A stretch of DNA of 64,000 nucleotides, taken from assembly GCA_024742275.1 (NCBI GenBank), contig JANSYS010000001.1:186001-250000 (forward strand). The letters are read 5' to 3'. This DNA is from Alphaproteobacteria bacterium. GTDB lineage: Bacteria; Pseudomonadota; Alphaproteobacteria; Thalassobaculales; Thalassobaculaceae. A model generated the notes under the pieces. The model was not told the origin of the DNA. It searched no databases and was given only the letters and a program-made list of their open reading frames with translations. Position 1 is the first letter of the stretch, and every line of letters begins with the position of its first letter. The position numbers and the translations under genes were made by a program. Shown one piece after another: positions 1 to 64,000 of the stretch.

Positions 1-1
1 C

Positions 2-346
2 GTCTGCTTCCAGACCGCCGACCTGATCGACGCCATGCATGCTGACTGGTCGGGCGACGCCGACGTAGTGCTGCGCGTGGATGGCGGCATGGTCGCTAAC
101 GATTGGATGATGCAGCGGCTAACCGACATTCTGGCGGCCCAGGTGGACCGGCCCATGGTTTTGGAGACGACCGCTCTGGGCGCTGCCTGGCTCGCCGGGC
201 AGAAGGCAGGCGTCTGGCCCGACATGGAGGGTTTCGCCAAGCAGTGGAAGCGTGACCGGCGGTTCGAACCGGCCATGGGCGAGGATGTCCGCCGGCGGCT
301 CTTGGACGGCTGGCGGGACGCGGTACGGCGGACCCTCACCGCATGA
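2..346 (+). CDS. glpK: Glycerol kinase, C-terminal part (cut by window start)
   Basis: The frame is open from base 2, so this is the 3' end of a longer gene: 114 visible residues and a stop. Glycerol kinase phosphorylates glycerol to sn-glycerol 3-phosphate in the cytoplasm. The tail has the FGGY-kinase C-terminal pattern: [14 protein letters not shown], followed by an [12 protein letters not shown] helix, the adenine-binding region typical of GlpK. Other FGGY sugar kinases are possible, but this combination is very GlpK-like. The stop overlaps the start of the next gene by four bases (ATGA), suggesting translational coupling. Confidence 0.85.
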
Positions 347-1506
347 GCGACGTTCTCGGCGACATCCGCGGCATTTTGGGCGATCTCATCGCGTTTCCGA
401 CGGTGTCCGCCGAGAGCAACCTCAACCTGATCGAGCACTGCGCCGGACGCCTGGAGAGCCTCGGGGCGATGGTGTCGATCACCGGCGACGACAGCGGGCT
501 CAAGGCCAATCTGTTCGCGACGATCGGCCCGGAGACGGACGGCGGCATCGTGTTGTCCGGGCATACGGACGTGGTGCCGGTGGAAGGCCAGGCCTGGAAC
601 TCCGATCCTTTCCGCGCGGATGAGCGGGACGATCGCCTGTACGGACGGGGGGCCTGCGACATGAAGGGGTTCATCGCGACCGCCATGGCGCTCGCCCCGC
701 GTTTCGCCACCGCCAACCTCGCCCGTCCGCTGCACCTCGCCTTCACCTATGACGAGGAGATCGGCTGCTTCGGTGCGCCTCGGCTCATCCAGGGAATCGT
801 CGAGAGCGGCCTACGCCCGAAGGTCTGCATCGTCGGGGAGCCGACCGAGATGCGGATCATCGAGGGGCACAAGGGCTGTTACGAATACACCACCGAGTTC
901 ACCGGGTTGGAGGGCCACGCCTCCAATCCAGACGCCGGCGTCAACGCTGTCGAGTTCGCCGCCCGCTTCATAGCCAAGCTGCTGGAAACGGCAGAGGTGA
1001 TGAAGCATCGCGCTCCGGCGACGAGCCGCTTCGACCCGCCGCATACCACACTGCAGAGCGGCGTGATCCAGGGCGGCATAGCCCGGAACGTCATTCCCCG
1101 TCACTGCCGTCTCGAGTGGGAGATGCGCCCGGTGAACCGCTCCGATGCGGATCTCGCAAAGGAGATCCTCCGCGACTATGTCGATCGGGAACTGCTGCCC
1201 CGCATGCACGCCGTCGACCCCAAGGCCACGATCGTCACCCAAACGATCGGTGAGGTTGAGGGCTTGGAGCCTATGGCGAACAGCGAAGCGGTCGCCCTCG
1301 TCTCGGAACTCACCGGCGCGAACGCCGCGGAGGTCGTGGCATTCGGGACCGAGGCCGGCCTCTTCCAGGCCGCAGGAATACATACGGTCGTCTGCGGCCC
1401 CGGCAGCATCGAGCAGGCGCACAAACCGGACGAGTATGTCAGCCTGGATCAATTGTCCCAGTGCGCGACGATGATCGAGCGGTTGCTGCCGAAGCTGGCG
1501 GCCTAA
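343..1506 (+). CDS. argE: Acetylornithine deacetylase (M20 family)
   Basis: A 387-residue zinc-dependent M20 deacylase that would hydrolyse N-acetylornithine to ornithine and acetate. Visible motifs are [11 protein letters not shown] near residue 74 (first metal ligand and following Asp), [11 protein letters not shown] (bridging Asp), DEEIGCFG (catalytic and metal Glu) and a C-terminal [14 protein letters not shown] (last metal His). Length and motif order fit ArgE. M20 enzymes overlap in substrate range, so another N-acyl amino acid is possible. The start overlaps the glycerol kinase stop by four bases, and the stop overlaps the convergent racemase-family gene. Confidence 0.85.
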
Positions 1507-2267
1507 GCCGCCTTGTCCATGCCGGACAGGGCGAACAGCCGCCCGCCCGCCGGCACCACGTCATTGAGTCCCGCCAGCCGCATCATGTGCCAGGCGAGCA
1601 CCTGGTTGCTGGCCAGCACCGGCACGCCGACCCGCCGTTCCGCTTCGGAGAGCACGGTCGCCATGCGGAGATTGGTGCAGGACATGAACACGCCGTCGAC
1701 TTCCCGACCGGACACCGTCTCCTCGATCGCCGCAAGAAGCGAGTGTGGGGTCATGCGGGCAACCACGCTATCCCGGCCCTCGTCGAAGCTCGCGAAAGCG
1801 GCTATCTCCGTTCCCGATGTCTCGAACGCCTCCCGCAACGCGCGAGAGACCGGTTCGATATAGGGCGACAAAAGCGCCAGGCGGCGAATTCCGAGAGCTT
1901 CGAACGCCGCCCTCGCCGCCGAAAGCGGCTCCGTCACCGCCGCGTCGGGAAAGTGTCGATGGATCTCCGCAGCCACACCGTCCGGCCCGATCACCGTCGC
2001 TCCCGACGTGCAGCCGTAGCCGATGACATCGAAAGGCGCGGTCTCCGGCAGCATCGACACGGCAAGCGGAATGTCCTCGCGCATGCTGCCCAGCGTCTCG
2101 GCGGTCACGTCGGCCGCCATCCGAACCCGGCTGTGGTAGAGCGCCACACCCTCTTTCGGCATGAAGGTCCGGAACTCGTGCTCGATGGTCTCGTCGGTCT
2201 TGAGCACGATCAGCCCGAGCGTGGCCCGGGTGCCGATCCCGTCATCGGTCTCGAATGCCAGGGGCAT
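1503..2267 (-). CDS. Asp/Glu racemase superfamily protein (maleate isomerase-like)
   Basis: A 254-residue member of the two-cysteine Asp/Glu/hydantoin racemase superfamily. The catalytic cysteines appear at C86 (YGCTSG) and C197 (SCTNLR). Having both argues for a racemase or cis-trans isomerase rather than a single-cysteine arylmalonate decarboxylase. The CTSG and CTNLR contexts resemble maleate cis-trans isomerase. It lies at the downstream end of the minus-strand run carrying a hydantoinase-type ring opener and a carbamoylase, so a role in isomerising or racemising related compounds is possible, but that is inference. Substrate unknown. Confidence 0.7.
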   Translation of the reverse strand: MPLAFETDDGIGTRATLGLIVLKTDETIEHEFRTFMPKEGVALYHSRVRMAADVTAETLGSMREDIPLAVSMLPETAPFDVIGYGCTSGATVIGPDGVAAEIHRHFPDAAVTEPLSAARAAFEALGIRRLALLSPYIEPVSRALREAFETSGTEIAAFASFDEGRDSVVARMTPHSLLAAIEETVSGREVDGVFMSCTNLRMATVLSEAERRVGVPVLASNQVLAWHMMRLAGLNDVVPAGGRLFALSGMDKAA

Positions 2268-2297
2268 CGTCTGATCCTTCCCGTCGAATCCAAGACA

Positions 2298-2319
2298 CGG
2301 GGGGCCCTCCTAGCCCCCG
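2298..2319 (-). terminator. GC hairpin between M24 peptidase and racemase-family gene
   Basis: CGGGGGGC and GCCCCCG arms with a short loop form a GC-rich hairpin 30 to 50 bases upstream of the racemase-family start. There is no U-run, so it may be an attenuator or processing site rather than a full terminator. Confidence 0.3.
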
Positions 2320-2344
2320 AGTGAAGAGCATGGCAGCGATCGGC

Positions 2345-3526
2345 CTACGGTTCCAGAACCGGAATCTCCCAGGCCGCGCGCCGGGTCAGAAGCCGCGGCG
2401 CGCCGTCCGTGACCGCGATGTTCTCCTCATGCACCATCATCCGGCCCGGCGCCGTCGCCATCCCAGGCTCCAGCGTCATGACCATCCCGGGTTCGAGCAC
2501 CGTGTCGTCCCATGCCGCGATTGACGGAAACTCCGTAAGGACCATGCCGAGGCCATGGCCCAATCGCCCCACCTCGCCTGCCGCACCCGCCTCCGCGTAA
2601 GGCATGAGTATGGCATTCATCGCTCGAAACAGCTCAGCGCATGTGGCACCCGGCACTGCCGTCGCGATGCCCACCTCGGTCGCCTGCCAGACGATCTCAT
2701 AGTTCCGTCTGACCGCATCCGACGGCGGCCCGACGGAGAAGTTCCGGTCGAAGTCGCAATAGTAGCCGTCCACCGTCAGACCGACATCGAGGATCAGAAC
2801 GTCGCCGGCCTGCAGCGGGCGATCCGACGGGGGCGAGATGATATCCCCGTAACCGCCGAACCCGGCGCTCCCCACCAGGTAATCCACATCGTCAGCCCCC
2901 GCCTCCAGGCAGGCGATCTTGAAAGCGCGAAAAACCTCGATCTCGGACATCCCGCCACGGGCGATATCCGGCATGCGGTCGAAAGCGTCACAGGCGACCC
3001 GGCAAGCCTCGGCGATCTTGTCGATCTCGGCCGGGGACTTGACCCGGCGCATCTCCCGCATCAGCCCGGTCGCATCCCCCCAAGAGACTCCCGACAAATC
3101 GGACCGCAGCCGTTCCAGGTCGTCGAGCGGCATTCGGACATAGGTCTCAGCCCCGATCGGCAGTCCGACCGTCCCGCATGCGCCAACTGCATCCCGCAAT
3201 GCCTCGGCCAACAGGGAAAGGCCGTCGTCGGTCGGACGCGGCGACGGCCAGGTGCGAATGTCGTCTATCCAGGTCCGGGCCAGGGCGTCGGTCCCGATGC
3301 TGGGAACGACGGCGATCGGCTTCCCCCTGGACGGGACCACGAGAAACCACGGACGGGTCGGACTAAGCCAGAATTGGCTGAGGAAACCGGTGAACCAGCG
3401 GATCTCGGGCTCGGTCGTCAAGAGCAGGGCGTCGAACCCGAGCGCCTCCATACGCCGCTGGGCGCGATCGAGGCGCATCTCGAACTCGGCGTTGGGGAAG
3501 CCTCGCGTCGGGGCATTGTCGGGCAT
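2345..3526 (-). CDS. M24 family Xaa-Pro peptidase
   Basis: A 393-residue pita-bread metallopeptidase of the Xaa-Pro aminopeptidase/creatinase group. The N-terminal third is a creatinase-type domain. The C-terminal half carries the dimetal ligands: DVGLTVDGYYCDFD (two Asp), GHGLGM (His), TLEPGM (Glu) and HEENIAV (Glu). The ATG at 3526 gives a normal M24 length; the frame stays open about 33 codons further upstream, but those residues look unrelated to the family. It lies downstream of the ABC importer, separated by a strong hairpin, so it may belong to the same transcript at reduced level. Creatinase-like activity cannot be excluded. Confidence 0.8.
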   Translation of the reverse strand: MPDNAPTRGFPNAEFEMRLDRAQRRMEALGFDALLLTTEPEIRWFTGFLSQFWLSPTRPWFLVVPSRGKPIAVVPSIGTDALARTWIDDIRTWPSPRPTDDGLSLLAEALRDAVGACGTVGLPIGAETYVRMPLDDLERLRSDLSGVSWGDATGLMREMRRVKSPAEIDKIAEACRVACDAFDRMPDIARGGMSEIEVFRAFKIACLEAGADDVDYLVGSAGFGGYGDIISPPSDRPLQAGDVLILDVGLTVDGYYCDFDRNFSVGPPSDAVRRNYEIVWQATEVGIATAVPGATCAELFRAMNAILMPYAEAGAAGEVGRLGHGLGMVLTEFPSIAAWDDTVLEPGMVMTLEPGMATAPGRMMVHEENIAVTDGAPRLLTRRAAWEIPVLEP

Positions 3527-3593
3527 GGCGGTCTCGCAGGTGATGCGAGCTGATCGTTGCACCGACCGCGCCCGACGGAAAGCGTCGGTGTGA

Positions 3594-3623
3594 GCCCGGC
3601 CCGGCGTCTGAGCCGGGCCGGGC
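3594..3623 (-). terminator. Perfect 12-bp GC hairpin after the ABC importer genes
   Basis: GCCCGGCCCGGC (3594-3605) and GCCGGGCCGGGC (3612-3623) pair perfectly around a six-base loop, just past the stop of the solute-binding protein. The U-run is poor, so it is either a weak terminator or an mRNA stabiliser that sets levels of the importer against the downstream genes. Confidence 0.5.
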
Positions 3624-3639
3624 ATGGTCGGACCAAGCG

Positions 3640-4629
3640 CTACTTCAGCGCCTTGTCGGTAATGGCATGGGTCCAGGCGCCTTCCGGAGCCTTGGAGATC
3701 ACCGGATCGGAACCGCCGGCCAGCAGCGTATCGACGGTGCGCTTGTAGTCCGCTTCATCCAGCGCGCCGTTGGAGCCCGCCGTCAGCTTGGCGATCTCAC
3801 CCATCATCCGCTTCTGGTGCTTCTCGGTCTGGGCACCGGTGGCATCGTTTTCCAGGACGATCTCGGCCGCCTCGTCCGGATTGGCCTCGGCGTACTTCCA
3901 GCCCTTCATCGACGCGCGCACGAACCGGACCATCTTGTCGACGAACGCCGGATCGTTGAGGTTCTCCTCAAGCACGTAGAGGCCGTCCTCCAGGGTGGCC
4001 ACACCCTGATCCTGGTACTTGAAGACCACCAGGTCGTCCGGCGTGAGACCAGCGTCGATCACCTGCCAGTACTCGTTATAGGTCATGGTGGACACGCAAT
4101 CGGCCTGCTTCTGCAGCAGCGGGTCGACGTTGAACCCCTGCTTCAGGACGGTCACGCCGCCGTCGGACCCGTCGGTCGGGATGCCGAGCTGCGACATCCA
4201 GGACAGGAACGGATACTCGTTGCCGAAGAACCAGACACCCAGCGTCTTGCCCTTGAAATCGGCCGGCGAGGTGATTCCGGTCTCCTTGCGGCAGGTCAGC
4301 ATCATGCCCGAGCTCTTGAAGGGCTGGGCGATGTTGACCAGAGCGACGCCCTTCTCGCGGCTGGCGAGCGCCGAGGGCATCCAGTCGATGATCACATCGG
4401 CGCCGCCACCGGCAATCACCTGCGGCGGGGCGATGTCCGGGCCGCCCGGCTTGATCGTGACGTCGAGGTTTTCCTCCTCGTAGAATCCCTTCTCCTTGGC
4501 GACGTAATAGCCGGCGAACTGCGCCTGGGTCACCCACTTGAGCTGCAGCGTCACCTCGTCCGCCGCCATGGCCTGGGAGGCGGCTAGACCCATCACTCCC
4601 AATACGGCTCCTGCAATCAGTCTGCGCAT
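3640..4629 (-). CDS. NMT1/THI5-type ABC transporter solute-binding protein
   Basis: A 329-residue periplasmic binding protein with a signal peptide of about 22 residues (MRRLIAG start, cleavage near AMA-ADEV). The opening QLKWVTQAQFAGYYVAKEKG and later KPGGPDI are hallmarks of the NMT1/THI5-like fold that binds pyrimidine-type and other small ligands. It is the last gene of a four-gene importer that follows the dihydropyrimidinase and carbamoylase genes, so a uracil-, thymine- or hydantoin-like ligand is the natural inference. The ATG at 4629 was chosen because it begins the signal peptide. Confidence 0.85.
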   Translation of the reverse strand: MRRLIAGAVLGVMGLAASQAMAADEVTLQLKWVTQAQFAGYYVAKEKGFYEEENLDVTIKPGGPDIAPPQVIAGGGADVIIDWMPSALASREKGVALVNIAQPFKSSGMMLTCRKETGITSPADFKGKTLGVWFFGNEYPFLSWMSQLGIPTDGSDGGVTVLKQGFNVDPLLQKQADCVSTMTYNEYWQVIDAGLTPDDLVVFKYQDQGVATLEDGLYVLEENLNDPAFVDKMVRFVRASMKGWKYAEANPDEAAEIVLENDATGAQTEKHQKRMMGEIAKLTAGSNGALDEADYKRTVDTLLAGGSDPVISKAPEGAWTHAITDKALK

Positions 4630-4679
4630 GTCTGTGCTCCCTGTTCTCGTTGATGCGCCCGCCGGCCGGACCGGATGTC

Positions 4680-5780
4680 CTAGGCCCGGTTCGACGGATG
4701 CCAGAAGGTGACCGCCCGCTCGATGAGCGCGACGGCACCGAAAAACGCGGACCCGGCCATGGCCGCGACCGCGATCTCTGCCCACACCATGTCGACGTTC
4801 ATACGTCCGACCTCTGTGGAAATACGGAACCCCATGCCCACGATGGGGGTGCCGAAGAACTCGGCCACGATGGCGCCGATCAGCGCCAGCGTTGAGTTGA
4901 TCTTCAATGCGTTGAAGATGAACGGCGCCGCCGCCGGCAGCCGCAGCTTCACCAGTGTCTGCCAGTAGCCGGCGGCGTAGGTCCGCATGAGATCGCGCTC
5001 CATGCGCCCCGCCTCGGCCAAACCGGCGACCGTGTTCACCAGCATCGGGAAGAAGGTCATGACCACGACGACCGCCGCCTTGGAGGGCCAATCGAAGCCG
5101 AACCACATCACCATGATCGGCGCGATGCCGATGATCGGGAGAGCGGAAATCAGGTTCCCCACCGGTAACAGACCACGCTGCAGGAACGGGGAACGGTCGA
5201 TCAGGATTGCGACCAGGAAGGCCGAGCCGCAGCCGAGCGCGTAGCCGATCAGCACGGACTTGAGGAACGTCTGCTGGAAGTCGGCCCAGAGGATCGGTAG
5301 AGACGCGGCGAAACGCGCGCCGATCGCCGAGGGCGGCGGCAACAGAACCTGCGGCACGTTCAGCCCGCGCGTCACCACCTCCCACAGGACCAGCAGCGTC
5401 ACGCCGAACAGCACCGGCACGGCCAACGATGCCCACCTGCCGCCCCGGCCGGACGCGGTGAGACGCTCCACGAACAACCAGGCGGAAAGCCAACCGGCGG
5501 CAGTCAGGGACCAGAAGCCCACCGCGCCCTTGTCGATGACCACGAGCGACATCGGCAGCGCGATCCCGGCGGCCAGGGTCAGGCAACCGTCGAAGAACAC
5601 GGGCAACGGGTACCGAAAGCGCCGGAGGCTGAACACGGCGAGCACCGCGAAGGTCGTCAGAAACGGGGTGTCGGAAAGTCCCGTCTCAGCCGACCGCGGG
5701 AGGACCAATCCCAGCAGCCCGAGCACTCCGACGGCAACCGCGAGCGCCGATTGAAGCTTGGAGAGACTCCGCCCGTTCAC
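4680..5780 (-). CDS. ABC transporter permease (second importer subunit)
   Basis: A 366-residue inner-membrane permease of the binding-protein-dependent type. It has hydrophobic helices throughout and the EAA cytoplasmic loop (YAAGYWQTLVKLRLPAA) that docks on the ATPase. An extra N-terminal stretch of about 110 residues, itself hydrophobic, makes it longer than typical NitT/TauT permeases. The likely start is GTG at 5780, overlapping the previous permease stop by four bases (GTGA); upstream residues in this frame are shadow of the neighbouring gene. Works with the solute-binding protein and ATPase encoded alongside. Confidence 0.85.
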   Translation of the reverse strand: MNGRSLSKLQSALAVAVGVLGLLGLVLPRSAETGLSDTPFLTTFAVLAVFSLRRFRYPLPVFFDGCLTLAAGIALPMSLVVIDKGAVGFWSLTAAGWLSAWLFVERLTASGRGGRWASLAVPVLFGVTLLVLWEVVTRGLNVPQVLLPPPSAIGARFAASLPILWADFQQTFLKSVLIGYALGCGSAFLVAILIDRSPFLQRGLLPVGNLISALPIIGIAPIMVMWFGFDWPSKAAVVVVMTFFPMLVNTVAGLAEAGRMERDLMRTYAAGYWQTLVKLRLPAAAPFIFNALKINSTLALIGAIVAEFFGTPIVGMGFRISTEVGRMNVDMVWAEIAVAAMAGSAFFGAVALIERAVTFWHPSNRA

Positions 5781-6646
5781 GGTCTGGCCCCCATGCGCCG
5801 CAGGACGTAGGTGTTGGCGAGTCCGACCAGCGAGACCAGAACGGCCGCAAGCGCCGCAGCGGTGATCAGTGCCGACCATATCTGAATGGTCTGCCCGTAA
5901 TAGGAGCCGGCCAGCAGCCTCGCGCCGAGCCCGGCGACGGCACCGGTCGGCAACTCGCCGACGATGGCGCCGACCAGGCTGATCGCGACCGCGACCTTCA
6001 TCGAGGCAAAGAGATAAGGCATGGAGTTCGGCCAGCGCAGCTTCCAGAAGACCTGCGCGGTGCTCGCGCTGTAGGTCCGCATCAGGTCGAGCTGGATCGC
6101 TTCGGGCGCTCGCAGTCCCTTGACCATGCCCACGACCACCGGGAAGAAACTGAGATAGGTGGAGATCAACGCCTTGGGCAGCAGGCCGGACAGCCCGACC
6201 GCGTTCAGGACCACGATGATCATCGGTGCGATGGCGAGGATCGGGATCGTCTGGCTGGCGATCACCCACGGCATGACCGACCGGTCGGTGGCCCGGTTGT
6301 GGACAATCGCGACGGCCAGGGCGATGCCGAGCGCGGTGCCGATCAGGAAGCCGAGCAGCGTCGCCGACAAGGTGATCCAGGCGTGGAAGACGAGGCTTCG
6401 CTTGGAGGTGATCTTCTTCTCAACGGTGGTTTGCCAAATCTCGATGGCGACCTGGTGCGGCGCCGGTAGGACCGGGCGCTCCTGCGCCATGGTGTCGACG
6501 ACCAGGTCCGACGCCGTCCATGCGCGCCCCTCGCGCTCGTAGACCCCAAGTTGCCAGGGGGTGTTCAGCCAGACCGTGGCGACATACCAGACGGCCATGA
6601 TCGAAGCGACCACGACCAGGATCGGTAAGGTCCTGCCGCCGGCCAT
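5777..6646 (-). CDS. ABC transporter permease (first importer subunit)
   Basis: A 289-residue NitT/TauT-type permease. The N-terminal segment LPILVVVASIMAVWYVAT is a membrane helix, and five or so further helices follow. The EAA loop is YSASTAQVFWKLRWPNSMPY. The ATG at 6646 lies three bases after the ATPase stop. Tight spacing with the ATPase and a four-base overlap with the next permease indicate one operon. Two different permeases suggest a heterodimeric membrane channel for the predicted pyrimidine-related importer. Confidence 0.85.
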   Translation of the reverse strand: MAGGRTLPILVVVASIMAVWYVATVWLNTPWQLGVYEREGRAWTASDLVVDTMAQERPVLPAPHQVAIEIWQTTVEKKITSKRSLVFHAWITLSATLLGFLIGTALGIALAVAIVHNRATDRSVMPWVIASQTIPILAIAPMIIVVLNAVGLSGLLPKALISTYLSFFPVVVGMVKGLRAPEAIQLDLMRTYSASTAQVFWKLRWPNSMPYLFASMKVAVAISLVGAIVGELPTGAVAGLGARLLAGSYYGQTIQIWSALITAAALAAVLVSLVGLANTYVLRRMGARP

Positions 6647-6648
6647 GC

Positions 6649-7518
6649 TCAGACGTCCTCGTAGGAATGGCCGGCGCGCAGTCCTTCCCGCACCCGGTGG
6701 GCGATCTCCAGAAATTCCGGCGTCTCGCGGATGTCGAGCGGGCGCTCGCGGGGCAGCGTGCTGTCGATCACGTCGGTCACACGACCCGGACGCGGCGACA
6801 TCACGACGATCTTGGTCGACAGGTAGACCGCCTCCGGGATCGAGTGGGTGACGAAGGCGATGGTCTTGGTGGTCCGTGCCCAAAGCTGGAGAAGCTGTTC
6901 GTTCAGGTGATCGCGGACGATCTCGTCAAGCGCGCCGAACGGCTCGTCCATCAGCAGGATGTCCGCGTCGAACGCGAGCGCTCGGGCGATCGACGCCCGC
7001 TGCTGCATGCCGCCGGACAGCTGCCAGGGAAACTTGTTCTCGAAACCGGTCAGGTTGACCAGATCGAGCGTCCGCGCCACCCGGTCCCGCTGCTCCGCCT
7101 TCGAATACCCCATGATCTCGAGCGGCAGCGCCACGTTGCGGGCGATGGTTCGCCAGGGATACAGGCCGGCCGCCTGGAACACGTAGCCGTAAGCCCGTTT
7201 CAGCCGTGCCTGCTCCGGCGAAACGCCGTTGACGGTGATGCTGCCGCCGGTCGGCTGTTCCAGATCCGCGATGACCCGCAGCAAGGTCGTCTTTCCGCAG
7301 CCGGACGGCCCGATGAAGGATACGAAATCGCCCTTGCCGATATCGAGCGTGACGTCGCTCAACGCCCGGACCGGCCCGTCGCCGGTCTGGAACGTCAGAT
7401 CAAGGTTCCGGGCGCGGATGACGGGAGTCGGATCCGGGTCCAGGCCGTTCGGCATGACAATGTCCAAGCGCACGCCCTCCTCGGCGTTCTCGGCGGTGGT
7501 CGTCGAGCGCCCGGCCAA
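6649..7518 (-). CDS. ABC transporter ATP-binding protein of the importer
   Basis: A 289-residue importer ATPase. Motifs in order: Walker A GPSGCGKTT, Q-loop region YGYVFQAAGLYPW, signature LSGGMQQRASIARA, Walker B ILLMDEPFGALD and switch histidine VTHSIPEA. The sequence resembles SsuB/TauB/ThiZ-type subunits. The ATG at 7518 is the first in frame; a later ATG at 7455 (MPNGLDP) is also plausible because residues 1-21 match no family element. It starts 25 bases after the dihydropyrimidinase stop and powers the two permeases downstream. Confidence 0.9.
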   Translation of the reverse strand: MAGRSTTTAENAEEGVRLDIVMPNGLDPDPTPVIRARNLDLTFQTGDGPVRALSDVTLDIGKGDFVSFIGPSGCGKTTLLRVIADLEQPTGGSITVNGVSPEQARLKRAYGYVFQAAGLYPWRTIARNVALPLEIMGYSKAEQRDRVARTLDLVNLTGFENKFPWQLSGGMQQRASIARALAFDADILLMDEPFGALDEIVRDHLNEQLLQLWARTTKTIAFVTHSIPEAVYLSTKIVVMSPRPGRVTDVIDSTLPRERPLDIRETPEFLEIAHRVREGLRAGHSYEDV

Positions 7519-7543
7519 GAGACCGGACGCTACAGGGATCGGA

Positions 7544-9001
7544 TCAAACGCCGGCGGGCATCTTCGCCGGATCGCGGATCACCTTGCGCGGCGCGGTGAT
7601 CTCCTTCCAGGTCGACAGCGCCCGGTTCGGCGCAGGGTTGGCCGGACGCTTGACGAACTCGCCATGGCCCGGCCTTGCCTTCATCTCGCTCTCCACGACG
7701 GCCACCTCGCCGCGGGTCAGCGTGAAGCGCGGCAGTCCGGTGACCTCGATCCCCTCGAAGACGTTGTAGTCGATGGAGGACTGCTGCTTGTCCGCCGTGA
7801 TCGTCTTCGAGCGTTTCGGGTCCCAGACCACGATATCGGCGTCGGAACCCTCGCGAATGGCGCCCTTGCGCGGGTACATGTTCAGGATCTTGGCGATATT
7901 CGTGGAGGTGACCGCCACGAACTCGTTCATGGTCAGGCGGCCGGTGTTCACCCCCCGGGTCCAAAGGACCGGCAATCTGTCTTCCAAGCCGCCGGTGCCG
8001 TTCGGGATCTTCGTAAAATCGCCGACGCCGTATCGCTTTTGCTCCGTGGTGAAGGCGCAGTGATCGGTCGCGACAACCTGAAGACTGCCCGCCGCGAGGC
8101 CGGCCCAGAGCCCGTCCTGATGTTCCTTGCTGCGGAACGGTGGCGACATAACCCGCCGCGCCGCATGGTCCCAGTCGGGGTTTTGGTACTCGCTCTCGTC
8201 CAACACCAGATGCTGGATCAACGGCTCGCCGAACACCCTCATGCCCTTCTGGCGGGCCCTGCGGATCGCTTCGTGCGCCTGCTCGCACGAGACATGGACG
8301 ATGTACAGCGGGACGCCGGCCTGATCGGCGATCATGATGGCCCGGTTCGCGGCCTCTCCCTCCACTTCAGGCGGGCGCGAGTACGCATGCGCCTCAGGGC
8401 CGTTGTTCCCCTCGGCCATCAGCTTGGCCTGGAGTTGGGCGACCACATCGCCGTTCTCCGCGTGGACCAGCGGCATCGCCCCAAGGTCGGCGCAGCGCTG
8501 GAACGACGAGAACATCTCGTCATCCTCGATCATCAGCGCGCCCTTATAGGCCATGAAGTGCTTGAAGGTGGTGATGCCGCGATCGACGACCGTCTCCATC
8601 TCCTTCCAGACCTGCTCGCCCCACCAGGTGATGGCCATGTGGAAGGAGTAATCGGTACAGGCCTTCGAGGACTTGTTGTCCCAGGCCTGCATGGCTTCGA
8701 GGAGGGACTGGCCCGGCGCCGGCAGACAAAAATCGACCACCATCGTGGTGCCGCCGGACAGACCGGCACGGGTGCCGCTCTCGAAGTCGTCGGCGGAATA
8801 GGTGCCCATGAAGGGCATCTCCATGTGGGTATGCGGGTCGATACCGCCCGGCATCACATAGCAGCCGGCAGCGTCCAGCACCTCGTCGCCCGTCAGGTTC
8901 GGTCCGACAGCCGCGATCCTGCCGCCCTCGACCAGGACATCCGCCTCGAAGGTCAGGTCGGCGGTGACGACGGTCCCGCCTTTGATCACCTTGCTCGCCA
9001 T
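7544..9001 (-). CDS. hydA: Dihydropyrimidinase (D-hydantoinase)
   Basis: A 485-residue cyclic amidohydrolase that opens dihydrouracil or dihydrothymine to the N-carbamoyl-beta-amino acid, step two of reductive pyrimidine breakdown. It shows the amidohydrolase HxH metal motif (GGIDPHTHMEMPF, near residue 55), the carbamylated lysine segment HFMAYKGAL near residue 150, further metal histidines in VHAENGD and IVHVSCEQAHEAI, and ATDHCAFT carrying the catalytic Asp. Length is typical. It sits 51 bases after the carbamoylase gene, which performs the next step. Five-membered hydantoins may also be accepted. Confidence 0.93.
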   Translation of the reverse strand: MASKVIKGGTVVTADLTFEADVLVEGGRIAAVGPNLTGDEVLDAAGCYVMPGGIDPHTHMEMPFMGTYSADDFESGTRAGLSGGTTMVVDFCLPAPGQSLLEAMQAWDNKSSKACTDYSFHMAITWWGEQVWKEMETVVDRGITTFKHFMAYKGALMIEDDEMFSSFQRCADLGAMPLVHAENGDVVAQLQAKLMAEGNNGPEAHAYSRPPEVEGEAANRAIMIADQAGVPLYIVHVSCEQAHEAIRRARQKGMRVFGEPLIQHLVLDESEYQNPDWDHAARRVMSPPFRSKEHQDGLWAGLAAGSLQVVATDHCAFTTEQKRYGVGDFTKIPNGTGGLEDRLPVLWTRGVNTGRLTMNEFVAVTSTNIAKILNMYPRKGAIREGSDADIVVWDPKRSKTITADKQQSSIDYNVFEGIEVTGLPRFTLTRGEVAVVESEMKARPGHGEFVKRPANPAPNRALSTWKEITAPRKVIRDPAKMPAGV

Positions 9002-9052
9002 TCTCTTCCTCCTCTATCCGCCCTGCCCGGCCAGCGGCCGCAGGCCATGGTC

Positions 9053-10300
9053 TCAGCTCACGATCTCAGCCGCTTCCACCACCGCCTGGAACAGGACGTC
9101 GGTGCCGGCCCGCGCCCAGTCGGGGGTAATTTCCTCGGCCTCGTTGTGGCTCAATCCGTCGACGCACGGGCACATCACCATGGCCGTCGGCGCCACCCGA
9201 TTGATCCAGCAGGCATCGTGCCCGGCGCCCGAAACGAGGTTGCGATGGCTGTATCCAAGCCGTTCCGCCGCCTCGCGGATCATGGTCACGCAGCCTTGGT
9301 CGAACTCGACGGGGTCGAACCCGCCAACCTTCTCCACTTCGAGCGTGAGGCCGATCTCGTCGCAGATCTCCCGCGCCCCGTCCTTGAGCCGGGTCTCCAT
9401 GTCGTCGATGACGGCCTTGTCGGGCGATCGGAAATCGACGGTGAACACCGCGCGGCCGGGAATGATGTTTCGGGAGTTCGGGTAGACCTCGCAGTGACCG
9501 ATGGCGCCGACCGCGTGCGGCGCATGGCTCCAGGCGATCTCGTCTACGAGTTGGGTGATACGCGCCATGCCGAGACCGGCATTGACCCGCATCGGCATCG
9601 GCGTCGACCCGGTATGGCTTTCCTTTCCGGTCACCGTCAGCTGCAACCAGCTCAAGCCCTGGCCGTGGGTGACAACGCCAATATCCTTGCCCTCGGCCTC
9701 CAAGATCGGCCCCTGCTCGATATGCAGCTCGAAGAACGCCTTCATCTTTCGGGCGCCGACCTCTTCGTCGCCGACCCAGCCGATACGCTTGAGTTCGTCA
9801 CCGAAGCTCTTGCCTTCCCGGTCGGTCCGCCCGTAGGCCCAGTCCAGCGTGTGGATCCCGGCGAACACGCCGGACGCCATCATTGCCGGAGCGAAGCGCG
9901 TCCCTTCCTCGTTCGTCCAGTTGACAACGACGATCGGGTGCTTCGTCTTGACCCCGGCCTCGTTCAACGTTCGAACGACCTCCAAAGCCCCGAGGACCCC
10001 GAGCACCCCGTCGTACTTGCCGCCCGTCGGTTGCGTATCCAGGTGACTGCCGACATAGACCGGCAACGCATCGGGATCGGTTCCCTCGCGCCGGAAGAAC
10101 ATGTTCCCGGCCTTATCGACGCCCATGGTGCAGCCCTCGGCCTCGCACCATTTCTGGAACAGCGAACGCCCCTCCGCGTCCTCATCCGTGAGAGTCTGGC
10201 GATTGTTGCCTCCGGCGATACCAGGACCGATTTTCGCCATCTCCATCAGGCTGTCCCACAGCCGATCGCCATTGATCCGCAGGTTGCTGGCCGACGCCAT
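9053..10300 (-). CDS. N-carbamoyl-beta-alanine amidohydrolase (M20 Zn hydrolase)
   Basis: A 415-residue M20-family amidase that would cleave N-carbamoyl-beta-alanine to beta-alanine, CO2 and ammonia, the last step of the reductive pyrimidine pathway. Motifs: GSHLDTQPTGGKYDG, NWTNEEGTRFAP (metal and catalytic acids), ELHIEQGPILE and VSGAGHDAC. The family includes beta-ureidopropionase, L-carbamoylase and allantoate amidohydrolase; linkage to dihydropyrimidinase, preTA and rutR favours the first. ATG at 10300 was preferred to an upstream codon because it gives the family N-terminus. First gene of the minus-strand operon, directly behind the RutR box. Confidence 0.88.
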   Translation of the reverse strand: MASASNLRINGDRLWDSLMEMAKIGPGIAGGNNRQTLTDEDAEGRSLFQKWCEAEGCTMGVDKAGNMFFRREGTDPDALPVYVGSHLDTQPTGGKYDGVLGVLGALEVVRTLNEAGVKTKHPIVVVNWTNEEGTRFAPAMMASGVFAGIHTLDWAYGRTDREGKSFGDELKRIGWVGDEEVGARKMKAFFELHIEQGPILEAEGKDIGVVTHGQGLSWLQLTVTGKESHTGSTPMPMRVNAGLGMARITQLVDEIAWSHAPHAVGAIGHCEVYPNSRNIIPGRAVFTVDFRSPDKAVIDDMETRLKDGAREICDEIGLTLEVEKVGGFDPVEFDQGCVTMIREAAERLGYSHRNLVSGAGHDACWINRVAPTAMVMCPCVDGLSHNEAEEITPDWARAGTDVLFQAVVEAAEIVS

Positions 10301-10402
10301 TTCCGACTCCCTCTCTCCACCGGGAGTCCGCCCGCCCGCTAAGGGGCCCACCATGATCGGGGGTTGCGGGCCGCGCGACTTCCGCTTGTAATCGAAGTGA
10401 CC

Positions 10403-10418
10403 TTTACCAAATGGTCAA
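10403..10418. promoter_or_regulatory. RutR operator, near-perfect palindrome
   Basis: TTTACCA-AA-TGGTCAA differs from the known RutR box (TTGACCA, two bases, TGGTCAA) at one of 14 fixed positions. It lies in the 230-base divergent gap between the carbamoylase gene and rutR, the place where RutR would control both its own gene and the pyrimidine operon. In E. coli RutR binding is released by uracil or thymine. Confidence 0.8.
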
Positions 10419-10530
10419 AAACTAGGCTAACAGGCCAGGAAGGCCGGTCAAGGACATAGTTTGCGCGTCACCTGCCTGATTTTTGTGCAATATCATGCGC
10501 CTACCGCATATGGATTGATAACGGACACAC

Positions 10531-11166
10531 ATGGCCCGCGCTGCTGAAACACGACGCCGAACCCGTATTCAGGAAGAAAAAGAGACCCTTATTCTCGCGT
10601 CCGCCCTGGCGGTCTTCGCCCAGAATGGATTCGCGGGCACGACGCTGGACGACATCGCCCGTTTGGCAGGCATGTCGAAGCCGAACCTGATCTATTATTT
10701 CGCCAGCAAGGAAGAGATCTATCGGGCGGTCCTCGGCCGCACCCTGGAGACCTGGCTGGAACCGCTCATCGCACTCGATCCCTCCGGCGAGCCGCTGGCG
10801 GAGATTCGCGGCTATATTCGCCGCAAGCTGGAGATATCCCGCGACCGTCCGCAGGAATCCCGTCTCTTCGCCGGCGAGATCCTGGCCGGCGCACCGCTGA
10901 TCCGCGATGCGCTGGAAGCCGACCTGAAGAACCTCGTCGATGAGAAGGTAGCGGTCATTCGCGGCTGGATCGCCGACGGCAAGCTGGCCGATCACGATCC
11001 CTACCACCTGATCTTCGCGATCTGGGCGACCACCCAGCATTACGCCGATTTCGACGTCCAGGTTCAATCCGTTCTCGGAAAGGGCATTGACGAGGCGTCG
11101 CGCTATGCCGGCGCGGAGCGGTTCATGGAAGACGTGATTCTAGGTGGGTTGAGGCCGGACAGTTAA
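10531..11166 (+). CDS. rutR: TetR-family pyrimidine-responsive regulator RutR
   Basis: A 211-residue TetR repressor matching RutR along its whole length. The N-terminal HTH (residues ~20-65) contains FAGTTLDDIARLAGMSK and LIYYFASKEEIY. The ligand domain keeps RutR-type strings such as RRKLEISRDRPQESRLF, EILAGAPL and IFAIWATTQHYADF. RutR senses uracil/thymine. Its gene is divergent from the carbamoylase-dihydropyrimidinase-importer operon and a RutR box lies between them, so local control and autoregulation are likely. Start ATG at 10531 has only a weak upstream ribosome-binding sequence. Confidence 0.92.
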   Translation: MARAAETRRRTRIQEEKETLILASALAVFAQNGFAGTTLDDIARLAGMSKPNLIYYFASKEEIYRAVLGRTLETWLEPLIALDPSGEPLAEIRGYIRRKLEISRDRPQESRLFAGEILAGAPLIRDALEADLKNLVDEKVAVIRGWIADGKLADHDPYHLIFAIWATTQHYADFDVQVQSVLGKGIDEASRYAGAERFMEDVILGGLRPDS

Positions 11167-11243
11167 CCGAGCCGATGCTTCTTCCTTCACGCCCCAGGCA
11201 TCAAACGTCTCGGATACTCTAGGGCCCCTGTTCCGCGTCCAGG

Positions 11244-12158
11244 TTAACGCGCCGCGTCGCGGTTCAGCACCAGCATCAGCAGCGCCAAGACCGTGGCCGC
11301 GACGCCCAGCAAGACCGGCGGTTCCACCCATCCGTGGCCGCTCAGGCCCTCAAGCACGATAACCACCGTCGGGATCAGGTAGCCGTAGGCCATAACCTTG
11401 GCCGCCGGCAGGCGAAGCGCGCCGTAGCGCATCAGGAAGAAGGTCACCGCCGAAGCGAAGACCGAGATGTAGACGGCTGTGATCCAAACGATCGGCGGCA
11501 GGGCCATCCAGTCCGTGCGAAGAATGGCCGGCATCGCGTAGATGCCGACGACAAGAAATCCGCCCAGAACGGTCCAGAGGGTAAACAGTTTGCCGCTTTC
11601 GCCCCGGTTCAGGATCGTGATCAGCGGAATGTAAATCGCGTGGCAAACGCAAGCGCCGAGGAAGATCAGCTCGCCCGTGCCCAGATCGAACGCCAACATC
11701 GCGTCGACGTCGCCGCGGAAGACTACCCAGATCGCGCCGCCCGCCGCCAACAGCAGACTGGCGCCGACGAGCAGGCCGATACCCTGGCGCAGCAGCAGCA
11801 GTCCGAACAGGGCGGTCATCAGCGGTGTCATCGTGAAGACCGCCGCCAAGCTTACCGGGTCGGTGAGGCGCAGCGCCTCGAACATCAGCACGAAATAGGA
11901 TCCGAGCAGTACACCGAGCACCAGAAACCGCCAGGGCGCCCGGACCGCGAGCTGACGCTCGCCCTTGCGACCCGCCAAGATCGCGCCGGTCATCACCGCC
12001 GCCGCCAGTCCGAAACGCAGAGCCGTCAGCGCCCCCGGATCGATATGCGGAGCGGTGAGGTGGCCGAGGGTGAAGGAACCGCTGATCAGCGTGGCGAACA
12101 GCAGCAGCGCCGCATGGCCCTTCAACGCCTCAACCCGGGCCGCCGCAGCGTCAGCCAT
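11244..12158 (-). CDS. DMT-superfamily transporter (EamA type)
   Basis: A 304-residue inner-membrane protein with about ten hydrophobic helices in two EamA-like halves. The typical half-ending pattern is seen at DPVSLAAVFTMTPLMTALFGLLLL and in the second half near YGALRLPAAKVMAYGYLIPT. DMT exporters move amino acids, nucleobases or other metabolites; the substrate cannot be read from sequence. It overlaps the end of the upstream epimerase gene by eight bases, so the two are co-transcribed. Lying next to rutR is not proof of a pyrimidine role. Confidence 0.8.
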   Translation of the reverse strand: MADAAAARVEALKGHAALLLFATLISGSFTLGHLTAPHIDPGALTALRFGLAAAVMTGAILAGRKGERQLAVRAPWRFLVLGVLLGSYFVLMFEALRLTDPVSLAAVFTMTPLMTALFGLLLLRQGIGLLVGASLLLAAGGAIWVVFRGDVDAMLAFDLGTGELIFLGACVCHAIYIPLITILNRGESGKLFTLWTVLGGFLVVGIYAMPAILRTDWMALPPIVWITAVYISVFASAVTFFLMRYGALRLPAAKVMAYGYLIPTVVIVLEGLSGHGWVEPPVLLGVAATVLALLMLVLNRDAAR

Positions 12159-13035
12159 GCAGGATCGCCTCCATCACGCCGGGCTCCTTCGACCGCCAAC
12201 CGAGCGCCGTTCGGGTCGAAGGCGCGTCCATGGTCTGGTCCAGTCCGTACCCTGCCGCCCAGGACCCGAGCTCCGCAATGGTCGCCTCAACGGTCCTCAC
12301 GACGGGCGCCGGCGCGCCGAGCCGTCGGGCAACCGCGTCGGCGATATCGCCGACGGCGACCCCGGTTTCGGAGACGCCGAGATAGTCCTTCCCCCCCTCG
12401 CCCCGCTCCAAAGCAAGCCGGTACAGCCGGGCCAAATCTCGCCGATGCACCAAGGGCCACCTGGTGTCTCTCGACTTGGTCACCATCGGCGCGTAGCCGC
12501 CGCGTGCCGCCTCGAAGAATGCGCCCAGAACACCGGCGCCAAAATCCCAAACCATCGCCGGATGCACGACCCTTGCCGCCAATCGTCCGTCCTCGAACAG
12601 CCGGCGCCGATGCGCGACCATGAAGGCGAAGTCCTCCAACGGATCGAAGGGCGAGCCCTCGACGGCCATCCGGTCGCCAACGGCTCCGTAAAGCCAGCAT
12701 CCTCCGGTGTAGACCAGCGGCAGCGCCGAACCGTGGAGCCGGACCCAGCCCTCTGCCCATCGAGAGACCGCATCGAGAAAGCCTGCCTCCGTCCGCGCCA
12801 TATCCGCGTCGAACGTCGCCGCCGCGTGAATCACTGCATCAATCCGGTTCGGGTCTGGAAGCCACGAGTCGGCATTATCCAGATCGCCGCAAACCGCTTC
12901 GCAGCCGATGGCCGTGACCGTGTCGTGCGAGGACTTGCTGCGTGCCAGGGCGAGGACCTCGTGCCCGGCGCCCAGCAAGTCCCGCGCGACAGCCGAGCCG
13001 ATGAACCCGGTGCCGCCCGTCAGAAGGATCCGCAT
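12151..13035 (-). CDS. NAD-dependent epimerase/dehydratase family protein
   Basis: A 294-residue atypical or extended SDR. The N-terminal Rossmann motif is GGTGFIGSAVARDLL (residues ~6-20). The usual YxxxK is not clear: the expected region reads LVYTGGCWLYG, so this may be an atypical member acting as a redox sensor or reductase. ATG at 13035 was preferred to the GTG one codon earlier. Translation probably couples to the downstream DMT gene through the eight-base overlap. Specific substrate unknown. Confidence 0.7.
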   Translation of the reverse strand: MRILLTGGTGFIGSAVARDLLGAGHEVLALARSKSSHDTVTAIGCEAVCGDLDNADSWLPDPNRIDAVIHAAATFDADMARTEAGFLDAVSRWAEGWVRLHGSALPLVYTGGCWLYGAVGDRMAVEGSPFDPLEDFAFMVAHRRRLFEDGRLAARVVHPAMVWDFGAGVLGAFFEAARGGYAPMVTKSRDTRWPLVHRRDLARLYRLALERGEGGKDYLGVSETGVAVGDIADAVARRLGAPAPVVRTVEATIAELGSWAAGYGLDQTMDAPSTRTALGWRSKEPGVMEAILHG

Positions 13036-13110
13036 CACTCACCCGACTCTCTTGCCTTGGCGTCCGATAAGACACCCGAGAAGAGACATACCGCCGCGAA
13101 GGATATAAAA

Positions 13111-13126
13111 ACAAGACAAAACTTGT
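13111..13126. promoter_or_regulatory. Inverted repeat upstream of the epimerase gene
   Basis: ACAAG and CTTGT form a perfect 5-bp inverted repeat with a six-base spacer in an AT-rich patch about 80 bases before the epimerase start. It has the size of a dimer-binding operator. No regulator recognised. The remainder of the 13036-13286 gap shows nothing else that I can support. Confidence 0.3.
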
Positions 13127-13286
13127 GTTTTATGTCCTTCGCCATTGCAGCCTTCTCAGCCTGGAACGACCCTCCGCTCCAGCGCTGATGAGAAGCGGGA
13201 CGTAGGCCCCGACCTTAGAATTCGGCCATTGCCATTCCGAGACGCCGCCGTTCCCCGCAAAACCGCTGTCGCGCCCAAGAGCAGTC

Positions 13287-14594
13287 CTACTCCGCTGCGA
13301 CCGCCGACGGATTGTTCGGATGCTGGGTCCAGTTCCCATATTCGGCGGGAATGGTTCGCCCGGTCCGCGGATCTACAGTGCCGGCCGGAAGCTTTTCCAT
13401 CGTGATGCACCCGTCGACCGGACAGACGTTGACGCACAGATTGCAGGCAACGCACTCGGCATCGATCACCTCGAAATGCCGAACCCCATCCTTCATCGCC
13501 GTGATCGCTTGGTGCGAGGTATCCTCACAGGCGATATGACAGCGCCCGCACTTGATGCAGAGATCCTGGTCGATTCGCGCCTTGGCGACGTAGTTCAGGT
13601 TCAGGTACTGCCAGTCGGTGACGTTCGGCGTCGCAAGCCCGGTGAACGCGGCCGTATTCTCGTAGCCCTTGCCGTCCATCCAGCGGGACAGGCCATCGAT
13701 CATTTCGGTTACGATGCGGAAGCCGTAGGTCATGGCGGCGGTGCAGACCTGGACGTTTCCGGCACCCAGCGCCATGAACTCCGCAGCATCGCGCCACGTG
13801 GTCACGCCGCCGATGCCGGAGATCGGCAGACCGGCCGTTTCCGGGTCGCGGGCGATCTCGGCGACCATGTTGAGGGCGATCGGCTTGACCGCCGGACCGC
13901 AATAGCCGCCATGGCTTCCCTTGCCGTCGATCGTCGGCTCCGGCGCCATGAGGTCGAGATCGACGGAAGTGATCGAGCTGACCGTGTTGATCAATGACAC
14001 GGCGTCCGCGCCACCTGCCTTGGCGGCACGCGCCGGATAGCGAACATCGGTGATGTTCGGCGTCAGCTTGACGATCACCGGCATGCGGGTGTTCTGCTTG
14101 CACCAGCGGGTGACCATCTCGATGTATTCCGGCACCTGCCCGACCGCGGACCCCATGCCGCGCTCAGACATGCCGTGCGGGCAACCGAAATTCAGTTCGA
14201 CCCCATCGGCGCCCGTATCCTCCACCTGCTTGAGGATTTCGGTCCAGCAGACCTCCTCGCACGGCACCATCAGCGAGACCACCACCGCCCGATCGGGCCA
14301 GGCGCGTTTGACCGACTTGATCTCGTCCAGATTGGTCTGCAACGGGCGGTCGGTGATCAGCTCGATGTTGTTGAGGCCGAGGAGCCTGCGGTCGGCGCCC
14401 CAGATCGCGCCGTAGCGCGGGCCGTTGACGTTGACGACATGCGGGTCGAGACCGAGTGTCTTCCACACCACGCCGCCCCAGCCGGCCTGGAAAGCGCGGA
14501 CCACGTTGTACTCCTTGTCCGTCGGGGGCGCCGAGGCGAGCCAGAACGGATTTGGGGACTTGATGCCGACAAAGTCGCTGCGCAGATCTGCCAT
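13287..14594 (-). CDS. preA: NAD-dependent dihydropyrimidine dehydrogenase subunit PreA
   Basis: A 435-residue FMN/iron-sulfur subunit that, with PreT, interconverts uracil or thymine and the dihydro forms. Residues 1-~320 form a dihydroorotate-dehydrogenase-like FMN barrel, including VELNFGCPHGMSERGMG and VKLTPNITDV. The C-terminus carries two 4Fe-4S motifs: CIKCGRCHIAC and CVACNLCVNVC. The substrate-loop cysteine typical of these enzymes is probably in VPCEEVCW or GCPHG; I did not assign it. Gene lies 16 bases after preT. Confidence 0.93.
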   Translation of the reverse strand: MADLRSDFVGIKSPNPFWLASAPPTDKEYNVVRAFQAGWGGVVWKTLGLDPHVVNVNGPRYGAIWGADRRLLGLNNIELITDRPLQTNLDEIKSVKRAWPDRAVVVSLMVPCEEVCWTEILKQVEDTGADGVELNFGCPHGMSERGMGSAVGQVPEYIEMVTRWCKQNTRMPVIVKLTPNITDVRYPARAAKAGGADAVSLINTVSSITSVDLDLMAPEPTIDGKGSHGGYCGPAVKPIALNMVAEIARDPETAGLPISGIGGVTTWRDAAEFMALGAGNVQVCTAAMTYGFRIVTEMIDGLSRWMDGKGYENTAAFTGLATPNVTDWQYLNLNYVAKARIDQDLCIKCGRCHIACEDTSHQAITAMKDGVRHFEVIDAECVACNLCVNVCPVDGCITMEKLPAGTVDPRTGRTIPAEYGNWTQHPNNPSAVAAE

Positions 14595-14610
14595 GCTCTG
14601 GTCCTCCGTT

Positions 14611-15942
14611 TCACGCCGTCAGGGCGCGGTGAATGCTTTCTGCGGCGTCGCGGCCCTGGGCAACGGCGGTCACGGTCAGGTCTTCGCCCGCCGCCACGCA
14701 ATCCCCTCCGGCCCAGACGCCATCGACGCTGGTTCGGTACTCGGCGTCGACGACGATACGGCCGCGTTCGACCGCCGGTCCGTCGGGCGCTTCCAAGGTC
14801 TGTCCGATTGCCTTGAGGACGACGTCTGCCGGCACGAAGAATGTTTCACCGGTCCCTTCGAGACCGCCGGCACCCGCTCGGGTGTATTCGAACTCGACAC
14901 CGCGACGGTCCTCGTCCGCGACCACGCGGACCGGCCGAGCCCAATGCTTGATCCTGACTCCCCGCGTCTGCGCGAGATCCTGTTCGAAGCGGCTGGCGTT
15001 CATCGATTCCTGACCGCGCCGATAGACGATGGTGACGTCCTCCGCTCCCAGCAGTTTCGACTGCACCGCCGCATCGATCGCCGTCATACCGCCGCCGATG
15101 ACCACGACACGGCGCCCCACCGGCAGCGCCGACGGATCGGCCGCGCCGCGCAGGTCGGCGATGAAGTCGACCGCATCCCCGACGCCAACCAGATCCTCAC
15201 CCGGCGACTGCAGCGCATTGACGCCCGCGAGACCGATCGACAGGAAAACCGCGTCGTAGTCCCGCTTCAGATCGTCAAGCGACAGATCCCGGCCAAGCAT
15301 CCTACCGGTTTCCACGTCGATGTTTCCGATATCCAGAACGAAATCGACCTCGGCCTGGGCGAAACCGCCGGGCGTTTTGTAGGCGGCGATCCCGTACTCG
15401 TTCAGACCTCCGGCTTTCGGCTTGGCGTCGAACAGGGTGACGGCGTGTCCATGCAGCGCCAGACGATGGGCGCAGGCGAGGCCCGCCGGACCCGCGCCGA
15501 CGACGGCGATGCGCCGACCGGTCTCCGCCGCGGGCGTGTACGGATGGACGCTTTCGGCCATGAGATGATCCGTGGCGAAGCGCTGAAGTCTGCCGATCTC
15601 CACCGGCTTTCCCTCAGCGGCCTCGCGGACGCACGCCTCTTCGCACAGGGTTTCGGTCGGACATACCCGGGCGCACATGCCGCCTAGAATGTTCTGATCG
15701 AAGATGGTCTTCCCGGCGCCATCCGGATTGCCGGCGGCGATCTGCCGGATGAACATGGGAATATCGATCCCGGTCGGGCAGGCGGTGACGCAGGGCGCGT
15801 CATGGCAGAAGTAGCACCGGTCGGCGGCGACCGCGGCCTCGTGGCCGTCCAACGGCGGATGGAGATCGCCGAAATTTGCCGCTACCTGTTCGGACGTCAG
15901 CCTGCCGGCCTTCACGTCCGCTCCCTCAAATCCACGCGTCAT
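14611..15942 (-). CDS. preT: NAD-dependent dihydropyrimidine dehydrogenase subunit PreT
   Basis: A 443-residue flavoprotein that passes electrons between NADH and PreA. The N-terminal ~130 residues hold the cysteine-rich iron-sulfur domain (CYFCHDAPCVTACP, GGMCARVCPTETLCEEAC). A FAD-binding Rossmann motif follows (VVGAGPAGLACAHRL), then an NAD-binding motif (VVVIGGGMTAIDAA) and the C-terminal GGDCVAAGEDLTVTAVAQG. This order matches E. coli PreT and the N-terminal half of mammalian DPD. It is the first gene of preTA and diverges from a dehalogenase-like gene, with a RutR-like palindrome in between. Confidence 0.93.
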   Translation of the reverse strand: MTRGFEGADVKAGRLTSEQVAANFGDLHPPLDGHEAAVAADRCYFCHDAPCVTACPTGIDIPMFIRQIAAGNPDGAGKTIFDQNILGGMCARVCPTETLCEEACVREAAEGKPVEIGRLQRFATDHLMAESVHPYTPAAETGRRIAVVGAGPAGLACAHRLALHGHAVTLFDAKPKAGGLNEYGIAAYKTPGGFAQAEVDFVLDIGNIDVETGRMLGRDLSLDDLKRDYDAVFLSIGLAGVNALQSPGEDLVGVGDAVDFIADLRGAADPSALPVGRRVVVIGGGMTAIDAAVQSKLLGAEDVTIVYRRGQESMNASRFEQDLAQTRGVRIKHWARPVRVVADEDRRGVEFEYTRAGAGGLEGTGETFFVPADVVLKAIGQTLEAPDGPAVERGRIVVDAEYRTSVDGVWAGGDCVAAGEDLTVTAVAQGRDAAESIHRALTA

Positions 15943-15993
15943 GGCATTCTCCGATCGCCGGGCCTTTGAAAAAGCGTGCCTGGGGAAAAAAGT

Positions 15994-16009
15994 TTTATCA
16001 AGCGGTCAA
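15994..16009. promoter_or_regulatory. Candidate degenerate RutR box between preT and dehalogenase gene
   Basis: TTTATCA-AG-CGGTCAA matches 11 of 14 fixed positions of the RutR box and keeps the spacing. It lies in the divergent gap between preT and the dehalogenase-like gene, ending 18 bases before the latter's GTG start. A nearby CGGTCAA half-site also occurs near the main box at about 10445. Match is weaker than at 10403, so confidence is moderate. Confidence 0.5.
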
Positions 16010-16027
16010 ATTTATGGAGGATCGCCA

Positions 16028-16930
16028 GTGGGTTTTTTTGACGGCATGTCGCTGGAAACGATCGATATCGGTCCAAACCCATCGGACCCACGCCCCATCC
16101 GTCTGCGCCGTGGCGGCAGCGGTCCGCCGCTGCTCATGGTTCACGGCAACCCCCAAACCCATGCCATGTGGCACGCCGTGGCCCCGCGCCTCACCGACCG
16201 CTACTCGGTGGTTTGCCCCGATCTGCGAGGCTACGGCGGCAGCCACAAGCCGCCGGCGACGGCGGATCACGCTCCCTACGCCAAGCGCGAGATGGCACAG
16301 GATCTCGTCGACCTGATGACCCACCTCGGCTACGGGCGTTTTTCGCTGGTCGGCCATGACCGAGGGGCGCGCGTGTCCCATCGGCTGGCCATCGATCATG
16401 CGGAAAAGGTGGAGAAGCTGGCTCTGCTCGACATCGTGCCGACGATCGAGCATTTCGAGCGCGCCGATATGGCTTTCGCCCTGGGCTATTATCACTGGTT
16501 CTGGTTCGCCCAGCCTCACCCCTTCCCCGAAAACCTGATCGCCGCCGCCCCAGAAACCTGGTTCCGCGCCCATACCAACCGCGAACCGAAGGATGACGGG
16601 TTCTTTCATCCCGACGCGTTGGCCGACTATCTCGCCGCCGCGCGGGATCCGGAGATGATCCGGGGCATGTGCGAGGACTATCGGGCGGCCGCCACCATCG
16701 ATCTGATCCACGACCGCGAGAGCCGGGAGGCCGGGCGCCGGATCGGGTGCCCGCTTCTGGCCATGTGGGGGAGCAAGGGCAAGATCGGCGCGTGGTACGA
16801 CCCGGTATCGATTTGGGAGCGCTATTGCGATGGTCCGGTGACGGGTCGGGCCATCGATACGGGACACTATTTGGCCGAGGAGGATCCGGACGCCACGCTG
16901 GCGGCGCTGGTGCCGTTCCTCGCCGCCTGA
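16028..16930 (+). CDS. Alpha/beta hydrolase, haloacetate (fluoroacetate) dehalogenase-like
   Basis: A 300-residue alpha/beta hydrolase starting at GTG 16028, chosen because GGAGG lies seven bases upstream and upstream codons do not fit. It keeps the full fluoroacetate dehalogenase set at nearly the same numbering as the Rhodopseudomonas enzyme as I recall it: nucleophile D111 (GHDRGAR), carboxylate-binding R112 and R115, D135, halide-pocket H156, W157 and Y218, and catalytic H280 (TGHYLAEE). These enzymes hydrolyse haloacetates to glycolate. Related hydrolases exist, so activity is unproven. Divergent from preT. Confidence 0.75.
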   Translation: MGFFDGMSLETIDIGPNPSDPRPIRLRRGGSGPPLLMVHGNPQTHAMWHAVAPRLTDRYSVVCPDLRGYGGSHKPPATADHAPYAKREMAQDLVDLMTHLGYGRFSLVGHDRGARVSHRLAIDHAEKVEKLALLDIVPTIEHFERADMAFALGYYHWFWFAQPHPFPENLIAAAPETWFRAHTNREPKDDGFFHPDALADYLAAARDPEMIRGMCEDYRAAATIDLIHDRESREAGRRIGCPLLAMWGSKGKIGAWYDPVSIWERYCDGPVTGRAIDTGHYLAEEDPDATLAALVPFLAA

Positions 16931-17055
16931 CGAAGCGGCGCGGAAGCGGACGATGCGAGGCGTCCAACGCTTGCCGTCCTATCGTCCCTTCCCGCTTGTG
17001 CCGCCGGCCCGGAGCGGGTCTCATATCCGAAGGGCTCCGATGGGAGACGGGTTGG

Positions 17056-17661
17056 ATGTACCGATACCTGCTGATTGTCCGCTTCGTGCTGATCAACGTG
17101 GTGGCGGCAGCGCTGCTGCTGGGGATCTACTTTCAAGGCTGGCTCGCGGCGGTGATCGGTGGCGACCTCATCGAACTGTCGGCGATCATCGCCGTCGTCT
17201 TCGTCTACGGTTTCCTGTACTGCGCCTTGCGGGTGGGACAAACCAGTGGAGAGCTCGACGACGTGCGTTCGGGCGAGCCGGAAGACCAGTCCCCGGCAGG
17301 CTCCTACCTGGAGAAGGTGCGCTACACCCATGATCGGGAAAGCCTGCGTTCGGTGCTCCGGATGCGGCTCGGGCGGCGCATCGCCACCGTGCGCCACATC
17401 GCCAACTCCCTCGTCTTCCTCGGCCTGATCGGAACGGTGATCGGCTTCATCATCGCGCTGTCCGGGGTGGACCCAAGCCGGGCCGCCGACGCCGACAACG
17501 TGGCCGACATGGTGGCCACCCTGATCTCCGGGATGTCGGTCGCTCTGAATACGACGCTCGTCGGTGCGGTACTCTACGTCTGGCTGATCGTGAACTATCG
17601 TCTGCTGGCGAGCGGCACGGTCGACCTGCTGACCGACACCATAGACCGCGGCGACGGGTAG
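17056..17661 (+). CDS. MotA/TolQ/ExbB-like proton channel subunit
   Basis: A 201-residue inner-membrane protein. Helices appear at about residues 5-26, 40-60, 117-136 and 153-180, with a charged cytoplasmic stretch from 61 to 112. The last two helices carry the MotA/TolQ/ExbB signature: FLGLIGTVIGFIIALSG with T127, and ALNTTLVGAVLY with T166/T167, the threonines that line the proton path in this family. It is smaller than TolQ or MotA and has no tolR/exbD/tonB annotation partner nearby except the next two genes. First gene of a three-gene run. Role unknown. Confidence 0.75.
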   Translation: MYRYLLIVRFVLINVVAAALLLGIYFQGWLAAVIGGDLIELSAIIAVVFVYGFLYCALRVGQTSGELDDVRSGEPEDQSPAGSYLEKVRYTHDRESLRSVLRMRLGRRIATVRHIANSLVFLGLIGTVIGFIIALSGVDPSRAADADNVADMVATLISGMSVALNTTLVGAVLYVWLIVNYRLLASGTVDLLTDTIDRGDG

Positions 17662-17670
17662 GATCGCCCC

Positions 17671-18270
17671 ATGGAGGACCCGTTCGAGGAATTCGAGGAG
17701 AACGGGACCGATACGGTCTTCCGCGACGTGATCATGCTGGCGCTGATCGGATTCGTCGCGATGGTCATCATGCTGCTACCCCATATCAGCAAGGAGAAGC
17801 GGGAGACCCAGGACACCAACGCTCCCGGCAACGTCATCGTCGAGATGCATTGGCCCTCGGACCTGGAGAACGATGTCGACCTTTGGGTGAAGGCGCCCGG
17901 CGAAGGGCCGGTCGGGTTCTGGAACCAGGGGGGCGAGGTTTTCAATCTGCTGCGCGACGATCTGGGGGCGATCGGCGATGCGACCAAGGAGAACTACGAG
18001 GTCAGCTACAGCCGCGGCATCCCCGCGGGCGAGTACATCGTAAACGTTCATATGTACGGGGCGCCTCCGAAGGATCGCGCGATCCCGGTCAAGGTCGTTG
18101 TCAGCGTAAAAAAGCCGATGGAAGAGACCCGGCAACTGCTGGAGACGACGGTCGAACTGTATCGATACAACCAGGAGGAAACCGCGTTCCGCTTTCGCCT
18201 TTCGGCCGACGGCGATCTGGTCGAGGACAGTGTGAGCACGCTGCGCTATCCGCTGATCACTGGACGCTGA
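17671..18270 (+). CDS. Single-pass protein with ExbD/MotB-like anchor and beta-sandwich-like domain
   Basis: A 199-residue protein beginning nine bases after the ExbB-like gene, with GGTAGGA before the ATG. After a short acidic N-terminus, one helix begins FRDVIMLALIGFVAMV. D19 sits where the proton-carrying Asp sits in ExbD (xDVMLxL) and MotB. Residues ~50-135 read like a YfaP/DUF2135-type calcium-protein beta-sandwich (VIVEMHWPSDLENDVDLWV, IPAGEYIVNVHMYG) rather than a peptidoglycan- or TonB-binding domain. Inferred to be the stator partner of the preceding channel subunit. No known family recognised with certainty. Confidence 0.6.
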   Translation: MEDPFEEFEENGTDTVFRDVIMLALIGFVAMVIMLLPHISKEKRETQDTNAPGNVIVEMHWPSDLENDVDLWVKAPGEGPVGFWNQGGEVFNLLRDDLGAIGDATKENYEVSYSRGIPAGEYIVNVHMYGAPPKDRAIPVKVVVSVKKPMEETRQLLETTVELYRYNQEETAFRFRLSADGDLVEDSVSTLRYPLITGR

Positions 18271-18309
18271 ACGACACAGGAACGGGCGGCCGCGCCTCAG
18301 GAGCAAGAA

Positions 18310-18828
18310 ATGGACAACCTGATCTGGGTTTTCGCCTTCAGCACCGGGGTCGCGGCGGCCCTGGCCAGCCTGGCGATCTGGGCGCCCCGGCTGCCCTGGG
18401 CGCGGATCACCGCGGTCGTCGCCGCCACCGCCCTGATCCCGATCAGCTACATCCAGTTCGTCGAGTTCCTGAGCCGCCCGAAACCGCAATCCATGGAGTG
18501 GATGCAACGCAACGTCGAGGCCGCCGAGGTGCTCGGCGTCAGCTTGGCCGAGGGCGAGGCGATCTACATGTGGCTGAGGCTGAACGGCGAACTGGAGCCG
18601 CGCTATTACAAGTTCCCCTGGAACCTCCGCCTGGCGGAGCAACTCGAGGAGGATATCGATACCGCCATGCAAAAGCAGGGAAAGCTCGTGCTTCGCAACC
18701 CGTTCGAGAACCGGCGGCCCAGCGAGTTTGGCGACCTCAACGTCGAGATCGTTCCGCCGCCACTGCCGCCGACCAAAGCGCCGCCGTCCGTACCCCGGTT
18801 CTACAACCCCCGGGACCGCAAGATCTGA
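18310..18828 (+). CDS. Two-helix membrane protein of the motor-like module
   Basis: A 172-residue protein of unknown function. AGGAG lies upstream of the ATG. Helices are visible at about residues 4-26 and 32-52, followed by a soluble domain of mixed charge and a proline-rich tail (PPPLPPTKAPPSVP). It follows the ExbD-like gene by 39 bases on the same strand and is likely co-transcribed. The soluble part begins with WMQRNVEAAEVLGVSLAEGEA. I recognise no family; it may be an accessory subunit of the proton-channel pair. Confidence 0.6.
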   Translation: MDNLIWVFAFSTGVAAALASLAIWAPRLPWARITAVVAATALIPISYIQFVEFLSRPKPQSMEWMQRNVEAAEVLGVSLAEGEAIYMWLRLNGELEPRYYKFPWNLRLAEQLEEDIDTAMQKQGKLVLRNPFENRRPSEFGDLNVEIVPPPLPPTKAPPSVPRFYNPRDRKI

Positions 18829-18875
18829 CGGGATCGCAGGCGTTGCGGCGCGTCGTCGAAGACACCAAGAATTAT

Positions 18876-18891
18876 AAATTTCTCGAAATTT
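18876..18891. promoter_or_regulatory. AT-rich palindrome upstream of fliG
   Basis: AAATTTC and GAAATTT are perfect inverted arms with a two-base spacer. The site lies about 110 bases before the fliG start in an AT-rich stretch unlike the surrounding DNA. It could be an operator; no matching regulator known to me. Confidence 0.4.
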
Positions 18892-18999
18892 CAACGTATC
18901 TTCGTTACGATTTGCTAATCCGATTCGCATATAGCGACACGGGATGGCCTTCCGCCGATGCGGCGGGAAAGCTGGGCCGCTTCGGCTATGGAGAGCAGG

Positions 19000-20022
19000 A
19001 TGGGAACGCGTACCCGCGAGGACTATCGCAGCATTACCGGACCGGAGAAGGCCGCCATCCTCCTGATGTCGCTCGGCGAGCAGCAGGCCGCCGCTCTGTT
19101 CGGCCAGATGGACGACGAGGAGATCAAGGAAATCTCCCAGGTCATGGCCGGTCTCGGCATGGTCTCGTCGAACATCGTCGAACGTCTCTTCGTGGAATTC
19201 GCCGAACAGGTATCGTCGACCGGATCGCTCGTCGGCTCCATGGATTCCACCCAGCGCCTTCTGGCCAAGGTGCTTGGGGAAGATCGAGTCGAGGACATCA
19301 TGGAGGAGATCCGCGGTCCCGCGGGTCGCACCATGTGGGACAAGCTGGCGAATGTCAGCGAGCAGGTCCTGGCGAACTACCTGAAGAACGAGTATCCGCA
19401 GACCGTCGCCGTCATCCTCGGCAAGATCCAGCAGGGCCACGCGGCCAAGGTGCTGGCCACCCTGCCCGAGAACTTCGCCATGGAAGTGGTGATGCGCATG
19501 CTGCGGATGGAGGCGGTGAACAAGGAGATCGAGAAGGACGTGGAGCGGGTTCTGCGCACCGAGTTCATGTCGAACCTCGCGCGGACCAACCGGCGCGACA
19601 GCCACGAGATGATGGCCGAGATCTTCAACAGCCTCGACCGCGCCACCGAGAGCCGGTTCCTGTCGGCCCTGGAAGAACGCAACAAGGACAGCGCCGAGAA
19701 GATCCGATCGCTGATGTTCACCTTCGAGGATCTGAACCGGCTGGATCCGGCCAGCGTTCAGACGCTGCTGCGCGCGGTCGACAAGGACAAGCTGATGATC
19801 GCCCTCAAAGGCGCGTCGGAGGAGTTGCGCGACCTGTTCTTCTCCAACATGTCGGAGCGCGCGGCCAAGCTGATGCGCGAGGACATGCAGTCGCTCGGCC
19901 CGATCCGCCTCAAGGACGTGGAAGACAGCCAGACCGCCATGGTGCAGTCGGCCAAGGACCTGGCTGACCGGGGCGAGATCGTGCTCGGCGGCTCCAGCGG
20001 CGACGACCAGCTCGTCTACTGA
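19000..20022 (+). CDS. fliG: Flagellar motor switch protein FliG
   Basis: A 340-residue FliG, the rotor protein that converts stator force into rotation and sets direction. N-terminal [21 protein letters not shown], the middle-domain [12 protein letters not shown] (the usual EHPQ motif, altered to EYPQ) and the C-terminal torque helix region [27 protein letters not shown] are all present. Start ATG 19000 has GGAG at 18990; in-frame upstream codons lack one. Unusually no fliF, fliH, fliN or other flagellar gene is beside it. A motor-like channel module lies directly upstream on the same strand. Confidence 0.92.
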
Positions 20023-22046
20023 TCAGGCCGATCCGAACGGGCGGCGTGCAGTGCGGCGCCGACCGGCGGAGGCAAAGTCCCGGCCCGGAATTCGGCCGCC
20101 AGTTCCTCGACTGTGCGGGCTACCGTCGCCACCCCGCGCTCGAATCCCAGCATCCGCTCCACCTGCACCGCCATGCGCGCCGCCACGTCTCGCCTGAACG
20201 AGTCGTCGTCTATCAGCCGGGCCAGCCGGTCGAAATACGCGTCCAGATCCTCGGACAGATCCTCTCGATCCAGAAGCGTGGCCGCGTCCCCGGCGGTCAG
20301 GCTGACGACGGGGCATCCGACCGCCATCGCCATGGCGATGGCGGTGCCGCCTCCCTGACGGTCCGGATTGAGCACGACGTCGCAGCCGCAGAACAAGCCT
20401 GCCAGATCCATCGCGTAGTCCAGCGTGGCGACCCGGTCCGCCACAGGCCGGAGTTCGGGGCCGAGCAGCGCGTCGCGACGCCCGCCGCCCACCAGGATCA
20501 AGTGAACCGTAGGCCGAGCGTCCAGGAAATCCGCCAGGCGTTTCGCGAAGACGCCGCGCAGCTCTTCCTCTAGTCGCGTTCCTGCGATCGCCAGGACCGA
20601 CGACGCGTCCGGCTGGATTTCCTCCCGGCGTTTCGGGGACACGGGGCCCGGTACCCGAACGCCGGTCGCGCCGAAAACGGCCCGCTCCGCCAGGCGGGCC
20701 GGCCATGTCCCCTCCTCGACCCGGTCCCGCAGCGCCGCCTCGTTCCATTCGCTGGCGAAGCGGTCCAACGCGCCGACCGGCGGCCCGCTGCCCGTCGGGA
20801 TCAGCAGCAGCGGCGCCCGTCCGGCCAACAGGCCCTGCACCGGCGAGGCATCGCCATAGGCGATGACCGCATCCGGGCCGAATTCAAGGATCTCCGACGC
20901 TGTCAACGGTGCCTTGAGCGCCTGACCGTCATCGAGCAGGTTGCCCGAAATCCCGATCTCCACACCGTCGAACCGCAGCGTGGGAACGAGCAGTTTGTCG
21001 GCTTGGGCGTTGTAGATGTTGACGATCGCCACCGGCGCCGTGGGCCGAAAGAACGTCGGGCCGCCCGCGAAGATGCGGACTTCATAGCCGTGCATGCCAA
21101 TGAGGGCCGCGGCGAGTTCGAGCACCCGCATCGTGGGGGCGTGAAGGTGGCTGATCAACGGCGATGTCAGGATGGCGATCCGGCCGCTGCGTGCCGCCGG
21201 ATACGTCGCCTGTGCCAACCTCGACCTCTCGGACGTCCGCATCGCAGCCGCGATCCGCTCCAACCAGCGTTCGTGCAAGGCGGTCAGTAGGTCGTAACGG
21301 GACCTGAAGACCGCCATGTTTCCCGTCCCGACCGCCCGATTGACCGTGAACTGCAGGGCGGCAAACGAGCCGGTGGCGACGGCGTCGCTCTCCAGCAAGC
21401 CGTTGATCCGCCGGATCGCATCCTCCGGCCGGTCGCTGAACAGCAGGAGCAGGCTCGCCCAGAACAGCCGTCCGTCCGGTGGCCAGTCATGGCTGCGCAC
21501 GTCCAGCGCCGCGAAGATATTGGCCTTGGCCCTGCCGTCGAGCTGTTCGGCGTTGAACAGCATATCCACGATACGGGCGCGGTAGGCATTGGAGATGCCG
21601 GGATCGGTGACGATCCGCTCGAGCAGAGGGATGAGACCGCCGCTGCTACTGGCAAGCCAAACTTTAACTCGAGCGGCAATCAACTGGCCGGCACGCTCCG
21701 AGAGCGCCCGGATGCGCTGCCCCCGCTCCACCGCGCCGGCGATCTGATGGATCTTGATGGCCCATTCGATGCCATCGGGATCGTCCGGCCACCGCCCGCA
21801 AAAGTCGTCGATGACCTCGCTCGCTTCGTCGAGTCTATCGGACGAGAAAAGCAAGGCGGCCCGAACGAGGTGAAACGGCGGCAAACCCTGCTCTGCCGTA
21901 GGAACCGCAAGATACCGGCGCCACGCGACATCCAGGTCGCCGATATCCAGCGCTTCCCATATGGACCGCAACCGGGCGGCCTGCGGGGTCGGTGGACCGG
22001 GATGGGCTTCAACCAAGGTGTCCGTCCATCTGTCTCTGGCGACCAA
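20016..22046 (-). CDS. TPR-like/GT-B glycosyltransferase family protein
   Basis: A 676-residue soluble protein convergent with fliG (stops overlap by seven bases). Residues 1-~270 look like helical repeats of TPR type (for example [19 protein letters not shown]). The C-terminal half resembles a GT-B glycosyltransferase: [38 protein letters not shown], then a donor-site region with [18 protein letters not shown]. No classic EX7E is obvious. Could glycosylate flagellin or a surface polymer; position beside fliG hints at this but does not show it. Start ATG uncertain. Confidence 0.6.
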
Positions 22047-22251
22047 GGGGCGGCCCGGAACTTAGACGGCCCGGAACCGCAGCCAAACGATGCACGATTC
22101 CCAAGCGATGAAAAAGGATAGGGTCCGACCGGCGCGAAATCCACCAGGTTCGCCCGCAAAGCGTACCCACCGGCGAGGGCACGGGCTGCGGCTCGCCATA
22201 GGCCCAACGATCTGGCATAGTTCGCAGCCCGTTCTTCCGACGGAAGCTCCC

Positions 22252-24144
22252 ATGGCAACCGCCTCCCGATCTGCCAAGCGTCTCGACACCCAGGTCGACG
22301 GCGACTACAGCATCGACGTCTCGAAGGTCGATGGGAATGTGCTCGCCCGGATCACGGCCATGGCGTTCCGGCACCGCTGGCGCATGACCATTGCCGTGGT
22401 CACGACCGTACTCGGCGGGCTGTTTCAGCTCATGGTTCCGCAGTTTCTCGGGCAGGCCGTCGACCAGGCGCAGGGTTTGCTGCGCGATGCCGCCGCCGGC
22501 GTTTCGGGCCAGGACGCGGCCGAATCCGCGCTGCTGACCACCGCCCTGCTGCTGCTCGGCGCGGCGGTCCTGCGCGGGGTCTTCACGATGCTGCACAACT
22601 ATCAGGGCGAGGCCGTGGGCCAGCTCATCGGCTACCGGCTGAGGCTGGACTACTACCGCCAGCTTCAGCGCCTGAGCCTCTCCTGGCATGACCGGGTTCA
22701 CACCGGCGACCTCATGACCCGCGGCATTCTCGACATCGAAGGCGTGCGGCTCTGGGTGGATACCGGCATCCTGCGCAGCATTCTGCTGACCGTCCTGATC
22801 GGCGGCGGCGCGATCGTCCTGTTCCGCAACGACCCGGTTCTCGCCTGCGTGGCGCTCAGCTTCGTGCCGATCGTCGGTGTTCGGGCCTCGGTCGCCCGCC
22901 TCAAGCTGCGGGACACCTGGATCGCGCTGCAGGACAAGATGTCGGAACTGACGAACGTCATGGAGGAAAACCTTGGCGGAATCCGCGTCGTGCGCGCCTT
23001 CGCCGCCCTGGCCTTCGAACTGACGCGCTACGATAAGATCTCTTCCGAAGGCCTCGCCATCGCGAGCCGGCGGGTGAGGCTGTTCGTCCTGTCCACGACG
23101 CAGATGACCTTCGTCTACTTCCTGGCGATGGGGCTCACGCTGTGGGTCGGCGGGACCAAGGTGGCTGCCGGCGATATCACCCTCGGCCAGCTCACCGAGG
23201 CCCTGGCCTTCATGCTGATCCTGCAGATGCCCGTGCGTCAGATCGGCTGGATGATCAATTCCATCGCCCGCGCCTCGACCTGCGGAGGCCGTCTGTTCAA
23301 CGTGATCGATCTCGAACCCTCGATCGCCGATCGGCCGGACGCGAAGGATATCGATCTAACCGGAGGCGTGGTCCGCTTCGAGAATGTCGACTTCAGCTAT
23401 CCGACCTGGGCGATGGACGAGCGAACCCTCACCGGAATCGATTTGGAGGCGCGGCCCGGCAAGATGATCGGCATTGTCGGCCCTCCGGGCTCCGGCAAGA
23501 CCACCATCGCCCAACTCCTCGGGCGCTACTACGACGTCACCGGCGGGCGGATCACGGTCGACGGGCAGGACATTCGCGGCGTCACCCTGGCCTCGCTGAG
23601 GACCGCCGTTGCCATCGTGCAGCAGGAGCCGTTCCTGTTCACCGCGAGCATCGACCACAACGTCGCCTACGGCGATCCCTGGGCCGGTCGCTCCAGCATC
23701 GAACGCTCGGCGCAAACGGCCCAGCTCCACAACTACATCAAGGCGCTGCCGAACGACTACGGAACCCTGGTCGGCGAGCGGGGCGTGTCGCTGTCCGGCG
23801 GTCAGCGCCAGCGGCTCTCGATCGCCCGCGCCATTTTGCCGGACGCCCGGGTATTGGTTCTAGACGACAGTACGGCCGCCATCGACGCCGCAACCGAACG
23901 GCGGATCCGGGAATCGCTGAAGGAATACACCCAAGAGCGCGCGGTGATCGTCATTGCCCATCGCCTGTCGTCGCTCATGCATGCGGACGAGATCGTCTTC
24001 CTTGAGGCGGGACGGATCGTCGAACGCGGCAGCCACGACGACCTGATGGCGCTCGGCGGACGCTACGCCAAACTCTACGAGTTGCAGGCAAGCACCGGAG
24101 CCGAACCGGCCACGCCCAGGTCGGGACCGGAGGATGGGCGATGA
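22252..24144 (+). CDS. ABC exporter half-transporter A (degenerate ATP site)
   Basis: A 630-residue half-exporter: six-helix membrane domain (about 45-330) then an ATPase domain. Walker A is GPPGSGKTT, signature LSGGQRQRLSIARA, Walker B VLVLDDSTAAID. The residue after the Walker B Asp is Asp instead of the catalytic Glu, marking a non-hydrolysing site. The ATG at 22252 was chosen as the start of a normal N-terminus; the frame is open upstream without family similarity. The stop overlaps the partner's start (ATGA). Likely exports a lipid, peptide or drug-like compound; substrate unknown. Confidence 0.88.
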   Translation: MATASRSAKRLDTQVDGDYSIDVSKVDGNVLARITAMAFRHRWRMTIAVVTTVLGGLFQLMVPQFLGQAVDQAQGLLRDAAAGVSGQDAAESALLTTALLLLGAAVLRGVFTMLHNYQGEAVGQLIGYRLRLDYYRQLQRLSLSWHDRVHTGDLMTRGILDIEGVRLWVDTGILRSILLTVLIGGGAIVLFRNDPVLACVALSFVPIVGVRASVARLKLRDTWIALQDKMSELTNVMEENLGGIRVVRAFAALAFELTRYDKISSEGLAIASRRVRLFVLSTTQMTFVYFLAMGLTLWVGGTKVAAGDITLGQLTEALAFMLILQMPVRQIGWMINSIARASTCGGRLFNVIDLEPSIADRPDAKDIDLTGGVVRFENVDFSYPTWAMDERTLTGIDLEARPGKMIGIVGPPGSGKTTIAQLLGRYYDVTGGRITVDGQDIRGVTLASLRTAVAIVQQEPFLFTASIDHNVAYGDPWAGRSSIERSAQTAQLHNYIKALPNDYGTLVGERGVSLSGGQRQRLSIARAILPDARVLVLDDSTAAIDAATERRIRESLKEYTQERAVIVIAHRLSSLMHADEIVFLEAGRIVERGSHDDLMALGGRYAKLYELQASTGAEPATPRSGPEDGR

Positions 24145-26051
24145 CGACGGCGCACAACCAGCGGGATGCGGCACGCGGCAGCCGCTCCGCACAGGACAGG
24201 CCGCCACTGGCTGTCGTCGGATCGCAGATCAGCCAGGACGAGGAACTGTTCGGCCGCGCCTTCGATCCATGGGTCATCAAGCGTTTCATGACCTATCTGG
24301 CTCCCTACAGGCGCCAGCTTCTCATCGGTCTGGGCTGCGTCCTGGCCTTCACCCTCACTCAGCTCACGCTCCCTCTGCTGGTGCGCGCGGCGATCGACCA
24401 TGCGCTGGCCGACGGCGCGAGCGACCTGTCCCTGCTGCAGATCTTCGTCGGCGCCTTTTTCGGCGTGGTCGTTCTCAACTACGCGGCAAATCATTTCATG
24501 GAGACGCTGATCGGCCGGACGGCGCAGCGTCTGCTGTTCGACCTGCGGCGCGCCATGTACGCCCATCTGCAAGTCGTCTCCCTCTCGTTCATGGATCGGA
24601 CAGAGGTCGGCCGGCTGATGTCGCGCCTCCAGGGAGACGTCTACGCGCTGCAGGAGTTCCTTGAATCCTCGATCTTCGCCATCGGGGACCTGGTCTTGCT
24701 GGTCGGCATTGTCGTCGTGCTGCTGAGCCTGGACCCGGCGCTGGGCGGGTTGACCCTCTCCGTGTTGCCGCTGCTCTTCCTGGTGCGGATCGTCTGGCTG
24801 CCGCTGGCGCGCAAGGCCTTCATGCGGGCCCGCGAGGCCAGTTCGACGACGAACGCGGCGCTCGCAGAGAACGTTCACGGTATCCGCGCAATCCAGGAGC
24901 TTCGCCGCGAGTCCGTTAATTTCGATCTGTTCGAGGAGAAGGCGCGGGAGAACCTCAACGCCCATCTGGCCGCCTCCCGCTACACCAATGTCATGGTGCC
25001 GATCGTCGACACCCTCACCGGCTCGGCCATGGCCATCGTTATTCTTGTCGGCGGGTCCATGGTTCTGGACAGCGCGCTCGATGTCGGTGTGATGGTCGCC
25101 TTCCTGTTCTACGTTCAGCGGTTCTTCGATCCGATCCGCTCGCTGACCCTACAATACAGCATCATGCAGCGGGCCATGGCGGCTGGACAGCGGATCTTCG
25201 AGGTGATGGACGTCGAGGTCGAGGTGCAGGATGCGCCGGACGCCGAGGACCCGAAGGAGATCGACGGCGCGATCGAGTTCCGCGACGTGACCTTCGGCTA
25301 CGAGACCGGAAACCCGATCCTGCGCAACATCACCTTCAAAGTGAACCCGGGAGAGACCGTTGCGCTGGTCGGGCCGACGGGATCCGGCAAAACCAGCACG
25401 ACCGCTCTCGTCCACCGGTTTTACGACGTCTGGGACGGACAAGTGCTGGTCGGCGGTCGGGACGTGCGCTCCGTCACGCAGGACAGTCTCGGTCGCCACA
25501 TCGCCATGGTCCTGCAGGAGCCGTTCCTCTTCTCATCGACGATCGAGGAGAACATCCGCTACGCCAGGACCGGCGCCACCCGCGCCCAGGTCGAGGAGGC
25601 CGCGATCGCGGTCGGCGCGCACGACTTCATCCAACGCCTCGAACACGGCTACGACACCATGCTCGATCAGCGCGGGGCCAATCTGTCCCTTGGCCAGCGC
25701 CAACTGATTAGCTTCGCCCGCGCCCTTCTGGCCGACGCCAAGATCCTGGTGCTGGACGAGGCGACGGCCAGCATCGACAGCTATACGGAACTGGAGATCC
25801 AGCGGGCGCTGGCCCGGCTGCTCAAGGACCGCACGGCCATGGTGATCGCGCACCGACTGGCGACCATCCGAGGCGCCGATCGGATCATCGTTCTGGAAGG
25901 CGGCGAGATCGTCGAGCAGGGCAGCCATGCCGAACTGATGGCGTCGGGCGGCCTGTATGCCCGGCTCTACCGGATGAACTACGCCTCCTTCGACGACATA
26001 CCGGCGGACGAGGTGGCCAAGGCCATCGCCAGCGGCGAGCGCGAGACCTGA
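24141..26051 (+). CDS. ABC exporter half-transporter B (catalytic ATP site)
   Basis: A 636-residue half-exporter pairing with the preceding gene. Membrane domain about residues 45-345. The ATPase domain has Walker A GPTGSGKTS, signature LSLGQRQLISFARA and a canonical Walker B with catalytic Glu (ILVLDEATASID). Its altered signature (LSLGQ) faces the partner's degenerate Walker B, so one composite site is degenerate on both sides while the other is intact. That is the pattern of asymmetric heterodimers such as TM287/288 and BmrCD. Translationally coupled by a four-base overlap. Confidence 0.9.
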   Translation: MTTAHNQRDAARGSRSAQDRPPLAVVGSQISQDEELFGRAFDPWVIKRFMTYLAPYRRQLLIGLGCVLAFTLTQLTLPLLVRAAIDHALADGASDLSLLQIFVGAFFGVVVLNYAANHFMETLIGRTAQRLLFDLRRAMYAHLQVVSLSFMDRTEVGRLMSRLQGDVYALQEFLESSIFAIGDLVLLVGIVVVLLSLDPALGGLTLSVLPLLFLVRIVWLPLARKAFMRAREASSTTNAALAENVHGIRAIQELRRESVNFDLFEEKARENLNAHLAASRYTNVMVPIVDTLTGSAMAIVILVGGSMVLDSALDVGVMVAFLFYVQRFFDPIRSLTLQYSIMQRAMAAGQRIFEVMDVEVEVQDAPDAEDPKEIDGAIEFRDVTFGYETGNPILRNITFKVNPGETVALVGPTGSGKTSTTALVHRFYDVWDGQVLVGGRDVRSVTQDSLGRHIAMVLQEPFLFSSTIEENIRYARTGATRAQVEEAAIAVGAHDFIQRLEHGYDTMLDQRGANLSLGQRQLISFARALLADAKILVLDEATASIDSYTELEIQRALARLLKDRTAMVIAHRLATIRGADRIIVLEGGEIVEQGSHAELMASGGLYARLYRMNYASFDDIPADEVAKAIASGERET

Positions 26052-26121
26052 TCGCCCCTGGCCCCCGCATCGGCCCGCCGCTAGGCTCCTTCTCAAAGAA
26101 ATCGACAGGGTGGAGACGACC

Positions 26122-26985
26122 ATGAAGTGGAATGATCGGCGCGAGAAGTTCCGTTCTGTGCTGAACGGCGGGGCCTGCGTCTATCCGGGGTCGGTCTTCG
26201 ATCCGATCTCCGCCCGTATCGCCGAAGAGGTCGGCTTCGAGATCGGCATGTTCGCCGGGTCCGTCGCGTCCATGACCGTGCTGGGGGCGCCGGACCTGAT
26301 CGTTCTTACCCTCAGCGAGTTCGCCGATCAGGCCGGACGCATCTGCCGGGCCTCCTCCCTCCCCCTGATGGTCGACGCGGATCACGGCTACGGTAACGCG
26401 CTGAACGTGCAGCGTACCGTCGAGGAGCTGGAGATCGCGGGCATCTCCGGCATGAGCATCGAGGACACGGTCCTGCCCTACGTTCACGGCTCCGGCGGGA
26501 AGACCTCTCTGCTCTCCGTCGAGGAAGGCGTGGGCAAGATGAAAGCGGCGCTCTCGGGTCGGGTCGACAATTCGCTCTCCATCTTCGGACGCACCAGCGC
26601 GCTTGCGGTCACCGGCCTCCACGACTGCATCGAGCGGGTGAAAGCCTACGACGCGGCCGGAGTCGACGCGATCTTCCTGGTCGGCGGTACCGAGAAGTCG
26701 GACCTCGAGGCCGTGGCAGCGGAGACAGACCTGCCAATCATGTTGGGCGGCCTGCCGGAGAGCCTGCGCGACGCCGACTGGCTCGCCTCCCTCGGCGTTC
26801 GCATCTGCCTGACCGGCCACCAGCCGTTTGCTGCCTCCGTCCAGGCGACCTACAACACGCTCAAAGCCCTTCGGGACGGCACGGCACCGAAGGACTTGCA
26901 GGGTGTGGCCTCCGGCGACCTGATGAAGCGGGTCACCCGCGACGCCGACTACGCGCGATGGACGACGGAATTCCTGGAAGGGTGA
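26122..26985 (+). CDS. Oxaloacetate decarboxylase-like (isocitrate lyase/PEP mutase superfamily)
   Basis: A 287-residue phosphoenolpyruvate-mutase/isocitrate-lyase superfamily enzyme, very like Pseudomonas PA4872-type oxaloacetate decarboxylase. Matching strings are SVFDPISARIAEEVGFE, ADHGYGNALNVQRTVEELE, SIEDTVLP and EEGVGKMKAAL. The metal-binding acids lie in DADHGYGN and SIEDT. It would convert oxaloacetate to pyruvate and CO2 with Mg. The ATG at 26122 follows GGTGGAG by seven bases; the GTG four codons earlier lacks this. The next gene starts four bases after the stop. Confidence 0.85.
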   Translation: MKWNDRREKFRSVLNGGACVYPGSVFDPISARIAEEVGFEIGMFAGSVASMTVLGAPDLIVLTLSEFADQAGRICRASSLPLMVDADHGYGNALNVQRTVEELEIAGISGMSIEDTVLPYVHGSGGKTSLLSVEEGVGKMKAALSGRVDNSLSIFGRTSALAVTGLHDCIERVKAYDAAGVDAIFLVGGTEKSDLEAVAAETDLPIMLGGLPESLRDADWLASLGVRICLTGHQPFAASVQATYNTLKALRDGTAPKDLQGVASGDLMKRVTRDADYARWTTEFLEG

Positions 26986-26989
26986 GAGC

Positions 26990-27514
26990 ATGGCCTCGTC
27001 GGGCAGCCCGCAGACCTACGCGATCCTCAGCATCCTGGCCGGCGCCCTGCTCGCCGGTCTCTATGTGACGCTGCCCTATTTCCAGGCATTCTTCACCCTC
27101 CCGGCGATCAACGACATCTCCACCGACCTCGAGGACCCGCCGGTTTTCCGAGACATCGGCGTCCCTCCCTATCCGCAGACTTTCATCTCCCTGCAACGGA
27201 ACGGCTACCCCAATCTCGAGAGCGTCTTGGTTCCGCTGCCGCCTGAGCAGACCTTCGATCGGGCCCGGGATGCCGCCATCGACATGGGCTGGCGGATCGC
27301 GGCGGCGACCGAGCCGAAGGACGGGGGCGAAGGGCGCCTTGAAGCTGTCGTGACCACACGGGTCTTTCGCTTCAAGGATGACGTAGCCGTCCGTCTGCGG
27401 CCGGCCGTCGGCGGAACCGAGGTCGACGTGCGGTCGCGTTCCCGCGTCGGGCGGCACGATCTAGGCGCGAACGCCCAACGGATTCGAGCGTTCCTGGAGC
27501 GACTGCAGCGATAG
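26990..27514 (+). CDS. DUF1499 family protein
   Basis: A 174-residue protein with an N-terminal helix (ILSILAGALLAGLYVTL, about 12-28) that anchors it or serves as a signal. The remaining domain ends with VTTRVFRFKDDVAVRLRP and RSRSRVGRHDLGANAQRIRAFLERL, the conserved core of DUF1499. Function of the family is unknown. It starts four bases after the decarboxylase-like gene and is probably in the same operon, though a functional link is not evident. Confidence 0.8.
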   Translation: MASSGSPQTYAILSILAGALLAGLYVTLPYFQAFFTLPAINDISTDLEDPPVFRDIGVPPYPQTFISLQRNGYPNLESVLVPLPPEQTFDRARDAAIDMGWRIAAATEPKDGGEGRLEAVVTTRVFRFKDDVAVRLRPAVGGTEVDVRSRSRVGRHDLGANAQRIRAFLERLQR

Positions 27515-27552
27515 CGACCGCTGCCGCCAGCAAGCGTCCGTCGGCGATGACG

Positions 27553-28605
27553 CTATGGGTCGGGCGGGCCCGGCCGGAGCGGTTGCGTCGCGTCCGCGCC
27601 CAGGCTGTCACCCCGTTTGCCGCTTTCCGGCACCTCCTGCGCCACCTCCGAGATCGACCCGCCGGGGACGGTCGGCGTGCCGGTAACGGTGCGCTCGCGA
27701 TGCCAAACGTAGAGCCCGGCGCCAACCAACAGGCAGGTGCCGGCGATGGTCGCGGTATCCGGATAGGACCCGAAGGCGAACAGGCCGATCAGAGTCGCCC
27801 AGATGATGGTGCTGTAGGAGAACGGCGCAAGAAGCGAGGCCGAAGCCATCATGAAGGCCCGGATCGTGAAGTACTGGCCGGCGGCGTGGCAGAGCGCGAT
27901 CGCCGCCAGCATGCCCCATTGAGTCGGCGTCGGCGTCTCCCAGCCGACCAGCCCCAGCGGCGCGATCACGATCACGCCGATCCCGGTCGACCAGATCAGG
28001 ATGGTCAGCGGCCCCTCGCGGCCGCGCATCGCGCGGGTGATGATCAGTCCACAGGCCCAACAGAACGACGACACGAGCGGGATCAACATCTCCGGAACGA
28101 AGGCCGCGGTTCCCGGCCGCAGGATCACCAGGATGCCGAGGAAACCGACCCCGACGGCCGCCCAGCGCCGCATCCCCACCTTCTCGCCGAGAAACGGGAT
28201 CGACAGGGCGGTCACGTAGAGCGGCGACGCGAAGCCGATGGCGGTCGCCGTCTCCAGTGGCAGCGCCCGCATGGCGTAGATGAACAGCGTCGCCGAGCCG
28301 ATCAGCAGCACGCCACGGACGATGTGGAGGATCGGCCGACTCGTCCGCATCGGCCGGTGCTCCCAACGTGCAACGACCACCGGCGCCAAAATCAGCGAGA
28401 CCAGGACATAGCGCAGAAGAATGATCCGTTCCGGAGGCATTCCCTGCCCCGCCAGCCCCTTGGCGATACCGTCCATGGCGGTGAACACGAACATCGCGAA
28501 CAGCAGCATTGCGATCGCCAGGGTCGGGCGATCCGCCGGCATGTCGACGGTCCCCGTCTTCTCCGAAGCACGGTCCGCCGACGTTGCAGGCCTGTTATTT
28601 GTCAT
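27553..28605 (-). CDS. DMT-superfamily transporter (EamA type, RhaT/YdcZ-like)
   Basis: A 350-residue membrane protein with about ten helices in two EamA repeats; each half ends with the usual P-containing helix (GFASPLYVTALSIPFLGEKVG; LAPFSYSTIIWATLIGLFAFG). The C-terminal ~45 residues are hydrophilic and rich in Pro and Gly. Closest in style to the S-adenosylmethionine/carnitine or riboflavin type DMT carriers, but the substrate cannot be assigned. Transcribed alone, convergent with the DUF1499 gene. Confidence 0.8.
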   Translation of the reverse strand: MTNNRPATSADRASEKTGTVDMPADRPTLAIAMLLFAMFVFTAMDGIAKGLAGQGMPPERIILLRYVLVSLILAPVVVARWEHRPMRTSRPILHIVRGVLLIGSATLFIYAMRALPLETATAIGFASPLYVTALSIPFLGEKVGMRRWAAVGVGFLGILVILRPGTAAFVPEMLIPLVSSFCWACGLIITRAMRGREGPLTILIWSTGIGVIVIAPLGLVGWETPTPTQWGMLAAIALCHAAGQYFTIRAFMMASASLLAPFSYSTIIWATLIGLFAFGSYPDTATIAGTCLLVGAGLYVWHRERTVTGTPTVPGGSISEVAQEVPESGKRGDSLGADATQPLRPGPPDP

Positions 28606-28791
28606 GGATGGCGTTCCGGGGCCGGTAGATAGAACCGACCGGTGGCGTGATACGGATCATAGTCACGGCTTTCCCAGCCGCGCAAAGCCTCTTCAACGGA
28701 AGGCCCTTCACGAGACCACGCTCCATTAGCTAGATTACCGTTGCCAAGGCAACGAATAAGACCGGAAACCCGGCATTCGGAGGAAGCAGCC

Positions 28792-30504
28792 ATGACCAAC
28801 GAAGCGAGTCTGATTATCCGAGGCGGCACGATCGTCGACGGAACCGGTGCCGCCGCCTACGAGGGCGACATCGCGCTCAGCGGTGACCGTATTCTCGCTG
28901 TCGGCGACATCGGCACAACCAGCGCAGCCGAGGAGATCGACGCCCGCGGCCGGATCGTCACGCCGGGCTTCGTCGATATCCACACCCACTACGACGGTCA
29001 GGCAGTCTGGGACCGGCATATGGCGCCGTCCGCCTGGCACGGCGTCACGACGGCGGTGATGGGGAACTGCGGCGTCGGTTTCGCTCCCTGCAAGCCCTCG
29101 GACCGGGAAAAGCTGGTCGAGTTGATGGAAGGGGTGGAGGACATCCCTGGCCCCGTCATGCATGAGGGCCTGAACTGGCAGTGGGAAAGCTTCGGCGAGT
29201 ATCTCGACATCCTCGACGGCCAGCCGCGCGACATCGATCTCTGCACCCTGCTGCCGCACGCGGCGCTGCGGGTCTACGTCATGGGCGAGCGCGCGATCCG
29301 TCACGAACCGGCCAACCAGGAAGACATCGCCCGGATGCGGGACCTGACCCGCGACGCCATCGAAGCCGGAGCGTTCGGTTTTTCGACGTCGCGGACCATC
29401 AGCCACAAGACCCTGGCCGGAGAGTTGACGCCGACCCTGCGCGCGCATGAGGACGAATTGACAGGCATCGCGCTGGGCATGAAGGAGGCCGGGTCCGGGT
29501 TCCTCGAAATCGTCTCGGACTGGAACGAACCGAGCCCCGAAGGCGAATTCGCGGTGCTGCGGCGCGTGATCGAGAAGAGCGGCCGCACGGCGGTCTTTTC
29601 CCTCACCCAGCGCCACGACCGCCCGGACTTCTGGCGCGATCTCATGCGGATGTCGAACGAAGCGAAGGCCGACGGACTGTCGATCCGTCCTGTGGCAGCC
29701 CCCCGCCCCATCGGCATCCTGCTTGGACTGGAGGGCAGCCAGAACCCGTTCTCCGGGACCGAGACCTATCGCTCGATCGCCCACCTGCCGCTCGACAAGC
29801 GGGTGGAAGCGATGCGCGACCCGGATGTCCGCGCGAGGATCCTGGCCGACGACCCGATCGAGAAGAGCACGTTCCCGCTCATCCATCGGATCTCGTTCTC
29901 CAAGATGTTCCGGCTTGGTTCACCTGCGAACTATGAGCCCAAGCGGGACGAATCGATCGCCGCGATCGCCGAGCAGGAAGGACGTACGCCCCAGGAGGTT
30001 GCCTACGACGTGCTTCTGGAGCGCGACGGCAAGGCTTTCATCTACACACCGCTGGTCAACTTCGTGAACTATGACATGTCGACGTCGGAGGCGATGCTGG
30101 CCGACCCGAACGTGATCATGGGCCTCGGGGATGGCGGCGCCCACGTGGGCTTCATCCTCGATGCCGGCTTCCCAACCTGGCTGATGAGCTACTGGGGCCG
30201 CGATCGTGCGCGGTTCCCGATGGAGGACGTGATCCGCCGGCTGACGTCCGACACCGCCGGCGCGGCGGGCCTCTCGGACCGCGGCGTCCTGGCCCCGGGC
30301 AAGAAGGCGGATGTCAATGTGATCGACTGGGACGCGGTCGGGTTTTCGGACCCCTACGTCACCTTCGATCTACCGGCTGGCGGCAAGCGTCTGCTGCAAC
30401 GGTCAGAAGGCTATGTCGCGACCATCGCCTCCGGCGAGGTCACCTATCGGGACGGCATCGCGACGGGCGCCCTACCCGGAAGGGTGGTCCGGGGCCAACG
30501 CTAG
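28792..30504 (+). CDS. N-acyl-D-amino-acid deacylase / D-aminoacylase family amidohydrolase
   Basis: A 570-residue amidohydrolase. After the N-terminal small beta domain (IIRGGTIVDGTG), the metal motif is FVDIHTHYDGQ and the cysteine ligand typical of D-aminoacylases is in GNCGVGFAP. GLGDGGAHVG supplies the catalytic Asp. Product assignment is to D-aminoacylase or the related N-acyl-D-glutamate deacylases. ATG at 28792 has GGAGGAAG upstream; the frame continues 17 codons further without motif. A strong hairpin follows the stop. Would release D-amino acids from N-acyl forms. Confidence 0.85.
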   Translation: MTNEASLIIRGGTIVDGTGAAAYEGDIALSGDRILAVGDIGTTSAAEEIDARGRIVTPGFVDIHTHYDGQAVWDRHMAPSAWHGVTTAVMGNCGVGFAPCKPSDREKLVELMEGVEDIPGPVMHEGLNWQWESFGEYLDILDGQPRDIDLCTLLPHAALRVYVMGERAIRHEPANQEDIARMRDLTRDAIEAGAFGFSTSRTISHKTLAGELTPTLRAHEDELTGIALGMKEAGSGFLEIVSDWNEPSPEGEFAVLRRVIEKSGRTAVFSLTQRHDRPDFWRDLMRMSNEAKADGLSIRPVAAPRPIGILLGLEGSQNPFSGTETYRSIAHLPLDKRVEAMRDPDVRARILADDPIEKSTFPLIHRISFSKMFRLGSPANYEPKRDESIAAIAEQEGRTPQEVAYDVLLERDGKAFIYTPLVNFVNYDMSTSEAMLADPNVIMGLGDGGAHVGFILDAGFPTWLMSYWGRDRARFPMEDVIRRLTSDTAGAAGLSDRGVLAPGKKADVNVIDWDAVGFSDPYVTFDLPAGGKRLLQRSEGYVATIASGEVTYRDGIATGALPGRVVRGQR

Positions 30505-30538
30505 ATCACACGGACGTTGGTGCTTTCCGAGCACGGCA

Positions 30539-30570
30539 ACTCCCCGGCTCCAGGCAGCCGGGGAGTCCTT
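30539..30570 (+). terminator. Rho-independent terminator after the deacylase gene
   Basis: ACTCCCCGGCT and AGCCGGGGAGT pair over 11 bases around a six-base loop, then CCTTATGT follows. It lies 35 bases after the stop codon. The arm sequence resembles the hairpins at 57077-57102 and 57131-57155. Confidence 0.7.
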
Positions 30571-30631
30571 ATGTCGGCACAGTGGAATCGAACAACGGCG
30601 GGGCAGCTCTATCGGCTCCCGGCTGTCGGAT

Positions 30632-30976
30632 TCAGTTGAGCAGCGTCTCGACGCAGGCCGCCGCCACGCGGCGGTCGCCGTCTTCGGTTCCGGGCATGGT
30701 AGTCCAGCCGGTATCCATCATCGCCTCATTGCGCTGGTATGACGGCTTGGCGCGGATATCCTCGATCTTCGAGCCGCGCTGGGAGTCTCGGCTCGCAAGC
30801 TCCACGCAGATCGGCAGCAGAGCGGCGCTGACTTCGGCGGTCGCCTGTTCGTTCGCGACGACCTGGGCCTTGCTGGTCGTCATCCAGAAGCCGGTTGTGA
30901 AGCCAGCGATCGTCGCGACGACTGCGCCGATTGCCGCGCCGAACAATAGCGGTTTCATCCAGGTAGGAAGAGTCAT
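30632..30976 (-). CDS. Small single-helix membrane protein, unknown
   Basis: A 114-residue protein beginning at ATG 30976, preceded by AAGGAA at a good distance. A helix at about residues 9-30 (LLFGAAIGAVVATIAGF) is followed by a 75-residue domain with two cysteines (LLPICVELAS, AAACVETLLN). Similar small proteins occur in alphaproteobacteria as uncharacterised proteins; I do not know a function. The gene faces an AT-rich upstream region and ends near the deacylase terminator. Confidence 0.6.
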   Translation of the reverse strand: MTLPTWMKPLLFGAAIGAVVATIAGFTTGFWMTTSKAQVVANEQATAEVSAALLPICVELASRDSQRGSKIEDIRAKPSYQRNEAMMDTGWTTMPGTEDGDRRVAAACVETLLN

Positions 30977-31302
30977 CAAAAATTCCTTGTTTGAAGAGAA
31001 AAAATATTTTTCTCACTCCGCATAAATATTGCATATTAGGATGTATTTTTAAAGTAAAATCCCCTGTTTTTAGTGATTCTGGCAAAAACCATTGTCGAAT
31101 TTTTCTAATTTTACCATTTTCGTCAGAACTTTTTTTGGGATAAATATTTTAAAATGGCCGCCTCCCGAAGACTCTTTTTCGTCGTCAACCACCTCAGTAG
31201 CTGCCACTAGCTCTATCAATCCGCCCCGTCGTTGACCCAAACGCGCAGCGCTCTCGACACCAGCGCTTGGGCACCACGCGCGTCAGGGTGTAAGCTCTGC
31301 GG
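30977..31302. other. AT-rich intergenic region
   Basis: About 325 bases between two divergent genes with no supported coding sequence. The middle (about 31000-31160) is strikingly AT-rich for this genome, with runs of A and T. It would serve as promoter DNA for both flanking genes. I see no clear operator, riboswitch or RNA gene. Confidence 0.6.
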
Positions 31303-32115
31303 ATGAAAAACAAACCTCCCCTTCGCCTCGGCCTGATCGGCGCCGGTGCCATCGGTGCTCACGTCATCGAGTTCGTCGCCCGCGAACTGTCCGACCGGAT
31401 CGACATCCCCACCGTCCTTGTCCGGACCCCGCGCCCCGCCGCCGCCAACGGACCGGAATTCCTGACTGATCCGATCGATTTCCATGCAGGCACCTACGAT
31501 GTGGTACTCGAGGGGGCCGGACACCAGGCGGTGCGGGACCATGTGGTCCCGCTGCTACGACGCGGCGTCCGGGTCATCGTCACCTCGATCGGCGCATTCA
31601 CAGACGACGCGCTCTACGAACGCTGCCGGGAAGCGGCCGAAGCGGGCGGTACCTCCCTCACCCTGGCATCAGCCGGGATCGGCGCCTTGGATATCCTCTC
31701 CGGCGCCGCGGTCGGGGGGCTGGACTCTGTGGAGATGACCGTGCGCAAGGACCCGAGCGCCTGGTACGGCACAGCGGCGGAAACGGCGTTCAATCTAGAC
31801 GCCATGACGGATCCCACCGTGATCTTCGAGGGAACGGCCCGCGACGGCGCTGCAATGTATCCGCAGAACGTGAACATTTCGGCGGCCGTGGCGCTCGCCG
31901 GGATCGGCCTCGACCGGACCCGACTGACCATCGTCGCCGACCCGACGATCGAGACCCATATCATCACCGTCGAAGCACGCGGCGCCTTCGGATCGTTCTC
32001 CTTCACGGAGGATGTCGCCGTCGCCGATGAGAACCGTAAGACCGGCAAGATCGTCGCCATGGCGGTTACCAAGACCGTCCGACAGCTCGCCAGCGCGGTG
32101 CGGATCGGGGGATGA
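31303..32115 (+). CDS. nadX: L-aspartate dehydrogenase
   Basis: A 270-residue NAD(P)-dependent enzyme of the NadX type, converting L-aspartate to oxaloacetate/iminoaspartate. The N-terminal Rossmann motif is LIGAGAIGAHV. The C-terminal domain shows NVNISAAVALAGIG, the conserved aspartate-dehydrogenase segment, with the catalytic His likely in the DPTIETHII stretch. It could start NAD synthesis in place of NadB or act in aspartate catabolism; the flanking amidase does not settle which. It has its own promoter region upstream. Confidence 0.85.
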   Translation: MKNKPPLRLGLIGAGAIGAHVIEFVARELSDRIDIPTVLVRTPRPAAANGPEFLTDPIDFHAGTYDVVLEGAGHQAVRDHVVPLLRRGVRVIVTSIGAFTDDALYERCREAAEAGGTSLTLASAGIGALDILSGAAVGGLDSVEMTVRKDPSAWYGTAAETAFNLDAMTDPTVIFEGTARDGAAMYPQNVNISAAVALAGIGLDRTRLTIVADPTIETHIITVEARGAFGSFSFTEDVAVADENRKTGKIVAMAVTKTVRQLASAVRIGG

Positions 32116-32148
32116 CCGGCCGCGTCGTCGACGCACCTCTGCTCCGTC

Positions 32149-33450
32149 CTACCCCCTCAGCAGCTCCTCGACCGCAAGCGCAATGCCCATCAGCTTTGCG
32201 TCGTCGTAGAACCCACCGACCAGCTGTAGGCCGACCGGAGCCCCTTCGGTCGGCAGGGGCAGGCTGATCGCAGGCGCTCCGGCATAGTTGGCGATCGACG
32301 TCAGGTCGGCCTGGTTTACCGGCGGTGTCCCGTCGGCCGCGAAGGCGATCTGCGGAACGGTCGGGAGCACAAGGGCGTCGACATCCTCCAACGCGGCGTT
32401 GATCCGCTCACCCGCGTCCTCGATCCGCCGGAAGGCCTTGACGTACTTGAAGGCTGGCGCATTCCGGCCGTAGGACAGCATACCCGCCAGGGTCTCCGAG
32501 AAAGCCTCGGGATGGCTGTCCCAAAGTCGTTCGAGAGCGACGGCGCCCTCCGCTTCCATGACCAGCAGCGCGGCCCGGCGCAGCAGCGAAAGATCTCCCA
32601 GCCCCAGTCGGACCTGGCGAATGGTGACCCCGTCCGCCCGCAACAGGTCGAGGGCCGCGTCGATCACCCCTTGAACCGCCGGTTCGATCTCGCAGGCATC
32701 GACCTCTGCCGGCCACCCGAGAACGAGCCCGCCAAGGTCGGTCTCCTCCGGCGCAGTGTTCGCCAGAACCGGCAAGGACAAAGCCAGATCTGCCACCGAA
32801 CGGGCGAGCGGGCCGACATGGTCGAGCGTCCAGGAGAGCGGCGTCACGCCGGCGGTTGGCAGAAGATCGAAACTCGGCTTGAAACCGACCACGCCGCAAT
32901 AGGCCGCCGGAATGCGAACCGATCCGAGCGTATCGGTCCCGAGCGCGAGAGGCAGCAACCCGGCCGCCACCGCCGCCGCCGAGCCGCCGGACGACCCGCC
33001 TGGCGTGTGTCCCGGCATTGCCGGATTGTCCACGCGCCCCCGATGGGGATTGTCGCTGGTGGCGCCAAGCGCCGCCTCGTGCATGGCGAGCTTGGCCAGC
33101 GGTATCGCGCCCCCCTCGCGCAAACGGGCGGTCACCGTAGCGTCACGATCCGGCGTCCAGACCGTGGCCAGGCCATTTGTCGTCGGTCGACCGGCGACGT
33201 CGATATTGTCCTTGAGCCCGATCGGAATGCCATCGAGCTCCGACAGGGTCTTGCCGGCCCCTCGCCGGGCGTCGCTCTTGCGGGCGGCGGCCAAGGCGCC
33301 CTCGGCATCTACGTCCCAGACCGCGTTCAGGGTCGGCGCCGCCGCTTCGATCGCCGCCAGATGCGCCGTCACCAGATCGACAGAGGAAATCGCCCCGTCC
33401 TCGAGTCCGCCCACCATCTCGGAGAGCGAGAGATCCGACAATCCCGTCAT
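32149..33450 (-). CDS. Amidase signature family hydrolase
   Basis: A 433-residue amidase with the Ser-cisSer-Lys triad: the lysine in GLKDNIDVAG (about residue 78), GGSSGGSAAAVAAG with the cis-Ser and the nucleophile in the downstream LGTDTLGSVRIPAAYCG. Family members hydrolyse amides, allophanate or act as GatA; without gatB/gatC neighbours this is a free-standing hydrolase. Substrate unknown. The gene is convergent with the aspartate dehydrogenase gene and follows the MmgE/PrpD gene on the same strand by about 60 bases. Confidence 0.85.
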   Translation of the reverse strand: MTGLSDLSLSEMVGGLEDGAISSVDLVTAHLAAIEAAAPTLNAVWDVDAEGALAAARKSDARRGAGKTLSELDGIPIGLKDNIDVAGRPTTNGLATVWTPDRDATVTARLREGGAIPLAKLAMHEAALGATSDNPHRGRVDNPAMPGHTPGGSSGGSAAAVAAGLLPLALGTDTLGSVRIPAAYCGVVGFKPSFDLLPTAGVTPLSWTLDHVGPLARSVADLALSLPVLANTAPEETDLGGLVLGWPAEVDACEIEPAVQGVIDAALDLLRADGVTIRQVRLGLGDLSLLRRAALLVMEAEGAVALERLWDSHPEAFSETLAGMLSYGRNAPAFKYVKAFRRIEDAGERINAALEDVDALVLPTVPQIAFAADGTPPVNQADLTSIANYAGAPAISLPLPTEGAPVGLQLVGGFYDDAKLMGIALAVEELLRG

Positions 33451-33511
33451 GGCAACCCAGTCAACCCGTCCGCTACGTCACCGCTTTGCCTGCGCCCCAA
33501 TAACCTCGGCG

Positions 33512-34897
33512 TCAAGCCGCCACCATCATGTCCAGCAGAACGCGGACATCGTTCAGGCTCTCCAGTTGGTCGATCAGGGAGATGAGCTTGTCCGCATTCT
33601 CGGGCAGCAGGTTGCCGCGAGCATGGGCGAAGTTGCGCCGAAACTTAGCCAGATGCGCCTCTCGCGCCATCGGCTTCGCCGGATTGCCGTACACAGTGCC
33701 GACCGTACGCTCCAGTCGCCGACCGTCCTTGAGCACGATCGCTACAGACACTGGGGCGAAAGCGTTCGGGTCAGGGTTCTTGTCGACGGTCACCGAGACG
33801 CGGGCGCCGAGATCCAGCGTCGCCGCGTCCGCCAGGGCCGCGTCGGAAAAGTCGTCCAGGTCGAGCTTGCCGGCCACCAGCATACGGGCGGCCGTGTAGG
33901 GACCGGAAAGCCGGGCGTAGTTCGCTTTCATCCCGTCCGCGACCGGCCGGCCGATCAGCCGCTGGGTCAACGGCGGAACCGACGCATCGATCCTTTCGAC
34001 CGCGTCCGCTGTAAAGCCGTGTTCGCCCTGCAGACCGGAAACGGCGTCGATGAGACCGTGTGTCGCCCGTCCGCTCGGAAACGGCTTGTGGGCGACTTCG
34101 GTGATGCGCCAGATCTTTCCCAACCCGTCGACTAGCGCATCTCGGTCGTAGCCGTCCTCCATGACCCGAAGAAATCCAAACGGTCCCTCAAGGGTTCCAC
34201 GAGTCCCGGCGATTCCTTGTTCGGCCATGAGCGCGGCGACGACGGCATTGCGGGAACAGAAGCCGGCCTGCATGGCGAGCAGGGCCAAACCTTCCGTATG
34301 CGCCTGCATCGTACCTCCCGCCTGAGCGTAGTAGAGACCGAACGCATCGAGCAGCCGTCGTTGGTCGAAGCCGGCAACCGCCGCGATCGCCGCGACGCCG
34401 CCGAACCCGCCCGCCGTCGCTGGACGAAAGAACTTGAGACCGGTCGTGACCGCGTTGCCGATGGACGTGGAAACATCGACGCCTAGAACCAGGGCGCGCA
34501 GCAACGCTCGGCCGTCGATCGCCGCCCCCCGGCCGGCTCGCGCCTCGGCCTCGGCCAGAACCGCCGGCAGCAGGGTCGCCATCGGGTGCAGGACGGCCGC
34601 CTCATGAACGCAATCGAATTCGGAATTATGGATCAGGAAGCCGTTGACCGCCGCGGCCGCCGGGGTCGGCAGGCTGCCGCCGATACCCCAGATCCGACCG
34701 CCCGATCCCGGCGTTGCCGCCCGATAGCCGGCGATCCATTCATCCACATAGGGCGCTCGCGTCCCGGCAAGCCCGACCCCGAGGCTGTCCAGAAGAAAGA
34801 CCTTGGCGGCGGCGATCGCCTCGGCCGGGATCGCGTCGAACGGCGTCGAGACGACATGATCGGCGAAGGCTTCGATGGCATCGGGTCTGTCGGTCAT
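33512..34897 (-). CDS. MmgE/PrpD family protein
   Basis: A 461-residue member of the MmgE/PrpD fold, which includes 2-methylcitrate dehydratase and cis-aconitate decarboxylase. Typical features: FLLDSLGVGLAGTRAPY near the N-terminus, NGFLIHNSEFDCVHEAAVLHP and KPFPSGRATHGLIDA. The rest of the methylcitrate cycle is absent here, so it may act on another substrate; the family commonly sits beside amidases in catabolic clusters. Same strand as the amidase downstream. Confidence 0.85.
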   Translation of the reverse strand: MTDRPDAIEAFADHVVSTPFDAIPAEAIAAAKVFLLDSLGVGLAGTRAPYVDEWIAGYRAATPGSGGRIWGIGGSLPTPAAAAVNGFLIHNSEFDCVHEAAVLHPMATLLPAVLAEAEARAGRGAAIDGRALLRALVLGVDVSTSIGNAVTTGLKFFRPATAGGFGGVAAIAAVAGFDQRRLLDAFGLYYAQAGGTMQAHTEGLALLAMQAGFCSRNAVVAALMAEQGIAGTRGTLEGPFGFLRVMEDGYDRDALVDGLGKIWRITEVAHKPFPSGRATHGLIDAVSGLQGEHGFTADAVERIDASVPPLTQRLIGRPVADGMKANYARLSGPYTAARMLVAGKLDLDDFSDAALADAATLDLGARVSVTVDKNPDPNAFAPVSVAIVLKDGRRLERTVGTVYGNPAKPMAREAHLAKFRRNFAHARGNLLPENADKLISLIDQLESLNDVRVLLDMMVAA

Positions 34898-34987
34898 CGC
34901 CCTACTCTAGCGGCTATCGATCCGACGAACGGTAGCCGCCGGAGACGGCAACCGGAACCGGCTGAATCGTTCTCTTGGAAGACGGTC

Positions 34988-35662
34988 CTACTCGCCGGCT
35001 TCGGTGGCGGGCGTGTGACTGTGACCGTTCTCGAATCCGGCTGCCCGAGCCTGCCTCAATTCGGCGATCGACTGTGCCAGGATTTGCTGGGCCGACCGCA
35101 GGAAGAGGCCGGACATCAGCAACGCCACGATCACGTCCGGCCAGCCGGTTCCCGTCATCCAGACGAGACCGGCGGCGACTACGACGGCGATGTTGCCAAT
35201 CGCGTCGTTGCGCGAGCACAGCCACACGGATCGGACATTGGCGTCACCGTCGCGCCAATTGTAGAGAATCAGAACGCTCGCAACGTTCGCCGCCAGAGCC
35301 ATCAAACCGATACCGCTCATGACGGCAGCGTTCGGCACGCCGAGAACGAAGACCTGGTATACGGTCGTGGCGAATACCCCGACCCCCATCGCCGCAAGGG
35401 AAATTCCCTTGCCGAAAGCCGCCCAGGCGCGCCAACTTGCCGCCTTGCCGATGACCCAGAGACTGATGGCATAGGTCAAGCTGTCCGCCAGGAAATCGAG
35501 GCTGTCGGCTGTCAGCGCCATCGACCCGGCGAAGGCGCCGGCCGCCAGTTCGACCGCAAACATAGCGGCGTTGATGAGCACCACGGCGACGAGCGCGCGT
35601 TTGTATCCCCCCGACATGCCATCGAAAACGATCCCGCAGTCTTGCCCGCAACGTCCGGACAT
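34988..35662 (-). CDS. CDF-family cation transporter (short form)
   Basis: A 224-residue inner-membrane protein with about six helices. The metal-site residues of cation diffusion facilitators appear in ADSLDFLADSLTY (H/D-x3-D style site on helix II) and CSRNDAIGNIAVVVAAG (helix V, normally H-x3-D, here N-D). The cytoplasmic C-terminal domain is missing or reduced to a His-containing tail (NGHSHTPATEAGE). An N-terminal MSGRCGQDC adds cysteines that could bind metal. Zn, Co or Ni efflux is possible; not assignable. Confidence 0.75.
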   Translation of the reverse strand: MSGRCGQDCGIVFDGMSGGYKRALVAVVLINAAMFAVELAAGAFAGSMALTADSLDFLADSLTYAISLWVIGKAASWRAWAAFGKGISLAAMGVGVFATTVYQVFVLGVPNAAVMSGIGLMALAANVASVLILYNWRDGDANVRSVWLCSRNDAIGNIAVVVAAGLVWMTGTGWPDVIVALLMSGLFLRSAQQILAQSIAELRQARAAGFENGHSHTPATEAGE

Positions 35663-35777
35663 CGGTCACCTCCAGAGTTTCCTGAAGATGTCCCGTTGCG
35701 CTGGCGACGCCAAGCTAGGGTGTTAAGATATAACGACGGCGCGGCCGCACATTACGGCTGGGGCACAGGCGAAACAG

Positions 35778-36206
35778 CTACTTAAACAGGCGCGCGTCGG
35801 TCTTCGAAGAAAGGTCGATCCGGGCCAGGCAGTCACCCAGCCGCTCCTCGCCGCGCTCGCAGTCCAGGAAACTGTTGACCAGAACCTCGCCGATCTGAGC
35901 GCATTGTATGCCCGCCAGACTGACGATCAGCACGCTCGTCTTGTTCGGCCGGATCGGTGCGAGATCCATGGCCAGCCGGTTCTGGATCACGCCGTCCGTA
36001 TCGAAAACAAGCACCTCCATGTTGAACGCGGTGAAGGTCTGCTCAGACGGATTGCGGACGACAATGTAGGACCGACAGGCATTCTCAGCCGGCTCCAGCT
36101 TGTTTAGTTCGATGCCGATTCGCGCTTCGTCGGCACGCGCCGGCGGCGCGGCAGCAAGGCCGATCAGCACGGCCACAGCGGCGAAAATGCGAGCGCTCAT
36201 CGTCAT
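35778..36206 (-). CDS. Exported protein of unknown function
   Basis: A 142-residue protein with a clear signal peptide (MSARIFAAVAVLIGLAAAPPARA, cleavage around ARA-DEA). The mature domain has a predicted beta character, with conserved-looking NACRSYIVVRNPSEQTF and three cysteines. ATG at 36206 follows GGAGG; the frame continues further upstream without a signal peptide. I do not recognise a family. Predicted to be periplasmic. Confidence 0.65.
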   Translation of the reverse strand: MTMSARIFAAVAVLIGLAAAPPARADEARIGIELNKLEPAENACRSYIVVRNPSEQTFTAFNMEVLVFDTDGVIQNRLAMDLAPIRPNKTSVLIVSLAGIQCAQIGEVLVNSFLDCERGEERLGDCLARIDLSSKTDARLFK

Positions 36207-36793
36207 GGAATCCTCCCGGTTCAGTTGGGAAGCGATAGCCGGAAATCGTGTCTTTCTCAAGGCGTTCGGGACGCCGCAGCCCGCCAACCCGGATCGTCGC
36301 TTCACGGACAAGCGCGGAACTGGAAAAGCCATCGTGGAATGCCGTCCATCGCATTGCCAATCCCAAACAGAGCAATCGGTTGGAGGGTTCGGCCCCCTAG
36401 TCCACCCGACGCTTTCCTCTGCCCGCTCCTCTTACCAAGGAGACAGAGGGCTGTGCAGGGATCCCCGGCAGGGAACACGAAAAGCAGGTTCCGTCCGTCT
36501 AGAAGGACCATGTCTTTTCGCAGAGTTCGGTGGCAGTGTCTCTCTGCGAGTCATCCCGGGAACCGGGGCCATCGGGAGCTCTCGTATCCACCCTGCTTGG
36601 CCGAACGGCTTGTGGAGCGCCGTCCTCAGCGATATCAAATCCGCTCAGTGGCGTTTGACCTATCGCCAGACGCCGGAGAGTTCTCGATAACACCCTCTTA
36701 AAATCGACAGAGTTATCGGCTAAAATCAGTCTGTGGTGGAACATTGGAAGCCCGATCAGTTTGTCTACGGGCTTCCGGTTTGGTGGGACGGTC
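36207..36793. other. 587-base gap without a supported gene
   Basis: Both strands contain short open frames, but none has a recognisable domain, good ribosome-binding site or convincing composition. An inverted repeat lies at 36746-36776. A structured RNA could hide here; I see no match to tmRNA, RNase P RNA or 4.5S RNA, and cannot confirm or exclude 6S RNA. Confidence 0.5.
36746..36776. repeat. 9-bp perfect inverted repeat upstream of the 245-codon frame
   Basis: GGAAGCCCG (36746-36754) and CGGGCTTCC (36768-36776) pair across a 13-base loop, 17 bases before the start codon at 36794. Could sit in the leader RNA and affect translation, or be an operator. Confidence 0.4.
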
Positions 36794-37498
36794 ATGTCTG
36801 AAGACGAACGGCTCAGCGATGTCGATCGCCAGAGCCTAAGGATACTTGCCCGCTCCAGCAGAGACGCGGCACCGGACGGACGTCTGTCCGAACACTTGGA
36901 ACGCGCCGCGAAGACAGGATCACGCCTCGACTACGAGAAAGCCGAACGGACTTTCGACACCTTGTCGCCCGCAGACAGGATGCGCATCGGGCGCAAAGCC
37001 GAGCAAGTCGCCGAGAGCGAACGCGCCCACGTCGTGCGCCGCAAAGGATTGAATCAGGGCCCCTCCGCCCCGGCTCCGAAAACGCGGCCTTCCGCGCCGA
37101 CCGCCCCTTCGGGCGACGAGGCGCTAGAGTGGAAGCCGATCTTCGCGCCATCAGCGCCTGGCGCCGAGCCATCCCGTTCCGAAGAGGCCCCACGGTCGTC
37201 GGGCCGCCGGAAAGCCGTCACGGCGCGAAACGCCGACGAACCGGCGGAGCAGCTTTTCACGATCCCCGGCACAGCTAAACCCGAACCACCTCCGCGGGGC
37301 GCCAAACCCAAGAAGGGCAGCCCTTCCCGCCCTCCGGTCGACGAGTTGGATGGCGAAGAACACAAGGACTGGAACTGGCGGGATATTCCCGAGGACCCGG
37401 TCCTGAACGGCGGTAGAAAAAAGGCGGGACCAGCCGATCCGATCGAGGAACTGCGCCGGGCCATGCTCGGTCTCGACGCCAAGTACGGAAAGCGCTGA
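36794..37498 (+). CDS. Proline-rich, probably disordered protein, unknown
   Basis: A 234-residue hypothetical protein with a charged helical N-terminus (SEDERLSDVDRQSLRIL) and a long Pro/Ala/Ser/Lys-rich low-complexity middle. The C-terminus ends DWNWRDIPEDPVL and IEELRRAMLGLDAKYGKR, which may be short binding motifs. No domain recognised. Start ATG 36794 has only a weak GGTGGGA upstream. Codon use fits the genome, so it is probably real. Confidence 0.5.
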   Translation: MSEDERLSDVDRQSLRILARSSRDAAPDGRLSEHLERAAKTGSRLDYEKAERTFDTLSPADRMRIGRKAEQVAESERAHVVRRKGLNQGPSAPAPKTRPSAPTAPSGDEALEWKPIFAPSAPGAEPSRSEEAPRSSGRRKAVTARNADEPAEQLFTIPGTAKPEPPPRGAKPKKGSPSRPPVDELDGEEHKDWNWRDIPEDPVLNGGRKKAGPADPIEELRRAMLGLDAKYGKR

Positions 37499-37517
37499 CG
37501 GGAGCGCCGTTGCCGTA

Positions 37518-38684
37518 TCAGTAGCTCCGGGGAAGGCCCAGAACCCGTTCGGCGATGAAGCACTTGATCAGCTCGGGAGAGACCGGCGCGATGCGCGTGA
37601 TCAGCACTTCCCGAAAGTAGCGCTCGACGTCGTACTCGGCAGCGTAGCCCATTCCCCCTAGGGTCATGACCGCGCGCTCGCAGGCATGGAACGCAGCCTC
37701 TCCGGCAAGGTACTTGGCGGAATTGGCCTCGGCCCCGCATGGCTCCCCGGCGTCGTACAGGTTTGCCGCCTTCAGGACCATGAGCCATGCCGCCTCCAGC
37801 GCCATCCAGCACTCGGCCAAGGGATGCTGGATGGCCTGATTCTGACCGATGGGCCGGTCAAAGACCACACGCTCGCGGGCATAGTCGGTCGCTGCGGCCA
37901 GTGCCTGACGGCCGACACCGACCGCCTCGGCGGCGATCAGGATACGCTCCGGATTGAGACCGTGGAGCAGGCAGCGGAACCCCTCCCCCTCCTCGCCGAT
38001 GCGGTCTTCGACGGGAACTTCCAGACCGTCGATGAACAGCATGTTCGAGTCGACAGCGTGACGGCCCATCTTGTCGATCTTCCTGACGTCGACCCTGCGG
38101 CGGTCGAGCGGCGCATAGAACAGCGTCAAACCATCGGTCGGCTTCTTACCCACATCCATCGGACTGGTACGCGCGATGATCAGCACGCGGTCCGCTTCCT
38201 GGGCGGTGGAAGTCCAGATCTTGCGTCCCGTGATCCGGTAGACGTCGCCGTCCCGTTCTGCCCGAGTCTTGAGGCGACCCGTATCCAGGCCGGAGTCCGG
38301 TTCGGTCACGCCAAAGCAGGCGCGCTCCCGTCCCGCGATCAGCGGCGGCAGGAACCGCCGGCGCTGGTCCGGCGTGCCGAACACCACGACCGGGTGTAGA
38401 CCGAAAATGTTGATGTGGATGGAGGACGCCGCCGCCATCGCCCCCGGGGAACGGGCCACCCGCTCCATCATCAACGCCGCCTCGGTGACCCCGAGACCGG
38501 CGCCTCCCAAATCCTCGGGCATGGCGATACCGAGCCACCCCCCCTCGGCCATCGCCGCCGCGAACTCGTGCGGGAAGATGGCGCCGGCGTCCTTCTCGCG
38601 CCAATAAGCGGCGTCAAATGCGTCGACGACGCGACCGACAGCGGCTACCAGTTCCTGCTGTTCGCGGTTGGGACCGACGATCAT
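37518..38684 (-). CDS. Acyl-CoA dehydrogenase family protein
   Basis: A 388-residue FAD-dependent acyl-CoA dehydrogenase. Family pattern: FGVTEPDSGLD (FAD/substrate site), TGRKIWTSTAQEAD, PERILIAAEAVGVG, FDRPIGQNQAIQHPLAE and LGGMGYAAEYDVERYFRE near the C-terminus. The catalytic base cannot be placed without alignment, but the AEYDVER region is where Glu is found in many members. ATG 38684 overlaps the upstream amidase stop by four bases (ATGA). Placed after two amidases, it may oxidise an acyl-CoA formed from the amide's acid. Confidence 0.85.
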   Translation of the reverse strand: MIVGPNREQQELVAAVGRVVDAFDAAYWREKDAGAIFPHEFAAAMAEGGWLGIAMPEDLGGAGLGVTEAALMMERVARSPGAMAAASSIHINIFGLHPVVVFGTPDQRRRFLPPLIAGRERACFGVTEPDSGLDTGRLKTRAERDGDVYRITGRKIWTSTAQEADRVLIIARTSPMDVGKKPTDGLTLFYAPLDRRRVDVRKIDKMGRHAVDSNMLFIDGLEVPVEDRIGEEGEGFRCLLHGLNPERILIAAEAVGVGRQALAAATDYARERVVFDRPIGQNQAIQHPLAECWMALEAAWLMVLKAANLYDAGEPCGAEANSAKYLAGEAAFHACERAVMTLGGMGYAAEYDVERYFREVLITRIAPVSPELIKCFIAERVLGLPRSY

Positions 38685-40108
38685 AGCGCCGGCCTTCGGT
38701 GAAACCACGGCCGGACCCGCTCCAGCTGCCCGGCGAGCCGGAATAGAACATCCTCTCTCCCGAAGCCGGCGCCGATATGAATGCCGATCGGTAGGCCGGA
38801 CGGACACCAGTGGAGAGGAACCGACATGGCCGGGCATCCGGTGACATTGAAAAACTGAGTCACCGGCATCCTGTTCCAGACGTCTTGCAGGAAGGCGTCG
38901 GCGTCCCCGGTGTCGGTCCGGATCTCGCCAACCCGCGCTGGCGGCTGGCCGAGCACCGTAGACACCAAGACATCGTATCGCTCGAAAAACGCTCCGAAGC
39001 GGCGGCCGAGGGCATGGAACGTCTGCACGGCGGCAGCATAGTCGGCGGCTGTCACCCGACCGCCATAGTCGGCGAACGCCCGTGTCACGGGCTCCACATC
39101 GCCTTCCTCCGGCCACCGTCCAAGCTCGGCGTAGCGGCTATCGAGCGACAGTTTCTGGTTGGCGCCGACAACCGTCATCATCGCCGGAGCCAGGGCCTCG
39201 AGATCGACCTGAGGATGCGCCTCTTCGACCTCGTGCCCGAGGGCCTCGAGCAACCCGACGGCATCGGCGACCGCCACCTCGTTGACCGGGTCGAGCGGCG
39301 TTCCGCCCAGGCCGGTTCGGTGGAAGGCGACCCGCAGGCGACCCGGATCGGTTCCGACTTCGCTTAGATACGGCCCGGCCGGCGGCGGACAGCCATAGGG
39401 CTCCCCCAATTCCGGTCCATGGGTCACGTCGAGCATTGCCGCACTGTCCCGCACACTGCGCGACAGGACGTGTTGCGTGGCGAGGCCGGCCCAGCCTTCG
39501 CCGACGAACGGACCGAAGGGATTGCGTCCGCGCGTTGGCTTCAGACCGAAAAGACCGCAGTTGGCGGCCGGGATCCGGATCGAGCCGCCGCCGTCGCTGC
39601 CGTGGCCCATCGGCACGATCCCGGCCGCGACCGCCGCCGCAGTGCCCCCTGACGATCCTCCTGCGGAACGATCTAGGCTCCAAGGGTTTCGCGTCGGGCC
39701 GTGGGCGGCGCTCTCGGTCGTAATGCTCAGCCCGTACTCCGAAGAGGTGGTGCGAGCCACCGCAATCGCGCCGCTTGCCGCAACGCGGCGAACATGGGTG
39801 AAATCGACCGGTGCCACGAACCCCTTCCACAGATTGGAGCCGGCCTCCGCAGGCCATCCCTCCTGCCAGCAGAACAAGTCCTTGAAGACGAACGGAACGC
39901 CGTCGAAGATCCCTTGGCGCGCCGGCAAGGTCGCTTGCCCCCGTGCGAGATCGTCGCGGCGCGCGACCAGAGCGTTGATCGCAGGATCAACCGCATCGGC
40001 TCTGGCCAAAGCTGCGTCTACCACTTCGACGGCGGTCACTTCCCCTTCACGGATCAGAGCCGCCAGGCCAAGCGCGTCGTGGTGCACGTACTCCTCGAAA
40101 GACAGCAA
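38681..40108 (-). CDS. Amidase signature family hydrolase (second of tandem pair)
   Basis: A 475-residue amidase sharing its whole architecture with the gene just upstream. It has SRNDLxRG-like N-terminus, FVFKDLFCWQEG (catalytic Lys), AGGSSGGTAAAVAAG and [13 protein letters not shown] (triad region), and ends GIHIGAGFGREDVLF. The start is probably TTG 40108, five bases after the upstream stop, because this gives exactly the same length as the paralogue and aligns their N-termini; no ATG fits. Overlaps the acyl-CoA dehydrogenase start. Substrate unknown. Confidence 0.8.
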   Translation of the reverse strand: MLSFEEYVHHDALGLAALIREGEVTAVEVVDAALARADAVDPAINALVARRDDLARGQATLPARQGIFDGVPFVFKDLFCWQEGWPAEAGSNLWKGFVAPVDFTHVRRVAASGAIAVARTTSSEYGLSITTESAAHGPTRNPWSLDRSAGGSSGGTAAAVAAGIVPMGHGSDGGGSIRIPAANCGLFGLKPTRGRNPFGPFVGEGWAGLATQHVLSRSVRDSAAMLDVTHGPELGEPYGCPPPAGPYLSEVGTDPGRLRVAFHRTGLGGTPLDPVNEVAVADAVGLLEALGHEVEEAHPQVDLEALAPAMMTVVGANQKLSLDSRYAELGRWPEEGDVEPVTRAFADYGGRVTAADYAAAVQTFHALGRRFGAFFERYDVLVSTVLGQPPARVGEIRTDTGDADAFLQDVWNRMPVTQFFNVTGCPAMSVPLHWCPSGLPIGIHIGAGFGREDVLFRLAGQLERVRPWFHRRPAL

Positions 40109-40112
40109 GGGT

Positions 40113-41540
40113 TCAGATCTCCGGGCGCCTGTGAGCCCAAGGCTTGGCCTGCTCGACCTGGGACGCCAGCCGAAACAGGATATCCTCGCGCCCGAAGGCG
40201 GCGCCGACATGGATGCCGATCGGCAAACCATCGGTACTCCAGGCAAGCGGCAGGGACATCGCTGGCGTCCCTGTCATGTTGGCGAGCGGCGTTACCGGCA
40301 TCTCGTCAGCCAAATCGGCGATGAAATGGTCGAGATCGCTCTCGTTCTGTCTCAGAAAGCCGAGAGGACGCGGGGGATTGCGCATGACGGTCGACAGCAT
40401 GACGTCGTAGCGCTTGTAGAAGGCGGCGAGTTGTCTGCCCGCCTGATGGATGACGCCAACCGCCGCCGCATAGTCCGATGCGGGCCGTTCGTTGCCGCGC
40501 TGCGCCCATTCCCAAGTCACCTTCTCCAGATCCTCGCCATCCGGCCGCTTGTCCAATTGCTTGTATCTGGCGGCGATGGCGACCCAGAGATTGCCGGCAA
40601 TGATGACCTCGAGGGCATTGCGCAGAGCGTCTGTATCGAATTCCGGCATCGCCTCTTCGACCTCGTGCCCGAGACTCGCGAACAGCTCGGCCGCCGTCTT
40701 GGCCGCCGCCGCGTTCTCGGGATGCAACGGGGTCCCGTCCAACGCCGTCAGATGCAGTGCAACGCGAAGCGTGCCGGGCTCCCTGCCGACCTCGTCAAGA
40801 TAGGCGCCAGCCGGGACCGGAGCGGCGTAAGGGTCGCCCGGGGCCGGACCGTGGGTCGCGTCCAGCAGGGCCGCGCTATCCCGGACGGTGCGGCTGACGA
40901 CGTGTCCGGTCGATAGCCCCGACCAGCCCTCTCCGGCGAGCGGACCCGCAGGATTGCGCGCACGGGTCGGTTTGAGACCGAACAGCCCGCAATGGGCCGC
41001 CGGAATGCGGATCGAGCCGCCGCCGTCGGTCGCGTGCGCGACAGGAACGATTCCGGCCGCGACCGCCGCAGCGGCACCGCCAGACGAGCCGCCGGGTGAG
41101 TGATCGAGGTTCCAGGGGTTCCGGGTCGGGCCGTTTGCCGCCGGCTCCGTGGTCCATGACACCCCCATCTCCGGCGTGTTGGTCCGGCCGAACACAACGA
41201 GTCCGGCGGCCTCAACCCGCTCCGTATAGGTGGCGTCGAGCGGCGCGACGAACCCCTCCCAAAGACGGGAGCCGTTCCCCATGCCGACGCCTTCCTGCAG
41301 AGCCCCGAGATCCTTCAACAGGAACGGCACACCGGCGAGCGGGCCGTCGGGCAAACCGGCCGCGACCCGACCGCGCGCCGCGCCGTCGTTCCGCGAGACG
41401 ATCGCATTGATCGTCGGATTGACCGCGTCCGCTCGCTGAATCGCCGCTTCCAGAACCTCGTCGGCGGCTACCTCTCCCGCGCGGATCAGAGTGGCCAGCG
41501 ACACGGCATCGTGGGACATGTAGTCGGAGAAAGCGGCCAT
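40113..41540 (-). CDS. Amidase signature family hydrolase (first of tandem pair)
   Basis: A 475-residue amidase: catalytic Lys in [12 protein letters not shown] (about residue 77), [14 protein letters not shown] and [13 protein letters not shown] (cis-Ser and nucleophilic Ser regions), C-terminal [15 protein letters not shown]. It is the first of three overlapping minus-strand genes (amidase, amidase, acyl-CoA dehydrogenase), likely an amide-degradation operon. Short direct repeats lie upstream of it at 41594-41630. Aryl- or acyl-amide hydrolysis is the family activity. Confidence 0.88.
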
Positions 41541-41593
41541 GAAGGTCTCCCGGAGATCGACGGTGTCCTGGGGTGATCGGCATTGTTAGGCGA

Positions 41594-41630
41594 AAAGGCT
41601 AGGCCCAAAGGCTAGGCCCAAAGGCTAGGC
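41594..41630. repeat. Three 13-bp direct repeats upstream of the amidase operon
   Basis: AAAGGCTAGGCCC repeats perfectly twice, with a third, slightly altered copy (ending GGC-GCG), head to tail. They lie about 55-90 bases upstream of the first amidase start. Spacing close to one and a quarter helical turns; could bind a regulator cooperatively or be a slippage product. Confidence 0.75.
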
Positions 41631-41739
41631 GCGGTGCGTATCGCCTAGACCATGTTCACCATTGTCCCCCCTTACTTCAAGCATGCGCGGATGCGGAGAC
41701 CAGGGTTCAGAGCGCCAGGTCTCCACCGTTCCGCAGCCT

Positions 41740-42255
41740 TCACTCCATCGTGCCTCGGATCGGATAGCCGTCCTTCGCCCGGTCAAGACCGCGGACGATT
41801 AGATCCAGATCCGGCCGCACGAAAGGCGCGTTGGCGATCTCGACGATCTGAACCTTGCCTTCAGGCGTGGTGACGAACAGCGCCGGCTCGGGGAATGGCC
41901 GATCCGTCTCGGTGTCGCTGCGCGGTGCCGAGATATAAAGGCCCAGCAGGCGCATCTGCTCGACACTCAGTCCATAGGCAACAGGGAACGTGAGTCCGGC
42001 CTGCTCGGCGAACGCCTCTGCCTTCTCCTTCGGGTCGCCGGAAACGGCCACCACCTCGGCACCGAATCCGGCGAACTCGCCGAGCCTGGCTTCGAGTTTC
42101 GCGAGGTACGTCTTGCAGATCGGGCAATGCAGTCCCCGATAAACGAACAGGGCCTGCCATCCATCCCGGCTCCCTCCGATTTGCACTTCGCCGCCGCCGA
42201 CGGTCGGCAGCGTCATCTCCGGCAAGTCGGCACCGGCCGCGATCTTATTGCCCAT
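41740..42255 (-). CDS. Redoxin-family peroxiredoxin-like protein
   Basis: A 171-residue thioredoxin-fold AhpC/TSA-type protein. The active site reads GLHCPICKTY, a CPxC motif unlike the TPxC of typical peroxiredoxins. GNKIAAGADLPEMTLP starts the fold; the GGAGGAG sequence before ATG 42255 supports that start. Possible roles are a thiol peroxidase or disulfide reductase in the cytoplasm. It diverges from the PHB depolymerase gene. Confidence 0.75.
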   Translation of the reverse strand: MGNKIAAGADLPEMTLPTVGGGEVQIGGSRDGWQALFVYRGLHCPICKTYLAKLEARLGEFAGFGAEVVAVSGDPKEKAEAFAEQAGLTFPVAYGLSVEQMRLLGLYISAPRSDTETDRPFPEPALFVTTPEGKVQIVEIANAPFVRPDLDLIVRGLDRAKDGYPIRGTME

Positions 42256-42460
42256 TCTGATCTCCTCCACCTGGCCGACACGAGCGTCGGCTCCTGTGCA
42301 ATGCACTCAAGCGGTCCGCGGATACACAGGCAATGAACGTTTTCGTTAAGAGAGCATCAATCAGTTGGATATATTAGCTGTTGCGTTGCGGCCATTTTGG
42401 CTGTCTGCTTCCGGCCCTTTCGCAGTTGCGAAAAACCGACACCTTAGTCGAGGGGTTCCA

Positions 42461-43678
42461 TTGCTCTACTCGATGTACGAAGCGCAGCGCGCTTTCATGG
42501 CGCCCATGCGATACCTGACCCAGACGTCGAAGGCGTTAAACGGTCATCCGCTCGGTCCATTTTCCTATACGGCTTTCGGCAGAGCGCTCGAGGCCGGCAT
42601 GGAAGTGCTGGATGGCGTGATCAAGGATCGCGGCAAGCCGGACTGGGAGATCGATGAGGCAGTTACCCCCGACGGTCCGGTCCCGGTCGGCTTCGAGGCG
42701 GTGATCGAGACGCCGTTCTGCGACCTTGTCCACTTTTCGCGGAAGACCAAGCGCAAGGACCCCAAGGTTCTGCTCGTCGCGCCGGTGTCAGGCCACTACG
42801 CCACGCTGCTGCGTGGGACCGTCCGAGGTCTCATCCAGGAGCATGACGTCTATGTGACCGATTGGAAGGACGCCCGGAACGTTCCATTGAGCCAGGGCTT
42901 CTTCCATCTCGACGACTACATCGATCTCCTGATGACGTTCATGCGCCATCTTGGACCCGACCTGCATGTGGTCGCGGTCTGCCAGCCGGCGCCGATCACC
43001 CTGGCCACCGTCGCCCTAATGGCCGACATGGACGATCCGTCACAGCCGGCCTCCATGACCCTGATGGGCGGCCCGATCGATCCCCATGCGGCGCCCACCG
43101 TCGTCACCCAACTGGCCGATGCCAGGCCGATGAGCTGGTTCGAAACGCGTTGTATTACGAGAGTACCGGTTTTCTATCCGGGCGCCTTCAGACGCGTCTA
43201 TCCGGGATTCATGCAGGTCGGCGCGTTCATCGCCATGAATCCCGATCGCCACTTCTCAGCCCATCTCGCCATGTTCCGCCACCTGGTGGAAGGCGACGGC
43301 GAGGAAGCCGAAGCGAAGCAGCGCTTCTATGACGAGTACCTGTCGGTGATGGATGTGCCGGCGGAATACTACCTCGAGACTGTCGAGCGGGTGTTCAAGG
43401 AGCGTCAGCTTCCGCGCGGCGTCATGGAGTGGCGGGGCCGGCTTGTGCGGCCCGAAGCGATCAAGAAGACGGCAATGCTGACCGTCGAGGGCGAGAAGGA
43501 CGACATCTCGGCTCCCGGTCAAACCCTCGCGGCTCACGATCTGACGGTGAACATCCCGGAAGACCGTCGACGAAACCATCTGGCGATGGGCGTCGGCCAC
43601 TATGGCATTTTCAACGGGCGGAAATGGCGGGAGAACATCCTGCCTGAGATCGCCAAGTTCATCAGAGAGGTCTCCTGA
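42461..43678 (+). CDS. phaZ: Intracellular polyhydroxybutyrate depolymerase
   Basis: A 405-residue PhaZ of the intracellular type that mobilises stored PHB granules to 3-hydroxybutyrate. The nucleophile is the cysteine in VVAVCQPAPITL, characteristic of Ralstonia-type PhaZa1, and the C-terminal depolymerase domain includes MGVGHYGIFNGRKWRENI with the catalytic His. The start is probably TTG 42461 with AGGGG five bases before it, giving the usual LLYSMYEAQ N-terminus; ATG 42473 is the alternative. Followed by an overlapping phosphatase gene. Confidence 0.88.
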   Translation: MLYSMYEAQRAFMAPMRYLTQTSKALNGHPLGPFSYTAFGRALEAGMEVLDGVIKDRGKPDWEIDEAVTPDGPVPVGFEAVIETPFCDLVHFSRKTKRKDPKVLLVAPVSGHYATLLRGTVRGLIQEHDVYVTDWKDARNVPLSQGFFHLDDYIDLLMTFMRHLGPDLHVVAVCQPAPITLATVALMADMDDPSQPASMTLMGGPIDPHAAPTVVTQLADARPMSWFETRCITRVPVFYPGAFRRVYPGFMQVGAFIAMNPDRHFSAHLAMFRHLVEGDGEEAEAKQRFYDEYLSVMDVPAEYYLETVERVFKERQLPRGVMEWRGRLVRPEAIKKTAMLTVEGEKDDISAPGQTLAAHDLTVNIPEDRRRNHLAMGVGHYGIFNGRKWRENILPEIAKFIREVS

Positions 43679-43737
43679 CCTACGCTCTGGCTGAAATCAC
43701 CGGCGGACCGTGGCCCGGCCGGCTCGCCATCGCCCCC

Positions 43738-44166
43738 ATGCCCCGAACCGAACAGGATTTCGACCGAATCCGTGGGTGGGGGGCCGATCTGGTTTTTTCG
43801 CTCGTGGCGGAGGATGAGAGTGCCCGGGCGGGCATGGCGGACCTCGTGGGCGCGTTCTCGCGCGCCGGCGTCGACTGCGTCCGAGCGCCGATCGAAGACT
43901 ACAGCAGCCCGGATTCCGAGTTCGAAACCGCGTGGAAGACTCAACGCAGGCAGGCGCTCGACATCCTGGAGCGCGGCGGCAAGATTCTGGTGCATTGCCG
44001 GGGCGGCCAGGGCCGCAGCGGCACCATCGCCGCCGCCCTGCTAATTGCCGGAGGGGTGGCCCCCGCCGACGCCATAGCGCTGGTTCGACAAAGCCGCCCA
44101 GCGGCCATCGAAACCGAGGGTCAGGAAGTCTGGCTCCACACCCGAAGCATCGACCGGCCAGACTGA
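43738..44166 (+). CDS. Protein-tyrosine/dual-specificity phosphatase
   Basis: A cysteine phosphatase with the signature HCRGGQGRSG (HCx5R) near residue 86 of this frame and a general-acid Asp probably in EDYSSPD. The annotated ATG is conservative. The coding frame continues upstream as ALAEITGGPWPGRLAIAP, which resembles the family N-terminus, and a CTG at 43675 with GAGG just before it would overlap the phaZ stop (CTGA) and add 21 codons. Coupling with phaZ is likely; substrate unknown. Confidence 0.75.
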   Translation: MPRTEQDFDRIRGWGADLVFSLVAEDESARAGMADLVGAFSRAGVDCVRAPIEDYSSPDSEFETAWKTQRRQALDILERGGKILVHCRGGQGRSGTIAAALLIAGGVAPADAIALVRQSRPAAIETEGQEVWLHTRSIDRPD

Positions 44167-44251
44167 CTTTGGGATCATACGGCGGGACGCGCGCCACGCG
44201 GTCGCCCCGCCGCCGTGCCGGTGGCGCCCGAACGACGGACGCCGTTCCGGG

Positions 44252-44608
44252 TCAGTCGACCGCGGCGATCACGCCGATCTCAACCGTGAAGACGGGCCGC
44301 GCGAGCCGCGGCGACTCCACGCAGGCCCGGGCCGGGGCGGCACCGGCCGGAACCCAGGCGTCCCAAACCGCATTCATCTCATCGAAATCGTCCATCGTGT
44401 TGAGCCAAATCGTCGCCGACAGAAGCTTGGTCTTGTCGGTACCTGCCTCGGCCAAGAGGGCGTCGATCCGGTCCAGGATATTCTGCGTCTGTTCTGCGGC
44501 GCTCGCGCCCGGCTTGTCCTGGGCCACCTGCCCGGCGAGGTAGGCGGTGTCATTGTGAACGACGACCTGGCTCATACGCGTAGCGGTCTGGAAGCGCTTA
44601 ATGCTCAT
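44252..44608 (-). CDS. RidA family protein
   Basis: A 118-residue YjgF/YER057c/UK114-fold trimer. Reactive enamine/imine deaminase of the RidA type removes 2-aminoacrylate formed by PLP enzymes. Family residues: YLAGQVAQD, LSATIWLNTMDDFDEMNAVWD, and PARACVESPRL with the substrate-binding Arg. Ends with VFTVEIGVIA. Individual paralogues can have other activities. Independent transcription; repeats lie upstream in the gap. Confidence 0.88.
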   Translation of the reverse strand: MSIKRFQTATRMSQVVVHNDTAYLAGQVAQDKPGASAAEQTQNILDRIDALLAEAGTDKTKLLSATIWLNTMDDFDEMNAVWDAWVPAGAAPARACVESPRLARPVFTVEIGVIAAVD

Positions 44609-44783
44609 CGCATCGGTCCTTCTAATGGGTTTCGGGCTCTACAGATCTAAGGCGACCTAGCCGCTTGCGTGCGAGGCCGTTAAGGTTGGCGCGCCATCCT
44701 AGACAAGGACCCACCTGTCGAGCGAGCCCCGATAGACATGTCTGCCGAATTCCCTTCGCCAGCACTCGCGGTACCGACCCATT

Positions 44784-44855
44784 CAGAGAGATCGACACGG
44801 GCAGAGAGATCGACCCGTTCAGATAGATCGACACGGGCAGAGACATCGACGCGGG
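44784..44855. repeat. Four 18-bp tandem repeats between ridA and the phosphotransferase gene
   Basis: Four consecutive copies of a unit beginning CAGAGAGATCGACACGGG, diverging at a few positions (third copy CAGATAGATCGACACGGG, fourth CAGAGACATCGACGCGGG). They end ten bases before the phosphotransferase start. They also lie in the promoter side of ridA. Reading frames across them hit stops in the phosphotransferase frame, so they are not its N-terminus. Confidence 0.85.
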
Positions 44856-44865
44856 GCGTCGGTCA

Positions 44866-45897
44866 GTGACGCCGGATCAACTTGCTCGACTCGCTGAGTG
44901 GATGGCGGAGCGTCTCAACGCGGACGAGGTACAGCTCTCCGTGCCGTCGAAGATGTCGGGCGGCGCGATCCAGGAAAACTGGAAACTCGACGCCGATGTC
45001 ACCGGTGGCTCCTATGCCGGTCCCCTCGCCCTCGTCCTTCGAACGGACGCACCCTCCGGCGTGTCGGTCAGTCATCCGCGCGCCCACGAATTCGCTCTGC
45101 TCAAGGCGGCCTTCGCAGCGGGCGCGACAGTGCCGGAACCGCTGGCACTGGATGCCGATGGCGACGTGGTCGGCAAGCCCTTCTATCTGATGCGCCGTGC
45201 AACCGGGACCGCGGACCCTCGGTTTCTCTCCCGTGACAAGGCGCTCGATCCGCACCGATCCGAACTCACCGAAGCGATCGGACGGGAGCTCGCTCGGATC
45301 CACTCGATCACACCACCCAACGAAGACCTTGCATTCCTGCCCCTGGACACCCGTCCTCCCGTGACGCGGCGGCTGGACGAATTCAGGGCCCAACTCGACG
45401 ATTTGCCTCAGGCCTATCCCACCCTGGAATGGGCGATCCGCTGGATGGACCTCAACACGCCATCGAACAGCGCGACCGTGCTCGGTCATGGCGACTACCG
45501 CTGCGGCAACATCATGGCCGATGGCCCCACCGTAACCGCCGTTCTCGACTGGGAATTCGCGAGTTGGTCGGACCCAATGGAGGACGTCGGTTGGATCTGC
45601 GCCCGCTGTTGGCGGTTCGGTGCCGACGGTCGACGCGTCGGCGGTATCGGCGACCTTGCGGATCTGCGACGCGGCTACGAGTCCGAGAGCGAGCGGTATC
45701 CGGACTGGGACCGCATCGGGTTCTGGGAAGTGCTCGCCACCGTTCGTTGGGCGATCATCGCGCTGCAACAGGGACAACGCCACCTGTCCGGTGAGGAGCG
45801 GTCCATGGAATTGGCCCTGACCGGCCGCAAGGCGGCGGAGATGGAGTTGGACCTGCTCAAGCAGATACGAGCGATCGAGGAGAACGGCGATGGCTGA
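44866..45897 (+). CDS. Phosphotransferase family (APH-like kinase)
   Basis: A 343-residue member of the aminoglycoside-phosphotransferase/choline-kinase fold. Catalytic loop: LGHGDYRCGNIM, with the Mg-binding VLDWEFASWSDP; these are the HxDxxxxN and DxD-like kinase elements. N-terminal nucleotide region includes LALVLRTDAP. Related to the ACAD10-like kinases that act in beta-oxidation of 4-hydroxy acids. Starts GTG 44866; overlaps the next gene by eight bases, and the partner DUF6285 protein supports that group. Confidence 0.8.
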   Translation: MTPDQLARLAEWMAERLNADEVQLSVPSKMSGGAIQENWKLDADVTGGSYAGPLALVLRTDAPSGVSVSHPRAHEFALLKAAFAAGATVPEPLALDADGDVVGKPFYLMRRATGTADPRFLSRDKALDPHRSELTEAIGRELARIHSITPPNEDLAFLPLDTRPPVTRRLDEFRAQLDDLPQAYPTLEWAIRWMDLNTPSNSATVLGHGDYRCGNIMADGPTVTAVLDWEFASWSDPMEDVGWICARCWRFGADGRRVGGIGDLADLRRGYESESERYPDWDRIGFWEVLATVRWAIIALQQGQRHLSGEERSMELALTGRKAAEMELDLLKQIRAIEENGDG

Positions 45898-46231
45898 CCG
45901 GCCCAATCGAGAGGAGCTTCTGGCGGCCGCCGAAGAGACACTGCGCGAAGCTGTGCTCCCAAGCCTGGATGGCCAAGCGAAGTATGCGGCGCTCATGGTG
46001 GCGGCCGCGCTGGGCACCGTCCGCAGGGAAATCGACGCGGGCGCCGGGTCTTCCAGACGGACCTTGGACGCCTACGCGGGTCTATACGGAGAGGACAATG
46101 TCCATCGCAGCGGCCAAACCGTCGAACAGCGGATCACGGCTCTATCGCGCGATCTCGCCTCGGAAATCCGTGCGGGCGCCTATGACCGTTCTCTGCTGGG
46201 CCCGGTCTTGCCGTTCTCGAAGTTCAGGTAG
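45890..46231 (+). CDS. DUF6285 domain protein
   Basis: A 113-residue helical protein whose start lies within the end of the phosphotransferase gene. It carries the pattern NREELLAAAEETLREAVLPSL, GQAKYAALMVAAALGTVRRE and a C-terminal basic-hydrophobic LLGPVLPFSKFR. Small proteins of this type are commonly fused to or paired with phosphotransferases of the acyl-CoA dehydrogenase clusters. Function unknown; probably a partner of the kinase. Confidence 0.7.
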   Translation: MADRPNREELLAAAEETLREAVLPSLDGQAKYAALMVAAALGTVRREIDAGAGSSRRTLDAYAGLYGEDNVHRSGQTVEQRITALSRDLASEIRAGAYDRSLLGPVLPFSKFR

Positions 46232-46323
46232 TTGAAAGGCTGCGGCTATCCAATCCCCGTTTCCTGGCCGGTGCCGGCTATCCCGCCGAACCGCCGGAAT
46301 AGATCACCCGGTACTGCTCCGGG

Positions 46324-46800
46324 TCAGGACGTCGCTTCAACCGGAGCAGGCGCCGCTAGGCCATTTCCCGACTTGGCGACGGCCGGCTTGACGGGCTCCA
46401 GCTTCGGAAGCGCCTTCTTCTCCGTCTCGTTCGGGAAGTGACGGCAGTTGCCCTCGAAGAATGCACCCGGCTCGATGGACAGGCGCTCCTGGATGACATC
46501 CGCGATAACCCGGGCGGTCTTCGCCAGGGTGACATGCCGCGCCTTGATCTGGCCCGTGACGTGGCCCGCGATCACAACCGTCTCGCACTCGATGGCGCCG
46601 CGCACGGAAGCTGTGGAGGAAACAGTCAGCTTGCTCGAGATGATGTCGCCTTCAACCGTTCCATCGACCTGAACGTCGCCTTCGCTCGTCAGGTTGCCGT
46701 TGATCGTCAAATCCGAACTGATGATCGACGGAGCGGCCGGCGCCTTCGGCGCTCCGCCAGCATCCGACCTAGTCGGTGACTTTTGCTTCTTGCTGAACAT
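46324..46800 (-). CDS. bacA: Bactofilin
   Basis: A 158-residue polymer-forming cytoskeletal protein. The central right-handed beta-helix domain (about residues 25-115) shows the repeating hydrophobic/glycine rungs (LTINGNLTSEGDVQVDGTVEGDI, VRGAIECETVVIAGHVTG). Short charged or proline-rich tails flank it. Bactofilins recruit cell-wall enzymes and shape cells. The start overlaps the end of the M23 peptidase gene upstream by 32 bases, consistent with a conserved bactofilin-M23 operon. Confidence 0.9.
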   Translation of the reverse strand: MFSKKQKSPTRSDAGGAPKAPAAPSIISSDLTINGNLTSEGDVQVDGTVEGDIISSKLTVSSTASVRGAIECETVVIAGHVTGQIKARHVTLAKTARVIADVIQERLSIEPGAFFEGNCRHFPNETEKKALPKLEPVKPAVAKSGNGLAAPAPVEATS

Positions 46801-48244
46801 GGATGCCCGCTTTCATGAATTTGGACGGGTTGATCGGCTTATCGTTGTACCGCACTTCGTAGTGAACATGCGGACCCGTACTACGGCCGCTGGATCCCAA
46901 CAGCGCGATGGTCGTTCCAACCTCGACACGCTGACCCTTCTTCACCTTTATCTTAGCGAGATGGGCGTACCGCGTCACCAACCCATGTCCATGGTCGATG
47001 TCGACCACCCGCCCATACGCAGAGCGACGGCCGGCGAAGGTCACGACGCCGGGCGCCGTCGCCATCACTTTCTGCTTGTACGGTCCCGCCATGTCGACGC
47101 CGTAGTGCATGGAGTAGCGGCCGTTGATAGGGTCTTTGCGGCGCCCGAAGTAGCTGGTCACGTAGTAGTTTTCGAGCGGCTTAACCAGCGGCAGCGATCC
47201 ATAGAAGTCTACGACCTGTTCCCACCGCTCCAACCGGCGCTCCAATTCGACCCGGAGTGCATCGTCCTCGTCGCTCAGATTCATATCCGGGGCGAGCGCC
47301 TCGAACGGACCGCCCTTTCCGGTCGCGTCTTCCGGCCTCAGCGGAACAACCTTGTCCAGCTTCAATCCGGTGCGGCGGATCACATCCTCGACCTGGGCTA
47401 TCTGGCCATGAGTACGATCGGAGATCGCCAGCAATTCGCGGCGGTGGGCATCCCGCTCGGTTTCCAGCGTGCTCTCCAGTTCGGCGACCTGCGCGCGCAA
47501 GGTGTCGTTGTCGACCGCAACAGCGCTGCGCTCAAGGATCACGGTCCGAAGATCGGTCTTCAGCGCGCGCACGTTGCTCTCCAGCAGCGTGACCTTCGCG
47601 TTGGATGCCTCAAGCTCATTGTGCAGAGCCCAGAGACGGTCATCCAGCGCCGCCCGCTCCGCCGCGATCTCCGCCTTCTCCGCCTCGACAACGGCCAGAT
47701 GCTGGCGCAGGGTCCCGATATGGGCTTCCAGGGCGTTGTTCTTGCCGGTTATCTGGCGGAGTTCGGAGCTGAAAAGTTCAAGCTGGTCGTTAAGCTGCTT
47801 GCGGGCGGATGCGATGCGGTTGCGCTCGGCCTCAGAGGTCCGCAGGGCGACCTCCGTAGAGCTCAAATCCTGCTTGAGTTCCTCGTTCTGGCTGAACAGC
47901 CCCCTCAGATGGGCTTCCGTTTCCTTCAGGTCACGGGTAATGCCGACGATCGAGAGCTGATAATCGGACACCTGATCCAGCAACTTGCGATACGCCTGCC
48001 GAGATCGGGAAATGGCATCAGCCTTTTCGGCGATCATCTCCTGCTGATTCTGGAATCCGACGGTTGTGAAGCCGACCCAACCGGCAACGCCCACCCAGAC
48101 AGCGATCGCGCCGGCCTGAACAGCCGTGCTCAACCGGAGATAACTCGTCTCGCCTTCGGTGCGGATGATGATCTGGCGTTCCGGCAGGAGCCGCCGAACC
48201 CGTGCCACCGCACGGTCCGTCCAGCCAACGGACTCATCGGTCAT
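46769..48244 (-). CDS. M23 family metallopeptidase with coiled coil (bactofilin partner)
   Basis: A 491-residue membrane-anchored cell-wall peptidase. A helix at about 40-60 (AGAIAVWVGVAGWVGFTTVG) anchors it; residues ~75-280 form a long coiled coil with heptad-like Leu/Ala and charge patterns (LRTSEAERNRIASARKQLNDQL). The C-terminal M23 domain includes SMHYGVDMAGPYKQKV (Zn His and Asp) and HGHGLVTRYAHLAKIKV, and GPHVHYEVR with HxH. LmdC-like partner of bactofilin, predicted to cleave peptidoglycan where BacA polymerises. Confidence 0.88.
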   Translation of the reverse strand: MTDESVGWTDRAVARVRRLLPERQIIIRTEGETSYLRLSTAVQAGAIAVWVGVAGWVGFTTVGFQNQQEMIAEKADAISRSRQAYRKLLDQVSDYQLSIVGITRDLKETEAHLRGLFSQNEELKQDLSSTEVALRTSEAERNRIASARKQLNDQLELFSSELRQITGKNNALEAHIGTLRQHLAVVEAEKAEIAAERAALDDRLWALHNELEASNAKVTLLESNVRALKTDLRTVILERSAVAVDNDTLRAQVAELESTLETERDAHRRELLAISDRTHGQIAQVEDVIRRTGLKLDKVVPLRPEDATGKGGPFEALAPDMNLSDEDDALRVELERRLERWEQVVDFYGSLPLVKPLENYYVTSYFGRRKDPINGRYSMHYGVDMAGPYKQKVMATAPGVVTFAGRRSAYGRVVDIDHGHGLVTRYAHLAKIKVKKGQRVEVGTTIALLGSSGRSTGPHVHYEVRYNDKPINPSKFMKAGIHVQQEAKVTD

Positions 48245-48409
48245 GAATAGTCCCCCGCAACTTTATTTGCGTCTCCGGCAACCACCAGCCTGCCGTCTCC
48301 TATCGTCGATCGCCTCTCCCGAGCGGTCGCCGAAAGGTACATTTGCGGGGTAGGCTTTAGCAAGGCAGTTAGCGTTCTTTTTCGCGGATAGCACCACCTG
48401 GAGACACCA

Positions 48410-49051
48410 TTGGCCGCAGCAACGCCGCAAGACGATCAACTCCGCGGAATGGCGATGGCCCTGCGCCATTGGTTCGATGTGCGTGATGTCGAGGTCGAGC
48501 AAAGGCGCCTTGGCCTGCTGCCCTACCCCGACGGAAAACGGGGTGAGGGCTTGCCCTACGACAAGTCCTTGCGTCCTCTGGCGATGACCGCACTACCGCC
48601 GCAGCTCGTCAAATTGCGACCGGACTCGCCTATGGTCACGCTCCACTACATGCAGGATGTCTACGATGACGGTGTGCTCAGAGGCGACCCGTGGCGCTGG
48701 TGGTTCGCGTGGATCTCGGTCGAACTGATCGCCCGTTCCGGACCGGATGCCCTGGGAAGCCGGGTTCGCCGCTTCATTCTGGAAGACCCTTCGTTGGAAA
48801 CGGTCCGCCATCAGGCTCCCCGGTGGCTGGCCGCCTCCCCGACGCGCGTTGCCATCCTGCAGGAGCGGCTCCTTGCCCTGGTCGATCACATGCTGTCCGA
48901 GGCCGATTCGCCTGGAAGAACCATCGCGGAACGGGTGCGCGGGAGCGTCGACGATCTCGACCGAACCCTGGTGGAGGCGATGGCCGACGAGGCCGGTCGG
49001 ATCTCGGCCGCGATAACGGCCCGTATGGCAGAACGGACAGCCCGAACGTAA
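48410..49051 (+). CDS. Hypothetical protein
   Basis: A 213-residue soluble protein of unknown function. Begins at TTG 48410, six bases after GGAG; an ATG at codon 14 is the alternative. N-terminal section MALRHWFDVRDVEVEQRR is followed by a Trp-rich segment DPWRWWFAWISVELIAR and a helical C-terminus (LDRTLVEAMADEAGRISAAITARMAER). No domain recognised. Divergent from the M23 gene, perhaps sharing its promoter region. Confidence 0.6.
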   Translation: MAAATPQDDQLRGMAMALRHWFDVRDVEVEQRRLGLLPYPDGKRGEGLPYDKSLRPLAMTALPPQLVKLRPDSPMVTLHYMQDVYDDGVLRGDPWRWWFAWISVELIARSGPDALGSRVRRFILEDPSLETVRHQAPRWLAASPTRVAILQERLLALVDHMLSEADSPGRTIAERVRGSVDDLDRTLVEAMADEAGRISAAITARMAERTART

Positions 49052-49187
49052 CGCGCATGCCGCAGTATCGGCGCGCTGCACCAACGAATCTTCTTCGACG
49101 CCCAATAATCCCTCGGAGAAACACCAATCAATAAACCAACTGCAGCCTGCATTCGGCTTGCCGCCCTTAGGACAATGCATATACTGC

Positions 49188-49200
49188 AGTTAATAACTGT
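49188..49200. promoter_or_regulatory. Palindrome upstream of the small HTH gene
   Basis: CAGTTA-A-TAACTG is a perfect inverted repeat 44 bases before the HTH gene start, in an AT-rich stretch. It could be the site of autoregulation by this DNA-binding protein. No direct evidence. Confidence 0.4.
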
Positions 49201-49244
49201 GGTTTGCGCTAAATATCCATAAATTTAATGGGTAAAAGAATCCT

Positions 49245-49427
49245 ATGCTGGACCGGCCTCTTCTGACCGTGCACGACGCAGCCAAGATGCTCCAAGTGCA
49301 GGAAGCAACCGTGCGATCCTGGATTCGGGATAAGCGAATTCGAGCTATTAAGCTCGGAAAGGAATGGCGAATCGCTCAGGAAGATCTTGAAGCTTTCCTG
49401 AACAAGAACACAAATCAGACAAACTAG
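49245..49427 (+). CDS. Excisionase-family helix-turn-helix protein
   Basis: A 60-residue stand-alone DNA-binding protein of the HTH_17/excisionase (MerR-like) type. The core LLTVHDAAKMLQVQEATVRSWIRDKRIRAIKLGKEWRIAQEDL matches this family's pattern, where the first helix pair is followed by a wing. Such proteins serve as excisionases, or as regulators of nearby genes. Here it lies alone with no integrase or phage gene nearby, and its surroundings are more AT-rich than the rest of the window. Target unknown. Confidence 0.75.
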   Translation: MLDRPLLTVHDAAKMLQVQEATVRSWIRDKRIRAIKLGKEWRIAQEDLEAFLNKNTNQTN

Positions 49428-49451
49428 ACTTGCGCGGCGATTGCCTGTTTG

Positions 49452-49470
49452 CCCCGTCTTTGCAACGGGG
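49452..49470. terminator. Weak hairpin between convergent genes
   Basis: CCCCGT and ACGGGG pair across a seven-base loop between the HTH gene and the convergent transpeptidase gene. T-rich sequence after it is short, so termination is uncertain. Confidence 0.35.
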
Positions 49471-49554
49471 TTGTCGGCTCTTGACGTCAAGCTTCTAGAG
49501 CATAATCACCAACCGTCTTGAGTCGTACGCGATTCGACAAGGTCGAATCTGGCC

Positions 49555-51297
49555 CTAGTAATCCGGTCCACGGGCCAACCCGCCCGGTCGGCGAGGATCG
49601 GACATGCCCCGAAAACCGTCACCCGCCGCGATGACCGACTGAACCGCACCGAATGCCCGACGGCGCTCGACCTCATGGCCCATCGCCCGAAGCAGGTCGA
49701 TCGTATCGGCCGAAACGCCCTCCTCCGCCCAGATTCTATCCGGGAGCCATTGGTGATGGATTCTGGGCGCGGCAGTCGCTTCAGCCAGGTTCATTCCATG
49801 GTCGATCAGATTGAGAAGCACCTGGAGCACCGCCGTTATGATCCTGCTTCCATCCGGGCTGCCAACCGCGCCCAGCGCCCTACCATCGGAGAGTAATAAA
49901 GTCGGAGTCATTGAGGACAACGGCCGTTTGCCGGGCGCCACAGCGTTGGCCTCGCCGCCGATCAAGCCATAGGCGTTCGGCTCTCCGGGCTTGGCCGAGA
50001 AGTCGTCCATCTCATTGTTGAGAAAAATACCGGTGCCCTCGGCGACGATCCCGCTGCCGAAGCCGAAGTTCAGCGTCGTGGTCATGGACACAGCGTTGCC
50101 GTAGCGATCCATCACCGATAGGTGCGTGGTGTTGGCCCCTTCCAGCCTGGGCGTACCGGCCGAAACCCTGTCGGATGGGGTTGACCGATCCGGATCGATC
50201 GCCGCGCGGAGATCCGCCGCGTAGTCTTTGGAAATCAGCCAGTCCAGCGGAACGTCCCAAAAGTCGGGATCGCCGAGATGGCTGGCGCGGTCCGCATAGG
50301 CTCGACGCATTGCCTCGGACATACGATGCAGACTGGCCGCCGTGTTGTGGCCCAGGGACGTCAAATCCCAACCTTCCAGGATGTTCAGCATCTGCACGAG
50401 ATGGGCTCCGCCGGAACTCGGTGGCGGCATCGAGACGATGTCGACGCCGCGATAGGTGCCGCGAACCGGCGCGCGCCAGACCGTGCTGTATTCAGACAGA
50501 TCCGCAGCGGTGATCGGACCGCCGTGCCTGGCCATCTCGGCGACAATCAGGTCGGCGATGCCGCCGTCGTAGAAGGCGCCCGCTCCCTGCTCTGCGATCT
50601 GGCGAAGACTGGCCGCAAGATCCGGCTGGCGCAGGACGTCGCCCGGCCGCAGGGCGGTTCCGTCGGGACGCGCGACGACCGCAAGGGTCGCCGGCCAGTG
50701 GCGGAGCCGCTCCAGGCGCGACGCGATGTTCCGATGCAGGATCGGCGTGACCCGCAGGCCCTCCTCCGCAAGCCGGATCGCCGGCGCCATGACCCTCTGC
50801 CTCGGCCATGACCCGAACCGCTCCAGCAGGTCGAGATAGCCAGCGACCGAACCGGGCACGCCCACCGCGTGATGGGAGTAGCGGGCACGGTGACGGTCGA
50901 CCGAACCATCGGGAGCGAGAAAAACGTCACGATGTGCGGCGGCCGGCGCCTTCTCCCGGAAATCCAAGGCATGACTGGACTGGTCCTCGGCCCGATGAAC
51001 CAGCGCGAATCCTCCCCCCCCCAGATTGCCGGCCTGGGGCAGCGTGACCGCCAGTGCGAAGGCAACGGCCGCCGCCGCATCGGCCGCGTTGCCGCCGGCT
51101 GCCAATACCTCGACGCCGATCAGGGTCGCCTCGGCCTCGCGGCTGGCCACCATCCCGCCGGAGGCTTCAACAGGCGTGTGACGATCATCGGACGTCAGGG
51201 CGGCCGGAGAGAAAGCGCCTGCCAGAGACGGAGCCAACGCCGTCCCGCCAAGTCCGCCGACGACAAGTCTTCCCGTGAAGTTTCGTCGAGTGATCAT
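49555..51297 (-). CDS. ggt: Gamma-glutamyltranspeptidase (Tat-exported)
   Basis: A 580-residue Ntn-hydrolase precursor that cleaves gamma-glutamyl bonds of glutathione and related amides in the periplasm. The N-terminus has a twin-arginine-like signal (ITRRNFTGRLVVGG). The autocleavage Thr is in ANTTHLSVMDRYGNA, about two thirds along, leaving a small subunit of roughly 190 residues with GSPDGSRII. The large subunit shows AGNAADAAAAVAFALAV. Length and motifs fit GGT. Transcribed alone. Confidence 0.9.
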   Translation of the reverse strand: MITRRNFTGRLVVGGLGGTALAPSLAGAFSPAALTSDDRHTPVEASGGMVASREAEATLIGVEVLAAGGNAADAAAAVAFALAVTLPQAGNLGGGGFALVHRAEDQSSHALDFREKAPAAAHRDVFLAPDGSVDRHRARYSHHAVGVPGSVAGYLDLLERFGSWPRQRVMAPAIRLAEEGLRVTPILHRNIASRLERLRHWPATLAVVARPDGTALRPGDVLRQPDLAASLRQIAEQGAGAFYDGGIADLIVAEMARHGGPITAADLSEYSTVWRAPVRGTYRGVDIVSMPPPSSGGAHLVQMLNILEGWDLTSLGHNTAASLHRMSEAMRRAYADRASHLGDPDFWDVPLDWLISKDYAADLRAAIDPDRSTPSDRVSAGTPRLEGANTTHLSVMDRYGNAVSMTTTLNFGFGSGIVAEGTGIFLNNEMDDFSAKPGEPNAYGLIGGEANAVAPGKRPLSSMTPTLLLSDGRALGAVGSPDGSRIITAVLQVLLNLIDHGMNLAEATAAPRIHHQWLPDRIWAEEGVSADTIDLLRAMGHEVERRRAFGAVQSVIAAGDGFRGMSDPRRPGGLARGPDY

Positions 51298-51470
51298 CCT
51301 TGGCCCTTTCTCGAGCGCACACTCTCAGCAACAGCATAAAACCGCCGTAGTGCCGAAAACCATGCCGCTTAGGATCATTATTCATTCCAAAAAACTAATT
51401 AATGAAACCATATCCCCGCATTATAGTTTCCCTAACAGAACGAAAAAAGTCGACAGATGGTGTAGATGCG

Positions 51471-52328
51471 ATGAACCAGATGACCCTGTCACGGACCTCG
51501 GGCGACCGCGGCCTTTCGATCACGGCCCCGTTGGGTTTCACCGTGCCTCAGAAAGAAAAGCCGGTCTTCCATAGCGCGGCGCTGACCGGCGGCGACCCAA
51601 AGATCTTCTTCAAAGTCGACCAGATTCCGGTCGATATCAACGATATGCGCCCAATTGCCGACCGGCTCGACCTGGATCGCGAGGGCTTCGAGTTGCGGAC
51701 CGTCCCGACCGATGTCGACGATCTGTACGATGAAGACGCCGTCACGACCGTCTACTATGCGGAAATCGTGGACCTGGTGAAACGGGCCACCGGGGCATCA
51801 CAAGTCGCCATCTTCGATCATACCCGTCGCTCCGACGGCGCCACAGGCGCCACCAACCGGGACGGCAACCGCGGCCCGGCCGCTCGGGTTCACGTGGACT
51901 ATACGGCGGCTTCCGGACCGAAACGGGCCAACGACGCGCTGGGCGACGGCGCCGTCGAAGACCTTCTGGCGACGGGTGGACGCATTCTTCAGGTCAACGT
52001 CTGGCGTCCGATCAAGGGTCCAGTTCGGCGCGCGCCCCTGGCCCTTGCGGACGCGGCTTCGATCGCCCCTGATGCCCTGCTCGCCACCGATCAGGTCTTC
52101 CCCGACCGCATCGGCGAGATCTATCAGCTCGCCCATCAGCCGGGACAACGCTGGTACTGGGCTCCGGAGATGGAGCGCGACGAGGTGCTGCTGATCAAGG
52201 GCTGGGACACGAGGGACGGTGTCGCCAAATACACGCCGCATGGTGCCTTCCAGATCCCCGACCAGGATCCGAGCGCCCCGCCGCGAGAAAGCATCGAGGT
52301 CCGGACCTTCGCGGTGATCGAGGGCTGA
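51471..52328 (+). CDS. CmcJ/NvfI family (gibberellin desaturase-like) oxygenase
   Basis: A 285-residue member of the CmcJ/NvfI family, a group related to fungal gibberellin desaturase and predicted 2-oxoglutarate/iron enzymes. Recognisable segments: ARVHVDYTAASGPKRAND (HxD metal-like pair), GRILQVNVWRPIKGPVRRAPLALADA, YWAPEMERDEVLLIKGWD and YTPHGAFQIPDQ with the likely distal His, ending PRESIEVRTFAV. ATG 51471 was chosen for fit to family length; ATG 51402 is an upstream alternative. Substrate unknown; it lies upstream of cysDNC but is not tightly linked. Confidence 0.7.
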   Translation: MNQMTLSRTSGDRGLSITAPLGFTVPQKEKPVFHSAALTGGDPKIFFKVDQIPVDINDMRPIADRLDLDREGFELRTVPTDVDDLYDEDAVTTVYYAEIVDLVKRATGASQVAIFDHTRRSDGATGATNRDGNRGPAARVHVDYTAASGPKRANDALGDGAVEDLLATGGRILQVNVWRPIKGPVRRAPLALADAASIAPDALLATDQVFPDRIGEIYQLAHQPGQRWYWAPEMERDEVLLIKGWDTRDGVAKYTPHGAFQIPDQDPSAPPRESIEVRTFAVIEG

Positions 52329-52466
52329 TCCCGAGCCCGGCCGGCGCGCCATGGAGTCTTTGCATGTCAAGGCTGAGGGCGCGCCGAACGAGTCTGCACA
52401 TCCTTTGACACCGCCCGTGCGCGCGCTTATCAACGCGCCAACCGCAACCGGGCATACGGGTTTGGG

Positions 52467-53261
52467 ATGAACCATCTCGACGCACTCGAAGCGCAGTCCG
52501 TCTATATCTTGCGCGAGGCGTACAACAAGTTCGACCGGATGGGGATCCTCTGGTCGCTGGGCAAGGACAGCAACGTCATGCTGTGGCTCGCCCGCAAGGC
52601 ATTCTTCGGCCATGTCCCCTTCCCGACGCTGTTCTGCGACACCGGAAAGAAGTTTCCGGAGATGTATGCGTTCCAGAAACGCTACAAGGACGAGTGGGGC
52701 ATCAACCTGATCGTGCGCGACTGCCCGCCGATCGAGGAGATCGATCCGACTCTGCCGCCGGCCGCGCGTTCCGCCGCCCGCAAGACCGAGGGCCTGAAAC
52801 GGATCATCGCCGAGCTCGACATGCAGGCCGTCGTCGCCGGCATCCGGCGGGACGAGCAGGCGACGCGGGCCAAAGAACGCGTGTTCTCGCCGCGCGGAGA
52901 GAACGCCGAATGGGATTTCCGCGACCAGCCACCGGAGTTCTGGGACCAGTTCAAGACCGACTTCGCGCCGGGCACCCATATCCGCGTGCATCCGCTGCTG
53001 CATTGGACCGAATTGGATATCTGGCTCTACATCCAGCGCGAACGGATTCCGGTCGTCGATCTCTATTTCGCGAAGGACGGCAAGCGATACCGCTCTCTCG
53101 GCGACGTGGACATCACCTTCCCCGTCGACAGCGACGCCGACACCGTCGAGAAGATCATCGCCGAACTGCGCGAGACCAAGGTCGCGGAGCGCAGCGGCCG
53201 CGCCATGGACCACGAGGCCGAGGACGCGTTCGAGCGCCTGCGCTCGGCGGGATACATGTGA
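52467..53261 (+). CDS. cysD: Sulfate adenylyltransferase subunit 2
   Basis: A 264-residue ATP pyrophosphatase-fold subunit that makes APS from ATP and sulfate with CysN. PP-loop SLGKDSNVML near residue 32; FCDTGKKFPEMYAFQ and AGIRRDEQATRAKERVFSPR are typical of CysD. It is the first gene of cysD-cysNC, followed by a GNAT gene, all same strand with small gaps. This is the assimilatory sulfate activation route. Confidence 0.93.
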   Translation: MNHLDALEAQSVYILREAYNKFDRMGILWSLGKDSNVMLWLARKAFFGHVPFPTLFCDTGKKFPEMYAFQKRYKDEWGINLIVRDCPPIEEIDPTLPPAARSAARKTEGLKRIIAELDMQAVVAGIRRDEQATRAKERVFSPRGENAEWDFRDQPPEFWDQFKTDFAPGTHIRVHPLLHWTELDIWLYIQRERIPVVDLYFAKDGKRYRSLGDVDITFPVDSDADTVEKIIAELRETKVAERSGRAMDHEAEDAFERLRSAGYM

Positions 53262-53275
53262 GAGAGCCTGCCCAG

Positions 53276-55156
53276 ATGACAGCCACGCCCATCACCGATC
53301 TCGCGCCGATGAAGCTTGTCATCGTCGGCCACGTGGATCACGGGAAGTCGACCCTGATCGGCCGCATGCTGCATGACACCGGCTCCCTGCCCGAGGGTAA
53401 GGCAGAAGCGGTCAAGGCCATGTCCGACCGCCGCGGCATGCCGATGGAATGGGCCTTCGTCCTCGACGCCCTGCAGGCCGAGCGCGATCAGGGCATTACC
53501 ATCGACACCACTCAGATCTTCTTCAAGACACCGGTCCGCCCGTACGTGATCATCGACGCACCGGGCCATAAGGAGTTTCTGAAGAACATGGTCTCCGGCG
53601 CTGCGTCCGCCGATGCGGCCATCCTGGTGGTGGATGCGAAGGAAGGCGTGCAGGAGCAGACCCGACGGCACGGCTACATCCTGCACCTGCTCGGCCTCGA
53701 CCAGGTCGTCGTCGCGGTGAACAAGATGGACCTGGTCGACCACGATCAGGCGCGTTTCGAGCAGGTGGCAGGCGAAGTCCGCGACTACCTCGCCGGAATG
53801 GGCATCACCCCCTCGGCCATCCTGCCGGTCTCGGCGCGGCACGGGGACGGTCTGGCATCGAAATCCGCCAACATGCCGTGGTTCGACGGTCCGACCATGA
53901 TCGAGGCGCTGGACGCCCAGGACCAGAAGCCGCTGCCGGTCGAGCTGCCGCTGCGCTTTCCGATCCAGGACGTCTACAAGTTCGACGAGCGCCGGATTCT
54001 CGCCGGCCGGATCGAGAGCGGGAAGCTGAATGTCGGCGACACCCTGCTTTTCAGCCCCAGCAACGCGACCGCCCAGGTCCAGAGCATCGAGGCCTGGAGC
54101 GTCGATGGCCCGGTCCTGTCCGCCTCCGCCGGCCAGTCCATCGGTATCACCCTGAACGACCAGCTCTTCGTCGAGCGCGGCTTCGTTGCCAGCCATCAGG
54201 TCGACCCGCCGATCCAGACCAATGTCTTCAGTGCGCGTATCTTCTGGCTCGGCCGGGCCCCGCTCGAAGTCGGCCGGCGCTACAAGCTGAAGCTCTCGAC
54301 CCTGGAGCACCCGGTCGAGGTGCAGGCGATCGAGCGGGTGATCGACGTCGCCGATCTCTCCGAGCGTCCGGCCGACCGGATCGAGCGGAACGAAGTTGGC
54401 GAGGTCGTGCTACGCGCCCGGGCGCAGCTCTCCCTGGACGAGTTCACCGCCAACCCGCGCCTCGGTCGGTTCGTTCTGATCGACGGCTACGACATGGCGG
54501 GCGGCGGCCTGATCTCCATGGACGGCTTCCACGACCTGCGGCGCTCGAACACGCCGACCTCCCAGAACATCACCGCGGTTGAGACACGGGTCACCACCGA
54601 CGCGCGCTGGGCGGCTAACGGCCACCGGTCCGGCGTGCTCTGGCTCACCGGCCTCTCCGGCGCGGGCAAGTCGACCCTGGCCCTGGAGCTGGAGCAGGCG
54701 CTGTTCCGCAAGGGCTGGCAGGTCTACGTACTGGACGGCGACAACATCCGTTTCGGCCTGTCCGCCGATCTCGGTTTTGCGCCGAAAGACCGGGAGGAGA
54801 ACATCCGGCGGGTCGGCGAGGTGGCGGCGCTGTTCGCGCGTGCCGGCGTGCTGGTGATCACAGCCTTCATCTCCCCCTACCGCTCGGACCGTGACCGCGC
54901 CCGCGCCGTAGCGCCGGACCTGTTCCACGAGGTCCACGTCAACGCCGGGCTCGAGATCTGCGAGGAACGCGACCCCAAAGGTCTCTACAAGAAGGCGCGG
55001 CGGGGCGAGATCCCGGAGTTCACGGGCATCTCGGCTCCGTACGAGGCGCCGGAAAACCCGGAGGTCGAAGTCGACACCGGAACCCAGACTCTCTCCCAGT
55101 CGGTCGAACAGTTGCTCCGATACGTCGAAGCGAATTTCGGCGGCAAGGGAAGCTGA
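53276..55156 (+). CDS. cysNC: Sulfate adenylyltransferase subunit 1/adenylylsulfate kinase fusion
   Basis: A 626-residue fusion. Residues 1-~420 are a CysN GTPase (GHVDHGKST, DAPGHKEF, NKMDLVD), which couples GTP hydrolysis to APS formation by CysD. Residues ~440-626 are a CysC APS kinase (LTGLSGAGKSTLA near 460, VLDGDNIRFGLSADLGF, ISPYRSDRDRAR), which phosphorylates APS to PAPS. Start ATG 53276 lies 14 bases after cysD. The fused form is common in alphaproteobacteria. Confidence 0.94.
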   Translation: MTATPITDLAPMKLVIVGHVDHGKSTLIGRMLHDTGSLPEGKAEAVKAMSDRRGMPMEWAFVLDALQAERDQGITIDTTQIFFKTPVRPYVIIDAPGHKEFLKNMVSGAASADAAILVVDAKEGVQEQTRRHGYILHLLGLDQVVVAVNKMDLVDHDQARFEQVAGEVRDYLAGMGITPSAILPVSARHGDGLASKSANMPWFDGPTMIEALDAQDQKPLPVELPLRFPIQDVYKFDERRILAGRIESGKLNVGDTLLFSPSNATAQVQSIEAWSVDGPVLSASAGQSIGITLNDQLFVERGFVASHQVDPPIQTNVFSARIFWLGRAPLEVGRRYKLKLSTLEHPVEVQAIERVIDVADLSERPADRIERNEVGEVVLRARAQLSLDEFTANPRLGRFVLIDGYDMAGGGLISMDGFHDLRRSNTPTSQNITAVETRVTTDARWAANGHRSGVLWLTGLSGAGKSTLALELEQALFRKGWQVYVLDGDNIRFGLSADLGFAPKDREENIRRVGEVAALFARAGVLVITAFISPYRSDRDRARAVAPDLFHEVHVNAGLEICEERDPKGLYKKARRGEIPEFTGISAPYEAPENPEVEVDTGTQTLSQSVEQLLRYVEANFGGKGS

Positions 55157-55162
55157 GTTTCC

Positions 55163-55603
55163 GTGCCGGACAAGACGGAACGGGTCGATGTCGTTCTCGT
55201 CGAGAACGACATCGAACAAATCGCGGCTTTTCGACAGCAAGCGATCGACTGGCTGGGCCAGCATGCCGCGCCCCACGGTGTCGCCTGGAACCTGGAGGAA
55301 TTTACCCTTCACGCGACGCGCGGCGACACGCTGATCGGCATGCTGGTCGGCTGCACCAATCTCCAATGGTTGCATGTCGATCTGCTCGCGGTGCGGCCGC
55401 AGGAGCGCCGTGGCGGTGTCGGTAGCGCCCTGCTCGCCAACGCCGATGAGCTCGCCCGGAAGCGTGGCTGTGTCGGCATCTGGCTCGACACGTTCGATTT
55501 TCAGGCGCCGGACTTCTATCCCCGCTTCGGCTTCACCGAGTTCGGCCGGATCGACGATATGCCGCCCGGCCATACCCGATTTTTCTTTACCAAGCGCCTG
55601 TAG
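55163..55603 (+). CDS. GNAT family N-acetyltransferase
   Basis: A 146-residue GNAT protein starting at GTG 55163, six bases after the cysNC stop. The acetyl-CoA motif appears as VDLLAVRPQERRGGVGSALLANADELARKRG. C-terminal YPRFGFTEFGRIDDMPPGHT is a second family landmark. Acceptor unknown. Close spacing with cysNC points to co-transcription; a functional link to sulfur assimilation is not evident. Confidence 0.8.
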   Translation: MPDKTERVDVVLVENDIEQIAAFRQQAIDWLGQHAAPHGVAWNLEEFTLHATRGDTLIGMLVGCTNLQWLHVDLLAVRPQERRGGVGSALLANADELARKRGCVGIWLDTFDFQAPDFYPRFGFTEFGRIDDMPPGHTRFFFTKRL

Positions 55604-55755
55604 AGTTCAGACGGGATCCGCGGCTGCGCGCTTGTGACCGATTGATGGCGGCGACCTTCGGCCACATTTTCTGCGCCGGACCGCGAACCCGGATTTAGGC
55701 TCCCGGCAGCCGACCTGGCGGGATCGCGGGCGAGACGTCCCACGAGGAGACGACC

Positions 55756-56973
55756 ATGGACTACGAGGGTTACTTCCGCGATCAGCTAGACGCGCTGCGC
55801 GGCGAAGGGCGATACCGGGTGTTCACCGATATCGAGCGCCGCCGGGGCGCCTTCCCGCGCGCGATGCGTTACCGCGACGGCGGGGAGCCAACCGGCGACG
55901 TTACCGTCTGGTGCTCGAACGACTATCTCGGCATGGGACAGTTTCCGGCCGTCCTCGCCTCCATGCACGAAGCGCTCGACCGCAGCGGCGCCGGCGCCGG
56001 CGGAACCCGGAACATCTCCGGCACCACCCACGACCACGTCCTGCTCGAAGCCGAACTCGCCGACCTTCACGGCACGGAGGCCGCCCTCCTCTTCACCTCG
56101 GGCTACGTGTCCAACTGGGCGGCGCTCGGAACCTTGGCGTCGAAGATGCCTGGCTGCGTGGTGCTGTCCGATGCGTCCAACCACGCCTCGATGATCGAGG
56201 GAATCCGCCACAGCCGGGCGGAGAAGGTTATCTGGCGGCACAACGACCCGGAGGACCTGAACCGCAAGCTCGCCGCGCTCGACCCGAACCGTCCGAAGCT
56301 GGTGGCGTTCGAGAGCGTCTACTCCATGGACGGGGACATCGCGCCGATCGCCGAGATCTGCGACGTCGCCGAGGCCCATGGCGCGATGACCTATCTGGAC
56401 GAGGTCCACGCGGTCGGGCTGTACGGCCCGCGCGGCGGCGGGATCTCCGAACGCGACGGCCTGGCCGACAGGCTGACGGTGATCGAGGGTACCCTGGGCA
56501 AGGCGTTCGGGGTGATGGGCGGCTACATCGCCGCCTCGGCGGCGCTTTGCGACTTCGTGCGCAGCTTCGCCTCCGGCTTCATCTTCACCACCGCCCTGCC
56601 GCCTGCCGTTGCCGCCGGCGCGCGGGCCAGCATCCGCCACCTGAAGACAAGCGACGTCGAACGCGAGGCCCAGCGCGAGCGGGTGACCAAGGTCCGCGCC
56701 GGCCTCGACGCCGCCGGCATCCCCCATCTCGCCAACCCGAGTCACATCGTGCCAGTAATGGTGGGCGACGCCGTTCAGGCGAAGCGGATAAGCGACGAGT
56801 TGTTGGACGAGTTCGGCATCTACGTGCAGCCGATCAACTACCCGACCGTCCCGCGCGGCACCGAGCGTCTGCGCCTCACGCCGTCGCCGGTCCATAGCGA
56901 CGCCGATATCGACCACCTGGTCGCCTCGCTGGGGACGATCTGGACCCGGTCGGGGCTGAAGCGGGCGGCGTAA
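55756..56973 (+). CDS. hemA: 5-aminolevulinate synthase
   Basis: A 405-residue PLP enzyme that condenses glycine and succinyl-CoA to 5-aminolevulinate, first step of tetrapyrrole synthesis in alphaproteobacteria. The catalytic lysine lies in [14 protein letters not shown], the PLP-binding Asp/His in [41 protein letters not shown] and [18 protein letters not shown] are diagnostic for ALAS over other alpha-oxoamine synthases. A GGAG-type sequence is present before ATG 55756. Confidence 0.94.
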
Positions 56974-57076
56974 GGCGGACACGCGCCGAGCCCGCCGAGG
57001 GCGAGGTCGGGGGCTTCGGTCTCAGTCGCGGTTCGACCATGCCGGAGACTCCCTTCCGACGCTTACCCCTTCGACA

Positions 57077-57102
57077 CTCCCCGGCCTTGTGCCGGGGTAG
57101 TC
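57077..57102. repeat. REP-like GC hairpin, copy 1
   Basis: CCCCGGC and GCCGGGG arms around CTTGT, with imperfect flanks ACT/AGT. Near the end of hemA's 3' region. Similar hairpins occur at 57131-57155 and 30539-30566. Confidence 0.6.
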
Positions 57103-57130
57103 CTATCCGGCATCCCGATCTCCTCAAGTG

Positions 57131-57155
57131 TTGCCCCGGCCCTAGGCCGGGGAGT
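57131..57155. repeat. REP-like GC hairpin, copy 2
   Basis: CCCCGGCC and GGCCGGGG pair around CTA. It lies 29 bases after copy 1, before the end of the convergent CoA-transferase gene. Could also serve as bidirectional terminator between hemA and that gene. Confidence 0.6.
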
Positions 57156-57209
57156 GCGGGGGGATGGTAAGAAGGTGCCGGGGGTCGCGACGGTGATCGC
57201 GGCCTGCGA

Positions 57210-57971
57210 CTACGCCGCTTTCTCCAATCCGAAGACCCGCTTGGCGAAGCCTGGATAAATCTCCGCGATCTCCCCGGCGATACGGCCCCGCATAAGGGCA
57301 AGGGTCTCGGCATCCGGCAGCGGCGTGGTCGGCACCTCCGCCGGCACGTCGTAGTCGAAGCCGGTGTTCTCGGCGATGCTCTCGACGGTCTCGCCCGGAT
57401 GCACGCTCTTCAGAACGAAGCGGCGGCGCTCCTTGTCGACGTCGAACAGGCAGCGGTCGGTGATCATCGCGAACGGTCCGCCGGGCCGGTAGACGTTCGG
57501 TTCCGAAAAGCCCGGAGCGGAGATGAAGTCCACCTGCTCCACCAGCGTCCGTTTCGTGTGTTCCAGGCGGAACAGGATGACCCGCGGAACCACGTAGTAC
57601 AGATACCCCGAGCCGAAGGAGCCGGGAAACCGTGCCTTCGGCAGGTCCGGGTCGCCGATCGACACGAGGTTGATGTTGGCATTGCCGTCGATCTGGGCGC
57701 CGGAGAGGAAGAACGCGTCGATCCGGCCTTGCCCCGCGCAGTCGAACAGCTCCTTGCCGCCATCGGTGAAGAAGTTGTGATCCTCCGAGCCGAGCACGGA
57801 CACCCGCGTCCTCTCGCCCGACCGCGCCCGGGCCAGCAGGGCCGCCGCTCCCGGGACCGGCGACGACGCGCCGACGGCAACATGACGCAACCCGTCCAAC
57901 ATGCCCGCGATGGTGTGGATCAGGATTTCTTCCAGCCGCACATCGCTCTGCGAAGACAGCGTGGCGCTCAT
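57210..57971 (-). CDS. CoA-transferase family subunit B (IpdB-like)
   Basis: A 253-residue beta-type subunit of the CoA-transferase superfamily. Features: SSPVPGAAALLARA, FLSGAQIDGNANINLVSIGD and YYVVPRVILFRLEHTKRTLVEQVDF, the pattern of IpdB-type proteins. Where typical acetate/oxoacid CoA-transferases have SENG, it reads GSEDHNF (E63). This pair may therefore be an IpdAB-type ring hydrolase or an atypical transferase. Stop-start overlap with the alpha subunit (ATGA) shows coupling. Confidence 0.8.
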   Translation of the reverse strand: MSATLSSQSDVRLEEILIHTIAGMLDGLRHVAVGASSPVPGAAALLARARSGERTRVSVLGSEDHNFFTDGGKELFDCAGQGRIDAFFLSGAQIDGNANINLVSIGDPDLPKARFPGSFGSGYLYYVVPRVILFRLEHTKRTLVEQVDFISAPGFSEPNVYRPGGPFAMITDRCLFDVDKERRRFVLKSVHPGETVESIAENTGFDYDVPAEVPTTPLPDAETLALMRGRIAGEIAEIYPGFAKRVFGLEKAA

Positions 57972-58792
57972 TCAGCCGCCTCCCGGCCAACGACGAACTC
58001 GGCCAAATAGGCGGCGAAACCCTCTTCGGTCCGGGCCATCTCGGCGTAGCGGGCCAAATGGGCCTGATCGACGGCCAAATCGGTGGCCGGCAGACCTTGA
58101 GGCCAGCTCCCCCGCTTCGCCTCGACCATCGCGGTGACGTAGAGGCCCGGAATCGTCCCGGCCTTGGTCGCCGGATCGGCCATCAGGTCGCCGTCGACGA
58201 TTTCCTCCACCGTGACCAGGGTGTCGCGCGCCGCATGCGCCATGACCATCAGTTCGCGCCGCACGCCGATCCACACATTGCCGTGCCGGTCCGCCTTCGC
58301 GGCGTGAAACACAGCGAGGTCCGGGGTCAGCGCGGGGATTGCCACCACCGGATCGTTCTCGGCGAAGGGGTTGTCGATCACCTTCCAATCGTCCCGCCGG
58401 GCCAGGATGTCCGAGCCGATCAATCCGCGCATGACCGAGAACGGCGCCCCCCGCTCCGCCGCCTGGAGTCCCGCGTGGATGGCGGGACAGGTGGCGTCCT
58501 TCACGGTGATGCTGCCGGCCTTGACGGCGGCGGTGAAGCGCGGCGCCAGCCCATGCTCGCCAAGGGTCACGGCCGATGTCTCCGCGACCGCGACGCAGCC
58601 GGCCCCGATCAGCAGATCGCCGTGGTAGCCGAAGACCGGGACGCCGATGAGATGCAGGTCCTTTACCCCGCGCCGGATCACCGCCCGCCAAAGGGCGTTC
58701 GCGCAACCGGAGTAGTCCGGCGGCAGCGCGATCTTCGCACCGTCCCTCACCTTGGCGGCAAGCGCGTCCAGGTCGGTCAGCAACTCGGTCAT
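57968..58792 (-). CDS. CoA-transferase family subunit A (IpdA-like)
   Basis: A 274-residue alpha-type subunit preceding the beta subunit. ATG 58792 gives the N-terminus MTELLTDLDALAAKVRDG. Characteristic strings are ALWRAVIRRGVKDLHLIG, GAGCVAVAETSAVTLGEHG and FHAAKADRHGNVWIG. With the beta subunit it forms a heterotetramer acting on a CoA thioester; the IpdAB group hydrolyses a steroid-ring thioester in actinobacteria, so function in this organism is open. Followed upstream by an SDR gene on the same strand. Confidence 0.8.
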   Translation of the reverse strand: MTELLTDLDALAAKVRDGAKIALPPDYSGCANALWRAVIRRGVKDLHLIGVPVFGYHGDLLIGAGCVAVAETSAVTLGEHGLAPRFTAAVKAGSITVKDATCPAIHAGLQAAERGAPFSVMRGLIGSDILARRDDWKVIDNPFAENDPVVAIPALTPDLAVFHAAKADRHGNVWIGVRRELMVMAHAARDTLVTVEEIVDGDLMADPATKAGTIPGLYVTAMVEAKRGSWPQGLPATDLAVDQAHLARYAEMARTEEGFAAYLAEFVVGREAAE

Positions 58793-58864
58793 CTCATCCT
58801 CCGACGTTCCCGCCAAGTCTGCGCCTCCGCGCCGCTCCGATCAACGCACGGAAGGTCCGGCATC

Positions 58865-59653
58865 CTACTGTCCGAACCCCTCGATCGGCGCCACATAGCT
58901 GCTGTAGGTCGTGTTCGCCGCCCAGCCCGCGTCCACCGGCAGCGTGACTCCGGTGATGGCGGCTGCAGCGTCGGAAAGCAGAAAGGCGATCGGTTCGGCG
59001 ATATGGCGCGGGCGGACGAGCATCTTGAGCGCGCCGGCATCCTTGATCGCCTCCGGGTCCCGGTGGCCGCTGTCGATGCGGGCCTGGATCGCCGGGGTGA
59101 TGGTGTAGGTCGGGCCGACGGCGTTCACGCGGATGCCGTGGACGCCGTACTCGACCGCCAGGATCTCGGTCAGGCCTTTCACCGCGATCTTGGAGATGTT
59201 GTAGCTCGGGATCGGCAGGGCGGCGAAGCTGTTGATCGAGGCCAGATTGACGATGGCACCGGACTGCCGCGCTTTCATCCGGCGGCAGGCGGCGACGTTG
59301 ACCGACCAGGTGCCGCGGTAGTTCACGTCCATGATCCGGTCGGCCTCGGCACGATCCATCCGTTCGGTGGTCATGGCGTTCTGCAAGATGCCGGCGGAAT
59401 GGACGACGGCCCCCACCGGGCCGATCTGGCTCTCGACCGTATCGAAGAAGTCCTCCACCGCCCGATCGTCGGCGACGTCGAGGACCATGGCATGCGCCTC
59501 GGTGCCGAGGGCCTTCAGTTCCTCCACCGCTTTGGTCGCGGCATCGGCGTTGATGTCGGCGATGACCAGCCGATCCCCCTGCTCGGCCAGCACGTCGGCG
59601 GTCGCCCGACCGATCCCGCTGGCCCCGCCGGTGATGACGCTGATGCGGCTCAT
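58865..59653 (-). CDS. Short-chain dehydrogenase/reductase
   Basis: A 262-residue classical SDR. Coenzyme motif VITGGASGIGRATADVL; NNAG-equivalent VHSAGIL; catalytic Ser in ASINSFAALPIPS and Tyr/Lys in YNISKIAV. C-terminal PVDAGWAANTTYSSY. It precedes the CoA-transferase-like genes by about 70 bases and may be in the same operon. Substrate unknown; a NAD(P)-dependent alcohol/ketone conversion is likely. Confidence 0.88.
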   Translation of the reverse strand: MSRISVITGGASGIGRATADVLAEQGDRLVIADINADAATKAVEELKALGTEAHAMVLDVADDRAVEDFFDTVESQIGPVGAVVHSAGILQNAMTTERMDRAEADRIMDVNYRGTWSVNVAACRRMKARQSGAIVNLASINSFAALPIPSYNISKIAVKGLTEILAVEYGVHGIRVNAVGPTYTITPAIQARIDSGHRDPEAIKDAGALKMLVRPRHIAEPIAFLLSDAAAAITGVTLPVDAGWAANTTYSSYVAPIEGFGQ

Positions 59654-59858
59654 GACTTCCTCCCCAGGGTCTGCGCCCCTTTTTTGTGCTGGCCGGACGG
59701 TCCGCCGTCCGCCGGGCCCTGATCATCGCAACCGGCTGGGTGCTGCGGCAATGGGCAACTGCCGGTAAATGCCGGTGATGGAAGCCGTAGGCGGACATTC
59801 GCGACGGACTGTGTTAGCCGATGACTGTACCGTCCGCGTTCATTCCGGGACCCGCCCC

Positions 59859-60821
59859 ATGCGCCTGCCAGACCGTGTTCTCGATCACGCCCGAATTCCC
59901 GAGTTCAGCAATCCCTATTTCGGAAAGGTCCGAGACTGCTACGACCTGACCGACGACCGACGCATTCTCATCGCCTCGGACCGGATCTCCGCCTTCGACC
60001 GGATTCTCGCCTCGATTCCGTTCAAGGGGCAGGTCTTGACCCAGATGGCGCGGTTTTGGTTCGAGCGTACCGCCGATATCTGCCCGAACCACGTTCTGGA
60101 CTATCCGGACCCGAACGTCGTGGTGGCGCGAAAGGTGGAGATCCTGCCGGTGGAGATCGTCGTGCGGGGCTATCTGGCGGGTACGACGAGCACCTCCATC
60201 CTGACGCGCTACAAGAAGGGGGAGCGGGAAATGTACGGCCACGTCTTCCCGGACGGGATGCGCGACAACGAGAAGCTGTCGGCCCCGATCCTCACGCCGA
60301 CCACCAAGGCGTTCGACGGCGGCCACGACGCCCCGCTTACGGCAGACGATATCCTGTCCCAGGGCCTCCTGACGGAGTCTCAGTGGGCAAGCGTGTCGAC
60401 AATCGCGCTCGCCCTTTTCGACCGGGGTCAGGAGATGGCGGCGGAGCGCGGTCTGATCCTCGCTGACACGAAGTACGAGTTCGGGACGGACGCGGAGGGA
60501 ACGATCCTGCTGGCCGACGAAATCCATACCCCGGACAGCTCGCGATTCTGGCTGGCGGAGGGATACGACGCTGCGTTCGTCGCCGGCACCCGGCCACCGT
60601 CATTCGACAAGGATATCATCCGTGCCTGGGTCGATGCCCGCTGCGATCCCTATCACGACGAGATCCCGGACATCCCAAAAGACCTGATCGACCGGACCGC
60701 CCAGGTCTATGTCGACGCTTTCGAGGCGATCACCGGACAGGAGTTCCAGCCGGACGTCTCGGGAGACACACCTCTCGACCGCATCCGGGCCAATCTCGCG
60801 CGATACTTCCCCGCGTCTTGA
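59859..60821 (+). CDS. purC: Phosphoribosylaminoimidazole-succinocarboxamide synthase
   Basis: A 320-residue SAICAR synthase of the longer, yeast-like form. It ligates aspartate to CAIR in de novo purine synthesis. Motifs: [40 protein letters not shown] and ADTKYEFG, ending with [14 protein letters not shown] (Mg/ATP site). ATG 59859 gives the family length; the frame is open upstream without similarity. The longer 250-base gap before it contains its promoter. Confidence 0.93.
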
Positions 60822-60827
60822 CGGCGG

Positions 60828-61538
60828 CTATTCCCTGAAGGTCACGAATTCGTCGAGCGGGACGCGCTCGGTGACGAGCGTGTTCTCCGCCTTGCCCCAG
60901 TCGGCGTAGCCGAGGGACATGCCGCAGACCACCGCCTCCATCTCGTCCAGGCCGAGTTCGGCCCGGATAACCTTGTGATAGGGCGCGAATGCCGCCTGGG
61001 GACAGGTCTCAAGCCCGTGCGACCGGGCCACCACCATCACGTTTTGCAGGAACATGCCGTAGTCGAGCCAGGATCCTATTTCCAGATCCCGGTCGATCAC
61101 GAAGATCAAACCGACAGGCGCGTCGAAGAACAGGTGGTTGCGGCCGTGTTGCGCATGCATACGCTCGTGGTCGCCCTTCTCGATGCCGAGCAGGCCGTAC
61201 AGATCCCATCCGACTTTACGGCGGCGCGTCAGATACGGATCGCGGAACTTCTTCGGGTAATAAGCCCACTCGCCCGCATGTTCCTCGTCGCCGTCGAAGG
61301 CCGTCAGGATGGCGGCCGACAGGCGGTCTTTCGCCGACCCGGTCAGAATATGGACCTTCCAAGGCTGCATGTTGGTGCCCGAAGGCGCACGGGCGGCGAC
61401 CTGCAGGATGCGCTCGACCGTGGCGCGCGGCACCGGGTCCGGCTTGAACGCGCGGACCGAACGACGCTGGCCAACCGCCTCCTCGACGGGATTGAGGTCG
61501 GAGACGGGGAGCGGGATACGAGGGGCGATCTCTGTCAT
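60828..61538 (-). CDS. Nitroreductase family protein
   Basis: A 236-residue FMN-dependent nitroreductase-fold enzyme. FMN-binding pattern: RRSVRAFKPDPVPRATVERIL and ARAPSGTNMQPWKVHIL near the N-terminus; ETCPQAAFAPYHKVIR and VCGMSLGYADW later. Physiological substrate unknown (nitro compounds, quinones or flavin). It overlaps the start of the following TSUP gene's neighbour by four bases, so the two genes are coupled. Confidence 0.88.
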   Translation of the reverse strand: MTEIAPRIPLPVSDLNPVEEAVGQRRSVRAFKPDPVPRATVERILQVAARAPSGTNMQPWKVHILTGSAKDRLSAAILTAFDGDEEHAGEWAYYPKKFRDPYLTRRRKVGWDLYGLLGIEKGDHERMHAQHGRNHLFFDAPVGLIFVIDRDLEIGSWLDYGMFLQNVMVVARSHGLETCPQAAFAPYHKVIRAELGLDEMEAVVCGMSLGYADWGKAENTLVTERVPLDEFVTFRE

Positions 61539-62290
61539 GGGGCGACGCTAGACGCTTCCTGCCAGATCATCCAGACCCCAAGCAGCAGCAGCGCGGTGAA
61601 CAGAGCGCGACGGAAATCCCTGTCGGACAGCCGTCCGCGCAGACGCCGCCCAAGCGCCATGCCGAGGAACGCGGGAACCACACCCGCCAGCGTGCTCAGT
61701 GCCGCGCCGCCGCCGATCAGCCCATGACCGCCCAGCCCAAGCGCCAGGGCCAGGGTCGCCACGGTGAAGGTCGCGCCCATCATCTGCACCAGCCGGTCGC
61801 GGTCGAGGCCGAGCGCCTGGAGATAGGGAACCGAGGGAATGACGAAGGAGCCCGTCATGCCGGTCAGCAGCCCGGTCACCCCGCCGCAGACCGGCCCGAG
61901 CCACCGCTCGTGCCGCCCGGGCCGCGGCCAGGGCGGCGCGAGCAGGCCGAGAGCCGCGTAGAGCGCGATCGAGGCTCCAAGGACATAGACCAACAGCTCG
62001 GTCGCCACCCAGGTCACCGCGCCGGATGTCGCCGCCGTGCCGATCGCGACCGCACCGAGGAACGGCCAGAAGCGACGCAGCTGGTCAATAAGGCCGCCGC
62101 CCGCAACGGCCTGTAGCAGGTTGGTGAGGAAGGATGGAAGGAGCATTGCCGCCATTGCCGCGGGCAGGCCCAACAGGGGTGTGAGCAGAGCCAGACTCAC
62201 CGTCGGAAGCCCGAGCCCGACCACACCCTTCACAACGCCCGCAAGGAAGAGAACGCCGGCAATGACGGCGAGGTCGTTGGCTTCGGTCAT
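61535..62290 (-). CDS. TSUP family (sulfite exporter TauE/SafE) transporter
   Basis: A 251-residue membrane protein with about eight helices of the TauE/SafE type: FLAGVVKGVVGLGLPTVSLALL and the repeated second half GVTGLLTGMTGSFVIPSVPYLQALG. Possible cargo is sulfite, sulfoacetate or another organic anion. The gene lies on the same strand as, and just upstream of, the nitroreductase gene (stop/start overlap of four bases). ATG 62290 chosen over an upstream in-frame codon. Confidence 0.85.
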   Translation of the reverse strand: MTEANDLAVIAGVLFLAGVVKGVVGLGLPTVSLALLTPLLGLPAAMAAMLLPSFLTNLLQAVAGGGLIDQLRRFWPFLGAVAIGTAATSGAVTWVATELLVYVLGASIALYAALGLLAPPWPRPGRHERWLGPVCGGVTGLLTGMTGSFVIPSVPYLQALGLDRDRLVQMMGATFTVATLALALGLGGHGLIGGGAALSTLAGVVPAFLGMALGRRLRGRLSDRDFRRALFTALLLLGVWMIWQEASSVAP

Positions 62291-62350
62291 CGAAGGAGCA
62301 TACGGCAAGTCGCCTCGTGCGCCTCGGGGACCGCCGACGACGACACCTGC

Positions 62351-62830
62351 TCAGCCTTTCCGGAGCATCTCGAAATGCGGGATTCCATCCTCGTCGTAGG
62401 GACCTTTCACCGCCGCATAGCCCAGGCTTTCATAGAACTCTCGAAGATAGGCCTGGCCATTGAGCCGGACGGCCCGCGTAGCGTACTCGGCCTCCGCGAA
62501 CCGATGACATTCTGCCATCAACAGACGGCCAAGGCCCCGTCCGCGCGCCGCCGCCGTCGTCAGAACCCGCCCCACCGCCGGTTCCGGGTAATAATCACCG
62601 GGTGCGAAGAGCCGGGCATAGGCCAGCAGCACGCCCTCTCCCGGGTGACCGTCATAGCCGAGCAGATGCCAGGCTCGGGAGTCCTTGCCGTCGATCTCCG
62701 GATAGGGGCACTCCTGCTCGACAATGAAGATGTCCACCCGCGCCTTGAGGATCGCGTAGACCTGGTCGCGGTCGAGTTGGTTCCAGCGGTGCCATCGCCA
62801 GGTGACCGGAGGCAGCGGATCCACGCTCAC
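62351..62830 (-). CDS. ElaA-like GNAT acetyltransferase
   Basis: A 159-residue GNAT protein of the ElaA group. N-terminal WRWHRWNQLDRDQVYAILKARVDIFIVEQECPYPEIDGKD is the ElaA signature; acetyl-CoA loop is GRVLTTAAARGRGLGRLLM. The GTG start at 62830 overlaps the upstream deacetylase-like gene by four bases. Acceptor unknown. Confidence 0.85.
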   Translation of the reverse strand: MSVDPLPPVTWRWHRWNQLDRDQVYAILKARVDIFIVEQECPYPEIDGKDSRAWHLLGYDGHPGEGVLLAYARLFAPGDYYPEPAVGRVLTTAAARGRGLGRLLMAECHRFAEAEYATRAVRLNGQAYLREFYESLGYAAVKGPYDEDGIPHFEMLRKG

Positions 62831-63966
62831 GGCCGGTTCGCCTGTTGGGTGGCGAGGCCCTGCCGGATCTGCAGAACCGACGTCAACGGCACCAGCACGA
62901 AGCCAGCCTCCCGAGCCTTCGGGATCCAGGCTTCGAGCACGTTCAGCGTGGCGTCGCGCGGGTGACCGATGGCGATCGCCGTTCCGGCCTGCCGGGCGAC
63001 ACGTTCGGTCTGCGCAAGCCGCAGTTCGACCTCGGCGGCCGTATCCGTGTTGTCCAGGAAGACGTCCCTGACCGCCGTCGGCACGCCCATCGATGCGGCG
63101 GTAGCGGCAGCGACGCTCCTTGGCGAGGTCAGGCTGTCCAGAAACATCAGTCCCCTATCCCGCAGCCCCTCGGCGACGAGGCGCATGCCCTCCTCGCTCT
63201 CGGTGAACAGGCTGCCCATGTGGTTGTTGATCCCGACATAGCCCTCGAACCGGGCCAGATCCCAATCCAGCCGGCTCAAGACCTCGATGGCACCGAGCCG
63301 CATGTCCAGCGCATGGGGCCCTGGATCGGCGTCGGCGCCGTGCGGCTGCATGGGAATATGCGCCAGCAGTTCATGCCCTGCCTGACGCGCCGCTCGAGTC
63401 TGCTCTTCCAAACCATCGGCATACGGGAGATAGGCCAGAGTCAGCGGAGCCGGCAGGTCGACGGCCCGCCGGGAGCGCCTGACATCGATGCCGAGATCAT
63501 CGAGCACGATGGCGATCTTCGGCGCATCCGATGTGACGTCTCCGGCCACGGCGAAACGACGCCAGGCCGGCAGGGAATCGTCCGCCGTTGCCGGAGGCGC
63601 AGGTAGTGCCGCAACGGCCGCCGACGCTGGGACGGGTGACGGGGTCGGAGCCTTCTGCCGCGCAATCGCCTCGACGGCCGTGGCCATCTTCGGCAGAGGA
63701 ATGCCGGGCACCATCGTCGGTTCGGAAGGAGGGGTCCCGGTAGCCGCGGCGTCCGGGCCCCGAGCCGGCGCTGAGGCGGCCAGCGCCGGTATCGGCGTCA
63801 ACGCCTCCGGTGTTCGATCGCCCGCGATCCAGGCGCCGACCCCGATTCCGCCGCCGAACAGCAAACCGGCGCCGACAACCGCGAGCGTGGCGCGCACAAG
63901 CAGGCCGCGGGCGGTTGCCGCGGATTTCTTCGACATACGATTTGGCTTCTTGCGCTGTGCCGCCAT
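62827..63966 (-). CDS. Divergent polysaccharide deacetylase family protein
   Basis: A 379-residue protein with a membrane anchor (GLLVRATLAVVGAGLLFGG, about 21-40), a Pro/Ala-rich linker to about residue 140 and a C-terminal YibQ-type divergent polysaccharide deacetylase domain. The domain includes KIAIVLDDLGID (Asp metal ligand), LLAHIPMQPHG, GINNHMGSLFTE (His ligand) and IAIGHPRDATLNVLEAW. Likely periplasmic cell-envelope enzyme. Translation couples to the ElaA-like gene by a GTGA overlap. Confidence 0.85.
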   Translation of the reverse strand: MAAQRKKPNRMSKKSAATARGLLVRATLAVVGAGLLFGGGIGVGAWIAGDRTPEALTPIPALAASAPARGPDAAATGTPPSEPTMVPGIPLPKMATAVEAIARQKAPTPSPVPASAAVAALPAPPATADDSLPAWRRFAVAGDVTSDAPKIAIVLDDLGIDVRRSRRAVDLPAPLTLAYLPYADGLEEQTRAARQAGHELLAHIPMQPHGADADPGPHALDMRLGAIEVLSRLDWDLARFEGYVGINNHMGSLFTESEEGMRLVAEGLRDRGLMFLDSLTSPRSVAAATAASMGVPTAVRDVFLDNTDTAAEVELRLAQTERVARQAGTAIAIGHPRDATLNVLEAWIPKAREAGFVLVPLTSVLQIRQGLATQQANRP

Positions 63967-64000
63967 CCTAGCCGCTTCTCTGCCGGTGCCGAGGTTGTTA

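Follow-up and report, generated by a model that had tools for sequence, protein, structure and literature searches.

The window, the whole stretch of 64,000 nucleotides of alphaproteobacterial DNA that was analysed, contains three tightly spaced genes on the plus strand, whose coordinates and frames were given correctly in the original prediction. The first, gene A (17056..17661), codes for a 201-aa channel subunit of the MotA/TolQ/ExbB family. It is followed by gene B (17671..18270), coding for a 199-aa single-helix partner with an aspartate and a DUF2135-type beta-sandwich, and by gene C (18310..18828), whose 172-aa two-helix product has an alpha/beta domain and a proline-rich tail. Within B, the codon of Asp19, the putative proton carrier, lies at 17725..17727 (plus strand), and a putative metal site at 17872..18000 on the same strand holds D68, D70, D96, D97, D103, N108 and E110. 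The gene fliG (18958-20022, plus strand) starts 129 bases past C. The reading frame of A is open upstream as far as 16669, so that the ATG at 17056 is a choice; this start agrees with where the relatives align.

The genome to which the window belongs (4.69 Mb) holds five PF01618 genes, among which A is the weakest match. NCBIfam identifies two of the other four as TolQ and MotA, and on reading, TolR-like and MotB-like frames come after them. Since TolQ and MotA genes are thus present elsewhere, A-B-C is a further, separate system.

Gene A matches PF01618 in Pfam with an E-value of 2.4e-10 (40.7 bits against a cut-off of 22.9), and its product has four helices by eye. T127 is nearly invariant and T166/T167 are invariant in 71 rows, which bears out the earlier assignment to the channel family with both threonine positions. 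With these threonines in TM3 and TM4 and an Asp at the start of the partner helix, the pattern of a 5:2 motor is present. Compared with solved structures, a profile of A (16 rows) finds MotA (8gqy, 2.3e-4), with PomA and ZorA weaker. ExbB and TolQ have a Glu at the position equivalent to 162 of A; in the 71 bacterial rows, this position is Val, Thr or Ile (one Leu), never Glu. The matches of A also include two proteins with a MotA/TolQ/ExbB domain, PDB 8vvn chain C (696 aa) and 8vvi chain F (378 aa).

The model of B (pLDDT 86) consists of a single long helix (residues 12-49) and of strands between residues 54 and 177. The surroundings of the aspartate read F-R-D19-V-I-M-L. D19 is invariant in the 86 bacterial rows of the alignment, which represents 86 of 96 loci after exclusion of near-copies and cut loci, and is kept in 18/18 rows of a second fetch, 6/6 rows of phage isolates and 107/113 viral rows. 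The helix with its Asp is thus as originally described, and so is the departure of the outer domain from the ExbD, TolR or MotB type. B scores above no family cut-off in Pfam or NCBIfam and gives no match to ExbD/TolR (PF02472) at E-values up to 1; nor was the OmpA-type peptidoglycan-binding domain of MotB found, with no family match and a beta-sandwich in the model.

The proposed likeness to DUF2135/YfaP is weak in Pfam and firm in the comparison of profiles. The Pfam DUF2135 model does not match B of the window itself and matches four of 16 rows, with a best E-value of 0.033. An earlier hhalign run with 86 rows of B against DUF2135/YfaP gave 94.5%. With 224 rows, the outer domain aligns with DUF2135 over 117 columns at 97.5% (E-value 6.8e-12), the reversed control reaching 0.2%. 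The input comprised 15 of 17 DUF2135 and 23 of 26 TerD stretches, out-of-register ones being dropped. The top structural matches of B are three TerD-family proteins (Z 9.2-10.1 over 127-140 residues), and further ones are a radial-spoke chain (Z 8.4) and DUF4425 (Z 6.9); Foldseek with the B model gave no match below an E-value of 0.001. Membership of B in TerD (PF02342) was rejected, as hhalign gives only 0.7% and 2%, and the likeness is one of fold only. The sole PDB match of B below 0.01, a BMC fusion (0.0037), is judged to be chance, with an E-value of 0.72 from profile A7, which is built from seven phage and three bacterial rows.

Five acids of the outer domain (D68, D70, D96, D97 and E110) are invariant in 223/223 rows, some of which are duplicates, and D103 and N108 nearly so; these residues are mostly retained in viral rows too. 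From the sequences, this cluster is a putative metal site. TerD is calcium-binding, and by analogy the metal is possibly Ca2+, although the TerD kinship, the main hint for it, is unseen by sequence (2%). The original prediction of a motor with a new output domain stood in one half: the fold is not new, being a diverged sandwich of the DUF2135/YfaP type, whereas its use as the output of a motor is new as far as our searches show.

The two helices and the proline-rich tail ascribed to C are both found, the helices in a weak model (pLDDT 73, pTM 0.54). No family of Pfam or NCBIfam scores above its cut-off, the best Foldseek E-value with this model is 0.06, and no PDB sequence match was obtained. 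The loop between the helices carries on average 2.9 Lys/Arg and zero acids, and the N-terminus is without Lys/Arg, which would place both ends outside. The stretch past the second helix also carries 2.05 Lys/Arg, however, which speaks against such a placement, and a domain on the outer side of the membrane is a guess.

At least 546 relatives were confirmed in named genomes, for the most part Alphaproteobacteria, and the best 80 loci were kept. A was recovered in 79 of these best 80 and C in 78. The one locus without A (L040) and the two without C (L037, L079) have the gap at or close to a contig end, and C of L051 sits 3.7 kb away. Measured from the stop codon to the start of the next gene's profile match, the gap between A and B is at most 60 nt in 78/79 of these loci (an overlap in 72/79) and that between B and C in 74/78. 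The order A-B-C is nearly universal, a single bacterial locus (L013) being A-C-B. No other gene has a fixed place near the trio among clusters of six or more of these 80 loci, and antisense clusters within the trio were taken for shadow frames. Conservation, on which the original prediction depended, thus extends well beyond the genome of origin: A-B-C is a real conserved three-gene unit, and in bacteria a stand-alone chromosomal system. Seven plasmid records also match, all from Azospirillum. In 61 genomes, the genome of the window counted, B was found in 16, with A adjoining in 16/16 and C in 13/16. B was matched in 39/289 genomes of the class (weakest match 8e-4), and 15/299 genomes in a draw from the phylum match profile A7, two of them weakly, via DUF2135 proteins.

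A second, diverged bacterial set was represented by 15 of 18 loci fetched. A is found in 14 of these 15, with no contig end to explain its loss in L120, and C in 13, the contigs of L118 and L120 ending at or shortly past B. A putative lipoprotein gene lies 3' of C in seven of the 15 loci (L106, L107, L109, L113, L119, L121 and L122), which is a hint of an outer-membrane partner. Six of these lipoproteins were scanned for PF21347 (DUF3108-like), with one above the cut-off, one at it and four below. L113 has three copies of the DUF3108-like putative lipoprotein gene. In L116 and L117, a MotA-like gene stands with a B-like and, by eye, a C-like gene; the B-like protein of L116 comes near the Pfam cut-off for DUF2135 (21.5 against 22 bits).

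The trio is also carried by phages, which goes beyond what the original prediction saw. Twelve phage records match B of the window and 27 match B of contig L315, some being GenBank/RefSeq copies, and all are Rhizobium or Sinorhizobium phages by organism name. Eleven records of 59 to 171 kb were inspected (16-3, NV1.1.1, X2_25, N3_13, Y68, TM3_3_14B, AP-16-3, RL2RES, I1_18, P10VF and N34), and all eleven have the trio in the order A-B-C, its genes annotated as ‘hypothetical protein’ or with bare numbers. As annotated, the A proteins of phage isolates are very small (138-158 aa), and B of AP-16-3 begins within the helix. Against the bacterial profile, C of N3_13 and Y68 matches weakly (E-values of 0.004 and 0.0024), stronger phage C scores coming from profiles that already include phage rows.

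Two scans of IMG/VR gave 154 loci, 113 of them with a distinct B; the lowest identities of the first scan are near 28%. Among these 113, some of which are perhaps bacterial, 108 have A, 108 have C, 105 have both and 104 show the order A-B-C. The incomplete trios are in short or cut loci (L187, L203, L220, L222, L231 and L233) and in L225 and L232. Bacterial-looking contigs were retained in the count: L182 groups with the bacterial set, and ClpS-like, aldehyde dehydrogenase-like and similar frames were seen by eye in L261, L257 and L245. The 270 viral-contig neighbours scanned include portal, terminase, head protein, UvsX and SbcC/D families. The terminase family phrog_2 was found on 17 of 50 contigs tested, two of the matches being weak (E-values of 6e-6 and 7e-7), and all 17 contigs carry the full trio. 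They include contigs of 347 (weakly matched), 328, 256 and 242 kb, and the seven contigs that match phrog_979 are all among them. The firm phage set therefore consists of the 11 inspected records and these 17 contigs, the other 33 of the 50 being without viral proof by these tests. On the 242-kb contig of L288 (G638), 35 stop codons, with all three types represented, interrupt the terminase match at 13770-16451, which may point to an intron or an inserted element. Homing endonuclease genes lie between trio genes in the related phages L177 (6541-7083), L180 (5264-6022) and L176 (5270-6007); they are HNH and Seg-like as annotated, the one of L176 by eye.

The family of the channel subunit remains recognizable in these viruses. 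When 24 A proteins of phages and of contigs with a terminase are combined into a profile, it matches the solved motors MotA (4.4e-7), ZorA (1.6e-6), TolQ (3.5e-5) and ExbB (0.012); taken singly, 20 of the 24 match PF01618 at E-values up to 0.01 and four do not. A PHROGs scan of nine proteins (from the window, phage X2_25 and the 347-kb contig L215) gave one weak match, of A of L215 to phrog_2034 (E-value 2.2e-4), a family annotated as of unknown function. The TM4 threonine is Thr or Ser in 106/108 viral rows. At the TM3 site, 78 of these 108 rows have Thr, 29 have Asn and a single row has Met, and column 19 of B is without Asp in 6/113. Of the four Pootjesviridae proteins read, only that of N34 keeps the TM3 Thr; those of Y68, RL2RES and P10VF have Ala. 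The presumed proton path is thus largely, though not wholly, retained.

A quick tree of B was made from 111 rows (every third bacterial and every second viral row); it is unrooted, with long branches meeting. The bacterial group of the window is recovered as a supported set of 31 rows in which a single viral contig is nested; another group comprises most of the second, diverged bacterial set, and viral rows stand around both. At least five changes between bacterial and viral labels are needed, some of which could stem from misassigned contigs. Given the speed of the analysis, the long branches and the lack of a root, no direction of transfer is claimed.

It is quite likely that the trio is a motor. 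The genes touch or overlap and are conserved together, and D19 of B and the Thr positions of A persist in the bacterial and in most of the viral rows. Against this stand the exceptions at the TM3 Thr and the column-19 Asp in viral rows, as well as the four of 24 phage A proteins that PF01618 does not match. As the best explanation in full, a machine of the cell envelope, driven by protons and built as a 5:2 motor, appears reasonably likely. Five A subunits would form an inner-membrane ring around two B helices; the route of the protons would run by Asp19 of B and the conserved Thr residues opposite it in A, and their passage would turn or tilt B. The output would be the periplasmic sandwich of B, of the DUF2135 type and possibly Ca2+-binding. 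C, the constant partner, may be anchored next to the ring through its two helices and probably extends its domain and proline-rich tail into the periplasm; it would take or relay the force to a peptidoglycan or outer-membrane target.

Flagella, gliding, import, the upkeep of the outer membrane and defence are all known to use motors of the 5:2 type, and in the literature examined these are cellular in every case. That bacterial viruses also have the trio suggests that motors are encoded by some of them. Because the same trio is found in phages of several groups, an infecting phage may itself supply a motor that works on the envelope of its host; that the trio acts on the envelope for the phage has about an even chance. 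We lean slightly towards a wider view, in which phages, very large ones included, encode complete three-protein proton motors akin to MotA/ExbB, whose DUF2135-type output domain binds metal, and use them to power a change of the host envelope, the bacterial copies being drawn from the same pool and apparently exchanged more than once.

Other roles have been considered for the trio in phages. Superinfection exclusion or protection of the host envelope (conversion) is possible, if rather unlikely: in phage 16-3, the trio lies ~4 kb from immX, which we take to act in immunity, but it is also carried by phages of 150-170 kb for which we know of no temperate lifestyle.

A role in lysis, as a powered device opening the outer membrane or timing lysis, seems unlikely. 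It would fit the endolysin/lysozyme gene and the subsequent trypsin/HtrA-like protease gene found 5' of A in 16-3, NV1.1.1, X2_25, TM3_3_14B and the prophage-like L344. Among the seven phages first inspected, five have the protease gene 5' of A and N3_13 has one downstream; in the first viral scan, it precedes A in 7/65 distinct loci. In Pootjesviridae and N3_13, however, the trio stands among genes of DNA metabolism, flanked in four Pootjesviridae by a gyrA-type and a sigma-factor gene; in I1_18, tRNA genes come after it. A lysin relative occurs within 8 kb on the same strand in just 26/113 viral loci (six queries), a count without a null distribution that makes lysis a lead only, and bacterial loci retain the trio without any other fixed neighbour. 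By locus, the phage-borne trypsin/HtrA-like serine protease is placed directly before or near the trio in L175, L176, L177, L180, L181 and L344; in L344, its start resembles that of a lipoprotein by eye.

An ion channel with a metal-sensing outer domain, hence a sensor and not a motor, would account for the invariant acids of B and the very small A proteins of phage isolates. This is improbable, as the Asp/Thr pattern is that of the force-producing relatives. It is also very doubtful that the trio is an energiser of the TonB/TolA type with C as its transducer. TonB is a proline-rich membrane protein, as is C, the third member here, but TonB and TolA have a single helix, whereas two are seen in the model of C. 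No position within residues 1-55 of C has His in more than five of 81 rows, and no receptor gene is among the conserved neighbours; C was thus rejected as such a transducer.

A Zorya-like system defending against phages is highly improbable. In NCBIfam, A scores best with a ZorA model (22 bits, the cut-off being 100), and its PADLOC matches are ZorA models too (best 2.1e-7); however, the 201 aa of A compare with 383-1063 positions in the PADLOC ZorA models, C matches no PADLOC model, B no ZorB or other model of NCBIfam or PADLOC, and phages carry the trio. Finally, an accessory flagellar stator acting on the neighbouring FliG is scarcely credible, since fliG, on the same strand in all four B-bearing loci of the genus (L001-L004), adjoins the trio in the genus only, with no FliG match in 80 other bacterial loci (some cut short), and since B has no OmpA-type family match, motA lies elsewhere in the genome and phages carry the trio.

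The trio thus looks like a motor of the 5:2 type with a DUF2135-type output domain and, unexpectedly, like a phage module. Searches of the open-licence PMC literature gave no description of it, and returned no paper on DUF2135 or on TolQ/ExbB proton channels of phages. As a conserved trio with a different output domain, it is an additional system of its own, and it raises the question whether a phage brings its own motor, and driving what. As the trio is found in isolated phages, this can be tested in the laboratory, with phage 16-3 and its host Sinorhizobium meliloti as the model.

Among the known systems, ExbBD-TonB and TolQRA are, like the trio, inner-membrane sets of an ExbB/TolQ homologue and a single-helix Asp partner. 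They differ in the outer domain, which in B is of the DUF2135 type without an ExbD/TolR family match, and in the Glu that A lacks at position 162. C, with its two helices, is also without the conserved His described for TonB and TolA (PMC12204202). The flagellar stators MotAB and PomAB include the best solved-structure match of A, MotA, for bacterial and phage proteins alike; unlike them, the trio has a B without an OmpA-type match, a third protein and, as far as fliG was looked at, no flagellar neighbours outside the genus. A shares with ZorAB of Zorya a MotA-type channel and weak ZorA profile matches, but has no long tail, and B and C match no Zorya model in a trio that phages carry. The DUF2135/YfaP proteins, with which the outer domain of B aligns over 117 columns, have open frames of 272 to 1150 aa in those fetched, against the 199 aa of B, and only in L116 does the Pfam DUF2135 model nearly match a MotA-neighbouring B. 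Lastly, vWA force transducers adjoin tolQ-like genes (PMC12204202). They carry a vWA domain rather than DUF2135, and the passages on them mention no phage copies; like B, they set a different output domain on the Asp helix of such a motor (PMC12204202).
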